Below, in pieces: positions 1 to 64,000 of a DNA stretch of 64,000 bases. The DNA lies in assembly GCF_023736115.1 (NCBI RefSeq), contig NZ_JAKQZC010000002.1, positions 434,001 through 498,000 on the forward strand, given 5' to 3'. Within the stretch, counting starts at the first letter, position 1; each line of letters opens with the position of its first letter. Position numbers and translations under genes: made by a program. A model generated the notes under the pieces. It ran no database searches, had not been told where the DNA came from, and saw only the letters and a list, made by a program, of their open reading frames with translations. Source of the stretch: Salinicola avicenniae (lineage in GTDB: Bacteria; Pseudomonadota; Gammaproteobacteria; Pseudomonadales; Halomonadaceae).

Positions 1-287
1 TGGGCCATCGAGCGCCAGCGGCAGGCGTAGCGGAAACGCTCGGCGGCCTCACCGACATGATCGACCGCGCCGGTCATCTCGCCGCGGCCCTCGCCCATGT
101 TCGCGATCGTGCTCACCTTGTGATGCCCGAGGTTCAGGTGGCGGTAATCGATCCGCCATTCGATCTCGACCTCGATCAGCTCGTCCAGGCAGCGACGTAG
201 TGCTTTCTCGCGAACCGCGCTACCCTCGGGCTCTCTCCGGATCACCGCCATCAGCTGATTGATCCCCATCAATTCCAGTTTCCGCAT
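1..287 (-). CDS. Phage early-operon protein, C-terminus beyond window
   Basis: Open frame on the minus strand starting with ATG at 287 and running off the left edge, so only the first 95 residues are visible. A good Shine-Dalgarno (GGGGGAG) lies just before the ATG. The visible part is charged and helical, with WRIDYRHLNLGHHK in the middle. It is the last visible gene of the leftward prophage operon, 23 bp after the VRR-NUC gene. In lambda this end of the operon holds nin genes and the antiterminator Q, so a late-regulation role is possible by position only. I do not recognise the family. Confidence 0.6.
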   Translation of the reverse strand, partial: MRKLELMGINQLMAVIRREPEGSAVREKALRRCLDELIEVEIEWRIDYRHLNLGHHKVSTIANMGEGRGEMTGAVDHVGEAAERFRYACRWRSMA

Positions 288-310
288 TGCTCCCCCTGCT
301 CCCTGATTCG

Positions 311-808
311 TTACCAGTCGGCGCCAGCGACCATCGGCATGAGTTCGCCGAGCGTCTCTGTTGCCGGTGCGGCCATGTACTCGCGGATTACCGCCTGAGC
401 CTGCTCGATCCCCAGCGCCAGCTTCGCGCAGTAGCCGGCCGCTTCCATCCGCGCCAGCCAGACCCGCTGCGACTCTGCTAGATCGGCATCACGCGGCGGC
501 GTGGCTTTCAGCTCTAGGTACAGGCCGTGGTAGCCACCCCGCGCGATCGGTATCACCAGATCGGAAACACCCGAGCGGACGCCCTGCTGCTTCATCTTTG
601 CCGCCTCGAGACCGTGCCGGCTGCCGCCGTTGGGCACCGCATAGGCGTGCTCATGTGCGGGGCCGACGGCGGTACCGCGGTTGAACTCGCCCCTCAGCCA
701 GAGCATCAGCCGCGTCTGCTCCTGCCCTTCCCAATCCACCGGCTTCTTCCGGGGCTTCCCGCTGGCCGTCCGCGCGCGAGGCTTCCGGGGTTTCGTATTC
801 AGCGCCAT
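311..808 (-). CDS. VRR-NUC domain phage nuclease
   Basis: 165-residue protein with a basic N-terminus (residues 1-24) followed by a small PD-(D/E)XK-type VRR-NUC fold. Visible motif elements are E27/E30 in the first helix, PNGG (59-62), GVSDL with D83, and ELK (E99, K101), the expected nuclease core. Stand-alone VRR-NUC proteins are common in phage replication and recombination regions and are thought to cut branched or structured DNA. The ATG at 808 overlaps the stop of the upstream gene (ATGA), implying translational coupling; an in-frame ATG at 841 lies inside the upstream gene and is less likely. The family call rests on motif order; the substrate is unknown. Confidence 0.82.
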   Translation of the reverse strand: MALNTKPRKPRARTASGKPRKKPVDWEGQEQTRLMLWLRGEFNRGTAVGPAHEHAYAVPNGGSRHGLEAAKMKQQGVRSGVSDLVIPIARGGYHGLYLELKATPPRDADLAESQRVWLARMEAAGYCAKLALGIEQAQAVIREYMAAPATETLGELMPMVAGADW

Positions 809-1089
809 CAGACTTTCCCCCTCGCCTGCCGGCGTTCCCATGCCTGATAGTCCGCGACGATCCGGTCGAGCATCCGGCGCGCGTCGTCGTTCGTGTCCAG
901 CTCCCGGCGGCTGGCGATGCCGCAGGCCAGACGTATCGCGTCAGCGGCGTCTTCTTCGCTATGCGTGCCGTCGGGTAGCTGCTCGGCGGTCAGCTGGTGG
1001 CGCTGCCGCTTGCGGTTGTCCAGGTACAGACGAAACCGCGGATTGGTGCCGAGCAGAGCCGCCCGGCGGGCCTGTGTGCTGCTACTCAT
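808..1089 (-). CDS. Small conserved phage protein (unknown)
   Basis: 93-residue, charge-rich, mostly helical protein with a conserved-looking core (DAIRLACGIASRRELD, roughly 50-65). It contains no cysteine cluster and no membrane segment. It is coupled at both ends: its ATG overlaps the stop of the upstream zinc-ribbon gene by 4 nt, and its stop overlaps the VRR-NUC start. Small proteins of this appearance occur in replication and nin-type regions of Pseudomonas and Halomonas phages, but I assign no function. Confidence 0.65.
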   Translation of the reverse strand: MSSSTQARRAALLGTNPRFRLYLDNRKRQRHQLTAEQLPDGTHSEEDAADAIRLACGIASRRELDTNDDARRMLDRIVADYQAWERRQARGKV

Positions 1090-1247
1090 GAGCGGCGCTC
1101 CCCCATGTTGTACTGACGGGCGCAGTGATCGCAGGTACTCGATCCGGGCTCGAACGACAACGAGTCACGGGATTTCCCGCAAATGCGGCACCGACGGCGG
1201 TCGGGGTGATACCGGCGCGGCCGGTTGTAGCGTGGCGATCGCGTCAT
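1086..1247 (-). CDS. Small zinc-ribbon phage protein
   Basis: 53-residue protein with two cysteine pairs, CRIC near residue 20 and CDHC near residue 40, forming a four-cysteine zinc ribbon between arginine-rich ends. The ATG at 1247 overlaps the stop codon of the preceding gene by 4 nt, which is why this start is preferred over longer frames that would overlap the BRO gene. NinF- and NinE-type small zinc proteins are typical of this part of lambdoid operons. A nucleic-acid-binding role is inferred, not shown. Confidence 0.6.
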   Translation of the reverse strand: MTRSPRYNRPRRYHPDRRRCRICGKSRDSLSFEPGSSTCDHCARQYNMGERRS

Positions 1248-1399
1248 GCCATGTACCTCCGGCCCCGGTAGTGCGGGCGGTTGCGGCTGAGCTGGCAGTC
1301 GACGCAGGACGGCAGCACCTCTCCGTCGCGCTTCATCTTGCCGAGCGTCTTGAACTCCCGGCAGGTCGGGCACTGGATTTTGTGGGGCACCTGGCTCAC
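1244..1399 (-). CDS. Small zinc-ribbon phage protein
   Basis: 51 residues if translation starts at GTG 1399, which overlaps the TGA of the BRO gene (GTGA). An upstream in-frame ATG at 1441 would give 65 residues but lies well inside the BRO gene. It carries CPTC and CVDC pairs about 20 residues apart, a four-cysteine zinc ribbon, and a basic tail (RNRPHYRGRR). It is part of a chain of overlapping stop/start genes in the leftward operon. Nucleic-acid binding is the likely role. Confidence 0.6.
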   Translation of the reverse strand: MSQVPHKIQCPTCREFKTLGKMKRDGEVLPSCVDCQLSRNRPHYRGRRYMA

Positions 1400-2172
1400 G
1401 CCGCCTCCTCCCGCAACACTTCTGCCACGCTTTCCGGCCATTTGAGTTGCTGCACCGGTGTGCCGTCGCCGTGCTTCTTGCCGGTATCCAGCATCCGGCC
1501 GCCTGCCGCGCGCCCCGCATCAGTCAAGCGCCAGATGGTCTTGCCCCTGCCATCCTTGTCCTGCCATTGATAGCCCAGGTCACGCAGCAGCAGATTGACC
1601 GCCCGGCCACTCATACCGCAAGGCGTGCCCAGTTCGGTCACAGTCATGTACCGCTCGTTGATCGGGCTGAGGAGATGCGTAGCGCCCAGCTCGGCGAGCA
1701 GATCCACCCCGGTGCGTTTCTGAACGGCCTGATTGACCGAGAGCAGGCGCATGTTGTCGTCGAACCCGAACGCCCGAGCAGCACCATCGAGCGCGCTGGC
1801 GATAGCCGAGGCGCGGGCGATGTCCGTGGTTTTGTCCTGCCGTACCGGCACGGCGGGTGCTTCATAGCGGCCATGCTTACGGATGGCCGGCAGCACCTCT
1901 TCAAACACCCACGCTTCGAATCGCTCGGCGCTGGGCAACTTGCTGCGCACAATCAGTCGGTAGACATCGGACTCCCGAATTACGGTGTGATAGCCACCAC
2001 CCTGTTTCGGGGTAGTGGTCTGGCGACGGCAGTGACGAGCGATAGCGTTCTCAGGCTTCGCATAGCCAAGAGCCGTAGCGATGTCGTGCCCGACGAAAAG
2101 CGCTTCACCGTCGTCGCCCTGGATCACGCGAACCGTTGCCGCGTCGAACTCGAATGGAATCAGTTGGGTCAT
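1396..2172 (-). CDS. BRO family phage antirepressor
   Basis: 258-residue protein. The first ~105 residues match a Bro-N domain: GEALFVGHDIATALGY, then the VYRLIVRSKLPSAERFEAWVFEEVLPAIRKHG block that is diagnostic of BRO/antirepressor proteins. The C-terminal half is a second helical domain with a WQDKDGRGKTIWRLTDAG segment resembling a phage regulatory winged-helix or KilA-C-like region. Proteins of this build (P22 Ant-like, Rha-like) inactivate prophage repressors or regulate early genes. It lies directly downstream of the P-like gene with 1 nt between coding regions. Confidence 0.85.
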   Translation of the reverse strand: MTQLIPFEFDAATVRVIQGDDGEALFVGHDIATALGYAKPENAIARHCRRQTTTPKQGGGYHTVIRESDVYRLIVRSKLPSAERFEAWVFEEVLPAIRKHGRYEAPAVPVRQDKTTDIARASAIASALDGAARAFGFDDNMRLLSVNQAVQKRTGVDLLAELGATHLLSPINERYMTVTELGTPCGMSGRAVNLLLRDLGYQWQDKDGRGKTIWRLTDAGRAAGGRMLDTGKKHGDGTPVQQLKWPESVAEVLREEAA

Positions 2173-2173
2173 C

Positions 2174-2977
2174 TCAGGCTCCCCCGTCGTTGTTCAGTGC
2201 TGCCCTCAGCCCGGCGACACCGCCCGGCCCATGCTGCTGCGCCGCCAGCGCGGCGGCCTTCTCTTCCCCGGCGCGCATTGCCCGCTCGGCCCGGCTCACG
2301 TTCTCGCGGCTTTCGAGCGCCGCCCGGGTCTGGATCGGCTGGCCGGCAATAGCGCGGTTCACGACACCTTCGTAGCTCTTGAGAAACAGCCGACGGTGTT
2401 GCTCCAGCTCGGCATAGGTCGCGACGCGAAGCGCGTCCTTGTCGACTGACGTCATCGCCGCCAGCACCGTTTCGTGCTCTACCGGCGTACCGGTGAACGC
2501 GTTTTGCTCCACCGATCGCCAGGCCGCCTCACGGGTTGGCCAGCCCAGCGCTTCCGGTCGAACGCGACAGGCCTTCGCGAACATCATCGGAGAGTCCGGC
2601 GGCCACGCCGTGCGGGCCTCGGCAACCGCGCGCTCCGCCTGCTCGTCCAGCGCCAGCAGCCCGGAACGAACGTGCGCCTCGGTCAGATGTTGCAGCGCCT
2701 GCAACCACTTGCCGTCGGCATCGAACGGCACGAACTGCCCCTCGATCTCGCTACCCCACCCGGCCTCCTTCGCTCGGTGCCGCCAGTGCCGTCCGTAGAG
2801 CTGATCCAGGGCTACGAACAGCGTGTCGACCGACTCAGCCGTGACCGGCCCGCTGATCGGCGTCGTAGATCCTTCCGGCCCCGCCTGCCGCGCGCTCTCG
2901 CTGCTGCTGCTCATGGATGCGACGGGCCTCTCCAGGCGAGAGACGGCGAGCGGAATCACGTTGGTGGCCATTTGCAT
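2174..2977 (-). CDS. Replication protein P-like
   Basis: 267-residue protein starting at ATG 2977, chosen because GGAGG sits 5-6 nt upstream; GTG 2983 and ATG 2971 are alternatives. After a low-complexity N-terminus, the segment VDTLFVALDQLYGRHWRHR resembles the start of lambda P-type helicase loaders, followed by a helical, Ala/Glu-rich body. It overlaps the 3' end of the O-like gene by 143 bp in another frame and lies immediately downstream of it, the same O-P order as in lambda. A function in loading host DnaB onto the phage origin is inferred from similarity and position. Confidence 0.6.
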   Translation of the reverse strand: MQMATNVIPLAVSRLERPVASMSSSSESARQAGPEGSTTPISGPVTAESVDTLFVALDQLYGRHWRHRAKEAGWGSEIEGQFVPFDADGKWLQALQHLTEAHVRSGLLALDEQAERAVAEARTAWPPDSPMMFAKACRVRPEALGWPTREAAWRSVEQNAFTGTPVEHETVLAAMTSVDKDALRVATYAELEQHRRLFLKSYEGVVNRAIAGQPIQTRAALESRENVSRAERAMRAGEEKAAALAAQQHGPGGVAGLRAALNNDGGA

Positions 2978-3752
2978 TGGCACCTCCGGTCTGTTTCGAG
3001 TGGGATGGCTGGGCTGCGAGATTGCGTCGCCAAGCGGTCAGGAAGTCAGCGAAGTGGCGATGCCAAACGCGGGGCTCGTAGGCACGGCCTGGCATCGCGA
3101 GATGCTTGGTGCGGAACTTCTCCAGCGCCTCGGCGCCGAACTGCTCGAGCAGTCGATCGGCATCGGAACGGGACATGCGGACACCAGCGAGCAGCGTCAC
3201 CACGATGTCACGGTCAGGCGTCCAGTCCTCGAACATCGGGAAAACGCCTGTCGGTAACGGCTGACCATCGTCGTCGAGGTTCTGGGCCCGCTCGAACACA
3301 TCGCCCTCACCGGAGAGAGAGGGGTAACCCTCAACTGAACCCCTCACCCCTGAACCCCTCTCTTCACGGTTTTCCGAATACCCCTCTTCGGAATCTCGAA
3401 TAGGGTTCGCCCCGTTTTCCGAATACCCCTCTTCGGAATCTCGACTACCCCCCTTCGGTTTATCGAATGGGGTCGCCATGAAGATTCGGCGCTCGATAAT
3501 CTGCTTGCCGTTGCGGATCTGCTCGATACGAACCCAGCCCTTCTTGGCCAGAGAACTGATGATCTCGGAGACGCGGTTGGGCGAAAGCTGGAAGAACTCC
3601 GCCAGCTTCTTGTTCGACTTGTAGCAGCCGCGAGTCGGGCTCTGCAGGCTATCGATCTCCACCAGCATGACCTTCTCCTGCATCGAGAGATCGCGATTCA
3701 GCCACACGTCCGCGGGGATCCAGACGCCACGGAAGGCACGTTCTTCGCTCAT
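2835..3752 (-). CDS. O-like phage replication initiator
   Basis: 305-residue protein. Residues 1-95 form a winged-helix domain (WIPADVWLNRDLSMQEKVMLVEID, KKLAEFFQLSPNRVSEIISSLAKKGWVRIE) typical of phage replisome organisers. Residues ~100-150 form a repetitive linker with two copies of DSEEGYSEN. The C-terminal part (~170-235) has a helical FEDWTPDRDIVVTLL region seen in many O/DnaD-like proteins. The start ATG at 3752 overlaps the upstream stop (ATGA). The repeated linker coincides with iteron-like DNA, as in lambda O, which binds iterons inside its own gene. Origin binding is inferred. Confidence 0.75.
   Translation of the reverse strand: MSEERAFRGVWIPADVWLNRDLSMQEKVMLVEIDSLQSPTRGCYKSNKKLAEFFQLSPNRVSEIISSLAKKGWVRIEQIRNGKQIIERRIFMATPFDKPKGGSRDSEEGYSENGANPIRDSEEGYSENREERGSGVRGSVEGYPSLSGEGDVFERAQNLDDDGQPLPTGVFPMFEDWTPDRDIVVTLLAGVRMSRSDADRLLEQFGAEALEKFRTKHLAMPGRAYEPRVWHRHFADFLTAWRRNLAAQPSHSKQTGGANANGHQRDSARRLSPGEARRIHEQQQRERAAGGAGRIYDADQRAGHG
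3320..3450. other. Candidate prophage replication origin (iterons in O-like gene)
   Basis: Two perfect 31-bp direct repeats (3369-3399 and 3414-3444) start 45 bp apart. Each contains an inverted repeat TTCCGAA-N8-TTCGGAA. Three further degenerate copies of the core (G-A-A-C/T-CCCCTC type) occur at 3324-3332, 3337-3345 and 3352-3360. They lie in the middle of the O-like gene, where lambda keeps its four iterons with dyad symmetry. The repeats could instead merely encode a repetitive linker, but the perfect nucleotide identity and dyad symmetry favour a DNA function. Confidence 0.55.
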
Positions 3753-4084
3753 GCCCTCACCTGCCCCATAACGTCCGCGTCATGACGGTTGAGGTAATCG
3801 CAGCCCACCTGGATCGCCAGGAACCGTTTCGTTTCTCGGCGGTGATACTCGAGCGTCCTCGCTGCCCGCTGCTTCGCCTCGGAGTCGAACGGCTCGGCGC
3901 GCTCAACCAGCACCGCGCAGGCAGCGTGATAACGTGCGCCAGCCTTGGCGATGCGGACACGGCGCGTGCTCTCATCGATCAGCGTTTCGCCCGCCAGCGT
4001 TCGGCGGTTCTTGTCCTGCCGCGTCGCCTCGTCGTTGAGATCGGCGGTGGACCAGCTGCTGTAGTCCGGCAATGTGGTCGTCAT
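3749..4084 (-). CDS. Phage early protein (unknown)
   Basis: 111-residue protein from ATG 4084, which has GGGGGAGC upstream; longer frames lack a ribosome site. It is mostly helical and rich in Arg and Glu (STRRVRIAKAGARYHAACAVLVERAEPF), without cysteine clusters or membrane segments. The stop overlaps the O-like start by 4 nt. The position between cro and O is that of lambda cII, but I see no clear CII-like HTH. Function unknown. Confidence 0.55.
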   Translation of the reverse strand: MTTTLPDYSSWSTADLNDEATRQDKNRRTLAGETLIDESTRRVRIAKAGARYHAACAVLVERAEPFDSEAKQRAARTLEYHRRETKRFLAIQVGCDYLNRHDADVMGQVRA

Positions 4085-4203
4085 GGTGTGCTCCCCCGAG
4101 ACGCTCCCGAGATCGGCGAGCGGCCAATCTCCGGGCAATAGAGGGCCATGCCGCCAGCGGTTACAGTGGGAGTTCTCACACAACCGACTGAAGGACCGGC
4201 GAC

Positions 4204-4434
4204 ATGGCCACAACTGATGAACTGCTGAAATCCGTGCTTGTGATGCAGACCGAGATACTGGGGCGACTCGCCGCTATCGAGCGTGAGGTGGGCGTCGACC
4301 AGAGTTACGCCGGGGACATGCGAGACAACGCCATCGCGGACCTGGAATACATCGCCGACTCCGACTTCGGCGCCGCAATCTGGAAAGACCTCCAGCCCAC
4401 GCTGCGCAAGATCGCCGCCTTCGAGGACCATTAA
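4204..4434 (+). CDS. Small hypothetical protein, opposite strand
   Basis: 76-residue acidic helical protein (starts MATTDELLKSVLVMQTEILG) encoded on the plus strand inside the otherwise leftward operon. AAGGA lies 8 nt before ATG 4204. Codon choice is normal for the region (CTG, GAG and GCC preferred). Its 3' end overlaps by 4 nt the stop of the converging minus-strand gene at 4431. The divergent placement suggests its own promoter and perhaps expression in the lysogen. No family recognised. Confidence 0.55.
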   Translation: MATTDELLKSVLVMQTEILGRLAAIEREVGVDQSYAGDMRDNAIADLEYIADSDFGAAIWKDLQPTLRKIAAFEDH

Positions 4435-4724
4435 CGCTCCTCCAGGATTTCGGTCAGGTCGTGCGTGCGCGTGGCCTTGATGTGCTTCTCCAAGCGTCGC
4501 GCCCAAGCCTGGCCGAGCATCTCATCTGTGAGATAGCGGTGGTGATTCATCCGCATATTCATCTCGACCCATCGGCGGCTATCTGCCAGCGACAGAACCA
4601 AGTGAGCTTTGGCACCAGTGAACGTGGCGCCGCGCTCCATGCCCGCAAACACCCGGTCGAGCTCTTCGCCTCGGCCGGCGCGGCTGGCGCGAATGACGAA
4701 TCGAATACGTTTGATCAAGCTCAT
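4431..4724 (-). CDS. Phage early protein (unknown)
   Basis: 97 residues from ATG 4724 with GGGGGAGC upstream. It has a basic N-terminus (MSLIKRIRFVIRASRAGRGEELDR) and a helical rest (ADSRRWVEMNMRMNHHRYLTDEMLGQAWARRLEKH). It follows the cro-like gene by 41 nt in the same operon and converges with the small plus-strand gene. It contains no recognisable domain. Confidence 0.55.
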   Translation of the reverse strand: MSLIKRIRFVIRASRAGRGEELDRVFAGMERGATFTGAKAHLVLSLADSRRWVEMNMRMNHHRYLTDEMLGQAWARRLEKHIKATRTHDLTEILEER

Positions 4725-4765
4725 GTCGTGCTCCCCCTGAACCCCTGTATGGAAAACCACCCCCG

Positions 4766-5050
4766 TCACTGGGCAGTTTCACTACTCGGTTGTTTCGTAG
4801 AATGGGAGCCATCCGGTGAGGAGTGATTGACCAACTCCGGCCACATCAGATGCCAGTCGTCAGGACGTAGCTGCTTTCGCGTTGCCTCGCCTGCACTGGC
4901 CCGTTCAACGAGAGCGGCAGTCTCGACTGATGCCGTCTTGTGGCCGTAGCCAATCAACCGGAGATAGGCGCGAGTCGTGCCCGTGGCGGTTATCTGCTGA
5001 TCGCTGGCCTGCTTCAACCAGCGCAACAGGCTATCGATGCGTGTCTTCAT
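4766..5050 (-). CDS. Cro-like repressor (YdaS/Cro family HTH)
   Basis: 94-residue protein, first gene of the leftward early operon. Residues 8-60 form an HTH (SLLRWLKQASDQQITATGTTRAYLRL), followed by LRPDDWHLMWPEL (61-73), a motif common in YdaS/Cro-type phage proteins. The start is ATG 5050 with GGAG 6 nt upstream; an in-frame ATG at 5089 would lie in the operator. It is divergent from the cI-like gene across three operators, so it probably binds them to favour lytic growth. The Ser/Thr-rich tail is unstructured. Confidence 0.78.
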   Translation of the reverse strand: MKTRIDSLLRWLKQASDQQITATGTTRAYLRLIGYGHKTASVETAALVERASAGEATRKQLRPDDWHLMWPELVNHSSPDGSHSTKQPSSETAQ

Positions 5051-5078
5051 CGGTGGCTCCAGTGGATATCGGCACCAA

Positions 5079-5107
5079 TGATTACCCACGGGTAATGCTT
5101 AAATCAA
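5079..5107 (-). promoter_or_regulatory. Candidate pR promoter of cro-like gene
   Basis: On the minus strand, TTGATT (5107-5102) and TAATCA (5084-5079) are separated by 17 nt. The perfect operator at 5081-5096 fills the spacer, so repressor binding would block polymerase. The same layout (TTGAYY, ~17 nt containing the operator, TAAT-AT) recurs at 7718-7747, which supports it as a real promoter family. Confidence 0.55.
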
Positions 5108-5136
5108 TACCCACAGGGAATTTACCTGTGAGTAAC
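5081..5136. promoter_or_regulatory. OR-like operator cluster (three sites)
   Basis: Three related 16-bp sites lie between the divergent cro-like and cI-like genes: ATTACCCACGGGTAAT at 5081-5096 (perfect 7-bp arms), AATACCCACAGGGAAT at 5106-5121 and TTTACCTGTGAGTAAC at 5121-5136. The consensus is ATTACCCRYGGGTAAT. The grading from perfect to imperfect and the three-site arrangement resemble lambda OR1-OR3. The same sequence recurs at 7704-7777. Confidence 0.8.
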
Positions 5137-5150
5137 AGGCGCGGAATATT
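5121..5150 (+). promoter_or_regulatory. Candidate pRM promoter giving a leaderless cI mRNA
   Basis: TTTACC (5121-5126) and AATATT (5145-5150) are separated by 18 nt. Transcription would begin about 6-7 nt after the -10 element, essentially at the cI-like ATG (5156), and there is no Shine-Dalgarno before that ATG. Lambda cI is likewise made from a leaderless pRM transcript. The third operator covers the -35 element. Confidence 0.4.
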
Positions 5151-5155
5151 CCCGC

Positions 5156-5923
5156 ATGGACATCTACGAGATTCGCCGCAGAAACCTGCAGGCACTGTTG
5201 AACGATCGCTTTGGCGGTAAGAAAGCGAGGCTGGCAGACGCTATTGATCGGCAGTCGAGCTACATCTCGCGCTGCCTGTCGACCGGCGCGCACCGAAAAC
5301 GGATTGGCGAGGATTTCGCACGCCACATCGAAAACTCTTTGGGGCTCGACAAGGGTTGGCTGGACCGCTCAGAGCCGCAGAGTCATGCCGTGGAAGAGCC
5401 CACCACCGAGTCCTATGGCAAGCCCGCCAGCGATAACGAGCTAACCTTCACCGAGAATATGGATCCATGGGATCGCTCCCAGCCGCTTGCTGAAGACGAG
5501 GTGGAGATCCCGCTATTCCGTGAGGTCGCGTTGTCAGGTGGCGGTGGGCGAACCAAGGTGGTCGAGAACAATGGAGCGGCTTTGCGTTTCAAGCGCAGCA
5601 CGCTCAGGAGCGCCGGTGTGACGAAAGAGGCAGCGGCTTGCGCTTTCGTTGAGGGCGAGAGCATGGAACCTATTTTGCCGGATGGCGCTTCAGTCGGGGT
5701 GGACACCGCCGACAAGCAAATCAAAGACGGCAAGATGTACGCGATCGACCATGACGGCCTGCTAAGGGTGAAATTTCTCTACCGCCTGCCTGGCGGCGGG
5801 CTCCGGATCCGCAGCGCCAACCCGGATAAGGTTGAGCATCCAGACGAAGACCTCGACGAGAACTGGCCGGAGAAGGTCAACATAATCGGCAAGGTGTTCT
5901 GGTACAGCGTGTTGCTGCATTGA
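5156..5923 (+). CDS. CI-like prophage repressor, S24 peptidase family
   Basis: 255-residue lysogeny repressor. The N-terminal HTH (about 5-60, ARLADAIDRQSSYISRC) is followed by a linker and a LexA/S24 peptidase domain. The nucleophile is in GESMEP (S169) and the general base is K206 in LRVKFLY, 37 residues apart as in LexA. The likely self-cleavage site is the LSGGGG stretch near 126-131. It presumably holds the cro operon and the rightward operon off by binding the operators at 5081-5136 and 7704-7777, and is inactivated by RecA-stimulated autocleavage. It is followed by a terminator, so it is transcribed separately from the next gene. Confidence 0.92.
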   Translation: MDIYEIRRRNLQALLNDRFGGKKARLADAIDRQSSYISRCLSTGAHRKRIGEDFARHIENSLGLDKGWLDRSEPQSHAVEEPTTESYGKPASDNELTFTENMDPWDRSQPLAEDEVEIPLFREVALSGGGGRTKVVENNGAALRFKRSTLRSAGVTKEAAACAFVEGESMEPILPDGASVGVDTADKQIKDGKMYAIDHDGLLRVKFLYRLPGGGLRIRSANPDKVEHPDEDLDENWPEKVNIIGKVFWYSVLLH

Positions 5924-5981
5924 ATCGGCCTAGTGGCCGCCGCTATGCGAATGTGGTGACCATCCCCACCTTTACCCCTTC

Positions 5982-6004
5982 AACCCGCCCATAAAGGCGG
6001 GTTT
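5982..6004 (+). terminator. Rho-independent terminator after cI-like gene
   Basis: Stem AACCCGCC / GGCGGGTT with a short A-rich loop (5982-6003) ends in TTTAT, about 60 nt after the repressor stop. It separates the repressor transcript from the downstream nuclease gene. Confidence 0.8.
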
Positions 6005-6030
6005 ATCGTTGAGGATCCCAGTTCGCGCTT

Positions 6031-6094
6031 ATCCTTGCGTTGTGTTATGACGAAATAACCATGAAATAACACAAAGAAACACAAGGGGAGCTCT
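6031..6094 (+). promoter_or_regulatory. Regulatory region of the SNIPE-like gene
   Basis: AT-rich leader with an inverted repeat TTGTGTTAT (6040-6048) / ATAACACAA (6066-6074) and a short direct repeat (GAAATAAC). AAGGGGAGC (about 6083-6091) is the ribosome site for ATG 6095. Together with the flanking terminators it makes the nuclease gene an autonomous transcription unit. The inverted repeat is unlike the CI/Cro operators, so control is probably separate. The exact -35/-10 elements cannot be fixed by eye. Confidence 0.45.
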
Positions 6095-7639
6095 ATGTCC
6101 GAAGGCGCTATCGTTCTACTGGTGGTGCTCGGCTTGATCGTGTCAGGCTGGGCGACAGCGCTAATCTACAAGCGAAAATGCAAACTCAAGGAGTTGGAAC
6201 TAGAAAGATTTCGACAATCCGTCGAGCATCTATGGCAGTACGAGGGTATTCACGACGCGACAGAGCGGTCAGAGGCACTGGTCAAGCAGGCAAAGGAAAC
6301 GGCTCTCCAAGCCCAACAGCGCGCCGACGAGATCGAGTCACAGGCCCAACAAGCCGCAGAGCGGCTGCGCAAAGAAGCCGAGCAGGAAAAACAGCGTATC
6401 CTCAGCGAAGGGCGTGCACAGGGCAAAGCCGCTAGGGACAAGGCCGACGCGACGATAGTCCAGGCCGACCGGCAGGCACACCAGATCGTCGAAGATGCAC
6501 GACGCCAAGCGGAAGAGACCGCAGGTAACGCCCTCAAGGCGGTAGAAAATGCCAAGCTCTATGAACAAACCGCCAAGGCCATGCGTAATATCATTGAGGG
6601 CTACCACGATGACTACATCGTCCCCAACTCCAGTCTGCTCGATGACCTGGCCGAAGACTTTTCTCACAAGGATGCCGGCGAAAAACTCAAGCAAGCGCGC
6701 AAGCACAGTCGTGACATGGCAAAGAATGGTCGTGCCGGCGACTGCGACTACAAGGAAGCAGTGCGCCGCGAATATGCCATACATTTCGCTGTTGACGCCT
6801 TCAATGGCAAGGTCGATTCCGTCCTTTCTAAAGTCAAGCATGACAACTACGGCAAGTTGCGCCAGGCCGTTCTCGATGCATTCGCCGTAGTGAACCACAA
6901 CGGCATGCCGTTCAAGAACGCACGCATCACCGACCTCTACCTGCAGGCTCGCCTGGAAGAGCTCAAGTGGGCGGTTACCGCCATGGAATTGAGGCAGGCG
7001 GAGCAGGAAGAGCAGCGCGCCATCCGCGAACAGATGAGAGAAGAGGAAAAAGCCCGCCGCGACATCGAAAAAACGCTCAAGCAAGCCGAGAAGGAAGAGC
7101 GTATGCTCGCCAAGGCCATGGAAGCGGCTCGTAAGCAACTTGAGGATGCCAACGATGAAGAGCGGGCCCAGTTCCAGGCACGACTAAGCGAACTCGAACA
7201 ACAGTTGGAAGAAGCCGAATCACGGGGGCAGCGAGCGCTATCCATGGCGCAACAGACTAAGCGTGGTCATGTATACATCATCTCCAACATCGGCTCGTTC
7301 GGAGAGAATGTGCTCAAGATCGGCATGACCCGTCGGCTGGAGCCGCTCGACCGCGTCAAAGAGCTGGGAGATGCCAGCGTCCCCTTCTCTTTCGACGTAC
7401 ACGCCATGATCTACTCAGAAGACGCCCCCGCTCTGGAGAATAAACTGCACCGTCAGTTCGCAGCTCGGCAGGTAAACCGGGTCAACCCTCGCAAGGAGTT
7501 CTTCGATGTTTCCTTGACTGAGATACGCGAAGCGATCGAAGAAGAAGCGCTCGAGGTTCACTGGACGATGTCCGCCGAAGCCTGGGAGTATCGCGAATCA
7601 CAATCCCTGGCAGAACGCGAACTACAAGCAGTTTCCTAA
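6095..7639 (+). CDS. SNIPE-like membrane-anchored DUF4041/GIY-YIG nuclease
   Basis: 514-residue protein. Residues 4-25 form one N-terminal membrane segment (AIVLLVVLGLIVSGW) and basic KRK follows, so the bulk should be cytoplasmic. Residues ~30-155 are Gln/Ala/Glu-rich coiled coil. Residues ~158-320 fit the DUF4041 region, and ~300-385 are a second charged coiled coil. Residues 391-480 form a T5orf172/Mug113 GIY-YIG nuclease: VYI (Y394), KIGMT (408-412), R413/R414/R420, catalytic E448 in LENKLH, and N464 before EFF. From memory, this architecture is that of SNIPE, an anti-phage protein reported to cut incoming DNA at the membrane. The gene has its own leader and terminators and lies between cI and the second operator cluster, like rexAB in lambda. 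Confidence 0.82.
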   Translation: MSEGAIVLLVVLGLIVSGWATALIYKRKCKLKELELERFRQSVEHLWQYEGIHDATERSEALVKQAKETALQAQQRADEIESQAQQAAERLRKEAEQEKQRILSEGRAQGKAARDKADATIVQADRQAHQIVEDARRQAEETAGNALKAVENAKLYEQTAKAMRNIIEGYHDDYIVPNSSLLDDLAEDFSHKDAGEKLKQARKHSRDMAKNGRAGDCDYKEAVRREYAIHFAVDAFNGKVDSVLSKVKHDNYGKLRQAVLDAFAVVNHNGMPFKNARITDLYLQARLEELKWAVTAMELRQAEQEEQRAIREQMREEEKARRDIEKTLKQAEKEERMLAKAMEAARKQLEDANDEERAQFQARLSELEQQLEEAESRGQRALSMAQQTKRGHVYIISNIGSFGENVLKIGMTRRLEPLDRVKELGDASVPFSFDVHAMIYSEDAPALENKLHRQFAARQVNRVNPRKEFFDVSLTEIREAIEEEALEVHWTMSAEAWEYRESQSLAERELQAVS

Positions 7640-7660
7640 TACTGCGACCCAAGCTATGGC

Positions 7661-7686
7661 AACCCGCCCTCGAGGCGGGTTTTTTG
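7661..7686 (+). terminator. Rho-independent terminator after SNIPE-like gene
   Basis: ACCCGCC / GGCGGGT stem around a CTCGA loop followed by TTTTTT, 22 nt after the stop codon. It insulates the nuclease gene from the next operator and operon. Confidence 0.88.
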
Positions 7687-7703
7687 TGCCTACCCGAAAA
7701 TTA

Positions 7704-7777
7704 ATTACCCAAGGGTATTGACCGTACAATTACCCGTGGGTAATTATTGTTCCCACGACAACGACATCGTGGGTAAT
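7704..7777. promoter_or_regulatory. OL-like operator cluster
   Basis: ATTACCCAAGGGTATT (7704-7719), ATTACCCGTGGGTAAT (7729-7744, perfect palindrome) and a half-matching site ending GTGGGTAAT (7762-7777). These match the ATTACCCRYGGGTAAT consensus between cro and cI, 2.6 kb away. In lambda, OR and OL are about 2.4 kb apart and are bridged by a CI octamer; the same looping is plausible here. CCCACGA (7752-7758) and TCGTGGG (7767-7773) can also form a hairpin in the leader RNA. Confidence 0.8.
7718..7747 (+). promoter_or_regulatory. Candidate pL promoter
   Basis: TTGACC (7718-7723) is followed after 18 nt by AATTAT (7742-7747), with the perfect operator lying in the spacer. It mirrors the layout of the cro promoter and would drive the rightward operon starting at 7783. 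Confidence 0.55.
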
Positions 7778-7782
7778 GAACC

Positions 7783-8196
7783 ATGAACCAGGTCACGCAG
7801 GACCACCAGACAATCGAGGCATTTGGTTACCGCTGCCGGATAGGTAAGCGTACCCAAGGCCTACCCACCGCCAAACAGGCACAGGTCATGGCAGGCATTG
7901 CCGCCGGCATGACCCAGAAAGAGATCGCCAAGCTGCGCGGCGTATCGCCAGCCACCGTCAAAAGCACGGTTGAAGCGCTCTACTTCACCCTTCACGCCCA
8001 GCGCGCGACCGATGCGGTCGCCAAGGCGATGCGTCGCGGCTGGATCGCCCCGCTGCTGCTGGCGATCACCATCAGCGCCATCTCCCCTGACGTCCACATG
8101 CAGCGCCAGCGCTCCAGCGGTGGCCGCCAGACAATCAGCATCACCAAGCTGTCGCGCCGCCAAGAGTCGTTCGACATCGCGGGGCTCGCAGCATGA
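7783..8196 (+). CDS. LuxR-type HTH phage regulator (N position)
   Basis: 137-residue protein, first gene behind the OL-like operators. Residues ~28-72 (LPTAKQAQVMAGIAAGMTQKEIAKLRGVSPATVKSTVEAL) are a GerE/LuxR-type HTH. A hydrophobic stretch near 88-100 (WIAPLLLAITISAI) could be a short membrane segment. No receiver or autoinducer domain is present. By position it replaces lambda N. No clear Shine-Dalgarno precedes the ATG, and a leader hairpin is possible. The stop overlaps the next start (ATGA). Confidence 0.7.
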   Translation: MNQVTQDHQTIEAFGYRCRIGKRTQGLPTAKQAQVMAGIAAGMTQKEIAKLRGVSPATVKSTVEALYFTLHAQRATDAVAKAMRRGWIAPLLLAITISAISPDVHMQRQRSSGGRQTISITKLSRRQESFDIAGLAA

Positions 8197-8495
8197 TTAG
8201 CGCCACCACCTTCTGCTACGGCGCCAACCAGATTGCGGCCGTCTACGACGAGCACGTCTGTGCCGGTGGGCGGGTAGACACCGAGATCGAATACATGGCG
8301 CGGGAACGCGAGCACGGCACGCCGAGCAGCGGCTATCGGCCGGCGCTCTACCTGCCGGGCAACAACCGACTCGTCGTCATCACCGATCAGTGCTTCGGCC
8401 GCGAGAGCAACGCCCGTGCCTGGATTGCCGACCAGATCCGCCTGATCGCCATCGCCCGCAAACGCCAGAAGGAGAGCCAGTCATGCGCGAACTGA
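8193..8495 (+). CDS. Hypothetical phage protein
   Basis: 100-residue protein whose ATG overlaps the preceding stop by 4 nt. It has mixed alpha/beta character (GYRPALYLPGNNRLVVITDQCFG) and no membrane segment or metal-binding cluster. The 3' end overlaps the next gene by 13 nt. It is part of the rightward early operon. Unrecognised. Confidence 0.55.
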   Translation: MISATTFCYGANQIAAVYDEHVCAGGRVDTEIEYMAREREHGTPSSGYRPALYLPGNNRLVVITDQCFGRESNARAWIADQIRLIAIARKRQKESQSCAN

Positions 8496-8767
8496 TCGCC
8501 AGACCCCTTGCCGGCGTCGTCAGCGCCATCGGCACACTCGGGCTACTCACGGCGGCATCCGTCGGGCTGGTCGGCCCCAGCGACTACGAAATGCAGCTGA
8601 TGCAGCAGGAGCAATACTGCGAAAGCGTCGCCACCTGGAACGCCGAAGCCGCCCGCGGCGTGGCGCCAGCGCAGCGCTACGGCCACCCGGACTACGACGA
8701 CATTGCCGACACGGCGTGCGCCCCGGTGCTTTCGCAGATCGGCACCGGCGAGTACGCCAGCAACTGA
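8483..8767 (+). CDS. Small phage membrane or exported protein
   Basis: 94 residues from ATG 8483 with AAGGAGAG upstream. Residues ~8-28 (PLAGVVSAIGTLGLLTAASVG) form a membrane segment or uncleaved signal. The remainder is hydrophilic with two cysteines (EQYCESV and DTACAPV) that could form a disulfide if periplasmic. It overlaps the previous gene by 13 nt and is the last of the three-gene operon. Unknown function. Confidence 0.55.
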   Translation: MRELIARPLAGVVSAIGTLGLLTAASVGLVGPSDYEMQLMQQEQYCESVATWNAEAARGVAPAQRYGHPDYDDIADTACAPVLSQIGTGEYASN

Positions 8768-8892
8768 ACGACGCAGCCGCCAGCGTTGGCGGCCTGTATC
8801 CGAAAGCGCCTGCAGGCGCGGACGCTTCGGGATGCAGTAGCTCTTTAACAACTCGGACCCCACGCAGTGCCAGCGGTGCGTAATCCGCTGGC

Positions 8893-8948
8893 CATCGGGA
8901 AGGGCTTGGGACGGCAGTATCAAACGCGAACCCGAGCCCTTCCCGATG
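8893..8948. repeat. Long perfect hairpin in prophage spacer
   Basis: CATCGGGAAGGGCTTGGG (8893-8910) pairs with CCCGAGCCCTTCCCGATG (8931-8948): 18 pairs including one G-U, with a 20-nt loop. There is no T-run on either side, so it is not a standard terminator. The right arm motif GAGCCCTYCCCGATG recurs in diverged form at about 9558-9572 and 10099-10113. Confidence 0.7.
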
Positions 8949-8999
8949 TATTAGGTCTGCGGTCAGGGAGACATCTCCGCGATCGCCTGCATGGCGTCT

Positions 9000-9389
9000 T
9001 TAACTATCACCCTCGAAAAGCCTTTCAACATCCCGAATTTGGCTTTCTGACTTTATATATTGCTGATAAATCTCATAGACGTCTTCAACTTGATCACATA
9101 CAAGTTGCGACGGCTGCCGGTTTGGATCGTCAATCAACTTACCGAACTCGTTGGTCGTATCCACATAGCCATCCGCGTTTTCGTAGGCCTGCATAAGCGA
9201 CTCTATATCCCGACGGACTTCATACTCATCCGGAGAATTCTCCATGTAGGTTATGATGAGGTCAGCACTTACCTCTATCTGCCTATCCATATTCTCCCGA
9301 TTGCATTCCATTGCCTCAGCAAAGACCGATGAGCTCGATGCCGCTAGAACAAAGGAAGCCATTGCCAGATTTTTCCAAGTGCCTTTCAT
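9000..9389 (-). CDS. Small exported prophage protein
   Basis: 129 residues from ATG 9389, with AGGAGAA just upstream; an in-frame ATG at 9491 lacks such a site. Residues 1-24 are a signal peptide (ASFVLAASSSSVFAEA). The mature part is acidic and helical with two cysteines (AMECN and LVCDQ), probably disulfide-bonded in the periplasm. It is transcribed against the surrounding early operon, as expected for a moron gene expressed in the lysogen. No family recognised. Confidence 0.65.
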   Translation of the reverse strand: MKGTWKNLAMASFVLAASSSSVFAEAMECNRENMDRQIEVSADLIITYMENSPDEYEVRRDIESLMQAYENADGYVDTTNEFGKLIDDPNRQPSQLVCDQVEDVYEIYQQYIKSESQIRDVERLFEGDS

Positions 9390-9757
9390 CGGAGTTCTCC
9401 TAGTTTCGTAGCCGCATACTATAGATGCGCGAAAAAATCGCCAATGAGCTGGTGGCTTCTTCAACGTTCGGAGTTTGGCTATGTTCCCCAAGGCAGCTCA
9501 CTAGGTCGGCTCCGCGCAGTCGGTAGCATCTGCACAGCGCAGCCCCCTCGGGAAGCAGAGCACTCTCCGATGCTTTGGCATCATCTGGACCTGCGTACTT
9601 TCGTCCGGTGAGGAACCAGGCGCCTTTTACCTAGTCTTATAGTTGAGTGAAACGCAGGGTCATCTGACAAGCTGAAGGTTTTTTTGGCATGTTCGCCAAT
9701 CAGGTAGCTCCCATAAGCGAACAATCCATAGGGCTACCGAAACCAACGGAGCAATTC
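9390..9757. other. Intergenic region between divergent prophage genes
   Basis: 368 bp without a supportable gene. Upstream of the exported-protein gene, a minus-strand TATAGT (about 9418-9423) with TTGGCG roughly 15 nt before it is a weak promoter candidate. The region also carries the structured repeat at 9551-9610. Confidence 0.5.
9551..9610 (+). repeat. Diverged structured repeat, copy 1
   Basis: The segment with CTCTCCGATGC, a GATGC-TTTG-GCATC-type mini-hairpin and CTGCGTACTTTCGTCCGG is about three-quarters identical by eye to 10090-10152. Both copies lie 100-150 bp upstream of small plus-strand genes. It might be a cis-acting RNA or a terminator relic. Confidence 0.45.
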
Positions 9758-9979
9758 ATGAAGATGACCGACAAGGATCGTAGCGGGCCGCTGATAAAAA
9801 AGCGGCGTGAAATCAACGAGAAAAGCTTAAAACATCTATCCAGTCAACACGGTATACCCGTAGGTACTTTGAAGACGCGTGTTAAGAAATACCTGGATAT
9901 GGGATTAGATAGAGAACGCGCGATAGAGCTGGCGTTGTTTGGTCCATTCAGCGCACAAAGCAGGCCACGCCAGCACTAG
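9758..9979 (+). CDS. Small HTH-like phage protein
   Basis: 73 residues from ATG 9758, which has GGAG 6 nt upstream; the longer frame from 9689 has no ribosome site. The core SLKHLSSQHGIPVGTLKTRVKKYLDMGLDRERAIELAL looks like the short HTH found in phage proteins and at the C-end of HNH endonucleases. The gene is more AT-rich than its neighbours, suggesting separate acquisition. It is flanked on both sides by diverged repeats. Confidence 0.5.
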   Translation: MKMTDKDRSGPLIKKRREINEKSLKHLSSQHGIPVGTLKTRVKKYLDMGLDRERAIELALFGPFSAQSRPRQH

Positions 9980-10089
9980 CCAACCTATGGCGCTAATCGC
10001 ATTCTCATGAGATAGCGCCATCTTAGCCACGACGCTATTCGCTGGTCATCGGAGAGTGTTTTCCCGCGGCCTTGCTCCGTCCCGAAGCG

Positions 10090-10152
10090 ACAGCGGCGAG
10101 AGCCCTCCCCGATGCTGCGGCATCAATCAGTTCCCTGCGTACCTTCGCCCGG
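10090..10152 (+). repeat. Diverged structured repeat, copy 2
   Basis: GAGCCCTCCCCGATGC, a GATGC-TGCG-GCATC mini-hairpin and CTGCGTACCTTCGCCCGG match 9551-9610. CATCGGAGAGTG upstream (10048-10059) can pair imperfectly with the CCCTCCCCGATG arm. It runs directly into the terminator at 10147-10173. Confidence 0.45.
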
Positions 10153-10173
10153 CCCCGCGCCGGGCTCTTTTTT
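10147..10173 (+). terminator. Rho-independent terminator
   Basis: GCCCGGC (10147-10153) / GCCGGGC (10159-10165) stem followed by TCTTTTTT. It ends transcription of the gene at 9758 or of a short leader RNA before the zinc-finger gene. Confidence 0.85.
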
Positions 10174-10250
10174 CCCCAAACCAACAGCACAACGGCGAGC
10201 GCCTGCCGATCGGGCGCTGGCCTTTGTGCTGCCCAGTCACGGAGCACTTC

Positions 10251-10529
10251 ATGCCGATCTATCTGCCTGTCCGGCGGCATTGCCGGTGCCGTGTCTGCGG
10301 CGCGCGCCAGACGAAGCCGCGCCATCCCGACGAATACATGCGCGGCCCTCGCTGCCGCAACTGCCACCGGATCAAAACACTGCGCATCGATAAGTGGGCC
10401 GACGCCAAGCCCTGGCGGCGCGAAACCTGTCGGTGCGACGGCTACCACTTCCCGCATCGGCGCGGCTCGCTCTGGTGCTACCACAATCCAGCTTACCCGG
10501 TAGACGAAGACCGGCGGCTGTTTGCCTGA
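10251..10529 (+). CDS. Cysteine-rich zinc-binding phage protein
   Basis: 92 residues from ATG 10251 with GGAG 6 nt upstream. It holds CRCRVCG (about 10-17), CRNC (about 36-39) and CRCDGYHFPHRRG (about 60-73), enough Cys and His for one or two zinc sites. It is strongly basic overall. Its stop codon lies within the ribosome-binding region of rdgC, so the two are probably translationally coupled. It is likely a nucleic-acid-binding phage protein; the exact role is unknown. Confidence 0.65.
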   Translation: MPIYLPVRRHCRCRVCGARQTKPRHPDEYMRGPRCRNCHRIKTLRIDKWADAKPWRRETCRCDGYHFPHRRGSLWCYHNPAYPVDEDRRLFA

Positions 10530-10539
10530 GGAGAACACC

Positions 10540-11490
10540 ATGCACCTGAAGAATTCAGCCATCTACCGGGCCGCGCTGCCCGACTCCGTAACTCTCGCGG
10601 AAAGCCTCGAAGAGCGGCTCCCCTACCGCCCTCTGACTGACACCGAGATCGTTCGCCTCAGTTTCGTGCCAAACCCTCGCACCGGTGAGCTGGTGACGGC
10701 ATTCGAGAACGGCTACTCGGTGACACTCCGCGTCGACGAGAAGGTGATTCCGGCCAAGATTCGGCAAGCCCGGATCGATGAAGAGATCGACGCATTCGAG
10801 AAACGCAGCGGGCGTTTTCCGGAGCCGGAAGAAAAGGCCGGCATTCGCGAGATGGTTATGGGCGAGCTTTGCAAAAACGCCCTCGTCGACCATCACACGG
10901 TCAACGCCTACTACCACCCCGAGAGCGAATTGCTCTTCGTCGACACCAGCTCGAACAAGGACGCCGATCGCGTGATGCGCGCCCTGGTGCTGGCCTGTGA
11001 CACGGTCAAGACGCAGACCATCCACATCAACAGCCTGACCAAAGGACTGACCGCCAAGCTGCAGGACCACATTGAGAACGGCTCGTTCGACTACCGGCCA
11101 TTTGGACAGCTCGGCATCGACGACAACGTGAAGATGGCCCACCCGACCGGGGGCGAGGGAACAGAGCGAGTCACCTACCAATCGGTCGACGTCGGCAGTA
11201 ACAGAGAAGTGCTGGATCAGCTACGCCGCGGTTTCGAGGTGGAGCACCTGGGGCTGGTATATCGCTCGGTGTACTTCCGCCTGACCAAGGATTTCAAGCT
11301 CAAGTCGATCAGCTTGGACATCCTCATCGAGCCCGATGACGAGGCTGCCGAAGACGACGCGGCTCACGCTTGGCGAGTTAACGCGATAGTGGGCGTCTCT
11401 CTCCTGGTCGAGATCGTCAACGAGCTCTGCACGCTGGTCGACTTCGAGTTGCCCGCCTTGCCCGAAAGCGAAGGCGGCGGGGAGGCTTAG
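10540..11490 (+). CDS. rdgC: Recombination-associated protein RdgC (phage-encoded)
   Basis: 316 residues from ATG 10540, chosen for GAGGAG 7 nt upstream. The start MHLKNSAIYRAALPDSVTLAESLEERL, the FVPNPRTGELV block, the GYSVTLRVDEKVIPAKIRQ segment and the KGLTAKLQDHIENG region match RdgC. RdgC forms a ring-shaped dimer around double-stranded DNA and restrains RecA; phage copies sit in recombination modules. Here it lies in the lambda red/exo-like position, which fits a role in phage recombination. Full length relative to the E. coli protein (303 residues). Confidence 0.9.
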   Translation: MHLKNSAIYRAALPDSVTLAESLEERLPYRPLTDTEIVRLSFVPNPRTGELVTAFENGYSVTLRVDEKVIPAKIRQARIDEEIDAFEKRSGRFPEPEEKAGIREMVMGELCKNALVDHHTVNAYYHPESELLFVDTSSNKDADRVMRALVLACDTVKTQTIHINSLTKGLTAKLQDHIENGSFDYRPFGQLGIDDNVKMAHPTGGEGTERVTYQSVDVGSNREVLDQLRRGFEVEHLGLVYRSVYFRLTKDFKLKSISLDILIEPDDEAAEDDAAHAWRVNAIVGVSLLVEIVNELCTLVDFELPALPESEGGGEA

Positions 11491-11491
11491 A

Positions 11492-11875
11492 CTAAAACTG
11501 CTCCTTCTTGAACTCGTCGATGATAGCTGATCCGTCGTCCCAATCTTGAGTGATGGTAAGGGTGTTTCCCGAGGTCTTGTAGATAATGACTTCGTCTAGC
11601 TCGTGGGTCCTCCAGCGGCCTGTATCGGTGGCCCAGATAATCCGATTGCCATCGAGCTTGCACCGCATAGCCCAGTGACTGTTGTCGCTTGGACGGTTGT
11701 AAGACAGATGAGTGATGCCACCCGACTGTCGATCGACATGAATAATCGACAGATCTCGCCCCATAGTCGCTGAAACCATCGCTCTGCACAGTTCTGCCTG
11801 ACTAAATTCCGCGCTTTGTGCGACTCCAGGCACCGCACACAGACAAGCCACCAGAGACATTTTTCTTAAACCCAT
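11492..11875 (-). CDS. Small exported prophage protein
   Basis: 127 residues from ATG 11875 with AGGAGAAGGGA upstream. Signal peptide ~1-22 (MSLVACLCAVPGVAQSAEF region). The mature part is beta-rich with two cysteines (ELCRAM and MRCKLDGN) and resembles small periplasmic proteins of unknown function. It is convergent with rdgC with one base between the two stops and runs against the operon, suggesting a lysogenic-conversion (moron) gene. Its ribosome site overlaps the TAG of the decayed frame at 11888. Confidence 0.6.
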   Translation of the reverse strand: MGLRKMSLVACLCAVPGVAQSAEFSQAELCRAMVSATMGRDLSIIHVDRQSGGITHLSYNRPSDNSHWAMRCKLDGNRIIWATDTGRWRTHELDEVIIYKTSGNTLTITQDWDDGSAIIDEFKKEQF

Positions 11876-11887
11876 TCCCTTCTCCTA

Positions 11888-12066
11888 GTTATCGCCATCG
11901 AGCAGCGATTTCAGCCTACCGAGGAACGTGTCAATGACGCTACCGCCCGTGCGCCCTCCAGTCGACGGTCGATCACGTAAAGCCACCTCGGCGGACCGCC
12001 CATCAGGCCAAACGCGCCGAGAATGAACGGCGCCAGCGGGAGGGGCAGAACTAAGGAGGATGCCAT
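11888..12066 (-). pseudogene. Decayed small gene upstream of exported protein
   Basis: Two minus-strand frames look protein-like in sequence: APFILGAFGLMGGPPRWL then VIDRRLEG in one frame, and GGSVIDTFLGRLKSLLDGDN ending at TAG 11888 in the next. A single -1 shift near 11955-11965 joins them into a ~60-residue protein with a hydrophobic N-terminus. The TAG overlaps the ribosome site of the exported protein at 11875, as in a coupled operon. The 5' end coincides with the HNH gene start on the other strand, so the HNH insertion may have truncated it. Confidence 0.35.
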
Positions 12067-12706
12067 GCAGGTACGCAGCAAGCGCCAGCCATGGAGCCCG
12101 GAAGACAAGATAGCGCTCGCAAAGCACTACCCGGATACCGACAACGCGACGCTGGCGAAGATCTTTCGGCGCTCGCTTTCGAGCATCAAGAACGAGGCGG
12201 TCAACCAAGAGCTGAAGAAGAGCGCCAGCTACATGGAGAAGAACAAGCCCGGGCAGTTCCGGGCCGGCCAGACCAGCTGGAACAAGGGAAAGCGGCATCC
12301 TTCGACCGGGCGCTCCAGGGAAACGCAGTTCAGGAAAGGCCAGCGGCCCCACAACTGGGTGCCAGTCGGAACCGAGCGCGTCACGGATGGCTATCTACAG
12401 CGCAAGGTTTCCGACACCGGCGATGCCAGGCAGGACTGGCGCTATCTCCACCACCTGGCGTGGGAAGAGGTAAGCGGGAAGCCGATACCGCCGGGCCATG
12501 CCGTCGCCTTTATCGATGGCGACGAGAGCAACATCGATCCATCAAACCTCGAGCTGATCACCCGAGAAGAGCTGATGCGCCGCAACAGCTACCACACGAA
12601 CCTGCCTCCTGAGTATGCCCCAATCATCCAGCTACGCGGCGTGCTCACGCGCAAGATCAACAAACGGACCCGAGACCATGAAGAATCGAATCGAAGATCT
12701 CCGTAA
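12065..12706 (+). CDS. HNH endonuclease
   Basis: 213 residues from ATG 12065 with AGGAGG 6 nt upstream. Residues ~8-50 are a SANT/Myb-like HTH (WSPEDKIALAKHYPDTDNATLAKIF). Residues 65-100 hold two FR-GQ-W/H-N motifs (FRAGQTSWNKG, FRKGQRPHNWVPVG) seen before HNH domains. Residues 127-165 give the HNH core: YLHHLAWEE (H129/H130), PPGHAVAFIDGD (H145) and N156/N161. Such free-standing HNH genes in phages are often homing endonucleases; related proteins also take part in DNA packaging, which the distance from terminase makes less likely here. Confidence 0.85.
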   Translation: MQVRSKRQPWSPEDKIALAKHYPDTDNATLAKIFRRSLSSIKNEAVNQELKKSASYMEKNKPGQFRAGQTSWNKGKRHPSTGRSRETQFRKGQRPHNWVPVGTERVTDGYLQRKVSDTGDARQDWRYLHHLAWEEVSGKPIPPGHAVAFIDGDESNIDPSNLELITREELMRRNSYHTNLPPEYAPIIQLRGVLTRKINKRTRDHEESNRRSP

Positions 12707-12929
12707 CCACCTTTTCGCCGAACTCGAGCGCCTGGGAGACGAGGAATTGAGTGGCGAAGCGCTCGAAGCCGAACTCAAGCGCGCCAAGGCCATCGGCGCC
12801 GTGGCTCAGAACATCACCGATAGCGCCCGGGTTGAGGTCGAGTATCTGAAGGCCACCGGCCAGGATCGGGGAACCGGGTTTCTCCCGCCGGCGGAAGGTC
12901 GGGAGCCACTGCCGCCAGGCCGCGGCTGA
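12678..12929 (+). CDS. Conserved small phage protein
   Basis: 83 residues from ATG 12678, overlapping the HNH gene by 29 nt. The opening IEDLRNHLFAELERLGDEELSGEALEAELKRAKAIGAVAQNITDSARVE matches a widespread small phage family found in early and left-arm regions; no function is known to me. It is helical and acidic. The stop overlaps the ATG of the next gene at 12929, so the two are coupled. Confidence 0.7.
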   Translation: MKNRIEDLRNHLFAELERLGDEELSGEALEAELKRAKAIGAVAQNITDSARVEVEYLKATGQDRGTGFLPPAEGREPLPPGRG

Positions 12930-13258
12930 TGGCCAAGTCCAAGGCGCTCCATTGGCAAGAGCCGACGACCGAGGCCTGCCCGAAATGCAACGGCAGCGGC
13001 GAGTGGGCCGGCATGTTCTCCAGCGGCCCCTGCGCCAACTGCGACGGTACCGGCCTTGTCGGCAGCGACGGGGAGCCGCTATCCACCGACGACCTGCTGC
13101 CGATGATGCGCCGCCAACGCGATCGCGCGGTTCAGCAATGCCGACAGCTACTGCAAACACCTGGGGTCCGAGAGGCGCTCGCCGAGCACCGCGAGCGACT
13201 GGCTCAAAAGGAGCGCGACGAGCACGCCGCGCTCAAGCACCAATTGAGAGGACGATGA
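12929..13258 (+). CDS. DnaJ-type zinc-finger small phage protein
   Basis: 109 residues. CPKCNGSGEW (about 17-26) and CANCDGTGLV (about 35-44) form a CxxCxGxG-type zinc centre like half of the DnaJ cysteine-rich domain. The rest is a charged helix (MMRRQRDRAVQQCRQLLQ, EHRERLAQKERDEHAALK). It starts at ATG 12929 overlapping the previous stop, and is followed after 1 nt by the AlpA-like gene. Role unknown; perhaps a protein- or nucleic-acid-binding adaptor. Confidence 0.65.
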   Translation: MAKSKALHWQEPTTEACPKCNGSGEWAGMFSSGPCANCDGTGLVGSDGEPLSTDDLLPMMRRQRDRAVQQCRQLLQTPGVREALAEHRERLAQKERDEHAALKHQLRGR

Positions 13259-13259
13259 C

Positions 13260-13487
13260 ATGCAGGAACAATCTACCGAGAAAGCACCACTCCGCTTCCT
13301 TAAGGCTCGAGACGTGTGCGATAAAATCGCAGTCTCGCGGTCAAGACTCTATGAGCTTATGACGGAGGACCCCGAATTCCCCAGACCCTTCAAAGACGGC
13401 GAGAGTCGTCAGGCACTCAACTACTGGGTTGAGCATGAGCTGGAGGCTTGGATGCTGCGGCGCATCAACCGGGCCCGGTCAGGGTAG
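13260..13487 (+). CDS. AlpA/excisionase-like HTH regulator
   Basis: 75-residue MerR-type winged-helix protein: FLKARDVCDKIAVSRSRLYELMTEDPEFPRPFKDGESRQALNYWVEHELEAWM is the typical AlpA pattern (HTH, F-P-x-P, then W/Y plus E-x-W). AlpA proteins activate integrase or act as excisionases, and normally sit next to int at the prophage end. No integrase follows here. GAGAGGA lies 7-8 nt before the ATG. It is the last gene of the rightward operon. Confidence 0.82.
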   Translation: MQEQSTEKAPLRFLKARDVCDKIAVSRSRLYELMTEDPEFPRPFKDGESRQALNYWVEHELEAWMLRRINRARSG

Positions 13488-13501
13488 CCTTCGGGCTACC
13501 C
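13482..13501 (+). terminator. UUCG hairpin at end of prophage operon
   Basis: GGGTAGCC-TTCG-GGCTACCC is a stable UUCG tetraloop stem that includes the AlpA stop codon. No T-run follows, so it may act as an mRNA 3' stabiliser rather than a classical terminator. Confidence 0.5.
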
Positions 13502-13587
13502 CTACTACCGCGCCATGCTAAGGTAGAGTGATCGCCATCCCTGCAGGAACTTACAGCGACTTCCTACGTGTATGGTGACTTGTATGG

Positions 13588-13755
13588 CTATGAGCAAAGA
13601 AGCAACCAAAAGCCCATATATCGGCCTACTTGGGTTCCCTTCACCCGCTCCAGGCTTCTCTTCCTATTCCCCAGCCCCTGTTTCCTCCCGGCCTTTCGCA
13701 TGGTCTCTTTGGCGAAGCCAATTGCCTCTTCACACGATACCTGTTCATCGGGCAT
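13588..13755 (-). CDS. Possible small protein (uncertain)
   Basis: Short minus-strand frame of 55 residues from ATG 13755, with a natural-looking sequence (MPDEQVSCEEAIGFAKETMRK, then KRSLERVKGTQVGRYMGFW). A weak AGGG lies 7 nt upstream. It uses several AGA/AGG codons. It could be a small prophage gene or a remnant of a longer one; nothing recognisable. Confidence 0.3.
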   Translation of the reverse strand: MPDEQVSCEEAIGFAKETMRKAGRKQGLGNRKRSLERVKGTQVGRYMGFWLLLCS

Positions 13756-13896
13756 CACGGCGCCCTAGCCTCGGGCCCAAGACGGGTGCGAAGTGGATCT
13801 GCGCCGACAACTCCATACCCGGTCACGCCGTGAGACCCACATCGGTACGCTGCGGTTGAGCGTCACGGGTCAAAAGAATGGCCTGCCGCTTCAGAC

Positions 13897-13930
13897 AAAA
13901 AAGCCCCGACCGGCGAACGCCAATCAGGGC
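13897..13930 (-). terminator. Minus-strand terminator for gene at 13956
   Basis: On the minus strand GCCCTGATT, an inner GGCG-TT-CGCC stem and GGTCGGGGC end in TTTTTT. It lies 26 nt beyond the stop codon of the minus-strand gene at 13956 and supports that gene as real. Confidence 0.75.
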
Positions 13931-13955
13931 CAGTGATCGCGAGATCTCGAGGAGA

Positions 13956-14228
13956 CTACGAGGCTTTCCAGATCTGCAGTAACGGCTCTTTCATCCCGTG
14001 CCAACGGGAATAGAAATCGACCCGGCGCCGGGCGTTCAGCATTACCTCTGAACCGGAGATCTCGTGGTGAAAGTGAGACAGACAGCCAATGTCGGGTCTC
14101 CCCTCGATCGGCTCGGCAAGCCTACCCGTTTGTTCTACCGGCTTCCTTGCGGCATCACTGACAACGCGTACTTTACCGACTTGATCATACACGGATGCCG
14201 TATGCTCGATGGTCTGTACCTGAGTCAT
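13956..14228 (-). CDS. Hypothetical protein with its own operator and terminator
   Basis: 90 residues from ATG 14228 with GGAGGGAG upstream. It has no membrane segment; the sequence is mixed, ending in a conserved-looking RRRVDFYSRWHGMKEPLLQIW. It is flanked by a clear terminator downstream and a palindromic AT-rich promoter region upstream (14308-14340), so it is an autonomous unit at the prophage edge. I do not recognise the family; a lysogen-expressed accessory gene is the best guess. Confidence 0.55.
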   Translation of the reverse strand: MTQVQTIEHTASVYDQVGKVRVVSDAARKPVEQTGRLAEPIEGRPDIGCLSHFHHEISGSEVMLNARRRVDFYSRWHGMKEPLLQIWKAS

Positions 14229-14307
14229 TGTCGCTCCCTCCGTCGGTCCGTGAATAGCGCCATGCATGGCGCTAGCGGTCACCTAGGCGCTACCACGCCC
14301 AGACCAC

Positions 14308-14340
14308 CTACCCTGTAAAGGTAGTAAACATCTTGTTTAC
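14308..14340. promoter_or_regulatory. Palindromic operator upstream of gene 13956
   Basis: GTAAACA-TCT-TGTTTAC (14324-14340) is a perfect 7+3+7 inverted repeat, adjoining CTACC-N7-GGTAG (14308-14324). They lie in AT-rich sequence 80-110 bp before the minus-strand gene. The sequence differs from the CI/Cro operator, so another regulator is implied. Confidence 0.55.
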
Positions 14341-14357
14341 ATAACAAATTTTATTAA

Positions 14358-14489
14358 TTTGACTTAGCCATCCGGGCGACAGAAACCCTCGATGGCAGCA
14401 AGAAGACCATACCCCGCCTCTCAGGCTTCACGGCCGCCTATGGCGCCTCCTACGGCCTGGTCCCCTACTGCACCGAAGGCTGCGGATAG
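14358..14489 (+). pseudogene. Isolated coding remnant without start codon
   Basis: In-frame stretch ending at TAG 14487-14489 with natural-looking sequence (LDGSKKTIPRLSGFTAAYG, then LVPYCTEGCG) but preceded by a stop and with no ATG, GTG or TTG. It looks like the C-terminus of a deleted gene. Family not recognised. Confidence 0.3.
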
Positions 14490-14719
14490 CCAATGATTGA
14501 ACAATGCGCCAGCGAGGTAAGACATGGCGGTGCTAGCGACCCGAACCAGGCGGTCTAGCGCTGCAATAAGTGGGCAGGAAGTGATACGTGGGTAGGAGGT
14601 GTCAAAAGGCGATCACTAATACGCTGCCCCTCGTACTGACAACATGAGGCCTCAGGCACAACTTCCCCTCAATTCATTCTCGCCGGCTCTCATTCAGGGG
14701 CTTACTGGCCAGCAAAGAG

Positions 14720-14752
14720 AAAGCCCGAGTGTCGCGACGACACTCGGGCTTT
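14720..14752. terminator. Strong bidirectional terminator
   Basis: AAAGCCCGAGTGTCG (14720-14734), loop CGA, then CGACACTCGGGCTTT (14738-14752): a perfect 15-bp stem with A-tract and T-tract at its ends, working in either direction. No obvious gene ends next to it. Confidence 0.8.
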
Positions 14753-15070
14753 CAATCAGCGAGGCCAATCCTGCTGCTGGACTGCGACGACGCGCTCCTT
14801 GGCCCTGTGTTCCTTCACAGATTCCTAGGTCTTCCTTTGAGCGAGAATCTAACTTCTTTCATTATTGATGTCTAATAAAACGAGGAAAAGCTACAAATCA
14901 TCATTACCATCAACAATGAAAAACAAAAATGCTAACTATCGCCACCAAAATTGTCACAAACCGCCATGAGGCGGGGAATGCGCGAGGAGAACCACTGATT
15001 AGCGTGATTTATCGCTGCGATGGAACAGCGCAGCGTCTCAAATCGGGCACGCCAGCTCACGCACTCAATC

Positions 15071-15190
15071 ATGAGAGACAGCCTAAAAAAATCCCCGGAC
15101 GAGGCCGGGGAACCAAGGATCTACAACGAGCGCAAAGCTTACCGCGACTTCCGGCGCCTCACTAGAGTCGAAGCTCTCAAGTTTCTGTAA
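15071..15190 (+). CDS. Possible 39-residue protein or remnant
   Basis: Frame from ATG 15071 to TAA 15190 with protein-like sequence (KKSPDEAGEPRIYNERKAYR, then RRLTRVEALKFL). There is no Shine-Dalgarno, and a minus-strand terminator lies inside it, so it may be the tail of a decayed gene. Low confidence. Confidence 0.25.
   Translation: MRDSLKKSPDEAGEPRIYNERKAYRDFRRLTRVEALKFL
15085..15111 (-). terminator. Minus-strand terminator
   Basis: On the minus strand TCCCCGGCC-TCG-T-CCGGGGA is followed by TTTTTTT. It implies a leftward transcript from the 15.1-15.5 kb region, where no minus-strand gene is evident; a small RNA is possible. Confidence 0.65.
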
Positions 15191-15490
15191 GACATCACCT
15201 ACAAATCAGGTTAACAGCGTCAAGATATGTCAATGCTAACTGTTAGCCTTTTATCAGTCATTCAGGCTCCGACAAGGCATTCAGGCATTCCAGACTCGAC
15301 AACGCAGAATGCGAGCTTTAACCCGCCCTACCCACCCTCGCAATAGTATGGCCGGAACGCGATATCGTCAGACATCATCGCAAGGTGAGACAAACCGTTC
15401 TTGACGCGCGAACCTCGATCCACAAGCCTGTCAACGCTCGCGCTGATTGAAAGCTCGCCAGAAAAGATCGCAGGCCGACAAGGGAACTGC

Positions 15491-15850
15491 ATGAACATTA
15501 CACACCTGGAACATGCCGTGATCGGCATGTTCATCCAGACGCTATTGTGGCCAGTGACTGGCCGATGGGTCGCGGGAGCGCTCGTTGTGGCGGTCTTTCT
15601 GGGTCGAGAGATTGCCCAGCATGAAATGGCCGGCGGCGGTGCCAATCAGGTCGACTATTTCTATGGGATGTTTCACCACTGGTCGATGGATTCGATACTG
15701 GATATCTTGACGCCGATCTTCGCCTGTACGCTGTTAGCAATCGCGATACCGGGTAGTCCGTTATGGAAGAAAAAAGCCAGATTTCACGCGCTACTGCCCG
15801 CAAAAGCGAAGGAGCAGGAAACCGAAAAGAGAGAAAAAGCCCGACCCTGA
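15491..15850 (+). CDS. Phage-type small membrane protein
   Basis: 119 residues from ATG 15491 with AAGGGA upstream. MNITHLEHAVIGMFIQTLLWPVTGRWVAGALVVAVFLGREIAQHE matches in style the small membrane proteins found beside lysis genes of Pseudomonas and Halomonas phages. Two membrane segments are visible (about 8-42 and 77-93), with a strongly charged tail (KAKEQETEKREKARP). It may belong to this prophage's edge or to an older remnant. The stop lies within a terminator. Confidence 0.55.
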   Translation: MNITHLEHAVIGMFIQTLLWPVTGRWVAGALVVAVFLGREIAQHEMAGGGANQVDYFYGMFHHWSMDSILDILTPIFACTLLAIAIPGSPLWKKKARFHALLPAKAKEQETEKREKARP

Positions 15851-15858
15851 GGCCGGGC
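15834..15858 (-). terminator. Terminator downstream of chemoreceptor gene
   Basis: On the minus strand GCCCGGCC-TCAG-GGTCGGGC is followed by TTTTT. It lies 170 nt beyond the stop of the minus-strand chemoreceptor gene and marks the likely end of its transcript. Confidence 0.6.
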
Positions 15859-16027
15859 AAGTACGCAGGGGATGGTCCCCGCCCCATTATCGGATATCAA
15901 GCTCGACCAAGAGTCTGAATCACCTAGTCAAAGTGTCGTAGATGGTCCAGCGTCGATCGTGGATTCCCTCTGTCCGCTGATTCTGAGGGCTCCCGGTTGA
16001 TGCTGCGTCACCGATAGCTCATGGCGT

Positions 16028-17704
16028 TTAGAAGGCGCTCCATTCGTCTTCCTCGGCCGTTGCCATTGATTGGGGCTGCGCTGGGGACGGCGCGGGGCGC
16101 TTCAATGCCGGGCTGGGCCGAACCTGCGTTTCTGCGGCGAACGGCGCCTGGCTGTCGTTGACTCGGAACCGTGACACCATCTCCGCCAGCTGCTTGGCCT
16201 GACCTTCCAGCGATACCGAAGACGAACTCGTCTGCTGAACCAGTGCCGCGTTCTGCTGGGTCACCGAATCCATCTCGCTGACTGCCGCATTGACCTGTTC
16301 GATCGCGCTGCTCTGTTCTCGCGTCGCCGTGGCGATTTCTCCCATCAACGAGGTCACTCTCGAGACGGATTCGACAATGTGGCCCATCGACTCGCCGCTG
16401 CGCTTTGCCTGGGCGGCCCCATTGGTAATGTGCTCCGTCGTCCGCGACACGGTCTCCCGGACCTGTTTGGCGGATTCCGCACTGCGACTGGCGAGCGAGC
16501 GCACTTCAGTGGCAACCACCGCAAAACCCCGACCTTTCTCGCCCGCGCGGGCCGCCTCGACCGAGGCATTCAGCGCCAGAATATTGGTCTGGAACGCGAT
16601 GGAGTCGATCACGCTCACCAGCTCATCGATTTGCTTAGAGCTATCCGAGATCGCCTGCATCATCTCGATCGTCAGCTGGATATCGCGGTTACCGCTCTCC
16701 GCCATCTCCGATGCGTTACCGGAGAGCTTGAGAGCCTCATCCGCCGACTCGGCGTTCTGCCGCACGGTCGATGTAATCTCCTCCATGCTTGCCGCCGTTT
16801 GCTGTAGCGCGGAGGCCTGCTGTTCCGTGCGCGAAGAGAGCTCCTCGCTGCCCGCTGCCATCTCGTTGGCGTCCCGGTAGACGCTGCCGCTGCTGCTGCG
16901 CAGGGAGCCGACCAGCGCGCTCAGCTTCTGCTGCATCTCGTTCATCGAGCCCAACAGCAGGGCCAGCTCGTCCTTGCCCCGCGGTTCGACCTTCGAGGTC
17001 AGATCGCCATCCGCCACATGCCTGGCAAGTTCCACGGCAGTCTGTAGCGGGCGGACAATGCTGCGGGTGATCACGACGGCCAGAATGCCTGCCAGCATCA
17101 AGGCCACGACCGCCGAAAGAATAAGCTCCCACAGCGCGATCGTGTACTCCGAGTCGATCGCAGCTTCAGACGCGGCCATTCTTTCCTGAACGGCTTTATT
17201 GATGTCGGCGGCAGCCTCTTCGAGCAGATAGATCGACTGCTTGTACGCTTCCAGCGCCTCGTTGGCACCTGCCGTCGAGGTTAGTTGACCACTCTCGATA
17301 CGCGAGACGATCATCGAGTAGCCACGGGCATAGCCAGCCAGTGCCTCAGCCCCCTTCTGATAAAGCGCATCGATGGCGGCCATCTCGGATAACGCCTGCC
17401 CCGCCTCCAGCGTTGCCGCCAGATTGTGATGTGCCGTCTCCCACCGCTCCCGGTAGGACTGGACACGATCCGCGTCGCCGATATTGATCAGGGTATCTTT
17501 CTCGTAACGTCGCAGCTCGAGTGCCTGTTTCTGTACGGCCGACGCGTTGAAGCCCAGCGCCACGTCTCGATCGAGCGTCACGCGAGCGGTTTTCTGAATG
17601 GATTTCAGTCCGACAATGCCGGCCCCCACGGTCCCCAGCAGAAGCAGGAGAATAAGGCCGAAAGCGATCCCCAGGCGGGGACCGATCTTCAAACGTGCGA
17701 GCAT
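16028..17704 (-). CDS. Methyl-accepting chemotaxis protein
   Basis: 558 residues from ATG 17704 (GGAG 7 nt upstream). TM1 ~10-32 ([23 protein letters not shown]), a ~150-residue four-helix-bundle sensor, TM2 ~190-212 ([19 protein letters not shown]), HAMP ~213-265, then the coiled-coil signalling domain with hairpin tip ([32 protein letters not shown]). The C-terminus ends EWSAF, a WxxF-type pentapeptide like the CheR tether NWETF. It signals periplasmic ligands to CheA/CheW; the ligand is unknown. A FliA-type promoter lies just upstream, and no other chemotaxis genes are nearby. Confidence 0.93.
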
Positions 17705-17736
17705 GGCGTGCTCCGGTGTAGGAAATTGCCTTATCT

Positions 17737-17763
17737 CTATCGGCCGGATCACATGAAACTAAA
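17737..17763 (-). promoter_or_regulatory. FliA (sigma-28) promoter of chemoreceptor
   Basis: On the minus strand TTTAGTTT (17763-17756), 11 nt, then GCCGATAG (17744-17737). The FliA consensus is TAAAGTTT-N11-GCCGATAA: 6/8 and 7/8 with exact spacing. The start point would lie about 25 nt before the ATG. Confidence 0.75.
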
Positions 17764-18003
17764 GTTTAGTTAATAAAAATAGTACAAAGGCTTTACAAAA
17801 GCAGGACGTTTGGTTGGGAGCGAGCAGTTAAGCCCAAGCCTGCCACCGGCATTCGATCTCGATGCCAGCGAAGCACAACGACCTCAAGAATCAGTCGTTC
17901 TCTCGCAGCGCTACCGAACCAAGGGGTCATAAACTTGCCGATTCCCTCGGTCTCGATCGGCGTCATCGCGCATGAGGACGCCACCGTTTTTCTTCCGCCC
18001 ACG

Positions 18004-18028
18004 AAAAAGCCGGCTGCATGAGCCGGCT
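18004..18028 (-). terminator. Terminator of tRNA-Ser
   Basis: On the minus strand AGCCGGCT-CATGC-AGCCGGCT is followed by TTTT, 13 nt after the tRNA CCA end. A perfect 8-bp stem. Confidence 0.85.
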
Positions 18029-18041
18029 AATTCTGAATTCG

Positions 18042-18129
18042 TGGCGGAGGGGGAGGGATTCGAACCCTCGAAGCCTTTCGACTTACACACTTTCCAGGCG
18101 TGCTCCTTCGACCACTCGGACACCCCTCC
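18042..18129 (-). tRNA. tRNA-Ser(GGA)
   Basis: 88-nt minus-strand tRNA. Acceptor GGAGGGG pairs with CCCCTCC, followed by discriminator G and an encoded CCA. The anticodon loop CTGGAAA gives anticodon GGA, reading UCC/UCU. It has a long class II variable arm (GTCGAAAGGCTTCG region) and T loop GGTTCGAATCC. A terminator follows directly. tRNA-Ser genes are common phage targets, but no duplicate of its 3' end was seen. Confidence 0.95.
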
Positions 18130-18244
18130 GTATTGTCATTCTGCCCGTTTCGGCTGTACCGCTGCGTTCAGAACGGCGCACATATTATCGAGCTAAGCCT
18201 GTGATCGCAAGCCATTTTTTCTTTATTTATGGCTTTTTACGCGA

Positions 18245-18805
18245 TTACCGCCAGCGCTCGACGAAATCCGCTGGATCGCGCGCCGGTGCCGAGGGATAAC
18301 GCCCTCCGGGCTGACCAAGGTAGAGGTAACCGATCAGCTCTTCGTGCTGACCAAGCCCCAGATCACGCCAGACGCCCTTGTCGTGTGCGTAAGTACCCGT
18401 GCGCCACATGGCGCCAAGGCCTTGGGCGAAGGCAGCGTAGAGCATGGCATGGCCGGCACAGCCGGCGGAGATGATCTGCTCGACTGGCGGCACCTTGGGC
18501 TGGTCGGGTGTGATACTGGCGATCACGGCGATGATCATCGGTGCGCGCAGCGGCTTCTTGCGGGCGGCCGCCAGACTACCTTCATCGATGTGTGGATTGG
18601 CACGACGGTCGGACTGGGCAAACAGCTCGCCCAGTCGTTCGAGGCCAGCCCCGCTGATCTCGATGAAGCGATACGGCGTCATCTCCTTGTGATCCGGCGC
18701 CCGCAGTGCCGCGCGGTAAAGCGCTTCGAGCTGTTCCGCCGAGGGCACGGGCCCGGCCAGCTTGCCCATCGAGCGGCGCTGATGCAGCAGTTCCAGTGCG
18801 TCCAT
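18245..18805 (-). CDS. YdjA-type nitroreductase
   Basis: 186 residues from ATG 18805 with GGGAG upstream. It has nitroreductase-family FMN features: HQRRSMGKLAGP near the N-terminus (FMN phosphate-binding arginines), RAPDHKEMTPYRFI, and a C-terminal LGAMWRTGTYAHDKG/LGYLYLGQ pattern typical of the short YdjA/TdsD branch. It reduces unknown nitro or quinone substrates with NAD(P)H; the physiological substrate is unclear even in E. coli. It stands alone between tRNA-Ser and queF. Confidence 0.88.
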   Translation of the reverse strand: MDALELLHQRRSMGKLAGPVPSAEQLEALYRAALRAPDHKEMTPYRFIEISGAGLERLGELFAQSDRRANPHIDEGSLAAARKKPLRAPMIIAVIASITPDQPKVPPVEQIISAGCAGHAMLYAAFAQGLGAMWRTGTYAHDKGVWRDLGLGQHEELIGYLYLGQPGGRYPSAPARDPADFVERWR

Positions 18806-18886
18806 AGTCGATCTCCCTTCGATTCGGCCCATCGATAGCCAGCCTCAACGGCAATGGCCTAAAGCGCACACGATACGACAATCGCC

Positions 18887-19726
18887 CTACTGGCGCAGCA
18901 GCCGCGCGGGCAACGCCGGCTGGTAGCCTGGCGTGGCCCGCCAGGGGCTGATATCGAGCCCCCCCCTGCGCACATAGCGCGCCATGACCAGAAGTTTCTC
19001 CGGGCAGCAGCGTGCCATCAGGTCGACAAAGATATGCTCGACACAGTGCTCGTGAAAATCCTGATGCTGGCGGTAGGAGACGAGATAGCGCAGCAGCGCG
19101 GCGCGATCGAGGCGCGGCCCCTCGTACTGGATGAGGACGCTACCCCAGTCAGGCTGGCCGGTCACCGGGCAGTTGGACTTGAGCAGGTGCGAATGCAACG
19201 TCTCGCTAACGATCTCGCCGTCATCGCATGCAAGCAACGCCGGCGTCGGCGTATAGCAATCGATATCAACCTCGAGCGCGTCGATGCTCTCTCCCGGCAT
19301 CGGCTGCGGGGCCAGCGCGCTGTCGTCGACCCCGAACAGCTCGGCCGTTACCGGCGCCTCGGCCGCCGCGCCGAGATCCCGCTCCAGTGTCTCGATCACC
19401 GTGGCACTGTCGGCAAAGGTCGTCTGGTTGAAGCTGTTGAGATAGAGCTTCCACGACTTCGACTCGATCAACTTGGGCGAGTCCGCCGGCAGCCGGAAGC
19501 GCGCCACGGCGACCACCGGCTTGCCCCGCGGGTCGAGCCAGGAGAGCTCGAAAGCCCACCACTCGTCGCCGCCGACGAACGGCAGCGACGCGTCGTCGAA
19601 CCCCAGCGGCTGACGATTGGCCGCCCGCGCGATGGGAAACAGCAGACCCGCATCGTAGCGCTCGGGATAGGCCGACTCCCGACCGAGCGGCGCCTCGGTC
19701 AGCGTCTCCGGCCGCGATGGATTCAC
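18887..19726 (-). CDS. queF: NADPH-dependent 7-cyano-7-deazaguanine reductase (QueF)
   Basis: 279 residues if started at GTG 19726, which overlaps the stop of the ABC permease gene (GTGA); ATG 19771 would extend it into that gene. This is the long bimodular QueF. The NADPH/substrate motif ESKSWKLYLNSFN (88-100) and catalytic LLKSNCPVTGQPDWGS with C186 and D193 are present. It reduces preQ0 to preQ1 for queuosine in tRNA. It is co-transcribed with the yadGH-type exporter genes by overlap, a grouping without obvious functional link. Confidence 0.93.
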   Translation of the reverse strand: MNPSRPETLTEAPLGRESAYPERYDAGLLFPIARAANRQPLGFDDASLPFVGGDEWWAFELSWLDPRGKPVVAVARFRLPADSPKLIESKSWKLYLNSFNQTTFADSATVIETLERDLGAAAEAPVTAELFGVDDSALAPQPMPGESIDALEVDIDCYTPTPALLACDDGEIVSETLHSHLLKSNCPVTGQPDWGSVLIQYEGPRLDRAALLRYLVSYRQHQDFHEHCVEHIFVDLMARCCPEKLLVMARYVRRGGLDISPWRATPGYQPALPARLLRQ

Positions 19727-20496
19727 GAGCGGATCCCCTTGCCACGGTTGAGCATCCACAGTGCCAAGCACCAGAAGATGACGATAAACGTCGCGATGGC
19801 GACCAGCGCACCGGTCACGGGAATATCGGAGATACCGAGGATCCCGAAACGGAAGGCGTTCACCATGTAGAGGATCGGATTGATCATGGTCACGTTCTGC
19901 CAGAAGTCCGGCAGCAGGTCGATCGAGTAGAACACACCGCCGAGATAGGTCAGCGGGGTGAGCACGAAGATCGGAATGATCGAGATGTCATCGAACTTCT
20001 TCGCCAGCAGCGCATTGATAAAACCGCCGATGGAGAAGAGCAGCGCCGTCATGATCACCACACCGAGCGTCAGCAGCGGATGCTGCAGGTCGAGATGGGT
20101 GAAGAACAGCGATACCATGGTAACGATCAGGCCCACGCCCAGCCCGCGCGCGGCACCGCCGATGACGAAGCCGCCGAGAATTACCCAGTTGGGCATCGGC
20201 GACACCATCATCTCCTCGACGCTGCGCTGGAACTTATTGGAGAAGAACGAGGACGCCACGTTGGAGTAGCTGTTGGTAATGACGGACATCATGATCAGCC
20301 CCGGCACGATGTAGGACATGTAGGAGATGCCGTGCATCTCGCCCACGCGCGAGCCGATCAGGTTACCGAAGATGATGAAGTACATCGTCATCGTGATGGA
20401 GGGCGGTACCAGCGTCTGCGGCCAGATGCGCACGAAGCGGCGCACCTCCTTCACCACCATGGTCCAGAGAGAAATCAGCAGTTGGCGGTTATTCAA
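19723..20496 (-). CDS. ABC-2 type permease (YadH-like)
   Basis: 257 residues with six predicted membrane helices and the ABC-2 signature region (SPMPNWVILGGFVIGGAARG, then VFYSIDLLP and NPILYMVNAFRFG). Close in length and pattern to E. coli YadH. It pairs with the ATPase encoded just upstream (4-nt ATGA overlap) to form an exporter of unknown substrate. Downstream it overlaps queF. Confidence 0.9.
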   Translation of the reverse strand: MNNRQLLISLWTMVVKEVRRFVRIWPQTLVPPSITMTMYFIIFGNLIGSRVGEMHGISYMSYIVPGLIMMSVITNSYSNVASSFFSNKFQRSVEEMMVSPMPNWVILGGFVIGGAARGLGVGLIVTMVSLFFTHLDLQHPLLTLGVVIMTALLFSIGGFINALLAKKFDDISIIPIFVLTPLTYLGGVFYSIDLLPDFWQNVTMINPILYMVNAFRFGILGISDIPVTGALVAIATFIVIFWCLALWMLNRGKGIRS

Positions 20497-21470
20497 GACG
20501 CCGTCTCCTTGCCCTGTGTCGTGTTGCCGCCATCGATGCTCTGCTCGACGTCGGGCTGGGAGGTCATCGACACGAACAGCTCCTCGAGCCGATTCGCGCG
20601 GTTACGCATGGAGACCACCCGCGCGCCCTGTCGAGTCAGTTGGTCGAAGGCATCGTTCAGATTGGTGCCCTTGCGCACCGAGAGCGCCAGCTGCCCAGCA
20701 TCCACGCGTTCGAGCTCGAAACCTTCGAGCACCGGCGTCGTCTCGAGGGGCTCGGCCAGATCGAGCAGGAACGTCTCGGTATCCAGCTCGGTCAGCAGTT
20801 CACGGATCGAAGTGTTCTTGACGATCTCGCCGCGGTTGATGATCGCGATGTTGCGACAGAGGCTCTCCGCCTCCTCAAGGTAGTGCGTCGTCAGGATGAT
20901 CGACGTGCCCTCTTCCTCGTTGATCCGGCGCATGTACTCCCACATGCTGCGGCGCAGCTCGATATCCACCCCGGCCGTCGGTTCGTCGAGAATCAGCAGG
21001 CGCGGACGGTGGATCAGCGCTCGTGCAATCATCAGGCGGCGCTTCATGCCGCCAGAGAGCATCCGTGCTGGGCCGCTGCGCTTGTCCCACAGACCGAGAT
21101 CCTTGAGTAGCTGGTCGCAGCGCGGTCTGGCCTCTTTCATCGGCATGCCGTAGTAGCCGGCCTGCGTGAGAACGATATCCTCGACCTTCTCGAACTGACT
21201 GAAGTTGAACTCCTGCGGAACCACGCCCAGGTTGTACTTCGCCTTGGCGAAATCCTGATCGATGTCGGTGCCGAAGATCTTCACCTGCCCCGCGGTCTTC
21301 TGGACCAGCGAGCAGACGATGCCGAGGGTGGTCGACTTGCCCGCCCCGTTAGGGCCGAGCAGCGCAAAAAAATCACCCTGCTGGACATCGAGATCGATGC
21401 CTTTCAGGGCTTCAAAACCATTACCGTAGACTTTGGTGAGCCCGCGGATGGACAGTGCCGGTTCTGCCAT
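20493..21470 (-). CDS. ABC transporter ATPase (YadG-like)
   Basis: 325 residues from ATG 21470 (AGGA upstream). Walker A GPNGAGKST (~38-46), Q-loop in VPQEF, signature LSGGMKRRL, Walker B LLILDEPTAGVD and H-loop TTHYLEEAE are all intact. The extra C-terminal ~75 residues are typical of YadG/CcmA-type drug or polysaccharide exporters. First gene of the yadG-yadH-queF overlapping cluster. Confidence 0.92.
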   Translation of the reverse strand: MAEPALSIRGLTKVYGNGFEALKGIDLDVQQGDFFALLGPNGAGKSTTLGIVCSLVQKTAGQVKIFGTDIDQDFAKAKYNLGVVPQEFNFSQFEKVEDIVLTQAGYYGMPMKEARPRCDQLLKDLGLWDKRSGPARMLSGGMKRRLMIARALIHRPRLLILDEPTAGVDIELRRSMWEYMRRINEEEGTSIILTTHYLEEAESLCRNIAIINRGEIVKNTSIRELLTELDTETFLLDLAEPLETTPVLEGFELERVDAGQLALSVRKGTNLNDAFDQLTRQGARVVSMRNRANRLEELFVSMTSQPDVEQSIDGGNTTQGKETAS

Positions 21471-22003
21471 CAGGGATTCCTGTCGTATTGATGAATCGTA
21501 TGCACGAAACATGTTGCATCAGAAGTGCCGCCCAATATGGGGGCAGTTCCACGGGGTTCAATCTCTGGCGGAGCGAGCGACGCGGCGAAACCGTTATAGC
21601 GAAACCGTCGTGGCAAACTCGAGGCGTATCGCCGTCAAGGAAGAGGTACCCGCCCCATGTGCGGCGCGAGCCGAAGATGAAACGCGCATCTCGAGAGGAC
21701 GCGACGTGTGCAGAGTGACCCGAATACGTCAGCACGGATGAGAGTAGGTTGACCCGAGAGTCGTCGAGTCGCACGGTCGCTCGGAAAACGCCGCCGAATT
21801 ATGGTGAGTAAACGGAAGACCGTCAACGCTGAGGCCAGCGCTGGCATGTTTTCAGGCAGCGTCAAATATGCACGCGTGACGCAGATAGCATCAATGCTCA
21901 CATAGGCAAAGGTCCGCGCCACCGACCGAAGACACGGCCGATAGCTGTCTTTCACCGCTTGCCCGCGATCGCCTAGAACCTCCACGTCAACCGCTGGGGG
22001 GCT
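21471..22003. other. Intergenic region, no gene seen
   Basis: 533 bp between the YadG-like ATPase gene and the oxidoreductase gene. Frames present on both strands lack ribosome sites and have arginine-rich, shadow-like composition. No repeat, tRNA or clear terminator was recognised. Confidence 0.5.
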
Positions 22004-23089
22004 TCAGCTCCCCTGCTCGGCAGACCGCTCGAGCGTATCGATCAGTTCGTGAAGGTGAACGGCATCGTCAAACGTCGGCGCGGTTCGCGTACCGTTTCGA
22101 ATGTCGTCGGCAAGACGGGCATAGAGATGACCGATATTGCGCGCCGCTGCAAACTCAGGCCAACCTTCGTAGGCTGATTCGGGCGGCATGAGCGACGACA
22201 GCTCGGTCTCGTCGCCCCGGGCACCACGCACGGTGAGCTGCACGATCTGCGCATGACCGAGATCGCCGGTCACCTGAATATCGCCCTCGGTGCCATTGAT
22301 CTCCCACAGCAAGTTGGTTCCCCGAGAGACACCGCCACGATAGTGCAGCGAAAACGCCGCCCCGCGCGTCAGCGTGCCGCTGGCCATGATCTGATCGGGC
22401 GTCGTCTTGGGACGCGTCTCGCCGGTATCGGTGACCTTGACGCTGTCGTAATGGCTGGCGAAGCGCGCCGTCAGCGGACCGAACTCACCGAGCACGTCCT
22501 GCATCGCGGCAAGCGTATGAGCCAGCGGGATGGACTGCATGGTCGCACCGTTGCGCTTGTCGAAGAGATAATAGAGATCGTCGGTCGTCTCTCCGGTCCA
22601 GTTCCCCCCCGAACCGACCAAGGTGGTCGATAACACCTCACCGACATAACCGTCCGCGATCAATTGCTTGAGATGCGCGATCTCAACGGCCATGCGTGCC
22701 TGCGTGCCAACGGCAGCAACCACGCCTTTTTCACGCGCCAGCGCCGCCAGCTGACGCGCCTCATTCAGCCCGTTGCCGAGGGGCCATTCACAGTAGACAT
22801 GTTTGCCGGCCTCCAGCGCGGCGGTGACCAGCGCCAGGTGATGCGGCACCTTGACCGTGACCACGACCAGATCGATTTCCGGCGAGTCGACCAGCGCCTG
22901 CGCATTGTCGAACGCCTGCGGCAGGTTCAATGCCTCGGCTGTCCGTTGGCTGCTCTCGGGCGAACTGTTGGCAACCCCGACAATGCGAAACGTGTCGGAA
23001 AGCGCGTTCAGGGCCGGCAAATGTGCCGTCGCCGCCCAGTGGCTATCCGGGTTGAGGCCGATGAAGCCGACGCGAATGAGATCCGTCAT
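22004..23089 (-). CDS. Gfo/Idh/MocA family oxidoreductase (Gal80-like)
   Basis: 361 residues from ATG 23089 with AAGGAG upstream; longer frames have no site. N-terminal Rossmann fold with a VGFIGLNPDS-type nucleotide loop, then VVVTVKVPHH and GKHVYCEWPLGNG. The canonical EKP motif is EWP here, as in the Gal80-like branch, so the usual catalytic-site lysine is missing and activity may be altered. The C-terminal beta-sheet domain includes HTLAAMQDVLG. Divergent from an AraC regulator, which probably controls it. Substrate unknown. Confidence 0.82.
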   Translation of the reverse strand: MTDLIRVGFIGLNPDSHWAATAHLPALNALSDTFRIVGVANSSPESSQRTAEALNLPQAFDNAQALVDSPEIDLVVVTVKVPHHLALVTAALEAGKHVYCEWPLGNGLNEARQLAALAREKGVVAAVGTQARMAVEIAHLKQLIADGYVGEVLSTTLVGSGGNWTGETTDDLYYLFDKRNGATMQSIPLAHTLAAMQDVLGEFGPLTARFASHYDSVKVTDTGETRPKTTPDQIMASGTLTRGAAFSLHYRGGVSRGTNLLWEINGTEGDIQVTGDLGHAQIVQLTVRGARGDETELSSLMPPESAYEGWPEFAAARNIGHLYARLADDIRNGTRTAPTFDDAVHLHELIDTLERSAEQGS

Positions 23090-23260
23090 GATAAGCGCTC
23101 CTTGAGTCGGATGCGGTGGACTGAGTGGGATGCAGTAGACGCTATATCGTGCATGGCAGAGATCGACCCCATTCAGCCCGCGAATGACCGCCGTCAGCGG
23201 TCGGGTGAGCGAGCCGATCAGCAAGGCTTGCCAGCTGGCTCGCGTATCCGCCATGATCCT

Positions 23261-23280
23261 ATAACAATTTAGCCTGTTAT
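23261..23280. promoter_or_regulatory. Inverted repeat in divergent promoter region
   Basis: ATAACA-N8-TGTTAT in an AT-rich patch between the divergent oxidoreductase and AraC genes. It is a plausible binding site for the AraC-type protein or another regulator. Confidence 0.45.
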
Positions 23281-23368
23281 CTATTCACCCTGTTCACCCG
23301 TTCGTCTCTATCATCTGCTCGATTCTCTCAACGCGGATCTAAACGCTCGATCGTTAGACGCCACCGCC

Positions 23369-24274
23369 ATGCCAATCTCTCTTGCCACGCTATGCCGTCA
23401 GATCCAGCCACATGCCGAGATCGGGCGCAATACCAGCCTGCTGCCCCACGTTTCCGTCTTCGCGACTGCCGCCTCGAGTTGCCCAATTGCCACCCTTTAT
23501 GAGCCGATGATGTGTCTCGTGCTTCAGGGTGCCAAGGAGATCATGATCGGCGAGCATCGGCTTCACTACGCTGCGGGGAGCTACTTCATCGGCTCCGTCG
23601 CCCTGCCCGTCTCGAGCCGTATCGTGGAGGCAACCGCCGAGCGGCCCTACATCGCGCTCACGCTGACCCTGGATCGCGCCAAGCTCGCCGAGCTGGTGGC
23701 ATCATTTCCTGCTGCGACGGGCAGCACCAGCGGTGGCTTTGCGGTCAACACGATCGATAACGCCCTTCTCGAGCCGTGGCGACGCCTGCTCGCCCTGCTG
23801 GATGCCCCTGGCGACATCCCCGCGCTGGCACCGATGATCGAACGCGAGATTCTCTACAGGCTGCTGCAGGGGCCGCAGGCCGGCGCCCTCAGGCAGATTG
23901 CCAGCAGCGATAGCCGTCTGGCGCAGATCCGTCGTGCCATCGCCCACCTTCGCGAGCATTTCGACCGCCATGTTGCCCTGCCCGATCTGATTGCTCGCGC
24001 CGACATGAGTGCAGCGTCGTTTCACCGTCACTTCAAGGCGATCACCGGCATGAGCCCACTGCAGTATCAGAAGCGGTTACGCCTGCAGGAGGCCCGCCAG
24101 CAGCTACTGAGCGGCACCGACGTCGCCAGCACGGCCTTCGCCGTCGGTTACGAAAGTGCCTCTCAGTTCAGCCGTGAGTATGCCCGACTATTCGGCCTCG
24201 CCCCCTCGACTGACGCCCGCCGACTGCGACAGATGGGCGTGGATGCGGAGACCATCGGTGGCAGCTCTCGATAG
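23369..24274 (+). CDS. AraC family transcriptional regulator
   Basis: 301 residues. The N-terminal cupin-like domain (CLVLQGAKEIMIGEHRLHYAAGSYFIGSVALPVS) is the AraC_N type found with oxidoreductase genes. The C-terminal double HTH includes LPDLIARADMSAASFHRHFKAITGMSPLQYQKRLRLQEAR and VASTAFAVGYESASQFSREYARLFG. Divergently transcribed from the Gfo/Idh/MocA gene, its likely target. Start ATG 23369 has no strong ribosome site. Confidence 0.9.
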   Translation: MPISLATLCRQIQPHAEIGRNTSLLPHVSVFATAASSCPIATLYEPMMCLVLQGAKEIMIGEHRLHYAAGSYFIGSVALPVSSRIVEATAERPYIALTLTLDRAKLAELVASFPAATGSTSGGFAVNTIDNALLEPWRRLLALLDAPGDIPALAPMIEREILYRLLQGPQAGALRQIASSDSRLAQIRRAIAHLREHFDRHVALPDLIARADMSAASFHRHFKAITGMSPLQYQKRLRLQEARQQLLSGTDVASTAFAVGYESASQFSREYARLFGLAPSTDARRLRQMGVDAETIGGSSR

Positions 24275-24630
24275 CAGGCAACGGGGCGTTCTATTCATGC
24301 AGCGGTCTCATAGATGCTATCGGGCCTGCACGGTTATCACGCGCTGACGCGCTTTCTACAATAGCGCCACCCGGGCAGCCCTATGATGGCCGGTTGCCGT
24401 ACCGGCGGGATGTCTTGGTGCCGCCTGCGGTGCCAGCTTGCCCGCTCTCGACCCATGCTCGAGGCTTGGCGCCCGACACGCACCCTCGACCTGTGCCGGT
24501 ATACGATGCATCGCCGACACAACGCATCCTTCATCCGTACCACGATGGTCGCCGCACACGGATCGCGTTGACAGCAACACGCGGTACCGGTGGCGTCCAA
24601 CATCGATCGCATCAACCGAGAATCCTGATC
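24275..24630. other. Intergenic region, nothing recognised
   Basis: 356 bp between the AraC gene and the MFS gene. The MFS reading frame is open upstream of its start, but the extra sequence is arginine-rich and not transporter-like. No terminator or repeat was seen. Confidence 0.5.
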
Positions 24631-25833
24631 GTGCATGACACCGCTTCACCGGCCACCGGCCGGATCAACTGGCCATTGCTGGCACTGGGCCTTGGCGCCT
24701 TCGGTATCGGCACCACGGAGTTCGCCCCCATGGGCCTGCTGCCGACCATCGCCGACGGCGTCGGGGTCTCGATCCCCACCGCCGGGACACTGGTCACGGC
24801 CTACGCCGTCGGCGTGATGATCGGCGCACCGGTCATCACCCTGCTCCTGAGCCGCTTCGCGAGGCGTACCTCGCTCATGCTGCTGATGGGCGTCTTCATT
24901 CTGGGCAACCTGCTCTCGGCAATGGCGCCAGGCTATACGACGCTGTTGGCGGCACGCGTGATCACCAGTCTTTCGCAAGGCGCCTTCTTCGGATTCGGCG
25001 CGGTTGTAGCAACCCAGGTAGTGCCAAGGGAAAAACAGGCCAGCGCTGTCGCCACCATGTTCCTGGGGTTGAGCATCGCCAATATCGGCGGCGTGCCGGC
25101 CGCCGCCTGGATCGGCCAACAGATCGGCTGGCGGGAAGCCTTCGCCGGTACGGCCGCCCTCGGCGTCCTTGCACTCGTCGGATTGGCGCTGGCGCTGCCT
25201 CGCGACGAACGCGGCCATCGTCCGGAGGTCGGTCGGGAGCTGCGCGCGCTACTGCGCTTCGACATGCTGGTGGCGATGTCGCTGACCGTCCTGTTCGCCG
25301 CCGCCTTCTTCACGCTCTACACCTATGTCGCCCCCCTGCTGCAGCACCTGACCCACGCCTCTGGCGATTTCATTACGCTGGCGCTGGTGGTGATCGGGCT
25401 CGGGCTGACGGCGGGCAACTGGCTTGGCGGCCGACTGGCGGACTGGTCGCTGGATGGCGGCACGACCATCGGCCTGGCGGCGCTGGCGATCACAATGCTG
25501 TGCGTGCCCTTCATGGCGCTGACGCCGGCCGGCGCCCTTGTCATCCTGGCGCTCTGGGCGGTCGCCGCCTTTATTATCGTGCCACCACTACAGGTCCGTG
25601 CGATGCGCGCGGCGGCCGAAGCCCCAAGCCTAGCCGCCGCCATCAATATCGCGGGCTTCAATCTGGGCAATGCGATCGGCGCCAGTGCCGGCGGCAGCGC
25701 CCTTGGGCTCGGCCTGGGTTATGGCGCCGTCCCGGTAGCCGGCGGCGCACTGGCGCTCATTGCCTTGGTGATTCTGTGGCTCAACCGGCGCGTTGCATCA
25801 AGCGCGGCCACCAGTCAGGAAAGCGCTGCCTGA
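24631..25833 (+). CDS. MFS efflux transporter (YdhP-like)
   Basis: 400 residues from GTG 24631. The family opening INWPLLALGLGAFGIGTTEFAPMGLLP matches E. coli YdhP/AraJ-type transporters, which is why upstream codons are excluded. Twelve hydrophobic segments; the motif-A-like loop LLLSRFARRTSLMLLMG lies between TM2 and TM3, and TM5 carries the GxxGG-like SIANIGGVPAAAWIG of drug/H+ antiporters. A drug or sugar efflux function is inferred. The ribosome site is weak. No regulator is adjacent apart from the upstream AraC gene. Confidence 0.85.
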   Translation: MHDTASPATGRINWPLLALGLGAFGIGTTEFAPMGLLPTIADGVGVSIPTAGTLVTAYAVGVMIGAPVITLLLSRFARRTSLMLLMGVFILGNLLSAMAPGYTTLLAARVITSLSQGAFFGFGAVVATQVVPREKQASAVATMFLGLSIANIGGVPAAAWIGQQIGWREAFAGTAALGVLALVGLALALPRDERGHRPEVGRELRALLRFDMLVAMSLTVLFAAAFFTLYTYVAPLLQHLTHASGDFITLALVVIGLGLTAGNWLGGRLADWSLDGGTTIGLAALAITMLCVPFMALTPAGALVILALWAVAAFIIVPPLQVRAMRAAAEAPSLAAAINIAGFNLGNAIGASAGGSALGLGLGYGAVPVAGGALALIALVILWLNRRVASSAATSQESAA

Positions 25834-26309
25834 ACCAGGCGGCCTGAACGCGACAGGGCGTCCGATCAGCGGCCTCGGTCGGGCGCCAACTGCTTCCAGG
25901 GCCATGGCACGACGGCCACAGCGACATTAACGCTCACGCGGTTCATACCCGACCGGCAAGGTCGTCGACAGTGCCTGAAGAGACTGAAATCGGCATTGGC
26001 CATCGTACATCCCTACCGAACCATCGGATGGACAGTCACGCTCGGCGCCATCCCAGACGATGCACGCCAAGGCTCATGAATCCAGCAGGTATCGAGAGGC
26101 CAGAAAAGGAAGCCGGGCTCAAGGAACGACTAGCGAACTCTCGACACACCGGATCAAACCGAAAGATTGTCGGCTGCACAGACAACCTTCGAGATAACAC
26201 GAGGGGAAATTCGAGATAATACGAGGGAAATAGAGATTGGAGCCAAAAGAAGGCGCTTCCACGCTAGCATCTCAGCGTTACAAGCTTCTTTTACGCTTTA
26301 TAAAAACGA
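25834..26309. other. Intergenic region with short direct repeat
   Basis: 476 bp downstream of the MFS gene. A 20-bp near-identical direct repeat (26188-26207 and 26210-26229, TTCGAGATAAYACGAGGGRA type) and an AT-rich patch (26285-26308) are present; no gene is supported. Confidence 0.45.
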
Positions 26310-26537
26310 GAGCGGGAGAGGAGATCGATCAAACCGGCGTTCCGGCTCACAACCCTAGACTACGCTTCGGAAACGACTAGAAATGGAGCGGGAATGGAGA
26401 TCGATCGGACCGGCGTTCCGGCTCACGACCCTAGACTACACTTCGGATACGACTAGAAATGGAGCGGGAAAGGAGATCGATCGGACCGGCGTTCCGGCTC
26501 ACGACCCTAGACTACACTTCGGATACGACTAGAAATG
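26310..26537 (-). repeat. 76-bp tandem repeats carrying tRNA-Gly 3' ends (rtT-like)
   Basis: Three head-to-tail units start at 26310, 26386 and 26462, each exactly 76 bp, leading into tRNA-Gly copy 1 at 26536. On the minus strand each unit contains ATCTCCTTTCCCGCTCCA, the last 18 nt of tRNA-Gly, then 58 nt of spacer with a CCGG-AACG-CCGG mini-hairpin. The E. coli tyrT operon ends in comparable repeats (rtT) that include 19 bp of the tRNA 3' end. Single diverged units also follow tRNA-Gly copies 2 and 3. Confidence 0.8.
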
Positions 26538-26610
26538 GAGCGGGAAAGGAGATTCGAACTCCCGACCCTCGCCTTGGCAAGGCGATGCTCTACCACTGAG
26601 CTATTCCCGC
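26536..26610 (-). tRNA. tRNA-Gly(GCC), copy 1
   Basis: 75 nt on the minus strand, CCA encoded. Acceptor GCGGGAA, anticodon loop TTGCCAA with anticodon GCC, T loop GTTCGAATC. Identical to the copies at 26848 and 27177. Last mature tRNA of the Glu-Gly operon. Confidence 0.95.
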
Positions 26611-26658
26611 TTGTCGGTCGAAGACTGGCTTCGACGAGATGATCTACGATCATCGAAG

Positions 26659-26734
26659 TGGCGTCCCATAGGGGGTTCGAACCCCTGTTACCGCCGTGAA
26701 AGGGCGGTGTCCTGGACCACTAGACGAATGGGAC
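26659..26734 (-). tRNA. tRNA-Glu(TTC), copy 1
   Basis: 76 nt on the minus strand, CCA encoded. Acceptor GTCCCAT / ATGGGAC, anticodon loop CTTTCAC with anticodon TTC, T loop GTTCGAAC. Identical to the other two Glu copies. Confidence 0.95.
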
Positions 26735-26774
26735 GCAGGCTGGATCGGCAAAGCCGTTCCGGTACTTCAAACTG

Positions 26775-26847
26775 GAGCGTGAAATGAGATCGATCGGACC
26801 GGCGTTCCGGCTCACGACCCTCGACATGCTTCAGGTACTGCTAAAAC
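26775..26847 (-). repeat. Diverged rtT-like unit behind tRNA-Gly copy 2
   Basis: One 73-bp unit with a degraded tRNA-Gly 3' end (GAGCGTGAAATGAGAT on the plus strand), the same GATCGATCGG and CCGGCGTTCCGG core, then CAGGTACTGC before the tRNA. A second diverged unit (about 27090-27176) follows copy 3 and contains an insertion. Confidence 0.65.
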
Positions 26848-26922
26848 TGGAGCGGGAAAGGAGATTCGAACTCCCGACCCTCGCCTTGGCAAGGCGATGC
26901 TCTACCACTGAGCTATTCCCGC
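26848..26922 (-). tRNA. tRNA-Gly(GCC), copy 2
   Basis: 75 nt, identical to copies 1 and 3; anticodon GCC, encoded CCA. Confidence 0.95.
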
Positions 26923-26971
26923 TTGTCGTGTCGAAGTCTAGCTTCGACGAGATGATCTACGATCATCGAAG

Positions 26972-27047
26972 TGGCGTCCCATAGGGGGTTCGAACCCCTG
27001 TTACCGCCGTGAAAGGGCGGTGTCCTGGACCACTAGACGAATGGGAC
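26972..27047 (-). tRNA. tRNA-Glu(TTC), copy 2
   Basis: 76 nt, identical to the other Glu copies; anticodon TTC, encoded CCA. Confidence 0.95.
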
Positions 27048-27176
27048 GCAGGCTGGATCGGCAAAGCCGTTCCGGTACTTCAAACTAAAGCGGTAAAGGA
27101 GATCGATCGGACCGGCGTTTTGCCGGGCTGGCGCACCAGCTCACGACCCTCGACACGCTTCAGGTACTGCTAAAAC

Positions 27177-27251
27177 TGGAGCGGGAAAGGAGATTCGAAC
27201 TCCCGACCCTCGCCTTGGCAAGGCGATGCTCTACCACTGAGCTATTCCCGC
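27177..27251 (-). tRNA. tRNA-Gly(GCC), copy 3
   Basis: 75 nt, identical to the other Gly copies. Spacing Gly1-Gly2 is 312 bp and Gly2-Gly3 is 329 bp, the difference coming mainly from an insertion in the spacer. Confidence 0.95.
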
Positions 27252-27300
27252 GCCTTTGCTGTCTCACAGCGTTTTACCGCATCCCTCGCCGAGAGTCGAG

Positions 27301-27376
27301 TGGCGTCCCATAGGGGGTTCGAACCCCTGTTACCGCCGTGAAAGGGCGGTGTCCTGGACCACTAGACGAATGGGAC
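27301..27376 (-). tRNA. tRNA-Glu(TTC), copy 3 (promoter-proximal)
   Basis: 76 nt, identical to the other Glu copies; first tRNA after the promoter at 27408-27436. Confidence 0.95.
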
Positions 27377-27407
27377 GTGATGTCTCGTCTCCGTCGAGGT
27401 GGCGCGT

Positions 27408-27436
27408 ATAGTACTGAGGCCATTTTCAAGTGTCAA
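27408..27436 (-). promoter_or_regulatory. Promoter of the tRNA-Glu/Gly operon
   Basis: On the minus strand a perfect TTGACA (27436-27431), 17 nt, then TACTAT (27413-27408), followed by a GC-rich discriminator (ACGCGCC) as expected for a stringently controlled stable-RNA promoter. Confidence 0.85.
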
Positions 27437-27541
27437 GCAATTGATTTCACCCATATTCGGCATTGCCTAATCGCTACTGGTCAACACGGCGCAAATGACC
27501 TGTAATGCGTCCGAGACGTCGAAGCATGAAGGAGGCCGACC

Positions 27542-27940
27542 ATGAGCAAGGTGCAAAAGAGTGATGCCGAATGGCGCGAGCAGCTCACCCCCGAGCAGTA
27601 TCACGTCACCCGCGAGAAAGGCACCGAGCGCCCGTTCAGCGGCGACTATCAGGTCGAGCCGATTCAGGGCATATACCACTGTGTCTGCTGCGGGGCGCCG
27701 CTGTTCGAGAGCGAGCACAAGTTCGAGGCACACTGTGGCTGGCCGAGTTTCGATCGCCCGCTGGCCGCCGCCTCGGTGGAAGAGCATCTTGATACGACCC
27801 ACGGCATGCGCCGCATCGAAGTCACGTGCCGGCGCTGTGACGCGCACCTGGGCCACGTCTTCCCCGATGGCCCGGCCGAAACCACCGGGCAGCGCTACTG
27901 TATCAATTCGGTCGCGATCACCTTCCATGCTGGAGAGTGA
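27542..27940 (+). CDS. msrB: Peptide-methionine (R)-S-oxide reductase MsrB
   Basis: 132 residues with GGAGG upstream. It has zinc-site cysteines C47/C50 (CVCC) and C96/C99 (CRRC), substrate motifs AHCGWPSF and HLGHVFPDG, and catalytic C120 in QRYCINS. It reduces methionine-R-sulfoxide in proteins using thioredoxin. Length is normal for the zinc-binding form. It stands alone, with its own terminator at 27993. Confidence 0.96.
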
Positions 27941-27992
27941 ACGTATCCAAGCCTTGGTGATAGCGGGCGCCTGACGCAACTGCACCCCTAGG

Positions 27993-28032
27993 GCGGGCCG
28001 ACGTTCTGCTAGAATGTCGGCCCGCTCTTTTT
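27993..28032 (+). terminator. Terminator after msrB
   Basis: GCGGGCCGACGTTCT-GCT-AGAATGTCGGCCCGC followed by TCTTTTTT; a 15-bp stem just before the YlqF gene. Confidence 0.9.
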
Positions 28033-28062
28033 TGAGCCAGGACCGATTCGCAGGAGAGACGC

Positions 28063-29007
28063 ATGCTCGGCTGGTATCCCGGACATATGAACAAGGCACG
28101 CCGTCAGATCACCGAGGCGCTGCCGGAGATCGACGTGGTGATCGAGGTGCTCGATGCGCGTCTACCCTACTCCAGCGGCAACCCGATGCTGGCCGACCTG
28201 ACCGAACACAAGCCGGTGCTGAAGATCCTCTCACGCGCCGATCTCGCCGACCCCGAGGCGACACAGCAGTGGATCGAGCACTTCGATGCCCAGCCGGATA
28301 GTCGGGCCATCGCCGTGACCACCACGCAGACACGGGAACTGAAGCAGATTCCCGCCCTGTGTCACGAACTGGCCGGCCAGGTACGCCAGGATCGCGATGT
28401 TCGCGTCATGGTGATGGGCATTCCCAACGTGGGAAAATCGACGCTGATCAACGGCCTCGCCGGCCGCAAGATCGCCAAGACCGGCAACGAACCGGCCGTG
28501 ACCAAGCGCCAGCAGAAGATCCGTATCGACGGCCGTGTGGCGCTGACCGACACCCCGGGCGTGCTGTGGCCGAAGATCGAGGATCAGGCCAGTGCCTACC
28601 GTCTGGCGGCCAGCGGCGCCATTCGCGATACTGCGATCGAGTACGTGGATGTTGCCATCGTCTGCGCTGCAGAACTGGCCAAACGCTACCCCGCCGCCCT
28701 GCGCGAACGCTACAAACTCGATGAACTGCCAGTCTATGCCCCGCCTGTCGATGCCGATGCGGTCGATGCCGACGGCCCCAGGTTGGTCGATCTGCAGGCG
28801 CAGGCCGGTTTCGATGGCCACGCGATCATGAACGAGATCGCTCGCAAACGCGGCGGACTCAAGGCCGGCGGCGTGATCAATCTGCACCGCGGCGCCGAAG
28901 TGCTGCTGCACGAACTGCGTGACGGCAAACTGGGGCGAGTGACGCTGGAACTGCCGGAAGATATTGCCCTGCCACCGATGCCTGCCGAGGACGAGCTACC
29001 GGGCTGA
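28063..29007 (+). CDS. ylqF: Ribosome biogenesis GTPase YlqF/RbgA-like
   Basis: 314 residues. Circularly permuted GTPase: the G4-like LSRADLAD (56-63) precedes G1 GIPNVGKST (119-127) and G3 DTPG (163-166). The opening WYPGHMNKARR is the YlqF hallmark. In Bacillus the homologue assembles the 50S subunit; in gammaproteobacteria the role is less studied. Start ATG 28063 follows AGGAGA. Confidence 0.9.
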   Translation: MLGWYPGHMNKARRQITEALPEIDVVIEVLDARLPYSSGNPMLADLTEHKPVLKILSRADLADPEATQQWIEHFDAQPDSRAIAVTTTQTRELKQIPALCHELAGQVRQDRDVRVMVMGIPNVGKSTLINGLAGRKIAKTGNEPAVTKRQQKIRIDGRVALTDTPGVLWPKIEDQASAYRLAASGAIRDTAIEYVDVAIVCAAELAKRYPAALRERYKLDELPVYAPPVDADAVDADGPRLVDLQAQAGFDGHAIMNEIARKRGGLKAGGVINLHRGAEVLLHELRDGKLGRVTLELPEDIALPPMPAEDELPG

Positions 29008-29179
29008 ACATCGTCATACAGCCATACAGTGACGCCGCTTTTTCATCGCCGACTGCCCCTTGCGCCGCGCCCCCGCGGCGTTATGCTGGGGTGTCGGCGT
29101 TCTTCCCGCCCCAAGCCACCCATCGTTTAGAGTGACCGCATCCGTCCGATGCCTCGGCGATGCTGCATACGGAACCCCA

Positions 29180-30406
29180 ATGAACAGCCCCATTCGGAAA
29201 TCGCACAAGCTCGACAATGTCTGCTACGACATTCGCGGGCCCGTCCTCGATCATGCCAAGCGGCTCGAGGACGAAGGCCACCGCATTCTCAAGCTCAACA
29301 TCGGCAACCCTGCGCCCTTTGGCTTCGAAGCGCCTGAAGAGATTCTTCAGGACGTCATGCGCAATTTGCCGACAGCCCAGGGCTACTGCGATTCCAAGGG
29401 ACTCTACTCGGCCCGCAAGGCGATCATGCAGGAGTGTCAGCGCAAGGGCATCCCGGGGGTCGGCATCGAAGACGTCTTCATTGGCAACGGCGTTTCCGAG
29501 CTGATCGTGATGGCCATGCAGGCGCTGCTCAACGACGGCGATGAAGTGCTGATTCCGGCACCGGACTACCCGCTCTGGACCGCCGCCGCCAACCTTTCCG
29601 GCGGCCATCCGGTGCACTATCTGTGCGACGAGAACGCCGATTGGTCACCGGATATCGCCGATATTCGCGACAAGATCACCTCGCGCACCCGGGCGATCGT
29701 ACTGATCAACCCGAACAACCCCACCGGCGCGGTCTATCCGCCGGCGGTGGTCAAGGAGATCCTGGCGATCGCGCGCCAGCATGGCCTGGTGGTGTTCTCC
29801 GATGAGATCTACGACAAAATTCTCTATGACGGCGTCGAACACGTCTCGACCGGCGCACTGGCCGAAGACGACCAGCTCGTGGTCACCATGAATGGCCTCT
29901 CCAAGAGCTATCGTTGCGCCGGCTTCCGCTCCGGCTGGATGATCCTCTCCGGCGGTCTCGGCAAGCAGAACGCCGAGGATTTCATCCAGGGCCTGAACAT
30001 GCTCGCCTCGATGCGACTGTGCGCCAACGTGCCCGCCCAGCACGCGATCCAGACCGGCCTCGGCGGCTACCAGTCGATCAACGACCTTATCCTGCCCGGC
30101 GGCCGCCTGCTGGCGCAGCGCGACGTCGTGTATGAAAAGCTGAACGCCATCCCCGGCGTCTCCTGCGTCAAGCCCAAGGGCGCGCTTTACGCCTTCCCGC
30201 GACTGGACCCGGAGGTCTACCCCATTCGCGATGACGCCCAGATGGTACTCGATCTGCTGCTGCAGGAACGCATTCTGCTGGTGCAGGGAACCGCCTTCAA
30301 CTGGCCAGACCCGGACCACGTCCGTATCGTCACCCTGCCCTGGGCCGACCAGCTCGGCGATGCCCTCGACCGCTTCGCCCGCTTCCTTTCGCGCTACCGG
30401 CAGTAA
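29180..30406 (+). CDS. alaA: Alanine-synthesising aminotransferase AlaA
   Basis: 408 residues from ATG 29180. PLP fold-type I aminotransferase: KLNIGNPAPFGF N-terminal motif, INPNNPTGAVYP, SDEIYDKILYDG, and the PLP lysine K242 in SKSYRCAGFRSGW. Very close to E. coli AlaA (YfbQ), which makes alanine from pyruvate and glutamate. Upstream in-frame codons are unlikely because they lack similarity. Single gene. Confidence 0.92.
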   Translation: MNSPIRKSHKLDNVCYDIRGPVLDHAKRLEDEGHRILKLNIGNPAPFGFEAPEEILQDVMRNLPTAQGYCDSKGLYSARKAIMQECQRKGIPGVGIEDVFIGNGVSELIVMAMQALLNDGDEVLIPAPDYPLWTAAANLSGGHPVHYLCDENADWSPDIADIRDKITSRTRAIVLINPNNPTGAVYPPAVVKEILAIARQHGLVVFSDEIYDKILYDGVEHVSTGALAEDDQLVVTMNGLSKSYRCAGFRSGWMILSGGLGKQNAEDFIQGLNMLASMRLCANVPAQHAIQTGLGGYQSINDLILPGGRLLAQRDVVYEKLNAIPGVSCVKPKGALYAFPRLDPEVYPIRDDAQMVLDLLLQERILLVQGTAFNWPDPDHVRIVTLPWADQLGDALDRFARFLSRYRQ

Positions 30407-30531
30407 TTCCCGCCTATCCTGAGGGGGAGGCGTCAGGGGCTGACACCGGATCGGGAATTCGGCCCTCTTGATTTATTCAGTGTTCGGGGCGCGTGGCGGC
30501 GCGCCCTCCCTCACGCTTTCGCGTTTTCCCT

Positions 30532-30560
30532 CTTGAAACCTATTCACGAAAGTCGTATCT
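30532..30560 (+). promoter_or_regulatory. Candidate sigma-32 promoter of htpX
   Basis: A perfect CTTGAAA (30532-30538) is followed after 14 nt by TCGTATCT (30553-30560), a partial match to the sigma-32 -10 CCCCATNT. htpX is a heat-shock gene in E. coli, which supports the reading. Confidence 0.5.
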
Positions 30561-30693
30561 AACCCACCATAACCACCTGATTACCGGGTGTTAACGAATA
30601 ACAATACCGCAGCCATCGTGCCGCCAAGGCCAGCCACGCGGCACGATCCACACCATGGCAAGAACGACGCTTTCCAAACTGAGGGTACAACCG

Positions 30694-31596
30694 ATGATGC
30701 GAATCATCCTGTTTCTGGCAACCAACCTGGCGGTGGTTCTCGTCGCCAGCTTCACGTTGCGCATTCTGGGCGTCGAGCCCTACCTGAATGCCAACGGCAT
30801 GAACATGAACAGCCTGCTGATCTTCTGCTTCGTGATCGGTATGGCCGGCTCTCTCGTCTCGCTGTTCCTCTCCAAGTGGATGGCCAAGATGAGCACCCGC
30901 GCCCAGGTGATCGAACAGCCGCGCAACAGCACCGAACAGTGGCTGCTGGACACCGTCCGCGAACTCTCGCAGCAGGCGGGCATCCAGATGCCGGAGGTCG
31001 CGATCTTCCCGGCACAGCAGTCGAACGCCTTCGCGACAGGCTGGAACAAGAACGACGCACTGGTTGCCGTCTCCCAAGGGCTGCTGGATCGCATGCGCCC
31101 CGAGGAAATTCGCGCGGTGCTGGCACACGAGATTGGCCACGTCGCCAACGGCGACATGGTCACGCTGGCCCTGATTCAGGGCGTGCTCAACACCTTCGTG
31201 ATGTTCTTCGCACGCATCGTCGCGCAGGTCGTCGACAGCTTCCTGCGTGACCGCGACAATGGCGGCGGGCTCGGCTTTCTGGGCTACTTCGCGGTAGTGA
31301 TCGTCGCCGAGATCGTCTTTGGGCTGGTCGCCTCGATCATCGTCGCCTGGTTCTCGCGCTTTCGCGAATACCGCGCCGATGCTGCCGGCGCCAAGTACGC
31401 CGGCGCCGGCGCCATGATCAACGCCCTGTCGCGCCTGAAGGCCGAAACCCAGCAGCCGGATCAGATGCCGGACTCGCTCACCGCCTTCGCCATCACCACC
31501 GGCCAGACACGCAAGGTCATGGAGAAGCTGTTCGCCAGCCACCCGCCGCTGGACGACCGCATTCGCGCACTGAAAGAGTCCGCGTATCGCGAATAA
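30694..31596 (+). CDS. htpX: Membrane protease HtpX
   Basis: 300 residues from ATG 30694 (GAGGG upstream; 30697 is an alternative). Two N-terminal membrane helices (5-25, 40-60), zinc motif HEIGH (145-149) with the third ligand in [10 protein letters not shown] (~E228), and two further helices (~158-175, 190-215). HtpX degrades damaged inner-membrane proteins alongside FtsH. Length matches the E. coli enzyme (293). Confidence 0.95.
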
Positions 31597-31608
31597 GGTA
31601 ATGTTTTA

Positions 31609-31693
31609 AGGCAATGTCTCCAAGACAATGTCTCCAAGGCAATGCCTTGATTGCCGGTTATCGCCTCGATGCCCCGCCTCAGCGCGGGGCATC
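31609..31693. repeat. Short tandem repeat and hairpin after htpX
   Basis: A 14-bp unit (AARRCAATGTCTCC type) is repeated nearly three times at 31609-31647. GATGCCCCGC / GCGGGGCATC (31668-31693, loop CTCAGC) forms a strong hairpin without a T-run, probably ending the htpX transcript. Confidence 0.5.
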
Positions 31694-31851
31694 GTCGTCA
31701 TGGCCAATGGTCATGATCTCCTGCCTGTCGGCGCCCCGTGGCGACGCCGACGCGAAATATTTCCGGCTAGCCTGCATCCGCCCTACTTCCTCGCGTGTAT
31801 CCCGCTGGCGAGACGAGTGATCTCGCCATCTTTCACGCAAGGAGAGTGCTC

Positions 31852-32373
31852 ATGAAAGCCATGCCGCTAGCCAGCCTCAGCCTGACCGCCGCCCTATTCG
31901 GCGCTATCGCCCTGCCCGCCGCCGCCGAAATGGTCCCTTCGGATGTCACGCTGCCTGCCGGAAATCGGATCGCCATGGAAACGGTCGGTGTCGGCGAGAT
32001 CACCTACGCCTGCGAGATGAAGGACGGTGCCCATGCCTGGGTCTTCAAGGGACCGGATGCCCGCCTCAACGACGCCGACGGCAAACAGGTCGGCAGCTAC
32101 TACGGACCGCCAGCCACCTGGGAATCCAGTGACGGCTCGGCCATCACCGGAACGCAGGTCGGCACCGCCGATGGCGGCACCGGCAACATTCCCCTACAGC
32201 TGGTGGCAGCCAACCCCGCCGAGGGAGAAGGCCACATGCGTGGTGTGACCTACGTCCAGCGGCTCAACACGCAAGGCGGCGTCGCACCGGACATGGCCTG
32301 CAGCGCGGACAACGACGGCGCGACCGAAGTGGTCGAATATCAGGCGGACTACAACTTCTTCAAGGCCGGCTAA
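31852..32373 (+). CDS. DUF3455 exported protein
   Basis: 173 residues from ATG 31852 (AAGGAGAG upstream). Signal peptide 1-25 (ending LPAAAE). The mature protein matches DUF3455: GVGEITYACEMKDGAHAWVFKGPDARLND, a YYGPPATWESSDGSAITG block and a C-terminal DMACSADND. Two cysteines may pair in the periplasm. The function of the family is unknown to me. It lies 101 bp before an ECF sigma gene and may be one of its targets. Confidence 0.85.
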   Translation: MKAMPLASLSLTAALFGAIALPAAAEMVPSDVTLPAGNRIAMETVGVGEITYACEMKDGAHAWVFKGPDARLNDADGKQVGSYYGPPATWESSDGSAITGTQVGTADGGTGNIPLQLVAANPAEGEGHMRGVTYVQRLNTQGGVAPDMACSADNDGATEVVEYQADYNFFKAG

Positions 32374-32474
32374 GGCAGGCACTTTCCCCCACTGCGCGGG
32401 CTCGCCAAGGCGAGCCCGCGTTGCGTAGACTGGCACCAAACGCCTTCATGGCGCCGGGAACAAGGGATGCACGA

Positions 32475-33029
32475 GTGGCAGCCGAAACGGACCACAATAC
32501 ACTGCTGATGGCCTGCGCCGATGGTGATCATCAGGCACTGCGGGCGATCTACACACTCGAGGGCGCGCGCTTGCTGGGGGTGGTACAGCGCATCGTGGGC
32601 GACCGCGCGACCGCCGAAGATCTGATCCACGATGCTTTCGTCAAGATCTGGCAAATGGCTCACACCTTCGACCGCGAACGCGGCTCGGGCAAGACCTGGA
32701 TCTTCAGCATTGCGCGCCATCTCGCCCTTAACCATGTTCGTCGCCGTCACCGCGAAGTCACGGTCGATGACGAAACGGCCGAGCGCCTGGAGGCAACCAA
32801 CGCTCTCGCTGCGGCGGCAGAGGCCAGCGATCATTTCGACTGGCTGGGCAAGGGCGAACTGGATCGCTGCCTCGCCGAACTCGACGCGGAACGCCGCAAC
32901 TGCCTGTTCCACGCCTACGTCGACGGCTATACCCATCAGGAAATCGCGACACGCCTCGAGCGCCCGCTGGGCACCGTCAAGGCCTGGATCAAGCGCAGTC
33001 TGACTGCACTGCACGAGTGTCTGACATGA
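32475..33029 (+). CDS. ECF RNA polymerase sigma factor (SigK-like)
   Basis: 184 residues from GTG 32475 with AAGGGA 7 nt upstream; ATG 32448 and 32421 are longer options without sites. Region 2 includes AEDLIHDAFVKIWQ and GSGKTWIFSIARHLALNHVRRR; region 4 includes GYTHQEIATRLERPLGTVKAWIKRSLTALHECL. The stop overlaps the anti-sigma start (ATGA), the usual coupled pair. The SigK/RskA type in proteobacteria is often linked to oxidative or singlet-oxygen stress. Confidence 0.9.
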   Translation: MAAETDHNTLLMACADGDHQALRAIYTLEGARLLGVVQRIVGDRATAEDLIHDAFVKIWQMAHTFDRERGSGKTWIFSIARHLALNHVRRRHREVTVDDETAERLEATNALAAAAEASDHFDWLGKGELDRCLAELDAERRNCLFHAYVDGYTHQEIATRLERPLGTVKAWIKRSLTALHECLT

Positions 33030-33772
33030 GTGACAACACGATGCCCCGAAACGCCGGCGATATCGATGCGCTGGCGGGCGAATACGTGCTCGGTACGCTC
33101 GACATTGAGACACGCCGCGATATCGAGCAGCGACTGCCGGAGGAAGGTGCGTTACGAGCGGCCGTCGAACGCTGGGAAAAGCGCCTGCAACCGTATACAC
33201 GTCTGGCCGAACCGATCGAGCCGCCAGCCGCGCTGTGGGGCCGCATCGAACATACGCTGGCACATGCCTCGCAAGACGCCGTCGTCAGGGATACCCTATC
33301 GCCCCCAACAGGGCCTACCTGGCTGCAGGCGCTCTGGCAAAATCTGAGCCTGTGGCGCGGACTGGCTGTTTGCGGCCTGGCAGGCATGCTCACGCTGGGC
33401 ACTCTGACGGCGCTGAAACCGGCGCAACCCGCCGCGCCACGCTTCCTGGTCGTGCTGATGACACCACAGCACAGCCAGGCCGGCTGGGTGGTTCAGGCCA
33501 GTTCGCCCCGCGACATCGAACTGATACCGACGGGCGGCTTCGAGGTTCCCCCTGGCAAGACGCTGGAATTCTGGACCAAGGCCGACGACTGGGGCGGCCC
33601 GGTATCGCTCGGGCTGATCGAACCCGGCGAAAGTCGCCATCTGAGCCTGGAACACCTACCGCCGCTAGAGGAAAACCAGCTGTTCGAGCTCACGCTCGAG
33701 GACGCCGGCGGGTCGCCGCTCGACCATCCCACCGGGCCGATTCAGTTTATTGGCCGAGCCGTGGCCCTGTAA
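33026..33772 (+). CDS. RskA-type anti-sigma factor
   Basis: 248 residues. The N-terminal cytoplasmic sigma-binding part has the LAGEYVLGTLD motif (16-26). One membrane helix lies at ~111-131 (LAVCGLAGMLTLGTLTAL). The C-terminal periplasmic RskA domain has GGFEVPPGKTLEFWTK and GPIQFIGRAVAL. There is no obvious ZAS zinc motif. It holds the co-encoded sigma at the membrane until a signal triggers proteolysis. Confidence 0.88.
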   Translation: MSDNTMPRNAGDIDALAGEYVLGTLDIETRRDIEQRLPEEGALRAAVERWEKRLQPYTRLAEPIEPPAALWGRIEHTLAHASQDAVVRDTLSPPTGPTWLQALWQNLSLWRGLAVCGLAGMLTLGTLTALKPAQPAAPRFLVVLMTPQHSQAGWVVQASSPRDIELIPTGGFEVPPGKTLEFWTKADDWGGPVSLGLIEPGESRHLSLEHLPPLEENQLFELTLEDAGGSPLDHPTGPIQFIGRAVAL

Positions 33773-34005
33773 CCGTGGCCCTGTAACCACTGCCCGAGCG
33801 TGGGGCGCACGCGCGAAGTCTACAGATAGCGCACTCTTGTCATCCGCCGGTGGCGCCAGACCGCCCGTCATTGCCCCGCGTTGGTGCAACACACTGGTGC
33901 GGCGCCCCGCCGCACGACGGGAAGCCTCCGCGCCGGCTCGCTTTTGTCGGCAACGGTACGCCGCTTGCTTGACGCTCTCCACCCTTCAGGATAGCGAGAG
34001 CCCCC

Positions 34006-35268
34006 ATGTCTTTACCCCAGCCCGACAACGACTATCCGCTGAGCGAGGTCCCGGCGGATGCGCGCAAGCCATTCGCCTCCCTGGCACTGCTACTGCTCGG
34101 CTTTACCTTTTTCACCGCCACCATGTTCGCCGGCGGCCAACTGGGCGCGGCCTTCGACTTCCACGAACTGCTGATGCTAATCGTCGTCGGCAATCTGCTG
34201 CTCGGCATCTACGCTGCGGCCATCGCCTGGGCGGCGGCCCAGTCCGGCCTGAGCACGGCGCTAATGGCGCGTTTCGCTCTGGGGGAGCGCGGCAGCGTGT
34301 TGTCGGATCTGCTGCTCGGCATTACCCAAGTCGGCTGGTATGCCTGGGGCGTGGCAACCATCGCCGATGTCCTGGTCTCCACGCTCTCACTCGCCCCGCT
34401 CTGGCGGCTGCCGTTGATGTTGGTGTTCGGGCTCAGCTTCTGCCTGACCGCCTTCATCGGCTACCGCGGATTGGCGCGCCTGTCGAACCTGGCTGTACCG
34501 GCGATGACCTTGCTTATCCTGATCAGCATGGCGATGGCCTGGCGCGACGGCGGCGGCTGGCAGGGCTTGGCGCTCATTGAACCGGCAAACGGCATGAGCT
34601 GGGCTGCCGGCATGACACTGATCTTCGGCACCTTCGTCTCCGGGGCCACGCAGGCCAGCAACTGGAGCCGTTTCGCGCGCACGCCGCGCCAGGCCGTCAT
34701 CGCGACGCTGCTGGCCTTTGCCGTCGGTAATGGGCTAATGGTGCTGGTAGGCGCCATCGGGGCACTGGTCTACAGTCAGCCGGATATCGTCGACGTGCTG
34801 ATACTGCAGGGGCTCACGCTGATCGGGCTGGCGATGCTGTTCCTCAATCTCTGGACCACGCAGGACAATACCATCTACAACTTCGCCGCGGCCGGCTGCA
34901 ACCTGCTGCGCACGCGCCAACGAGGCTGGGTCACGCTCGGCGGAGCACTGATCGGAACGCTACTGGCCATGGCCGGCATGGATGCGTTGCTGATTCCCTT
35001 TCTCGTCGCGTTGGGCACCTGCATACCACCGCTGGGCGGCGTCATTCTGGCCGACTATCTGCTGGTTCGGCGCGGCACCTATCCGCGCCTTGCGGCGACT
35101 ACGCTACCCACGCTGCACTGGCCGGGCATCATCGCCTACTGCCTTGCCACGCTGGGTGCCTGGCTGGCCACCTGGGCGCCACCACTGGTCGGCATTGCGC
35201 TGGCCCTGCTGCTCTATCCGATCTGCTGCCGCGTCAACCGACGTCCCGCCCTCGAAGCGACTTCCTGA
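34006..35268 (+). CDS. Cytosine/purine permease (CodB-like)
   Basis: 420 residues, about 12 membrane helices, NCS1 family. Family motifs include FTATMFAGGQLGAAFDF in TM1, ALMARFALGERGS, QVGWYAWGV and the central LNLWTTQDNTIYNFAAA region. Similar to E. coli CodB, but no cytosine deaminase gene is adjacent, so the substrate may be another nucleobase or hydantoin-like compound. The ribosome site before ATG 34006 is modest (AGCGAGAG). Confidence 0.85.
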   Translation: MSLPQPDNDYPLSEVPADARKPFASLALLLLGFTFFTATMFAGGQLGAAFDFHELLMLIVVGNLLLGIYAAAIAWAAAQSGLSTALMARFALGERGSVLSDLLLGITQVGWYAWGVATIADVLVSTLSLAPLWRLPLMLVFGLSFCLTAFIGYRGLARLSNLAVPAMTLLILISMAMAWRDGGGWQGLALIEPANGMSWAAGMTLIFGTFVSGATQASNWSRFARTPRQAVIATLLAFAVGNGLMVLVGAIGALVYSQPDIVDVLILQGLTLIGLAMLFLNLWTTQDNTIYNFAAAGCNLLRTRQRGWVTLGGALIGTLLAMAGMDALLIPFLVALGTCIPPLGGVILADYLLVRRGTYPRLAATTLPTLHWPGIIAYCLATLGAWLATWAPPLVGIALALLLYPICCRVNRRPALEATS

Positions 35269-35429
35269 TCCCGGAAACCACTTCTTGGTCCTGGAAACCC
35301 CTTTTGCGTCAATCGCCGGGAAGCGTCACAGCCCCGGCGATCATGGCCGCGACCGCTCGAGCCTGACAACCGGCGCAGGCCATCTCCAATGAGAATGGTT
35401 GACATTCAAAGGCGCGACACCGCAAACTA

Positions 35430-35444
35430 GTTGATAATATCAAC
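35430..35444. promoter_or_regulatory. MarR-type operator
   Basis: GTTGATA-A-TATCAAC, a perfect 7+1+7 palindrome 26 bp before the MarR gene, with a related half at 35397-35409 (GGTTGACATTCAA). It probably mediates autoregulation of the MarR gene and control of the reductase gene downstream. Confidence 0.65.
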
Positions 35445-35470
35445 CATAGCTTCCTACCTTCGAGCTCCCC

Positions 35471-35893
35471 ATGTCCGACACGTCGGTTGGTGAATCACTT
35501 CATCAGCTCATGCACGCCTACAAACGCGCCCTGCGTCGCGCCTACCGCGAAAGCGGGAGCGAGCTGGCGGTATCACACATCCGTACACTCAAGGCGGTCC
35601 GTACCCTGAGCCCATGCACGGCGGGGGAAGTCGCCCAGTGCCTGCAGCGCGACAAGGCCCAGATCACTCGGCTGACGCGCGAGCTGGTCGAGAGCGGCAC
35701 CGTCACACGCACCGCCAATCCCGCGGACGGGCGTAGCCAGCTGCTGGCCCTGACCGAGGCAGGTGAAGCGTTGCTGACCCGCATCGACGCCTGCGAACGT
35801 CACGTCCATGCCGACCTGGCCCGCCACTTGGCCTCGGAAGACCTGGCAGCCTTCGTACGCCTCTCCCGCCTGATGATCGACAATCTTCACTAA
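35471..35893 (+). CDS. MarR family transcriptional regulator
   Basis: 140 residues with the MarR winged helix: CTAGEVAQCLQRDKAQITRLTRELVESGTVTRTANPADGRSQLLALTEAGEALL includes the recognition helix and the D-x-R-S/R wing. Flanking helices form the dimer interface. A palindromic operator lies just upstream. It precedes a siderophore-interacting reductase gene by 38 bp, which suggests control of iron reduction; the inducing ligand is unknown. Confidence 0.9.
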   Translation: MSDTSVGESLHQLMHAYKRALRRAYRESGSELAVSHIRTLKAVRTLSPCTAGEVAQCLQRDKAQITRLTRELVESGTVTRTANPADGRSQLLALTEAGEALLTRIDACERHVHADLARHLASEDLAAFVRLSRLMIDNLH

Positions 35894-35931
35894 GCCACAT
35901 CCACTGAGCCCCCTCCACTGAGGAATCCGCC

Positions 35932-36696
35932 ATGCCCAAGCCCGCACCGCGTCGCTATACCCTACTGAAGCGCGAAACCGTCACCCCCAATATGCTGCGC
36001 CTGACTTTCGGCGGCGAGGGCATGCAAGCCTTTCCCGCGGATCAGGAGAGCGCCTATATCAAGCTGATGATTCCGACCGGCGAGGCCGAAGACGGCACGC
36101 CGCGCAGTGCCACGCGCACCTATACCGTGCGCCGCCAGCGCGACGACGAGATCGATGTCGATGTGGCCATGCATGAGGATGCCGGCCCGGCGGCTGCCTG
36201 GGCCCGCTCGGCCAACCTGGGCGAGCGTCTCATGATTGGCGGCCCGGGGCCGGTCAAGCGGCTTCCGCAAGCGGCCGACTGGTACCTGCTGGTCGGGGAC
36301 ATGACCTCGCTGCCGGCGATCGGCGCCAACCTGGAACGGCTTCCGGCCGATGCCCAGGGCTATGCGATCATCGAGGTGACCAGCGAAGTGGATATCCAGT
36401 GGTTCGACCTGCCACCGGCCATGCGCGTCAACTGGCTGATCAACCCGAACCCGGGCAGCGACAGCGAGCGCCTGGTCGGCGCCCTGCGCGACTTCGACTG
36501 GCTGCCGGGCGTGCCGGGCATCTGGGTGGCGTGCGAGTTTTCGGCGATGCGCAAGCTGCGCCGCCATTTGATTGACGATCGTGGCGTCGACAAGCGCGAG
36601 ATGTACATTTCCAGCTACTGGAAACGGGGCAGCAGCGAGGATGGTCACCGCGTGGTCAAGCGAGAGGATGCCGAGCGGGACACCGCCGATACGTGA
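35932..36696 (+). CDS. Siderophore-interacting (ferric-siderophore reductase) protein
   Basis: 254 residues of the SIP/ViuB family. FAD-binding RTYTVR near residue 63, GGPGPVKRLP for the flavin phosphate, YLLVGDMTSLPAIGANLERLP for NAD(P)H, and C-terminal YWKRGSSEDG. E. coli YqjH is the analogue and is regulated by YqjI; here a MarR protein occupies that position. It releases iron from ferric siderophores in the cytoplasm. No siderophore synthesis genes are near. Confidence 0.92.
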   Translation: MPKPAPRRYTLLKRETVTPNMLRLTFGGEGMQAFPADQESAYIKLMIPTGEAEDGTPRSATRTYTVRRQRDDEIDVDVAMHEDAGPAAAWARSANLGERLMIGGPGPVKRLPQAADWYLLVGDMTSLPAIGANLERLPADAQGYAIIEVTSEVDIQWFDLPPAMRVNWLINPNPGSDSERLVGALRDFDWLPGVPGIWVACEFSAMRKLRRHLIDDRGVDKREMYISSYWKRGSSEDGHRVVKREDAERDTADT

Positions 36697-36720
36697 GGGA
36701 GGCGCGAGACTGAGCCGATG

Positions 36721-36742
36721 CCGGCGCCCCTCCGGGCGCCGG
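36721..36742. terminator. Hairpin between convergent genes
   Basis: CCGGCGCCC / GGGCGCCGG stem with a CTCC loop lies between the reductase stop (36696) and the pdxB stop (36751), so it can serve both. No T-run. Confidence 0.55.
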
Positions 36743-36750
36743 CGTCACGT

Positions 36751-37902
36751 TCATTTACCGAGCTTGACGCTGAAACCGAAGCCTTCGAGGGCATCGCGCA
36801 GACCGCCCTTGTTCTTCTTCAGCTCCACACGCAGGGTCTGGAACTCCCGCCGCGGCGGATATTCCCGGCGGTAGGCATCGAATCCCGCCGCCATGCCCAG
36901 GCGGCGCCGATAGCGGTCGAAGGCGAGCATATCCCGGCGCACGTCATAGCAGGCGCGGGCGCACATCGACAACGCCTCGAGCGGCGGCGTCCAGCTATGC
37001 AGCACGATCTTGCGCAGCCACGGATCGGGCTTCAACTGCCCCAGCTTCTTGCGGGCCGGCAGGCCGAAATGACGCATGGCCGCTTGGTAGATCATCTCGG
37101 TGCCGAGCATCTTGCCATCCACGCTGTAACCGGCGATATGCGGCGTGCCGATATCGATCAGCTCGAACAGCGCCTCGTCGATGCCCGGCTCGCCTTCCCA
37201 CACGTCGAGCACCGTGCGCAGATCCCCCTGGCGTTCGAGACGCTCGCGCAGCGCCTGCCCATCGAGACAATCGCCTCGCCCGGCGTTGATTAGCACCGTG
37301 CCGGGCTTCAGTGCTTCGATGCGCGTCCGATTCATCAGGTGGTGTGTGGCGTGCTCGCCCCCGCTGACCAGCGGCGTATGCAGACAGAGAATATCGGCCT
37401 GCGCGATCAGCGTATCCAGATCGAGGAAATCTTCGCGCCCTTCGGCGGCGGCCCGCGGCGGATCGCAGATCAGGCATTCGACGTCGAGGTTATCCAGGCG
37501 CGCGGCGAGACGACCACCGACGTTGCCGGCACCGACGATACCGATCGTCTTGCCGCTCAAGGAGAAGCCGTCCTCCTCCGCCAGCAGCAGCAGACTGGAG
37601 AGAACGTAGTCGACCACCGAACCGGCGTTGCTCCCCGGCGCGCTGGCAAAGGCGATACCACGCTCCTCCAGCGCCTGTGAGTCGATATGATCGGTGCCGA
37701 TGGTACAGGTGCCGACGAACTTGAGCCGATCGGCGCCCTCGAGCAGACGAGCATCGACCTGCGTGATCGAACGCACCACAAGGACATCGTGGCCGCGCAG
37801 GCTATCGGCCGTCATCTCGCGCCCGGCCTGTCGCGTCACTTCCCCCAGCTCGCTGAAGAACTCTTCCGCCAGCGGCACGTTTTCATCCACCAGGATGCGC
37901 AT
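36751..37902 (-). CDS. pdxB: Erythronate-4-phosphate dehydrogenase PdxB
   Basis: 383 residues. MRILVDENVPLAEEFFSELG is the PdxB start; the NAD fold includes GIVGAGNVGGRLAARL, then the catalytic-domain parts INAGRGDCLDGQAL and TPHIAGYSVDGK. The C-terminal PdxB dimerisation domain (MLAFDRYRRRLGMAAGFDAYR) distinguishes it from other 2-hydroxyacid dehydrogenases. It performs the second step of DXP-independent pyridoxal-phosphate synthesis. Confidence 0.95.
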   Translation of the reverse strand: MRILVDENVPLAEEFFSELGEVTRQAGREMTADSLRGHDVLVVRSITQVDARLLEGADRLKFVGTCTIGTDHIDSQALEERGIAFASAPGSNAGSVVDYVLSSLLLLAEEDGFSLSGKTIGIVGAGNVGGRLAARLDNLDVECLICDPPRAAAEGREDFLDLDTLIAQADILCLHTPLVSGGEHATHHLMNRTRIEALKPGTVLINAGRGDCLDGQALRERLERQGDLRTVLDVWEGEPGIDEALFELIDIGTPHIAGYSVDGKMLGTEMIYQAAMRHFGLPARKKLGQLKPDPWLRKIVLHSWTPPLEALSMCARACYDVRRDMLAFDRYRRRLGMAAGFDAYRREYPPRREFQTLRVELKKNKGGLRDALEGFGFSVKLGK

Positions 37903-38105
37903 GAAACCTCTCTTGTTGACGAATCATTGCCGGGATCGAGGCAGCATGACGAGTCGACGCACGCGTCGATTTCCTCGGCACTTGCTTTACAATGGTCCTG
38001 GCGTCGAACGCCGCACCCTCCAGTGCCCACGCGTTCGGCGGGAATATATTAGGCCTTGCCTGCCATCGCGAACAAGCCAGAGCCATCGATACCTCAGGAG
38101 TCCGT

Positions 38106-38381
38106 GTGATCGTCCGCTGGGAAAGTGAACATGACTATGTCCTGGTCCATCTGCACCAGGACATGTTCGGAGACTGGATCTTCAGTCGCGCCTGGGGGCA
38201 GATCGGCACCCAATACGGCGGTTTGAAGCACGCGGTCGCCGACAGTTACGCGCAGGCCATGATGTGGGTCGAGGACCTCTCGCATATTCAGGCCGCCCGC
38301 GGCTATCGCAAGGTGCTGGAAGCCGATGACGACAGCCCGGAAGGCCGCAAGGCCGTCGCTCAGCTTTCGCTGCTGGACTGA
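38106..38381 (+). CDS. Small WGR-like domain protein
   Basis: 91 residues from GTG 38106 with AGGAG 5 nt upstream; an in-frame ATG at 37992 has no site. VRWESEHDYVLVHLHQDMFGDWIFSRAWGQIGTQYGG fits the WGR pattern (W..., D-x-F-G-x-W, W-G-x-I-G), a domain found in PARPs and small bacterial proteins and presumed to bind nucleic acid. The C-terminal helix includes EGRKAVAQLSLLD. It sits between pdxB (divergent) and rlmKL (convergent). Function unknown. Confidence 0.65.
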   Translation: MIVRWESEHDYVLVHLHQDMFGDWIFSRAWGQIGTQYGGLKHAVADSYAQAMMWVEDLSHIQAARGYRKVLEADDDSPEGRKAVAQLSLLD

Positions 38382-38462
38382 TACCGATCCCACTCACCGT
38401 CGCCCCAGCCTCTACCGCCCAAGCCCCGATCCTCGCGCCCGCGCGCGAGGATCGACATGCCC

Positions 38463-40640
38463 TCAATCGAGGTGACGAATCCGGAAGCAGTGGTGCAGGT
38501 TGGCACGCCGGGTGAAATCCGGATCATAGGTCTGCGCCGTGATCTCCTCGACGACATGGCGCGTCGCAACCGTGTCGTCCAGCGTGAAGCCGCGCTGATT
38601 GTTGGAAAAGATCAGCTCCCCGCCCGGCGCCAGGCGCGCCATGGCGAGCGCAATCAGCTGCGCATGATCACGCTGGATATCTAGTGTTCCGGCCATGCGC
38701 TTCGAGTTGGAGAAGGTCGGCGGGTCGAGGAAGATCAGGTCGAACGTTCCTCCCGCCGTCTCCAACCAGTGCAGACAGTCGTCGCGCACCACGCGATGCC
38801 GACTCGGATCAAGCTTGTTGAGCGTGAAATTGTACCGCGCCCACTCCAGGTAGGTATTCGAGAGATCGACGCTCAGGCTATCGCTTGCCCCCCCTATCGC
38901 AGCGTGCACGGTCGCCGTACCGGTGTAGCAGAACAAGTTGAGAAAGCGCTTGCCGGCCGCTTGCTCACGCAGCAGGCGGCGAACCGGACGATGATCCAGA
39001 AACAGACCCGTATCCAGGTAGTCGGTCAGATTGACCCACAGCTTCGCCGGTCCCTCCTCGACCACGAAGCGGTCGCCGCTGTCGCTCTGCTTGGTGTACT
39101 GCGCCCTGCCGCTCTGACGTTCGCGCTGCTTGTAGTGGACCTGCTCCGGCCGCACCTCGAGCGCTTCCGGAATAGCACTCAGCGCATCGAGCAGGCGCCG
39201 CTGCGCCTTGGTCGCATCGACAGACTTCGGCGGCGCGTACTCCTGCACATGAATCTGATGGCCATAGACATCGATCGCCAGTGCGTATTCGGGCATATCC
39301 GCATCGTAGAGCCGGTAGCATGCCTCGCCCGACTGCTTGAGCCACTTGGCCAGCCGCTTGCGGTTCTTACGCAGCCGGTTGGCAAACATGCGTGCGCCTT
39401 CGCTTAGCGTCGCCGTTCGCGCCTCGCCACCCGTTGCCGGCGCTTCGCTGGCATCGACGTCGCGCCGGGCGATATCCGCCAGCAACAGCTTGCAGTCCAG
39501 CGGACCGTTCTTGAAGGCGTACTGCTTGTGCGCACGCAGCCCGAGCCGGTGGCCGAGATCCGGGTTCCCGGTAAAGAGCGCCAGCTGCCAGCCGCCGAAA
39601 TCACGCTTCAGTCGCGCACCGAGGTCGCTGTAGAGCGACACCAGCTCCGGAAGCTCGCCCAGGCGCTCGCCGTAGGGCGGGTTGGTAATCACCAAGCCGC
39701 TCTCCGCCGCCTCCGACGGCCGGGCCAGACTCTTCACTGAGCCGCCCGCCAACGTGATCAAGGCCGGGATACCGGCGCGCATGGCGTTGCTGCGCGCGGC
39801 GGCGATCGCCTGCGGGCTCTGGTCGAAGCCCCACAGGCTCGCTTTTGCCCGCCGCCGGCCGACCTCGGCACGCACCTTGGCTTCCCGCGCCAGCTCGTGC
39901 CATTGCGCCGGCTCGTAATTCGCCAGGCGCTGGAAGGCAAAGCGCTCACGCTGTAGCTGCGGCGCGATGTCCGCTGCCATCATCGCCGCCTCGATCAACA
40001 GCGTACCGGCACCGCACATGGGGTCGACCAGCGACTCGCCGCGCTTGGCCCGAGCCGGCCAGTCGGCACGCACGAGCAGCGCTGCCGCCAGGTTCTCCTT
40101 CAGCGGTGCGTGTCCGGTATCGCGCCGATAGCCGCGCTGGTGCAGGCTGGCGCCGACCAGATCGATGCCGACCGTGAGCTGCCCCCGGTGCAGATTGGCG
40201 TAGATACGCACGTCAGGGTCGCGGGTATCGACCGATGGCCGCGAGCGGCCGGCGGCAGTCATCGCCTCGACGATGCCGTCCTTCACGACCTGGGCGCCGA
40301 AGCGCGTGTGCCGAATCGCCGACGACTGGCCATGAAAATCCACGGCCAGGGTCTGGCCATCACGCAGATAGTCGGCCCAGGGCATCGATCTGACGGCGTC
40401 GACGATCGCGGCCGGCTCGTCACACCCACGCGCACGTCCCAGCGTCAGAATCACGCGGTTGGCAAGCCGAGACCACAGGCAGATGCGATAGGCGCTCTGG
40501 CGATCGGCCAGCGCCTGAACCCCGGCAACGGTAGATTTTTGTATCTCGGCCCCGAACCCCGCCACCTCTTCGGCGAGCAAAGGCTCGACGCTCCAGGGAC
40601 AGGTGATCGTCAGGCTCAACAGTGAGTTATCGTCTTTCAT
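38463..40640 (-). CDS. rlmL: Bifunctional 23S rRNA methyltransferase RlmKL
   Basis: 725 residues from ATG 40640; ATG 40673 would add 11 residues, but the family similarity begins near LLSLTITCPWSVEPLLAEEV. The N-terminal half has THUMP (~45-160) and a methyltransferase with DPMCGAGTLLIEAA and NPPYGERLG (m2G2445). The C-terminal RlmK half has FLNLFCYTGTATVHA and LIFLDPPTFSNSKRM (m7G2069). A full fused enzyme as in E. coli. Confidence 0.95.
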   Translation of the reverse strand: MKDDNSLLSLTITCPWSVEPLLAEEVAGFGAEIQKSTVAGVQALADRQSAYRICLWSRLANRVILTLGRARGCDEPAAIVDAVRSMPWADYLRDGQTLAVDFHGQSSAIRHTRFGAQVVKDGIVEAMTAAGRSRPSVDTRDPDVRIYANLHRGQLTVGIDLVGASLHQRGYRRDTGHAPLKENLAAALLVRADWPARAKRGESLVDPMCGAGTLLIEAAMMAADIAPQLQRERFAFQRLANYEPAQWHELAREAKVRAEVGRRRAKASLWGFDQSPQAIAAARSNAMRAGIPALITLAGGSVKSLARPSEAAESGLVITNPPYGERLGELPELVSLYSDLGARLKRDFGGWQLALFTGNPDLGHRLGLRAHKQYAFKNGPLDCKLLLADIARRDVDASEAPATGGEARTATLSEGARMFANRLRKNRKRLAKWLKQSGEACYRLYDADMPEYALAIDVYGHQIHVQEYAPPKSVDATKAQRRLLDALSAIPEALEVRPEQVHYKQRERQSGRAQYTKQSDSGDRFVVEEGPAKLWVNLTDYLDTGLFLDHRPVRRLLREQAAGKRFLNLFCYTGTATVHAAIGGASDSLSVDLSNTYLEWARYNFTLNKLDPSRHRVVRDDCLHWLETAGGTFDLIFLDPPTFSNSKRMAGTLDIQRDHAQLIALAMARLAPGGELIFSNNQRGFTLDDTVATRHVVEEITAQTYDPDFTRRANLHHCFRIRHLD

Positions 40641-40911
40641 GATGGTGTCATCGAACCTTGGCGGAACGGTCATATTCCCATGGATACGTTGAAAGAGGTG
40701 CCTTATGACGAAACGCCTATCGACAGCCTTTCTCTCTTCGGCTAAAGCTAACAGTCGTAGCTACGAAATAACGCATGCGTATTGCCTGTCCGGACATCAT
40801 CGCGGACAGTCGACCGGTCGAACTCTTGCAGTCAGCCGGCGGCTGTAGTGTTTCCCAACCAGTGGTGTTCCTAGAAGAGAAGCACTCGTTCGTTCGACAA
40901 GAGGCCATACG

Positions 40912-41121
40912 ATGAAACGACAGAAACGTGATCGCAACCAGCGGGCATATCTGCACGGCTACAAGGCGGGGATGGCCGGTCGCTCACGCGACGAATGCCC
41001 TAGCCAGGACGTTAATCTGCGCGAATACTGGATGAGCGGTTGGCGTGAAGGTCGCGGGGACCAGTGGGCCGGCATGACCGGCGTTTCCGGTATCCACAAG
41101 AACCCCATGGTCATGACGTGA
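40912..41121 (+). CDS. rmf: Ribosome modulation factor Rmf
   Basis: 69 residues. MKRQKRDRNQRAYLHGYKAGMAGRSRDECP and REYWMSGWREGRGDQWAGMTGVSG are typical Rmf. It converts 70S ribosomes to 100S dimers in stationary phase. It is followed by a clear terminator. Location next to rlmKL and pyrD matches many gammaproteobacteria. Confidence 0.95.
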   Translation: MKRQKRDRNQRAYLHGYKAGMAGRSRDECPSQDVNLREYWMSGWREGRGDQWAGMTGVSGIHKNPMVMT

Positions 41122-41152
41122 TGCCGACAGGCGCATGATCGTCACCCTCCTC

Positions 41153-41180
41153 AAGGCTCGCCATCCCGGCGGGCCTTTTT
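41153..41180 (+). terminator. Terminator after rmf
   Basis: AAGGCTCGCC-ATCCC-GGCGGGCCTT followed by TTT; 10-bp stem with one G-U pair. Confidence 0.85.
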
Positions 41181-41243
41181 GATGCCCCCGCCATCGCAAG
41201 TTGCCTCTTCTTGCAGGCCCTCCCGCGCCCCCCCCTCAGCGGA

Positions 41244-42257
41244 TCAGTCGCCCGTCGCGCGAATGCACTCCCCGACCAGTTCCGGCCCACGATAGATGAA
41301 CCCGGTGTAGAGCTGGACGAGATCGGCGCCTGCCTGCAGCTTTTCGCTGGCCCGCACACCGCTATCGATGCCGCCGGCACCGATGATCGGCATCTCGGGC
41401 AGCTGCTCTCGCAGCTCACGTACGACCGTGGTCGAGGCGACGAACAGGGGCGCCCCGGAGAGCCCGCCGGCTTCATGCGCGTGCGGCATGCCGGCGACGT
41501 TGTCGCGCGAAATCGTGGTATTGGTCGCGATCACGCCGTCAACACCGGTGGCGGCGAGCGTCCGGGCCACCAAGGCGATCTCGTCGCGATTCATGTCCGG
41601 TGCAATCTTGACGGCCAGTGGCACCCGCCGTCCCAGTTCGGCATCCAGTCGCGTCACTTCTTCCTTCAACGCGCTCAGCAGACCATTCAGGTGGTCGCCG
41701 AACTGCAGGTTGCGAAGGCCCGGTGTGTTGGGCGAGGAGATATTGACCGTAATGTAGTGCGCCGCCCCATGCGCCTTGCGCAGGCAGGTGACATAGTCGT
41801 CGACAGCGCGTTCGACCGGTGTGGTCAAGTTCTTGCCGATATTGATCCCGACCACGCCGCGATAGCGGCTACGTCGCACGTTGGCAACCAGATGGTCGAC
41901 CCCGGCGTTGTTGAACCCCATGCGATTGATGATCGCCTGCGATTGGGGCAGGCGGAACAGGCGCGGCTTCGGGTTGCCCTGCTGCGCCTTCGGCGTGACA
42001 GTGCCGACTTCGACGAAGCCGAAGCCCAGCGCGCCCAGCGCATCGAGGTGATCAGCATTCTTGTCGAGCCCGGCGGCCAGCCCGACCCGATTGGGGAAGG
42101 AGAGCCCCATGAGCTCGACCGGCGCGCTATCGCTTTCCGCCTCTCCCATCAGTCCCGTCAGATGCAGCCGATGGGCGCCATCCAGGGCCGTCAGCGTGAG
42201 TCGGTGCGCGGCTTCCGGCTCGAGCCGGAACAGCAGGGAGCGAACGAGGGCGTACAT
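41244..42257 (-). CDS. pyrD: Dihydroorotate dehydrogenase (quinone), class 2
   Basis: 337 residues from ATG 42257. The N-terminal membrane-associating helix MYALVRSLLFRLEPEAAHRLT identifies class 2. FMN and catalytic motifs: NRVGLAAGLDKNADH, VGTVTPKAQQGNPKPRLFRL, ITVNISSPNTPGLRNLQ (catalytic Ser), VKIAPDMN, and the phosphate loop IIGAGGIDSGVRASEKL. Oxidises dihydroorotate with quinone in pyrimidine synthesis. Confidence 0.96.
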   Translation of the reverse strand: MYALVRSLLFRLEPEAAHRLTLTALDGAHRLHLTGLMGEAESDSAPVELMGLSFPNRVGLAAGLDKNADHLDALGALGFGFVEVGTVTPKAQQGNPKPRLFRLPQSQAIINRMGFNNAGVDHLVANVRRSRYRGVVGINIGKNLTTPVERAVDDYVTCLRKAHGAAHYITVNISSPNTPGLRNLQFGDHLNGLLSALKEEVTRLDAELGRRVPLAVKIAPDMNRDEIALVARTLAATGVDGVIATNTTISRDNVAGMPHAHEAGGLSGAPLFVASTTVVRELREQLPEMPIIGAGGIDSGVRASEKLQAGADLVQLYTGFIYRGPELVGECIRATGD

Positions 42258-42356
42258 GAAAGAATCTCGTCGTTGGCGAAAGGAAGCGGCGGGCGAGTAT
42301 ATCCCAACTCGACGCCGCGGCAAGCATCCAGAGCGGCCCCGGGGACAGGACACAAG

Positions 42357-42387
42357 AAGGCCCGGCGCGAATCTCGCGTCGGGCCTT
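42357..42387 (-). terminator. Terminator after exported repeat protein
   Basis: AAGGCCCGGCGCGA / TCGCGTCGGGCCTT 14-bp stem with an ATC loop; on the minus strand it ends CTTCTTG. It lies 18 nt after the stop at 42406. Confidence 0.75.
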
Positions 42388-42405
42388 CGGTCCTGCGAGA
42401 TGCGC

Positions 42406-43554
42406 TTACTGGGTGTCGAGCTGCTTGACGCGCAGCGTGTAACGGTTGGCCGAGCCCATGGCCGAACCGAAACGCTGCCCCTGCACCGATACGGTATAGC
42501 GCCCCGGCTCGAGCACGGTCTCGATATCGAAGTCGCCGATCGCCAGGTTGCCGGCATCGCTTGCCACCACGTTGCCGTCGGCGTCGAGCACCTCGGCCTC
42601 GAGACGATACGTGCCTTCGTTGCCGGGGAAGGTCGAGCTGGCAATGGAAACGGTACCCGTCTCCGCCACGTCGAAGCTCAGCACCTCACCCTGCTGCAGA
42701 ATGCGAATGTCGGCGACGATCTCGTCGAAACCGTCCTGCGGCAGCGCAGGACGTTCCGGGCGACCGGTACGCGGACGGTCGGAAGCGAGCTCATCCGCGG
42801 CTGCCGCCACGCCATTCTCCGGTGCACCGACCTCACGATCCTGCGCCGCCGGCGGCATCGCGGTATCGCCCGTGTTGGCGGTCCCGAAGTCGGGCCCCTC
42901 GGGAGACGCCTCGGTAACGGCACCGCTGGCCGCAACATCCTCTGCCGCGCGACGGCCGGGGGCGCTGAGCGTCGCCACTTCGTCCTCGGAGTCGACAAAC
43001 GCCGTGGTGCGGCCGCTGGCACTCGCACCACCGAACATGATGCGACCGCCGCCGTCATCGACCCCGCCCTCGTCGGCGGCGATGACATTGCCACCGGCAT
43101 CGATCTGATCCACGGTGATGTTGAAGCTGTTACCACCGGTCTTGGTGGTACCGAATTTCTGGCCCGAAACCTGCAGGCGGTAGTCACCGGGCTCGAGGTG
43201 CTCTTCCATCTCCAGACCGCCGCTGGTGCCCAGCCCCTCGCCACGCTCGATCACGTTGCCATTGGCATCGATCAGCTTGGCCGTGATGCGGTAGTCAGGC
43301 GACTCGCCCGGCAGAATCGAGCTGCTGAAGCGATAGGTGCCGGCCTCGGCGACGGTGAACGGATGCTGCTGCAGACCGCCGAAGAGAAAGCTCTGGCTGC
43401 GGGCATCGGAGCTGGACTGGAAATACTGGGTCAGGTCGACCTTACTGGCCGCCTCCTGGGCACGCTGCAGCGCCGGGCTGTCGGCACTGACCTGAGCGGT
43501 GGCACCGGCCAGGCTCATCGCCACGAATAAAGTGGAGAACACGCGATACTTCAT
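42406..43554 (-). CDS. Exported protein with two pre-peptidase-like domains
   Basis: 382 residues from ATG 43554. Signal peptide 1-25 (FVAMSLAGATAQVSADS). Two similar ~90-residue beta domains, at ~45-155 and ~275-382, share F-V/D-A-E-A/T-GTY/GTV, G-x-Y-R-x-A-x-x-D-A-D/N-G-N-V and EPG-x-Y-x-x-x-V-x-GQ-x-FG motifs, like bacterial pre-peptidase C-terminal domains. They are joined by an acidic Ala/Gly-rich linker with a SGRTTAFVDSEDE stretch. Probably a periplasmic or surface binding protein; no catalytic domain is seen. Confidence 0.7.
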   Translation of the reverse strand: MKYRVFSTLFVAMSLAGATAQVSADSPALQRAQEAASKVDLTQYFQSSSDARSQSFLFGGLQQHPFTVAEAGTYRFSSSILPGESPDYRITAKLIDANGNVIERGEGLGTSGGLEMEEHLEPGDYRLQVSGQKFGTTKTGGNSFNITVDQIDAGGNVIAADEGGVDDGGGRIMFGGASASGRTTAFVDSEDEVATLSAPGRRAAEDVAASGAVTEASPEGPDFGTANTGDTAMPPAAQDREVGAPENGVAAAADELASDRPRTGRPERPALPQDGFDEIVADIRILQQGEVLSFDVAETGTVSIASSTFPGNEGTYRLEAEVLDADGNVVASDAGNLAIGDFDIETVLEPGRYTVSVQGQRFGSAMGSANRYTLRVKQLDTQ

Positions 43555-43738
43555 GGGGTCCCTCTGCGTTGGCTGCGTCCGAATCGGCGCACAGCATAAC
43601 AGAGGCGCTTGATAGGGCACCTTAACGGCACCGCGACAAGCGCCATTTCTGATTATTCGACGACCGCCGGCACGTCGTTCCCCGCCGCTCGTCACGAAAA
43701 GCGGAGCCGGGCCCAGCGGGCCCGGCACAGCGGCCACC

Positions 43739-46700
43739 TTAGCCTTCGCTATCGCTTTCGGCAAGATCGACCAGTTCGCGGATCGCCACGGCCACCAGAG
43801 GGAAGGTGACTTGGGTCCCGGCGGTAATCTCGGAAAGCAACGCATTCCAGCGATCGAAGAGCGGCGCGTGCTGCTCCTGCCAGCGTGCCACCCTCGCCTC
43901 GACCTCGCGTGGCGCATCGCTCATGCCCAGCACCCGGACGGTCAGCGCCAGCTGCTGGCGGTCGAGATCGTCGCGGAAGGTCTCGCGCGCCTGGGCCTGC
44001 CAGCCGTCGCGCACGTCCAGCTCATTGACCTGGTGCATCATCCACGGCAGCGCCAGACGCTCGCCGATCGCGTAGTAGACCTCGGCGACACGCTGGATCT
44101 TTTCACCGCTCGCGCGTGCTGCCTGAATAATGCCCAGCCCGGCGTAGACGCTGGGCGCTGCCGCCACGATGCCAGCCAGCGCTTCGGGTACGCCGTGGCC
44201 GACCAGCTCATCGCGTCGGGCCAGCCAGGCCTCGCGCTCATCGCCCTGCAGGCGCTTGCCGATATCTTCCTTGAGCTGGGTCAGCTGGGGGGCGTACTGC
44301 TCGACACAGGCCTTCACCGAGAGTCCGCCGCGCTGACGCAGGAACCAGCGCGTGGCGCGCCGCAGCAGCCGCATCAGATCCAGCATCATGGTGTACTGCA
44401 CCTGGGCATCGACGCGATAGTCGAGCGCCTCGATCTGCTCCCACAGCGCGGACAGGCCAAAGCTGTCACGCGCGATCACGTAGGCCAGAGCGATCTCCAC
44501 GCGGGTAGCGCCGGTGGAGTCGCGCAGCTGTCGGATGAAGGTGATCCCCATGTGATCGACCAGGTCGTTGGCCAGCTGGGTGGCAACGATCTCGCGCTTC
44601 AGACGGTGATTGTCGAGATCCTGCGGGAAGCGTTCGGCCAGTGTCGCCGGGAAGGCGCGCGTCACGTGCTGCTGGACCTGCAGGTCATCGGGCAGGTCGG
44701 CGGCAATGAGATCGCTCTTCAACGTGCTCTTGGCATAGGAGATGAGCACGCTCAGCTCCGGCAGCGTCAGCCCGCCCTCGGCGTTGCCGCGCTCGATCAG
44801 CGCGTCGTCACTGGGCAGGAACTCGAGTTCGCGATCGAGACTGCCGGCCGCTTCCAGCTCGTTGATGAAGCGACGATACGGCCCCAGCCCCTCCTGCGAC
44901 TGCCGCTCGGAGAGCGACAGCGCTTGCGTCTGGCGGTAATTGTCACGCACGACCAGCTCGCCGACCTCCTCGGTCATGTCCGCGAGCAGCTGGTTGCGCT
45001 GCTTCTCGGTCATGTCGCCGCGCTGGACGATATCATCCAGCAGGATCTTGATATTGACCTCGTGGTCCGAACAGTTGACCCCGCCGGCATTATCGATGAA
45101 GTCGGTATTGACTCTGACGCCCTTGGCGGCGGCCTCCATGCGGCCAAGCTGGGTCAGGCCCAGGTTGCCGCCCTCGCCGACTACGCGACAGTTGAGCTCG
45201 TTACCGTCGATGCGCAAGCCGTCGTTGGCCTTGTCGCCGACGTCTGCATGGCTCTCGTCGGCTCCCTTGACGTAGGTACCGATGCCCCCGTTCCAGATCA
45301 GGTCGACCTGCGACTTGAGCATCGCGTTGATCAGCTCGTTGGGCGACAGCTTGTCCGCCTCGATGCCGAAACGCTCCTTCATGGGCGCCGAAATGGCAAC
45401 CGACTTGGCATCGCGGGAGAAGACGCCGCCACCGTCGGAAATCAGCGCCTCGTCATAATCGGACCAACTCGAGCGCGGCTGCTTGAACAGACGCTGACGC
45501 TCGGCAAAGGACTTGCCGGCATCCGGCGTCGGATCGACGAAGATATGCTTATGGTTGAAGGCACCAACCAGCAGGATACGGTCCGACAACAACATGCCAT
45601 TGCCGAAGACGTCTCCGGCCATATCGCCGATCCCGAGTGCCGTGAACTCGTCCTTCTGGGTATTCAACCCCAGTTCACGGAAGTGGCGCTTGACCGACTC
45701 CCAGGCGCCACGCGCGGTGATCGCCATGCCTTTGTGGTCGTAGCCCTGGGCGCCGCCGGAGGCAAAGGCGTCGCGCAGCCAGAAGTCATACTCCAGCGAG
45801 ATGGCGTTGGCATAGTCGGAGAAAGTCGCCGTGCCCTTGTCCGCCGCCACCACGAGATAGGGGTCGTCCGGGTCGTGGCGAACCACCGAAGCCGGCGGCA
45901 CGACGGTCGTGCCGTCCAGGTTGTCGGTGACGTCCAGCAACCCGCGAATCAGCAGGCGATAGCACTCGACCCCCTCAGCCTGGACGGCATCGCGGTCGGC
46001 ATTTTCGGGCATGCGCTTGCAGATGAAGCCGCCCTTCGCGCCCACCGGCACAATCACCGAGTTCTTGACCTGCTGGGCCTTCATGAGGCCCAGGATCTCA
46101 GTGCGGAAATCCTCGTTGCGATCCGACCATCGCAGCCCACCGCGCGCGACCTTGCCGCCGCGCAGGTGCACGCCTTCCATGCGCGGCGAATAGACGAACA
46201 CCTCGAACAACGGCCGCGGCTTGGGCATGCCCGGCACCTTGCTCGGCTCGAGCTTGAACGAGATGTAGGCCTTGTCCTCGCCCTCGGCCGTAGGCTGGAA
46301 ATAGTTGGTGCGCACAGTGGCCTGAATCAGATCGACATAGCGGCGCAGCAGCAGGTCGTCATTGAGGCTGGCAACCTGGTCGAGCAGGCCGTTCAACGAC
46401 TCGACCGCTTGCTGGCAACGTTCTTCGCGACTCGACGCCTCGTCCGGCGAGAAACGCAGTGCGAACAGTTCTCCAAGGCCGCGGGTGATCTCGGCATGTG
46501 CCGCCAGCGTATTGGCGATGTAGTGCTGCGAGAGACCGATGCGCAGCTGCTTCATGTAGCGCGCGTAGGCGCGCAGCACCGCCACCTGCCGCCAGTGAAG
46601 GCCGGCGCCGATGATCAGGCGGTTATAGCTGTCGTTCTCGGCATCGCCGACCCAGATGCGAGTGAAGGCATCGATGAAATTGTCGCGCATGTCGCGCAGA

Positions 46701-48565
46701 TCGATTTCGCCGACCCCGTGGTACTCGAAGGTGAAGTCGTGGATCCAGTAGACTCGCTCCGGCGTGGCCACGCGGTAGGGGCGCTCACTGATCACGCGCA
46801 GGCCGAGGTTCTCGAGCACCGGCAGCATATCGGAAAGCGGGATCGGCGATTCGTGGTGATATAGCTTGAGATTGACGTTGCCGGCCGCGCTCTCCGCCAG
46901 GTGATAAAGACTGACCCCGATCGGCGCCCCGGCGTCCAGTGCGCACAGGTGGCGGATATCGTTGGCGGCGGTCCGCGCGGAGAAGTCGTCCCGGTAGCCA
47001 CCGGGGAAAGCGTCTCGGAAGACCTGGGCCTGCTGGTTGCCGAGCTCCTCGCCCAGCCCCTCGATCAGGGCCGCGTGCAGATCCTCGCGCCAGTTGCGTG
47101 CCAGGTTGATCACCTTGCGCTCGATGGCGCGCGCATCGTATTCGGCGGGTTTGTCGCCGTTGAAGCGCAGAGTGATCTGGATCCGCGCCAGGACCGATTC
47201 CGACAGATACGGGTTGAAGTCGGCGAAGGTCGCGTCGAGCTCGTCGCACAGCAGTCGCTGAATCCGCAGGCGCAGACCGGTGGAGAAGATATCTCGCGGC
47301 ACGAACACTAGGCAGGAGTAGAACTGGCCGGCGCGATCCTCACGGATAAACAGACGCACGCGACGACGCTCGCGAATATTGAGAATGCCGAATGCCGTGC
47401 GGCTGAGCTCCTCGGTCGTGCTCTGGAACAGGTCATCGCGCGGATGCACCTCGAGAATCTGCAGCAGCAGCTTGCCGTTATGCCCCTTCGGGTTGACGCC
47501 GGCAGCGTCGATGACCGCCTGCACCTTGCGCCGCAGCACAGGTACGCTACGCGGCGACTCGTTGTAGACCAGCGAAGTGAACAGACCGAAGAAACGCCAC
47601 TCACCGATGACCTTTCCCTTGGCATCATGTCGCGTGATGGCGATATGGTCCGGATAGGTCGGCCGGTGTACGCGCGCGTGATGGGCACTCTTGGCGAAGT
47701 GCAGCAGGCTGGGCGTGGGGCCATCCTCGTCACCGAAACGGGCCTGCTCCTGATAGCGCGGCTGATCGAGCTTGAGCACGCCCAGCTCGCTGCCCTCGAC
47801 CCGCTCCAGATGCACCTTGCTGCCCTTGCCCACGCAGCGACTCTCGGCAAAGCCAAGGAACGTGAAGTGCTCGTCGACCAGCCACTTCAGAAAAGCGATC
47901 GTCTCCTTCTGATCGGCCGCCGTGACGCCTTCGGGGCGATCCTGCTCCAGCGCCTCGATCACCTCGCCCACCTTGTCGCACATCGGCTCGAAGTCGGCGA
48001 CCGCGGTACGCACGTCGACCAGCACCTCGTGCAGGCCCTGTTCGATATCGCGAAGCGTGGCGTCATCGGTATGCCGGTCGACTTCGATCAGAATGATCGA
48101 CTCGTGCGACGCCGGCGCCTGTTCGGCGTGAATGCCGGTGATCCGTTTGGCGTGGTGGCGGCTATCGCGCTCGACCGCGAGTACGGCATTGTGGATCGCG
48201 TGCAGCGTCAGGCCGCGATAGTTGAGCTCCATGCGCACGGAGTCGACCAGAAACGGCATGTCCTCGTGCAGCACGGCCACGACGGTGTGCGGCGACTGCC
48301 AGCCGTGAGCTTCGAAATTGGGGTTGAAGACCCGGACCTTGGCATCGGCCGGATCGAAGGTACGCATGAAGTGCCAGGCCGCCAGCGTGGCGCCGTAGAT
48401 ATCCTCCAGCTGGCGGTCGGCCGCTTCCTCGAACGGCGCCGTGGCGTAGAGATCTTCGGCGAAGGCCGTGATCCGGTTCACCTTATCCTCGGGGAGGCGA
48501 CGGGAAAGCTTGTCCCGCAGCTGCTCCAGAAACTCCGTCTTTCCCTCGATCGCGACGTGTTGCAT
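43739..48565 (-). CDS. gdhB: NAD-specific glutamate dehydrogenase, large type
   Basis: 1608 residues, the normal size for the ~180-kDa NAD-GDH family of Pseudomonas and Streptomyces. The long N-terminal ACT-like and regulatory segments are followed by the GDH core, where PVGAKGGFICKRMP holds the substrate lysine, RPLFEVFVYSPRMEGVHLRGGKVARGGLRWSDR is diagnostic, and GEGGNLGLTQLGR belongs to the NAD domain. The C-terminal ~450 residues are helical. It deaminates glutamate to 2-oxoglutarate. GAGGTG precedes ATG 48565. Single gene. Confidence 0.96.
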   Translation of the reverse strand: MQHVAIEGKTEFLEQLRDKLSRRLPEDKVNRITAFAEDLYATAPFEEAADRQLEDIYGATLAAWHFMRTFDPADAKVRVFNPNFEAHGWQSPHTVVAVLHEDMPFLVDSVRMELNYRGLTLHAIHNAVLAVERDSRHHAKRITGIHAEQAPASHESIILIEVDRHTDDATLRDIEQGLHEVLVDVRTAVADFEPMCDKVGEVIEALEQDRPEGVTAADQKETIAFLKWLVDEHFTFLGFAESRCVGKGSKVHLERVEGSELGVLKLDQPRYQEQARFGDEDGPTPSLLHFAKSAHHARVHRPTYPDHIAITRHDAKGKVIGEWRFFGLFTSLVYNESPRSVPVLRRKVQAVIDAAGVNPKGHNGKLLLQILEVHPRDDLFQSTTEELSRTAFGILNIRERRRVRLFIREDRAGQFYSCLVFVPRDIFSTGLRLRIQRLLCDELDATFADFNPYLSESVLARIQITLRFNGDKPAEYDARAIERKVINLARNWREDLHAALIEGLGEELGNQQAQVFRDAFPGGYRDDFSARTAANDIRHLCALDAGAPIGVSLYHLAESAAGNVNLKLYHHESPIPLSDMLPVLENLGLRVISERPYRVATPERVYWIHDFTFEYHGVGEIDLRDMRDNFIDAFTRIWVGDAENDSYNRLIIGAGLHWRQVAVLRAYARYMKQLRIGLSQHYIANTLAAHAEITRGLGELFALRFSPDEASSREERCQQAVESLNGLLDQVASLNDDLLLRRYVDLIQATVRTNYFQPTAEGEDKAYISFKLEPSKVPGMPKPRPLFEVFVYSPRMEGVHLRGGKVARGGLRWSDRNEDFRTEILGLMKAQQVKNSVIVPVGAKGGFICKRMPENADRDAVQAEGVECYRLLIRGLLDVTDNLDGTTVVPPASVVRHDPDDPYLVVAADKGTATFSDYANAISLEYDFWLRDAFASGGAQGYDHKGMAITARGAWESVKRHFRELGLNTQKDEFTALGIGDMAGDVFGNGMLLSDRILLVGAFNHKHIFVDPTPDAGKSFAERQRLFKQPRSSWSDYDEALISDGGGVFSRDAKSVAISAPMKERFGIEADKLSPNELINAMLKSQVDLIWNGGIGTYVKGADESHADVGDKANDGLRIDGNELNCRVVGEGGNLGLTQLGRMEAAAKGVRVNTDFIDNAGGVNCSDHEVNIKILLDDIVQRGDMTEKQRNQLLADMTEEVGELVVRDNYRQTQALSLSERQSQEGLGPYRRFINELEAAGSLDRELEFLPSDDALIERGNAEGGLTLPELSVLISYAKSTLKSDLIAADLPDDLQVQQHVTRAFPATLAERFPQDLDNHRLKREIVATQLANDLVDHMGITFIRQLRDSTGATRVEIALAYVIARDSFGLSALWEQIEALDYRVDAQVQYTMMLDLMRLLRRATRWFLRQRGGLSVKACVEQYAPQLTQLKEDIGKRLQGDEREAWLARRDELVGHGVPEALAGIVAAAPSVYAGLGIIQAARASGEKIQRVAEVYYAIGERLALPWMMHQVNELDVRDGWQAQARETFRDDLDRQQLALTVRVLGMSDAPREVEARVARWQEQHAPLFDRWNALLSEITAGTQVTFPLVAVAIRELVDLAESDSEG

Positions 48566-48768
48566 CTATCACCTCGGCTGACATCGACCGCCGACATGGC
48601 GGCCACGTGACTTGGCGCAGCTTACGCCAGCGCCCGATAGCGCCCTACTCGATTCAAGCTTCGTCATAGCGCATGTCGCTTGCGCATCGCTCACCCCTCC
48701 TCACCCTGCCACGGGTCGTTGACAGCCGCGAGGCTTTGCATGGGTGGCAAGGCACCGGCGCCGGACGA

Positions 48769-49869
48769 TCAGCGGCGCACCAGCAGGACGCCGCATTCAC
48801 AGTGGTCGGTCCAGGGGAATTGGTCAAACAGCGCCATTCGCTCGACACGATGGGTCTGCGTCAACTGCGCCAGATTGACCGCCAGCGTCTCCGGGTTGCA
48901 GGAAATATAGACGATCCGCTCGTAGCGCATCAGCGGTTCGCAGCTGGCCGCATCCAGCCCGGCCCGAGGCGGATCCACCAGCACCGTCGAGAAGTCGCAG
49001 TCATCGAGTTGCATGGCGGCGACACGGCGGCCCTGCTTCTCGCCGACGAGCGCCTGGGCGAATTCCTCGGCCGACATGCGGGCCACATGGACGTTGTCCA
49101 CGTCGTTGGCCTCGAGATTGGCCTGAGCGGAAGCCACCGAGGTTCGCGAGATCTCGGTGGCGACCACCCGGCGGAAGTTCTCGGCCAGGGCAATGGTGAA
49201 ATTGCCGTTGCCGCAGTAGAGCTCGACCAGATCGCCGCGGCTACCGCGCGTGACATCACGCGCCCAGTGCAGCATCGACCGGCAGATCTCGGCATTTGGC
49301 TGGGTGAAGCTGTTCTCGACCTGCTGGTAGACGAATGTTCGACCGTCGACCTCGAGCCGCTCCCAGACGTGATCGCGTGTCAGTACCCGCCGCTGCTTGC
49401 GCGAACGGCCGATCAGCGAGACGCCGAGGCTCTCCTGCAGCTCGCGGGCCCGAGCCTCCCACGCCGCGTCCAGCGCCTTGTGGTAGATCAGCGTGACCAG
49501 TGCTTCACCACTGAGGGTGGTCAGGAACTCGACCTGGAACAGCCGGTGACGCATCAGCGGGTCATCGCGAATTGCCCCCAGCAGCTGCGGCATCAGCGCG
49601 TTGATGCGCCGACCGGCAACCGGAAACTGCTCCACGCGCACGACACGCTTGCCCTTCGGTGCCGCGGGATCGGCCTCGAACATGGCATAGAAAAGGTCAT
49701 CGCCTTCATGCCAGAGGCGAAATTCGGCGCGCATGCGGTAATGCATCGGCGGCGAGGCGAAGACCTCGAGCTTGGGGGGAGCGAAGCGGGAAAATTGCGC
49801 TTCGATGCGCTGGCGCTTGGCGTCCAGCTGGGCATCATAGTGCGCCGGGTCGATATCGGTGATGACCAA
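48769..49869 (-). CDS. trmA: tRNA (uracil-5-)-methyltransferase TrmA
   Basis: 366 residues, same length as E. coli TrmA. It starts at TTG 49869, supported by GAGGAG 6 nt upstream and by the family opening. It has LVELYCGNGNFTIALA (SAM motif I), VLVDPPRAGLD, and catalytic Cys in YISCNPETLAVNL near residue 323. Forms m5U54 in the T loop of tRNAs. Followed upstream by murI in the same direction. Confidence 0.95.
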   Translation of the reverse strand: MVITDIDPAHYDAQLDAKRQRIEAQFSRFAPPKLEVFASPPMHYRMRAEFRLWHEGDDLFYAMFEADPAAPKGKRVVRVEQFPVAGRRINALMPQLLGAIRDDPLMRHRLFQVEFLTTLSGEALVTLIYHKALDAAWEARARELQESLGVSLIGRSRKQRRVLTRDHVWERLEVDGRTFVYQQVENSFTQPNAEICRSMLHWARDVTRGSRGDLVELYCGNGNFTIALAENFRRVVATEISRTSVASAQANLEANDVDNVHVARMSAEEFAQALVGEKQGRRVAAMQLDDCDFSTVLVDPPRAGLDAASCEPLMRYERIVYISCNPETLAVNLAQLTQTHRVERMALFDQFPWTDHCECGVLLVRR

Positions 49870-49913
49870 GCAAAACTCCTCGAGAATCGAAAAAGCATCG
49901 GTAAATCATACCC

Positions 49914-50741
49914 TCAGTCCACGGGGGCAATCGGGACCGAAGGAACGGCTACGGCAGGCAGGCGCTCGGGGGCGGCAAAGTCGAAGCGGGAGAGCGCCGA
50001 GCGCAGCCCCGAGGCCCTGTCCTCGGTCGCCCAGCTGGGGGCCGCGGACAACGCGACGCCCGTCATACGCTCGGGCAGCAGGCTCTCGAGACGCCGTGCG
50101 ATGGCGTCACCGGAATCGACCCACTGCACCGATGCCGGCGCCTGCGCAGCAAGGTGAGTACGCAGCAGCGGGAAATGCGTGCAGCCCAGCACGACCGTAT
50201 CCACGACACCCTCGGCGGTGCCGCGCTGCCACAGAGGGGCAACGACCGCAGCGATCAGGGAGGTATCGATCTCGCCGCCGGCCAGCAGCCGCTCCGCTGC
50301 CGGCACCAGGACATCGGCGGCCACGCGGACCACCTCGCAGTCGGCGGCGAAATCGGCAATCAGGCGGTCGAGATAGGGCCGCTGAATCGTTGCGCCGGTC
50401 GCCAGCAATCCCAGCACCCGAGTTCGACTGCGCGCCGCCGCCGGCTTGATGGCTGGCACCGTGCCGATCACCGGTATCGATAGCCGTGCGCGCAGTGCCT
50501 CGAGCGCCAGCGTACTGGCCGTATTGCAGGCCACCACCAGCGCGCGGGGACGACTGACTTCGCAGGCCGACACACAGACCTCGACAATTCGCGCACGCAG
50601 CCAAGCATCCGGTTTGGTGCCGTAAGGAAGCGCCGCATTATCGCAGGCATAGGCCAGTCTCGCGCCCGGCAGCCGGCGGCGGATCGCCGCCACGACGGAA
50701 AGGCCCCCGACGCCGGAGTCGAAGATCAGGGCATCAGTCAT
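49914..50741 (-). CDS. murI: Glutamate racemase MurI
   Basis: 275 residues from ATG 50741. FDSGVGGLSV (D8), ALPYGTK, catalytic C72 in ACNTAST and C187 in LGCTHFPLL, with WVDSGDAIARR near the C-end. Makes D-glutamate for peptidoglycan. The 5' end overlaps the stop of the LysR gene by 8 nt, so the two may be co-transcribed. Confidence 0.94.
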   Translation of the reverse strand: MTDALIFDSGVGGLSVVAAIRRRLPGARLAYACDNAALPYGTKPDAWLRARIVEVCVSACEVSRPRALVVACNTASTLALEALRARLSIPVIGTVPAIKPAAARSRTRVLGLLATGATIQRPYLDRLIADFAADCEVVRVAADVLVPAAERLLAGGEIDTSLIAAVVAPLWQRGTAEGVVDTVVLGCTHFPLLRTHLAAQAPASVQWVDSGDAIARRLESLLPERMTGVALSAAPSWATEDRASGLRSALSRFDFAAPERLPAVAVPSVPIAPVD

Positions 50742-51633
50742 CGGGCTGCCCGGCCTGAAAATGGTCGCGCAATTCGTCGACCAGCGCGCGCAGTCGCGCC
50801 GGCATATACTCGCGGTCGGTATAGAGCAAGTGAACCTCGAGAGGCGGCATCTCGAAAGCCGACAGCAAGCGAACCAGCCGCCCCTCTCTTTCCGCCGCGT
50901 CACCGAGAAAGGCCGGTTTCAGAACCAGCCCCATGCCCAGAACGGCCGCTTCCACCAGCGCCCGCCCGTTGTTGCAGGAGAGCGCCGGTTCGAGTTTCAC
51001 GCGGTAGACCTCGCCGTCGACCTTGAAGGGCCAGTAAGTACCATGACGCGAGAGCGTGTAGTGCAGACAACGGTGATCGCGAAGCTCCCGCGGGTGCGTC
51101 GGCGTACCGTGGCGGCGCAGATAGTCCGGGGCGGCGTAGAGATGCATCGGCATGCGCATCAGGGGGCGGGCAATCAGGCTGGAGTCCTCGAGCTGTCCGA
51201 TGCGGACAGCCAGGTCAAACTCCTCCGCCAGCAGGTCGACACGACGATCCTCCAGCACCAGATCGAAGGTCACGGCAGGGTGGCGCGCCTCGAATGCCTG
51301 CAGCGCCGGCATCAAGGCCTGCACCCCGAAATCCACTGGCGCCGCGATCCGCAGCCGTCCGCGCACGTTGCCACGCTGTTCGCCCAGCTCCGCTTCCAGC
51401 GCCTGCAGTTCATCCATCAGCCGCGCTGCGGTCGTCAGATAGCGCTCACCTTCGGCCGTCAGCTGCAGCTGACGCGTCGAGCGCACGAGCAGTCGCACCC
51501 CCAGCGTCTCCTCGAGGCGCGAGACCTGCTTGCTGACCATGGCGTTGGAGACACCGAGCCGCCGGGCGCCGCCGGCAAAACTGCCGGCCTCGACCACCGC
51601 CCGGAAAACCTGCATTGCCTGCAGTCGGTCCAT
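50734..51633 (-). CDS. LysR family transcriptional regulator
   Basis: 299 residues. N-terminal winged helix MDRLQAMQVFRAVVEAGSFAGGARRLGVSNAMVSKQVSRLEETLGVRLL, then the two-lobed effector domain (LRIAAPVDFGVQALMPALQAF, DLAVRIGQLEDSSLIARPL). The family typically regulates a divergent gene, but the next gene is the same-direction hemerythrin-like one 98 bp upstream, so the target is not evident. Overlaps murI by 8 nt. Confidence 0.92.
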   Translation of the reverse strand: MDRLQAMQVFRAVVEAGSFAGGARRLGVSNAMVSKQVSRLEETLGVRLLVRSTRQLQLTAEGERYLTTAARLMDELQALEAELGEQRGNVRGRLRIAAPVDFGVQALMPALQAFEARHPAVTFDLVLEDRRVDLLAEEFDLAVRIGQLEDSSLIARPLMRMPMHLYAAPDYLRRHGTPTHPRELRDHRCLHYTLSRHGTYWPFKVDGEVYRVKLEPALSCNNGRALVEAAVLGMGLVLKPAFLGDAAEREGRLVRLLSAFEMPPLEVHLLYTDREYMPARLRALVDELRDHFQAGQPDD

Positions 51634-51731
51634 CCGCTGCCCTCTTGCCCTCGTCCGCCGCCCATTCTACGCAAGCGACGACGATCGCGCAGTGGCGATC
51701 GTCGTCGAGCCGCGAACCGTCAGTAGGGGTG

Positions 51732-52286
51732 TCAGGAAGCGAGCGGCGAAGGGGCTTCGCGAAACTCGGTATAGAGCTCGGGGTAGGCTTCCTGCAGCCT
51801 TGCCAGTTCGGCTTCGGCCTGGGCAGGCAGTTCACGGGAGAGCCGGGCCAGGTCGTCCTCGTCGAAATGCTCGCGAATCAGCGGGAAGAGCTCCTCGCGT
51901 TCTGCCCGGAGATAGGCGCGGTGCGCGTCGAGATAGGAACGCAGGTCGTCGGCAAACTTGTCCATCGGCATGACGCCATCCATCAGGATCATGTCGATAT
52001 CCTGAGAGAGCCGCATGAGTTGCTCGTGCAGATGCTGATAGTCATCTGCAAGGCGGGTGCTCAATTCGTCGATCTGCGATTCGCGGGCGACCAGTTGCTC
52101 GCTGCAAATACGCTCCAGCGGAATCGTGAACCCGCTCATGTAATCGAGAATATAGTCCACGACCTCCCGGATTAGGCGGAAGTTGGGGCGATCGCCCCCG
52201 GCCAGCGTCTTGTGCTTCAGATGCAATACGTGCAACAGGCGCGCCATATTGGCGTGATCCTGGCGTAACTGGGTCAGCATGGGCAT
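51732..52286 (-). CDS. Degenerate hemerythrin-domain protein
   Basis: 184 residues from ATG 52286 (AGGAG upstream). The N-terminus LTQLRQDHANMARLLHVLHLKH and the EELFPLIREHFDEDDLARLSREL end match the hemerythrin/HHE fold. However, the usual YHHPKE iron-ligand motif is FTIPLER here, and the histidine before the final EE is replaced (HRAYLRAEREE). The diiron site is therefore probably lost. May be a structural or regulatory relic of an O2/NO sensor. Confidence 0.75.
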   Translation of the reverse strand: MPMLTQLRQDHANMARLLHVLHLKHKTLAGGDRPNFRLIREVVDYILDYMSGFTIPLERICSEQLVARESQIDELSTRLADDYQHLHEQLMRLSQDIDMILMDGVMPMDKFADDLRSYLDAHRAYLRAEREELFPLIREHFDEDDLARLSRELPAQAEAELARLQEAYPELYTEFREAPSPLAS

Positions 52287-52570
52287 GGGAAGTCTCCTGT
52301 CCGTGCAGTGGCGGTGCCGAGCACACCGCCTTATCCGCCTAGTGTAGTGTGTGTCACGCCGAATGACGTCGGGACCACCGATTGACCGACACCCGACAAG
52401 TGCCATGACTTGCCAGGGCCGTCCGACACGGCCGGCATTGGGCCCACGCGCGACGACACGCTAGAATTTCCTACCCTAGCGGTTTTTGCGATAAACGCTC
52501 TACGCCTAACGTCTGATTTGCTGTAGCGAAATGTACCGTTTCGCTGCCGACAGCCAGCCTGGAAGAAGCC

Positions 52571-53920
52571 ATGGACCTTTTTGCCGACGACGACGCCCGA
52601 CGCGCTCAAGAGAACGCTCCCCTTGCCTACCGCATGCGCCCGCGTCAGTTGGAGGACTACGTCGGCCAGCAGGCGCTGGTCGGCCCGGGCAAGCCCTTGC
52701 GTCGTATGGCCGAAAGCGCCAGCGTGCGCTCGATGATCCTCTGGGGACCACCCGGTGTCGGCAAGACGACCCTCGCCGAGATCCTGGCCGAAGCCTCCGG
52801 CGCACGGCTGGAGCAGCTCTCGGCAGTCATGGCAGGGGTCAAGGATATCCGCGCCGCCGTCGAGCGTGCCCGCGAGGGAAGGCTTCAGGAGCGCCAGACG
52901 CTACTGTTCCTCGACGAAATCCACCGCTTGAACAAGAGTCAGCAGGATGCGCTGCTACCGCACGTCGAGTCCGGCCTGCTGACGCTGATTGGGGCGACCA
53001 CGGAGAATCCCTCGTTCGAAGTCAACTCGGCGCTGCTGTCACGCGCCCGGGTCTACGTGCTCAAGTCGCTCAGCGACGGTGATCTGATCGTCGTCCTGAA
53101 GCGTGCCCTGAGCAACGAGACACTGGGATTGGGCGAACGCCAGATCATGGCCAGCGACGAAGCGCTGTCGATCCTCGCGCGTGCCGCTGCCGGCGACGCC
53201 CGCCGTGCGCTCGGCCTGCTCGAGACCGCCTGCGACTTCACGCGCCAGGATGCCCACGGCGAGCATCTGGAACGGGAGTCGGTGATCGAGGTGATCGGCC
53301 ATCAGGCCGCGGCATTCGACAATCAGGGCGAGCACTACTACGACGTACTCTCGGCCATTCACAAGTCCGTTCGCTCGTCACGCCCCGATGCGGCCCTGCT
53401 CTATATCGCCCAGTTCATGGGCGCCGGTGGCGACCCACTGGACGTCGTGCGCCGCCTCACGGCGATCGCGTCCGAGGACGTCGGCAACGCTGACCCGCGC
53501 GCGCTGCCGATGGTGATCGCCGCCTGGGATGCCTATCTGCGCCTCGGCGATTACGAGGGGCAACGAGCCATCGCCCATGCCGCCGTCCATCTGGCCGTGG
53601 CACCCAAGAGCAATCGTGTCGAGCAGGCCTGGAGCCAGGCCAAGGCGTTCGTTGCCGAGCACCCGAATCTCGAAGTGCCGATCTATCTGCGCAACGCGCC
53701 GACGAAGCTGATGTCGTCCCTCGGCTACGGCGACGGCTACCGCTACGCCCATAGCGAGCCCAACGGCTATCCCGCCGGCAGCCAGCACGACTGCTGGCCC
53801 GAGAACCTGCCGCGAAGGCAGTTTTACGACCCCAGCGAATTCGGCCAAGAGAAGCGCTACCGCCAGATGCTGGCCTGGCGCGCGGAGCTCGATCGCCAGG
53901 CCGACGCCGGCGAGGCCTGA
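52571..53920 (+). CDS. rarA: Replication-associated recombination protein RarA
   Basis: 449 residues. AAA+ ATPase with [13 protein letters not shown] box, Walker [10 protein letters not shown] (59-67), Walker [10 protein letters not shown] (112-119), sensor 1 [11 protein letters not shown], and the C-terminal MgsA tetramerisation domain ([27 protein letters not shown]). It acts at stalled forks with RecA and SSB. Next to lolA and ftsK, as in many gammaproteobacteria. Confidence 0.96.
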
Positions 53921-53929
53921 TCCGGCATC

Positions 53930-53958
53930 AAAAAGGCCCCGTGGATGACGGGGCCTTT
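53930..53958. terminator. Bidirectional terminator between rarA and lolA
   Basis: AAAGGCCCCGT-GGATG-ACGGGGCCTTT with A- and T-tracts on both sides, between the convergent ends of rarA and lolA. Confidence 0.88.
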
Positions 53959-53987
53959 CAAGCTTGCACACGCAGCGTCAGGCGTTT

Positions 53988-54632
53988 TCAGGGCGCAGCC
54001 GGGCTCTGCTCGCGAATCACGTCGGCCCCCTCGGGAATCTCGAAGGCGAACTGCGCGGGATCGATGCTGACATTGGTCTCGGCGTCGTCGAAATCGATCG
54101 CCGTACGCTGCCCCGTACTGTCGGTCATCTGCAACGCATCGAGTTTTTCGCTGTAGAACGTCAGCTTGAGCTGTTCGAACAGCGTATCGTTCGCCTGCGG
54201 GACCAGCGTGAACGTCTCGGTGGCCCCCTGTTGCTGGCGCGTCACGTCGTAGTTGTCGGCAAGCGCCGAAGCGCGTCCCGAGAGCAACAGTGCCGGCGTA
54301 TGTGTCACGCGGTCATCCAGCGGCTGAATCGTGACCTGCTCGAGATCCGGGTCATAGAGCGTGACTTCATTGCCATCGGACACCACCAACTGGCGATAGG
54401 GCTGGTTGACCTCCCAGCGAAAATGGCCCGGCCGCGAGAGCCACATGTGGCCGCTCGTGTCCTGCAGGCTGGAGCCGCCCGCATCCAGGATCTGCTGTTC
54501 GAAATCTGCTGAATAGGTCTTCAGCGGCTCAAGCAGATGGCTCAGGCGATCGGCCGAGGCCTGATCGGCCTGCGCGGCGAACGGCACCGCCAGCAGGCCG
54601 CCGGTGATGGCCAACACTTTTATCATGCGCAT
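53988..54632 (-). CDS. lolA: Outer-membrane lipoprotein carrier LolA
   Basis: 214 residues from ATG 54632 (AAGGAA upstream). Signal peptide 1-22. The mature LolA fold shows LEPLKTYSADFEQQILDAGGSSLQDTSGHMWLSRPGHFRWEV and QPYRQLVVSDGNEVTLYDPDLEQVT. Shuttles lipoproteins from LolCDE to LolB across the periplasm. Separated from ftsK by a terminator. Confidence 0.95.
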   Translation of the reverse strand: MRMIKVLAITGGLLAVPFAAQADQASADRLSHLLEPLKTYSADFEQQILDAGGSSLQDTSGHMWLSRPGHFRWEVNQPYRQLVVSDGNEVTLYDPDLEQVTIQPLDDRVTHTPALLLSGRASALADNYDVTRQQQGATETFTLVPQANDTLFEQLKLTFYSEKLDALQMTDSTGQRTAIDFDDAETNVSIDPAQFAFEIPEGADVIREQSPAAP

Positions 54633-54732
54633 GGGCGTTCCTTGTCTCGAGTCCATGTAGGGCGTGTGCCTTGCGACGTGTTTCTGGCGACGCAGACCGC
54701 CGACGTAATCGTATCGACAGGTGTTGGACCAC

Positions 54733-54761
54733 AAAACGGCCGCCGGGTTTACCCGGCGGCC
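54733..54761 (-). terminator. Terminator after ftsK
   Basis: GGCCGCCGGGT / ACCCGGCGGCC stem with a 2-nt loop, followed on the minus strand by GTTTTG, 14 nt past the ftsK stop. Confidence 0.85.
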
Positions 54762-54774
54762 ATCGAGGCGGTGG

Positions 54775-57700
54775 TCAATCGCCGACCGGCGGCGGCGCCG
54801 CCAGCACTTCCCGCGAACCGTTGTTGCCCATGGAGGTGACCACGCCGGCCTGCTCCATCGACTCCACCAGTCGGGCTGCCCGGTTGTAGCCGATCTTGAA
54901 GCGCCGCTGCACTGCCGAGATCGAGGCACGGCGTGTCTCGGTGACGAACTGGACTGCCTCATCGTAGAGTGCATCCTGCTCGGCGTCTTCGCCGTCGCCG
55001 CCGCCCTCGGCCTCCAGCCCGGCCAGCGCGTCGGCCGAGACACCGCCGGAGAGAATCTCCTCGATGTACTCGGGCTCGCCACGGCGTTTCCAGTCCTCGA
55101 CGATGCGGTGCACCTCGTCATCGTCGACGAAGGCGCCGTGAACACGTTGCGGCATGCCGGCACCGGAGGGCAGATAGAGCATGTCGCCATGGCCGAGCAG
55201 GTTTTCCGCACCGCCCTGGTCGAGAATGGTGCGCGAATCGATCTTCGAGGACACCTGAAACGCCATCCGCGTCGGAATGTTGGCCTTGATCAGGCCAGTC
55301 ACCACGTCCACCGACGGCCGCTGGGTCGCCAGAATCAGGTGAATCCCGGCCGCACGCGCCTTCTGTGCCAGGCGGGCGATCAGCTCTTCGACCTTCTTGC
55401 CGACAATCATGAACATGTCGGCAAACTCGTCGATCACCACCACGATATAGGGCAGCTTCTCGAGCGTTGGTGGCTGCTGATGCATCTCCCACGGCTGCGG
55501 CTCCCACAGCGGGTCCTGCACCTGGGCCCCGTGGCGCTCCGCCTCGTCGAGCTTGGCGTTGAAGCCAGCGATATTGCGCACCCCCATCGCTGCCATCAGC
55601 TTGTAGCGCCGCTCCATCTCGGCGACGCACCAGCGCAAGGCGTTGGCCGCCTCCTTCATGTCGGTGACTACAGGGGCCAGCAGATGCGGGATGCCGTCGT
55701 AGACGGATAGTTCCAGCATCTTGGGGTCGACCATGATCATGCGCACTTCGTCGGGCGTGGCCTTCAACAGCATCGACACCAGCATGGTGTTGATGCCGAC
55801 GGACTTGCCCGAACCGGTCGTGCCCGCGACCAGCAGGTGTGGCATCTTGTTGAGGTTGGCAACCACCGGCTTGCCGCCGATGTCCTGGCCCAGCGCCAGC
55901 GTCACGGGCGAATCCGCCTGTTGGTAGACATCGGAGTCGAGTACCTGTCGGATACGAATCATCGCCCGATGCGGGTTGGGGATCTCGATACCCACCGTCG
56001 GTTTGCCCGGGATCACCTCGACCACACGCACGCTCTTGACCATCAGCGAGCGTGCGAGGTCTTTCGCCAGATTGCTGATCTTGGAGACCTTCACGCCGGC
56101 GGCGGGCTTGATCTCGAAGCGCGTAATGACAGGCCCCGGCCAGGTGTCGACCACCTCGGCCTTGACGCCGTACTCGCGCAGGCGCATCTCCAGCAGCTCG
56201 GCCATGTCGGCAAGCTGCTCCGGCGTATAGTTGGGCTGTTCCGGATCGGCCGGCGTCGTCAGCCGTACCGACGGCAGGTCGCCAGTCGGCTCCGGCAGCT
56301 CGTCGCCGCCCGGCCGCTGACTCTGCAAGTGCTCCACGGTCCACAAGGTCGGCTGGTTCTCCAGCGCACCGGCTCGCGCCTGCTCGGCGGTTGCCACATG
56401 CGGCGGCGCGTCGCTCGGCGTGGCCGGCGGCTCGTCGGCAGCGTGTCGGCTTTTTGCCACCGGTGTGACCGGGGTCGACGCGGCCTGCGGCGTCGGTGCT
56501 GGGCGCGGGATCTCGCGCTCGAACGATGCCGGTTCGCTCGGCATCGTTTCGCTGGCGCCCGCCACGTCGATGCCATTCGACTCTTCCGGCCAGTCGGGCC
56601 GTTCTCGCATCGGTGATGGGTCCGCCGGTGTTTCGAGGGCCGTTTCAGGCGACATCTCTCCACTGTCGGCCTCGGCCGCGGCCCAATCGACACGCGACGG
56701 CGAGGCGGACGGAACCGCCGAAGGGGGAGCGACAGACATATTCCGATCGTCATCCGTGTCGAACGGCGGCGGCGAAGCCAACGATGGCTCGGAAGGTGGC
56801 ATCCCGGCCTCTGGAGTCCCGGATCGCAACGTTTCGGTGTCGGAAGACGCTGCCGACGTCGACGACGCGCCCTCTCGAGCGGTCAGCGCCATCGCGGCAG
56901 AAGAAGCTTCGAGCGGCGCACTGCCCGCCGCCTGTCCCCATGGCCCGGCAACGTCGTCACGCTCCGCATGAATACCCCAGCGAGTGGGTGTTGCTTCTGC
57001 CGCATCGTCATCGGCGGACAACGCTGGCGTCGCGACGGCGTCTGAAGCCGGCTCGGAGGCGCTCGTCGACGCATCGCCTGCCATCGAGGCATTGGATGCC
57101 GCTTCGGTTTCGGCCGTCGGGGCCTGGAAGGCTTGCGGAATCCGCCGACGGGTCACGTCCGCGCGGAATGTCGTCGAGGCCCCTTCGGTGTCATCGACGG
57201 CCTCCGCGTCTCGCGCCGATGTCGTCTCGGGAGGCGCCTCCGGCGCCTCGTCGGGCAGCTTGCCCAGCGTCGGTTCACGCGCCTCTTCCTGACGCTGACG
57301 CGCTGAATAGGCAGACTCGGGACGCTTGGCGGACGGCGTCCGCGCTGGCACGTCCCAAGGGATGTCGGTGCGGCCATCATGGCGCCACATCGACGAGTCG
57401 TTCGGCGTGTCTGCGCCGCCCGCCAGCGCTTCCTGCCACGCCGGCTCGCGACGCTCGGTCGTTTCGCCGATATCGTCGCCCCATTCGTCGAGCACCGGCC
57501 CCCGGCGGATAGGAAGCCACTTCTCCCACCAGCGCGCCTTGCGGGGCGCCTCGGTTTCGACGGCCGATGCCGGAGAGTCGGCTTCGTCGGCTGGCGCCGC
57601 CGCCGGCTTCGTGCATGGCTCCGCGCCGTCGACCGCGGCCCTGCCACGTGTTTTTTCACGGCTCGCCGGGGCCTCGACCCGACGCTGCGCCCGACGCTCG

Positions 57701-58416
57701 CGCTGCTCGGCGCGGCGCACCTTGAGCCAACGCCAGAACCGGTTGAGCGAGCTGCCGAGCTCGTCCATCACTGTCAGCCAGGACATCCCGGTAAACAGCG
57801 TGAAACCGCACATGAAAGCGGCAATCGCGATCAGCGTGGTGCCTCGCACACCGACCAGCCCCGACAGCGAGCCGGCAATCCCCTTACCGAGGATACCGCC
57901 GGCCTGATTGGGCAGATCGCTCGCCGCGTTGTAGAAGTGCAGATCTCCCAGCGTCGTGGTGCTCATCAGCAACAGCAACAGGCCGCCGGTATGCACCGCC
58001 AGCGCCATCGGATCCCAAGCGATCTGGACCTGCGTTTGACGCATGATGCGCCAGGCACCGAGCCCGAACATACCCGGCCACCACAGCGCACTCGCGCCGA
58101 ATAGAGAGTAGAGGACGTCAGAGAGCCAGGCACCGATCGGTCCCATCCAGTTGGTAACCGACTGGTCGGGGCCGCTCTGGGTCCAGCCCGGATCGGTAGG
58201 GGAATAGCTGAACAGTGCCAGCAACAGGAAGACGCAGACGGCGAGCAGCAGAATGAAGGCACCCTCACGCGTCACGCCCTGCAGATGCATGATCACGCGG
58301 CGGGCCTGCTCCCTGGCTTGCGCCTGCGTCGATGAACGACGGCTTTTCTTGGCCGGACTCTTGGCACTCAAACGATCAACCCCCTCGCGCCCGCCCTGGA
58401 TAGTGGCGTCACGCAT
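54775..58416 (-). CDS. ftsK: DNA translocase FtsK with long linker
   Basis: 1213 residues. Four N-terminal membrane helices (~50-225), then a ~490-residue Ala/Pro/Ser/Glu-rich linker (~235-720). The motor domain has Walker [11 protein letters not shown] (~862), Walker [11 protein letters not shown] and the [21 protein letters not shown] region. The C-terminal gamma winged helix (~1145-1213, [29 protein letters not shown]) reads KOPS. Coordinates chromosome dimer resolution with septation. The linker is unusually acidic and serine-rich. Confidence 0.95.
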
Positions 58417-58589
58417 TGCATGGCCGATACCGCAGGCGGCGTTCCGTCGCCCATACGGCTATCGGCGATCCACGACCGGGCCACGCGGGCCCGGGATCCT
58501 TAAACGGCCATCATACCGGGCGCCGAGGCGACATCACAGGGGGCTAATCAAGCTGACGCGAACGCGGCCCCGGGGCAGGGCCGCGCGCT

Positions 58590-60623
58590 TCATGCCGGCA
58601 GCGTTGGTCGGGTCGAGGGTCGAGCCTCGCGCGCCGGCGGGGCCAGCGATGAGGTCGGTGAGCGCTCGACATGACCACCTTCATCACGTAGCCGGAACAG
58701 CGCTACCGTGTCGGATAGCCGACGGCTCTGCTCGCCGAGCTGCTGGGTGGAAGCACTCGACTGCCGAACCAGCGCTGCATTGCTTTGCGTGGTCTCGTCG
58801 ATCTGCGCAATCGCCATATTGATCTGTTCGATGCCATGAGACTGCTCTTCCGAACCCAGGCGAATCTCGGAGATCAGCAGGCTAATGCGCTCGATCTGGG
58901 TGACGATCTCACCAACTCGCTCGCCCGCTTCCGCAGCCTGCTGATTGCCGCTATCGACCTCGGCCACGGTGCGCTCGACAAGCGTCTTGATCTCGCGCGC
59001 AGAGGTGGCACAGCGCTCCGCAAGACCTCGAACCTCCTGCGCCACCACGGCGAAGCCCCGCCCCTGCTCGCCCGCACGCGCGGCCTCCACCGATGCGTTC
59101 AGTGCCAGCAGGTTGGTCTGGAAAGCAATGCTGTCGATCACGCCAACCACGTCTGCGATCTGTTTCGCCATGCCGTCGATGCGCTGCATCGCCGCTACCG
59201 TAGCTTCCACGGTGCCGCGTGCATTTCCGGCTGCGCTCGAGGTCTGGCGGGCCTGCTCGTCGCCTTCCCGCGCGCGTTGCGCATTCTGGCGCACCGTGGC
59301 GTTGATCTCCTCGGTGCTTGCCGCCGTCTGCTCGAGACTCGCGGCCTGTGACTCCGTCCGCGAGGAGAGTTCCTCATTGCCGGCCACCAGCTCTCGCGTG
59401 TGGCTATCGGTCTGAGTCACGGCATCGCGGACCTGCCCGACAATCCGTTCGAGGCCGTCACCGATACCGTTCATCGCGACCGCGAGCTGGCCGATCTCAT
59501 CCTGCCGACGCGTCTCGATCCGCTGCGAGAGATCCCCCTCGGCCAGCGCTTCGGCGAGCCCGACAGCGCGGACCATGGGCCGCGACACCAGGCGGCGGAA
59601 GATCCAGTAGAGCGTCAGACTCAGCGTGAGGGCCACCAACAGCGCAATGCCCAGAAAGACGTTTCGTGCCTCGACCACATCAGCCATGATCTCGTCGAGC
59701 GACACCGAGCCGACCAGAATCCACTGCCAGCCCGGGTAGCGAGAGTAGGCGGCCAACCGTTCGACGCCGTTGTCGGCGACGAACTCGACCTCGCCGGCAT
59801 CCTGCGCGAACATCGGCGCGAACGAATCGGCTGCCGGCCCTTCCAGCAGGTTATCACCTTCGTAGGGGCCACCGGCGAGCACCTCACCACGGGTGTCACC
59901 CGCCGCCGAAACCAGCATGGTGTAGCCGCCGGCACCGATCCCCATTGCCCGAATGCGATCTTGCATCTCGGCCATTTCGGCGCTGACATCGACCCCGACG
60001 AACAAGGCACCGATGACTTGACCATCGGCATCGGTAATCGGCTGGTATTTAGTGATGTAGGGGATCCCGAAGAGGCGTGCCAGCCCGATGTAGGGCTCGT
60101 TCTGCATCAGATTGGCGTAGCTGCGCGACTCCCGATTCAGCAGCGTTCCCATGGCTCGCTTGCCATCGTTATCCTTGAGCGAGGTCGTCACACGTACGAA
60201 ATCGTCGCCGTCACGCGCGAAGATCGTCGCCGGAGTATCGGTCTGGCTGGTGTAGCGGTCCAGCTTCCAGGTGTTGTCATTGATGACTTCGAGCCCATCT
60301 TTCAGCACCGGCGTGTCACGGCCGGAAACCTCCACCCGCTCATCCGGCTCGAGGGCAAAACGCCCCGAATACTGATCGGCGAAGATGCTCAGAAAGCGGT
60401 CAGCCTGATGCTGCAGGCTGTAGTCGAACAACGACATCATGTCGGTAAGCGCGGTCTGCTGGGTGACCAGCTCGTGCTTGGTGGCCTGGCGCAGTTGACC
60501 AGAGCTGACCTGAGCCATGGCGAAGGCCAGCCCCATCAATACCAGGATCTGCAGCAGAGCTACGATCAGAGCCAGCTTGGTACCGATGCTGGCCCTTCGG
60601 AAACGCTGTTGAATTGCGGTCAT
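58590..60623 (-). CDS. Methyl-accepting chemotaxis protein with Cache domain
   Basis: 677 residues. TM1 ~14-36, a large ~290-residue periplasmic double-Cache (Cache_3-Cache_2) sensor ([51 protein letters not shown]), TM2 ~325-347, HAMP, and a complete signalling hairpin ([36 protein letters not shown]). The C-terminus is proline/arginine-rich without a WxxF pentapeptide. A FliA-type -10 lies just upstream. Ligand unknown; Cache domains often bind small acids or amino acids. Confidence 0.93.
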
Positions 60624-60653
60624 GATATTTCCGTAAGAAAAAGTGTCATCATG

Positions 60654-60681
60654 TTATCGGCCTTTTCCTACGCGAGCTTGA
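60654..60681 (-). promoter_or_regulatory. FliA (sigma-28) promoter of second chemoreceptor
   Basis: On the minus strand TCAAGCTC (60681-60674), 12 nt, then a perfect GCCGATAA (60661-60654), 31 nt before the ATG. The -35 is 5/8 and the spacing one over the optimum. Confidence 0.6.
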
Positions 60682-60904
60682 GAGCTGTCAGACAGCTTTT
60701 TTTTTCGACCCTGTTTCGCCACGCCCCGCCGGCGACTCGCTCGCCGCCCTGTTCTCGACAAATCGCCGCCTTGCTCCCGACAAATTGCGTTATCGACAAG
60801 CGTCGCTCGACGCCGCTGATCAACGGCCCGTTCAACCGACGCCAACGGACATAGCCAAGCCGGATTGTTATGCTGCCTCCTCATCCGATGTCAGAGATTG
60901 CTGC

Positions 60905-61597
60905 ATGCTGCCCTGGTTATCGCCCTCCGTGATTGCCTTCCCGCCGCCGTCGGAAGCGCTCGACGAGCCCGATGGGCTGCTGGCGGCCGGCGGCGCGCTG
61001 ACGCCAGCCTGGCTGGAAACCGCCTACCGCCACGGCATCTTTCCCTGGTACGCCGAGGGCCAACCCATACTCTGGTGGTCGCCCTCGCCCCGCATGGTGC
61101 TGTTTCCCGAAGAGGTTGTCGTTCGCCTCAGCCTGGCCAAGCGCCTACGCAATGGAGGTTTTTCGGTAACCTTCGACCAGGCCTTTTCGAGGGTGATCGG
61201 CGCCTGTGCGGAAGCCCGATCCGACGCCGAAGGCACCTGGATCGACGAGGCAATGGCAGCAGCCTATTGCAAGCTCCACCACGCCGGCCTGGCGCATAGC
61301 GTCGAGGTCTGGCGAGCAGGCCAACTGGTAGGCGGGCTCTACGGCGTATCACTAGGCAAGATCTTCTTTGGCGAATCGATGTTCAGCCGCTGCGCCGACG
61401 CCTCCAAGGTCGGGCTCGTTCATCTGGCGCGACATCTGGAACAACACAACTTCGCACTGATCGACTGCCAGATGCATACCGCCCATCTAGCCAGCATGGG
61501 CGCAAGAGAGATCGCTCGAGAGAGATTCCTCGACTATCTTGAACAAAACGTCAACGCACCTCAGCCGGCCTCCCTATGGCCAACGGAGTCTTCGTGA
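60905..61597 (+). CDS. aat: Leucyl/phenylalanyl-tRNA-protein transferase Aat
   Basis: 230 residues from ATG 60905. FPPPSEALDEPDGLLAAGGALTPAWLETAYRHGIFPWY, ILWWSPSPRMVLFPEE, and GLYGVSLGKIFFGESMFS followed by DCQMHTAHLASMGA are diagnostic. Adds Leu or Phe to N-terminal Lys/Arg so that ClpS-ClpAP degrades the protein. Overlaps bpt by 4 nt (GTGA); clpA lies close by, so the whole N-degron pathway is clustered. Confidence 0.96.
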   Translation: MLPWLSPSVIAFPPPSEALDEPDGLLAAGGALTPAWLETAYRHGIFPWYAEGQPILWWSPSPRMVLFPEEVVVRLSLAKRLRNGGFSVTFDQAFSRVIGACAEARSDAEGTWIDEAMAAAYCKLHHAGLAHSVEVWRAGQLVGGLYGVSLGKIFFGESMFSRCADASKVGLVHLARHLEQHNFALIDCQMHTAHLASMGAREIARERFLDYLEQNVNAPQPASLWPTESS

Positions 61598-62352
61598 GCA
61601 GCGACAATGCGAACAGCCCGCAGCGTCAGGCACGCGATCTTCGTTTCTTCCTGACGGTTCCCCATCCCTGCAGCTATCTTGAGGGCCGAGAGGCTACGAC
61701 GCTGTTTCTCGATCCGCAGGAGTCTCTGGCACCGGAAGTCTACGATGCCCTGACACTACTGGGCTTCCGGCGCAGTGGCAGCAACCTTTATCGCCCCCAC
61801 TGCGAAGCCTGCAGCGCCTGTATTTCGGTGCGTATTCCGGTCGACGATTTCATTCCCTCACGAACGCAGCGCAAGCTGATGCGACGCAACGCGGATCTGA
61901 CGCTGCGCCTGCGGCCGGTCGAGTTCAACGAGGAGCACTACGACCTCTACGCCGCCTACATTCGAGCCCGCCATGCCGACGGTGACATGCACCCGCCGAG
62001 TCGCGAGCAGTATCGAATGTTTCTGACGCGTTCCCACCCGTTCGCCAAGCTGATGGAGTTCCGGCTTGGCGATCACTTGATCGCCGTCGCTGCCACCGAC
62101 CTACTGAGTCATGGCCTGTCCGCCATCTACACCTTTTTTGATCCGGACCCGCTCTTCGAGCGCCGCTCGCTGGGCAGCTATGCCATTCTCAGTCAGATCG
62201 AACTAGCGCGTAAGCGCCACCTGCCCCACGTCTATCTCGGCTACTGGATACGCGACTGCCAGAAGATGCGCTACAAGGGCGACTACCAACCGCTGGAATA
62301 TCTCAACGGTGGACGCTGGCAGCGCGTGGTCCCCGCCGCGGCGTTGACCTGA
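61594..62352 (+). CDS. bpt: Aspartate/glutamate leucyltransferase Bpt
   Basis: 252 residues from GTG 61594, which overlaps the aat stop and has GGAG just upstream; ATG 61576 would lie inside aat. It has LTVPHPCSYLEGREATTLFLDP, LYRPHCEACSACISVRIPVDDF with the conserved CxxC pair, and YLGYWIRDCQKMRYKGDYQPLEYL near the end. Adds Leu to N-terminal Asp/Glu for ClpAP degradation. Coupled to aat. Confidence 0.95.
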   Translation: MSSDNANSPQRQARDLRFFLTVPHPCSYLEGREATTLFLDPQESLAPEVYDALTLLGFRRSGSNLYRPHCEACSACISVRIPVDDFIPSRTQRKLMRRNADLTLRLRPVEFNEEHYDLYAAYIRARHADGDMHPPSREQYRMFLTRSHPFAKLMEFRLGDHLIAVAATDLLSHGLSAIYTFFDPDPLFERRSLGSYAILSQIELARKRHLPHVYLGYWIRDCQKMRYKGDYQPLEYLNGGRWQRVVPAAALT

Positions 62353-62604
62353 GCCAGCCGGGTCATCGACACCGCGCCGGGAAGCAGAGGGTCCGTCGAA
62401 CATCAAACCCAGGGCTTTTGCAAGCCTGCACGCCGTGCTTTTTGCCTTCCCTTTCAAGATGGCCCATAATGTTGCGCACTTCAGGGCCCGGGTGGGCCGA
62501 AACGTCGTTGACCGCGGGTGGCCATCGCAGCCGTTCGCGGTGAATGACGTTGATTGACGCCCCTTTCGCGCCTCGAATTCAATCTTTCCAGAGGGATCGC
62601 CTAT

Positions 62605-62823
62605 ATGGCACGAGAAGATCATATCGAGATGGAAGGCGTCGTCGTCGACACGCTGCCCAATACCATGTTCCGCGTTGAGCTGGAGAACGGCCACGTCGTG
62701 ACAGCACACATCTCGGGCAAGATGCGCAAGAACTACATCCGCATCCTGACCGGCGACAAGGTCAAGGTCGAGCTGACCCCGTACGACCTCTCCAAGGGCC
62801 GCATCGTCTACCGCTCCCGCTGA
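62605..62823 (+). CDS. infA: Translation initiation factor IF-1
   Basis: 72 residues from ATG 62605 (GAGGGA upstream). [72 protein letters not shown] is a complete OB-fold IF-1. Stands after bpt with a ~250-bp gap and ends before a shared terminator with clpA. Confidence 0.97.
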
Positions 62824-62940
62824 TCATAGAGACTCGGCTCTAGCGGCCTTTCCGCCCGGCCTGTCGGGAAGCCTTCCCGCCATTCCCGGCACCAGCCAGT
62901 CGCCCGCGCCAAGGGCCAATCCGAGAAGTCCCGAATCGAA

Positions 62941-62972
62941 AACGCCTCGCCATGTTGCCATGGCGAGGCGTT
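62941..62972. terminator. Bidirectional terminator between infA and clpA
   Basis: AACGCCTCGCCATG-TTGC-CATGGCGAGGCGTT, a perfect 14-bp stem between the convergent infA and clpA ends. Confidence 0.8.
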
Positions 62973-63018
62973 GTCGTTAACGGGGGCTTGACGCCCCCCA
63001 AGGCTTCGTAGTCGACGG

Positions 63019-64000
63019 TCAGGCGACCTCGGCCTCCGTTTCCAGCTGCAGCTCGTCGTTCTCGACGCGCACATGTACCACGCCGCCATTCTCGGCCAGG
63101 TCGCCGAACAGGATCATCTCCGCCAGAGGCTTCTTGAGCTTCTCCTGAAGCACTCGAGCCATGGGACGCGCCCCCATTTCCGGGTCGTAACCCTTCTCGG
63201 CCAGCCAGGCCCGCGCATCGTCGTCGACATCCAACTGCACGCGCTTCTCGTCCAGCTGCGCCTGCAGTTCAACCAGGAACTTGTCGACCACGTTGCGCAC
63301 GATCGACGGCTCGAGGCCGTGGAACTGGATGATGCCGTCGAGACGGTTGCGGAACTCCGGCGTAAAGGTGCGGCGAATCACTTCCATGCCATCAGTGGAA
63401 TGGTCCTGCGTCTGGAAACCGATCGAACGTCGCGAGATCTGCTCGGCGCCGGCATTCGAGGTCATGATGATGATCACGTGACGGAAATCGGCCTCGCGAC
63501 CGTTGTTGTCCGTCAGTCGGCCATGATCCATCACCTGCAGTAGCAGGTTGAAGACTTCGGGGTGCGCCTTTTCAATCTCGTCGAGCAGCAACACGCAGTG
63601 TGGCTGCTTGTTGATCGCTTCGGTCAGCAGACCACCCTGGTCATAGCCGACGTAGCCCGGGGGCGCACCGATCAGCCGCGATACGGTATGCCGCTCCATG
63701 TACTCGGACATGTCGAAGCGCACCAGCTCGATCCCCATCAGATGTGACAGCTGCCTGGCAACCTCGGTCTTGCCGACCCCGGTCGGCCCCGCGAAGAGGA
63801 AGCTGCCAACCGGCTTGTCGGGCGACTTGAGCCCCGCACGGGAGAGTTTGATGGCTGCCGACAGGCTGGTAATCGCCTCGTCCTGGCCAAAGACCAGCAT
63901 CTTCAGATCGCGCTCCAGATTCGAGAGCAACTTGCGGTCCGAGCTGGAGACGCTCTTTGGCGGAATTCGCGCGATCGACGCCACCACGGCTTCAACCTGA
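63019..64000 (-). CDS. clpA: ATP-dependent protease ATPase ClpA, C-terminal part
   Basis: Only the last ~327 residues are in the window; the gene continues past the right edge. This is the second AAA+ module: the IPPKSVSSSDRKLLSNLE linker, Walker A GPTGVGKTE, pore loop GAPPGYVGYDQGG, Walker B LLLDEIEKAHP, then MTSNAGAE and FTPEFRNRLDGIIQFH. The IGF/L-type ClpP contact follows in SIGFQTQD. ClpA unfolds N-degron substrates for ClpP, working with Aat and Bpt encoded nearby. Confidence 0.95.
   Translation of the reverse strand, partial: QVEAVVASIARIPPKSVSSSDRKLLSNLERDLKMLVFGQDEAITSLSAAIKLSRAGLKSPDKPVGSFLFAGPTGVGKTEVARQLSHLMGIELVRFDMSEYMERHTVSRLIGAPPGYVGYDQGGLLTEAINKQPHCVLLLDEIEKAHPEVFNLLLQVMDHGRLTDNNGREADFRHVIIIMTSNAGAEQISRRSIGFQTQDHSTDGMEVIRRTFTPEFRNRLDGIIQFHGLEPSIVRNVVDKFLVELQAQLDEKRVQLDVDDDARAWLAEKGYDPEMGARPMARVLQEKLKKPLAEMILFGDLAENGGVVHVRVENDELQLETEAEVA

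Follow-up and report, generated by a model that had tools for sequence, protein, structure and literature searches.

In its immunity region, between the cI-type repressor gene and the left operators, a prophage of Salinicola avicenniae carries a gene whose product, judged from its sequence, is a member of the SNIPE (PD-Lambda-1) family. It is very probable that this gene is a defence cargo of a temperate myovirus and that it serves to exclude other phages when their DNA enters the cell. The region was analysed in a stretch of 64,000 nucleotides (the window), which corresponds to C4:434001-498000 of the 4.03 Mb genome (11 contigs). PD-lambda-1, first described in PMC9519451, has since been renamed SNIPE (PMC13190303). 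The E. coli SNIPE binds the tape measure protein and cuts the entering phage DNA (PMC13190303). A protein with a mechanism known from E. coli, the activity of which has also been tested in S. thermophilus, is placed in the seat of the lambda exclusion genes.

The SNIPE gene and its product

The open reading frame at 6095-7639 (+ strand) starts with ATG, contains no internal stop, lies on the same strand as cI and is the single match in the genome. Its product of 514 amino acids was assigned by PADLOC to PD-Lambda-1 (PDLC03976; E 4.4e-117, residues 67-510; second match 4.3e-112) and by PHROGs to phrog_1847 (4e-129), which is annotated as of unknown function, while four NCBIfam matches were all far under their own cut-offs. 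A profile search against Pfam, as proposed in the preliminary description, revealed DUF4041 (PF13250; 2.6e-11; 43.6 bits vs. a cut-off of 27) at residues 231-286 (6785..6952, + strand), inside the residues 158-320 where it had been expected. T5orf172 (2.9e-16, residues 391-482) and MUG113 (3.6e-19, residues 407-483), both of which we take to be families of the GIY-YIG type, were likewise over their cut-offs. The nuclease domain delimited in this way (7265..7540, + strand; residues 391-482) includes E448. The sole strong hydrophobic stretch comprises residues 6-24 (6110..6166, + strand; Kyte-Doolittle mean 2.62 over 19 residues) and is the presumed membrane anchor. Thus, the architecture that had been ascribed to SNIPE, with an N-terminal membrane helix (predicted here), a DUF4041 middle and a GIY-YIG end, was confirmed. 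A membrane anchor has been predicted for 66% of the SNIPE homologues (PMC13190303).

The residues that had been named as typical of GIY-YIG nucleases (Y394, K408-G410, R420, E448 and N464) are all present; they are invariant in an alignment of 11 rows with phage copies and, except for I409, also in 36 rows. In the alignment, E448 pairs with E414 of the PD-lambda-1 protein of phage PhiR26_1, and E414 is the catalytic residue that has been tested in SNIPE (PMC13190303). The PhiR26_1 protein carries E223, N250, L253, W257, E264, K305, I308, T319 and E414 as the SNIPE paper writes them (9/9) and can therefore represent the tested protein reasonably well. At the positions of E223 and W257, the window protein has the basic residues R256 and K291; the exchanges E223K and W257R strengthen the defence of E. 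coli SNIPE against Bas14 via the Bas14 tape measure protein (PMC13190303). The median identity to the other alignment rows is 70% for the nuclease (35 rows) but no more than 27% for the N-terminal arm (residues 1-157; 32 rows), so that the partner of this arm cannot be read off. Variability of the N-terminal arm has likewise been stated for the SNIPE family (PMC13190303).

A structure model calculated from 36 rows (mean pLDDT 81.7, pTM 0.38) consists of a helix at 3-47, which encloses the hydrophobic stretch, and a long helix at 50-143, followed by a middle part made of helices and, from residue 391 onwards, an end domain of strands and helices. The predicted arrangement agrees with the way in which SNIPE has been described in print. 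The comparison with known structures, which had been suggested as a further check, returned nothing significant: a fold search with the whole model against the PDB gave 0/199 matches at E ≤ 0.001, with Slx1, presumably a GIY-YIG protein, at rank 8 (E 0.92), and none of the five matches of a profile search of the PDB sequences was a GIY-YIG nuclease. Since neither PDB search was significant, the fold search was rejected as proof of a nuclease.

The carrier prophage and its immunity region

The prophage of about 50.9 kb lies between two copies of an 18-base repeat, which corresponds to the 3' end of tRNA-Gly(ccc). One copy is located at C4:396796, 37.2 kb to the left of the window start and beside an integrase-like frame (named by eye from its translation); the other is the attR core at 13635..13652 of the window. 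Between the repeats, genes for terminase, portal, head, tail sheath (phrog_165, 1.9e-175), tape measure, baseplate and tail fibre proteins are found. The gene content thus characterises the carrier as a predicted temperate myovirus with a lambda-like control region. The preliminary description had called the prophage lambda-like, which holds for the control and the replication genes (O-like, P-like) and does not extend to the virion: contractile tail genes were found in place of the siphovirus tail that a strict definition of lambdoid phages demands. As a side observation, umuD-like and umuC-like frames (named by eye) lie inside the prophage in L011 (14187-15934, + strand).

The gene order around the repressor is that of a lambda-type immunity region, as far as can be predicted. 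To the left of the cI-type gene (5156..5923, + strand; Peptidase_S24, phrog_4), the opposite strand carries a cro-like regulator (4766..5089; weak YdaS match, phrog_35), an O-like replication initiation gene (2835..3752) and a P-like helicase loader gene (2174..2983). To its right, SNIPE is followed by the left operators and by the first gene of the left operon (7783..8196, + strand), which was identified by Pfam and PHROGs (phrog_3282, 'sigma factor', HTH). The predicted operators form a right cluster with TTACCCACGGGTAA (5082..5095) and TTACCTGTGAGTAA (5122..5135; two mismatches) and a left cluster with TTACCCAAGGGTAT (7705..7718; one mismatch) and TTACCCGTGGGTAA (7730..7743). The pattern TTACCCNNGGGTAA with up to two mismatches has four sites in the window, where 0.56 are expected and only one of 100 shuffled sequences reaches four, and the exact pattern occurs at two places in the entire genome, at 5082 and 7730, on either side of cI and SNIPE. 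Thus, the rexAB-like position between cI and a second operator cluster, which had been claimed from the letters alone, is corroborated by operator pairs that flank both genes. A PL-like promoter-like site (TTGACC-18-AATTAT; 7718..7747, + strand) lies over the left operators; because the promoter scan found one site and shuffled sequences gave 1.3, it is the overlap with the operators that speaks for this site. The cro side reads away from SNIPE and the PL-like site starts after it, and therefore neither lytic promoter, as mapped, would read the gene. The map fits with an expression of SNIPE in the lysogen.

It had also been proposed that SNIPE is an insulated unit with its own promoter and two terminators. 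Stem-loops are indeed present on both sides: ACCCGCC..GGCGGGTT after cI (5983..6003, + strand) and ACCCGCC..GGCGGGTTTTTT after SNIPE (7662..7685, + strand) are the only two of their pattern in the whole genome. The terminator scan accepted the T-run of the downstream stem; the upstream stem has a weak T-run and was not called, which leaves one terminator. Comparable stems are present to the left and right of SNIPE in L122-L124, L129 and L131, and none were found in L125-L128 and L130; the stem-loop pair may be a means of exchange. The promoter scan did not detect a sigma-70-like site directly upstream of SNIPE. What stands in favour of an own promoter is a conserved upstream block: the bases TATG (6046..6049, + strand), 49 bases before the start codon, are invariant in 10 aligned upstream regions (six from prophages and four chromosomal, out of 19) and are perhaps part of a promoter. 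Among all 19 regions, two (L125, L128) read TGTG at this place and six (L002, L130, L132, L133, L135 and L136) have nothing alike. This pattern speaks for, but does not prove, a promoter that in some members of the family moves together with its gene. A palindrome upstream of SNIPE (TTGTGTTAT..ATAACACAA) was considered as a regulatory element and rejected, as it is not kept in G011.

An exchangeable slot between cI and the left operators

At a threshold of 1e-20, SNIPE matches were found in 27/275 genomes of the Halomonadaceae and in three of the 18 genomes within the genus. The flanks of 22 places (the window, G011 and 20 regions) were used from the 29 SNIPE matches in the family; left out were G003, G038, G161, G166, G174, G212 and the second piece of G219. 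The copy of G219 (L137) is broken into two pieces about 1.2 kb apart, one of which has an in-frame TGA.

The interval itself was surveyed starting from 38 genomes with a cI match, of which 15 further ones were fetched because they gave the best matches or had a matching N terminus. Among the 18 loci of this survey (the window, the 15 newly fetched loci, L129 and L131), ten have operators of the type TTACYYNNRRGTAA on both sides of cI and its cargo, and together with G011 there are 11 such prophages. Three of the 11 carry SNIPE (the window, G011 and G102), one has an empty slot (G015, with cI, one such stem-loop and the left operators) and seven contain other cargo. In G029, a HicB-family gene lies there together with one that matches PD-T4-9_C weakly and one that encodes a BRCT protein; G094 has a DUF1828 protein and G119 a PIN protein, each accompanied by an unknown protein. 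Moreover, G008, G005 and G192 contain short frames only and G073 has genes without a Pfam match. As to the remaining eight surveyed loci, five (L262-L266) are without these operators, L255 and L256 possess the left-operon gene and no such operator, and for L131 no cI was obtained. Furthermore, between the window and G011, SNIPE has a synonymous distance of 0.60, whereas that of cI is 2.6 and close to saturation; this points to a separate exchange of the two genes. Thus, the interval between cI and the left operators is an exchangeable slot, and its filled, swapped and empty forms in relatives constitute a natural series on what a prophage gains from one cassette.

Additional genes were observed downstream of cI at several loci. 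In G102, two extra genes precede SNIPE; in L042, a viral contig that shares this gene map, these encode a HipA_2 kinase and a DUF3037 protein (4286-5871), corresponding to the PADLOC candidate system PDC-M66A/B, and the map recurs in L129. Distantly related pairs that are built alike may be present in L044 (3953-5706) and L131, where the matches are below the cut-off or absent. A DUF7946/DUF7947 protein is encoded downstream of cI in two further prophages, L043 (5016-5870) and L256 (3684-4547), once before SNIPE and once alone, and is a candidate exclusion gene.

A wider reading would be that the interval is a docking slot of Halomonadaceae prophages for terminator-flanked exclusion cassettes, which are swapped independently of the repressor, and that the SNIPE cassette shuttles between this slot and host chromosomes; in the present host, SNIPE would recognise the tape measure protein in the absence of ManYZ and spare its own myovirus. 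We regard this extended scenario as possible, with doubt prevailing over confidence.

SNIPE on chromosomes, phages and plasmids

Close homologues of SNIPE also occur outside such slots, beside housekeeping genes. Eight loci of the family (L122-L128 and L130) with homologues that are 74-84% identical have none of the window's prophage genes nearby. Ten neighbour proteins from four of these loci were SelB, AbiEi, TPR, TRAP transporter, QueA and IS66 proteins, with three unmatched, and no phage family was found among them. SNIPE matches were obtained for 34/50,697 phage records, seven of which were opened. In EJ-1, KP12, Javan492 and MPV1, the homologue lies downstream of a repressor, and in PhiR26_1, ES18 and Yong-L1-251 it lies elsewhere. 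The ES18 homologue (L007, 3380-4909) is annotated as a possible moron and lies, at a distance of one small gene, upstream of the tape measure gene, the product of which has been reported to be bound by SNIPE (PMC13190303).

Repressor adjacency, defined as a repressor-like frame that has the same strand and begins no more than 3 kb upstream, was determined for 188 SNIPE proteins in 110 clusters (85% identity); the figures describe SNIPE alone. It was observed for 21 of the 37 clusters that include a sequence from a phage, a viral contig or the window, and for 7/73 genome-only clusters. The viral sequences, which were pre-selected for phages, represent the 80 best of 106 confirmed matches, and the species-wide sequences the 80 best of at least 582. 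Because of this pre-selection and the best-80 samples, the figures are not frequencies in nature. One of the seven genome-only clusters, L131, has an antitoxin-like HTH protein in place of a repressor and was left out when the adjacent frames were checked. Of the 27 frames checked (28 adjacent clusters), 25 match phrog_4, a transcriptional repressor, and the Pfam families Peptidase_S24, Phage_CI_repr and HTH_3 were found in 11 each. On a tree of the quick kind, which came with long-branch warnings, adjacency changes 18 times, of which at least ten changes are forced by starred branches, as compared to a mean of 25 for shuffled labels. It can be stated that phage-borne SNIPE in this sample often adjoins a repressor and has repeatedly entered or left that place. 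As a general home of SNIPE, repressor adjacency was rejected, given the 7/73 genome-only clusters and the 8/79 species-wide loci (best 80 of at least 582, L214 being dropped for lack of a SNIPE ORF).

The same data bear on the idea that SNIPE is a chromosomal defence gene that was dropped into the prophage and is of little use to the phage, the cI side merely tolerating insertions. This would agree with the family loci devoid of prophage genes and phage neighbours, with the minority of repressor-adjacent copies among the 79 species-wide loci, and with a slot that also houses small or unknown genes. It is nevertheless improbable: SNIPE is under strong purifying selection (dN/dS 0.073 against the 91% identical homologue of G011), three prophages of the family have it in this slot, and the at least ten forced changes on the tree point to repeated entry or exit. 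A cargo that serves its prophage in phage exclusion remains the preferred reading.

A membrane-bound nuclease, as predicted here, might also guard mainly against plasmids or free DNA, and relatives of SNIPE are indeed spread across hosts, phages and plasmids (185/72,556 plasmid records). Yet such relatives have been found and tested as phage defence, although one homologue was inactive (PMC9519451; PMC13190303; PMC12322248), which makes a guard of this kind very unlikely and favours a function in excluding phages. Klebsiella accounts for 112 of the 185 plasmid records, and the Klebsiella rows among the matches listed are about 109-113 kb in length; as this is near the size of two matching Klebsiella phage records (H14, H15), they are perhaps phage-plasmids.

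Probable phage exclusion in a host without ManYZ

In E. coli, SNIPE associates with ManYZ, which is needed for a robust defence against lambda-like phages using ManYZ (PMC13190303); this association does not characterise the family as a whole. Profiles of ManY and ManZ (PF03609, PF03613) had no match in the Salinicola genome, whereas E. coli, B. subtilis and L. lactis were recognised among 14 control genomes. The protein described here must therefore use the tape measure protein alone or another membrane partner. The missing ManYZ does not exclude membership in the SNIPE family because E. coli SNIPE still defends without it, mostly weakly, against most of the siphoviruses tested, probably via the tape measure protein (PMC13190303). 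S. thermophilus may be another host without ManYZ. Of two PD-Lambda-1 homologues from S. thermophilus, which are 98.5% identical to each other, one was inactive (PMC12322248). SNIPE in a host without ManYZ allows the sufficiency of the tape measure protein alone to be tested directly.

By analogy with the E. coli protein, the following course of events can be envisaged. SNIPE would be expressed as long as the prophage sleeps, presumably under the control of a promoter of its own; the N-terminal helix would anchor it in the inner membrane, with the DUF4041 and GIY-YIG parts facing the cytoplasm. When an incoming phage genome crosses the membrane, the DUF4041 part would bind the injection machinery, which is the tape measure protein in E. 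coli, and the nuclease would cut the entering DNA (PMC13190303). The target range would probably spare the carrier. None of the BASEL myoviruses and podoviruses were susceptible to E. coli SNIPE, which brought about no qualitative change in the induction of a lambda prophage or in the number of particles (PMC13190303). Since myoviruses and the induced resident prophage are spared in E. coli, the carrier with its contractile tail presumably has little to fear. This suggests why such a defence suits a prophage, the genome of which is already inside and remains unharmed in E. coli (PMC13190303).

The absent effect on induction also weighs against the idea that SNIPE regulates the carrier's own cycle, its nuclease acting on the DNA of the phage itself or of the host. 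Such a role could be derived from the rexAB-like position, because lambda RexA has been reported to modulate the lysis-lysogeny switch (PMC12894663), and from the DNA binding that DUF4041 promotes in E. coli (PMC13190303). However, close homologues occur away from such prophages, and we consider a regulator of this kind scarcely probable as compared to a system that excludes incoming phages.

Comparison with known systems

A known type of gene is thus found in a known kind of place, as exemplified by rexAB and bstA; what is added is one slot seen in filled, swapped and empty states, and the occurrence of SNIPE where the host lacks ManYZ. In the literature searched, we found no description of SNIPE occupying the repressor slot, along with empty and swapped forms of it, and none that raises SNIPE in the absence of ManYZ as a question; a word count of PMC13190303 returned neither 'rex' nor 'immunity region'. 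Many PD systems of E. coli sit in prophages (PMC9519451). The cI-N interval, which accommodates rexAB and bstA, is known as a hotspot of mosaic diversity (PMC8585504), rexABpp of P. putida lies downstream of a CI-like repressor (PMC12894663), and a defence hotspot has been located between cI and the integrase gene in a P2-related phage of Vibrionaceae (PMC9122126).

Like E. coli SNIPE, the window protein has one predicted N-terminal membrane helix, a DUF4041 middle, a GIY-YIG end and the catalytic glutamate (E414 corresponding to E448). In contrast to it, the protein is 37% identical to the PhiR26_1 copy, has another N-terminal arm and resides in a host lacking ManYZ. Homologous SNIPE-like proteins are encoded by EJ-1, KP12, Javan492, MPV1, ES18, PhiR26_1 and Yong-L1-251. 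In the first four phages, the integrase gene is next on the same strand, whereas the left operator follows in the window; the copy of ES18 lies shortly before the tape measure gene, that of PhiR26_1 near ren, on the opposite strand and not beside cI, and that of Yong-L1-251 at yet another place. As in lambda (rexAB), BTP1 (bstA) and P. putida (rexABpp), the exclusion cargo is located downstream of the repressor; unlike these, the window SNIPE has stem-loops on both sides. RexAB and BstA are unrelated proteins that act by abortive infection, whereas the SNIPE of the Salinicola prophage is predicted to cut phage DNA at its entry into the cell.
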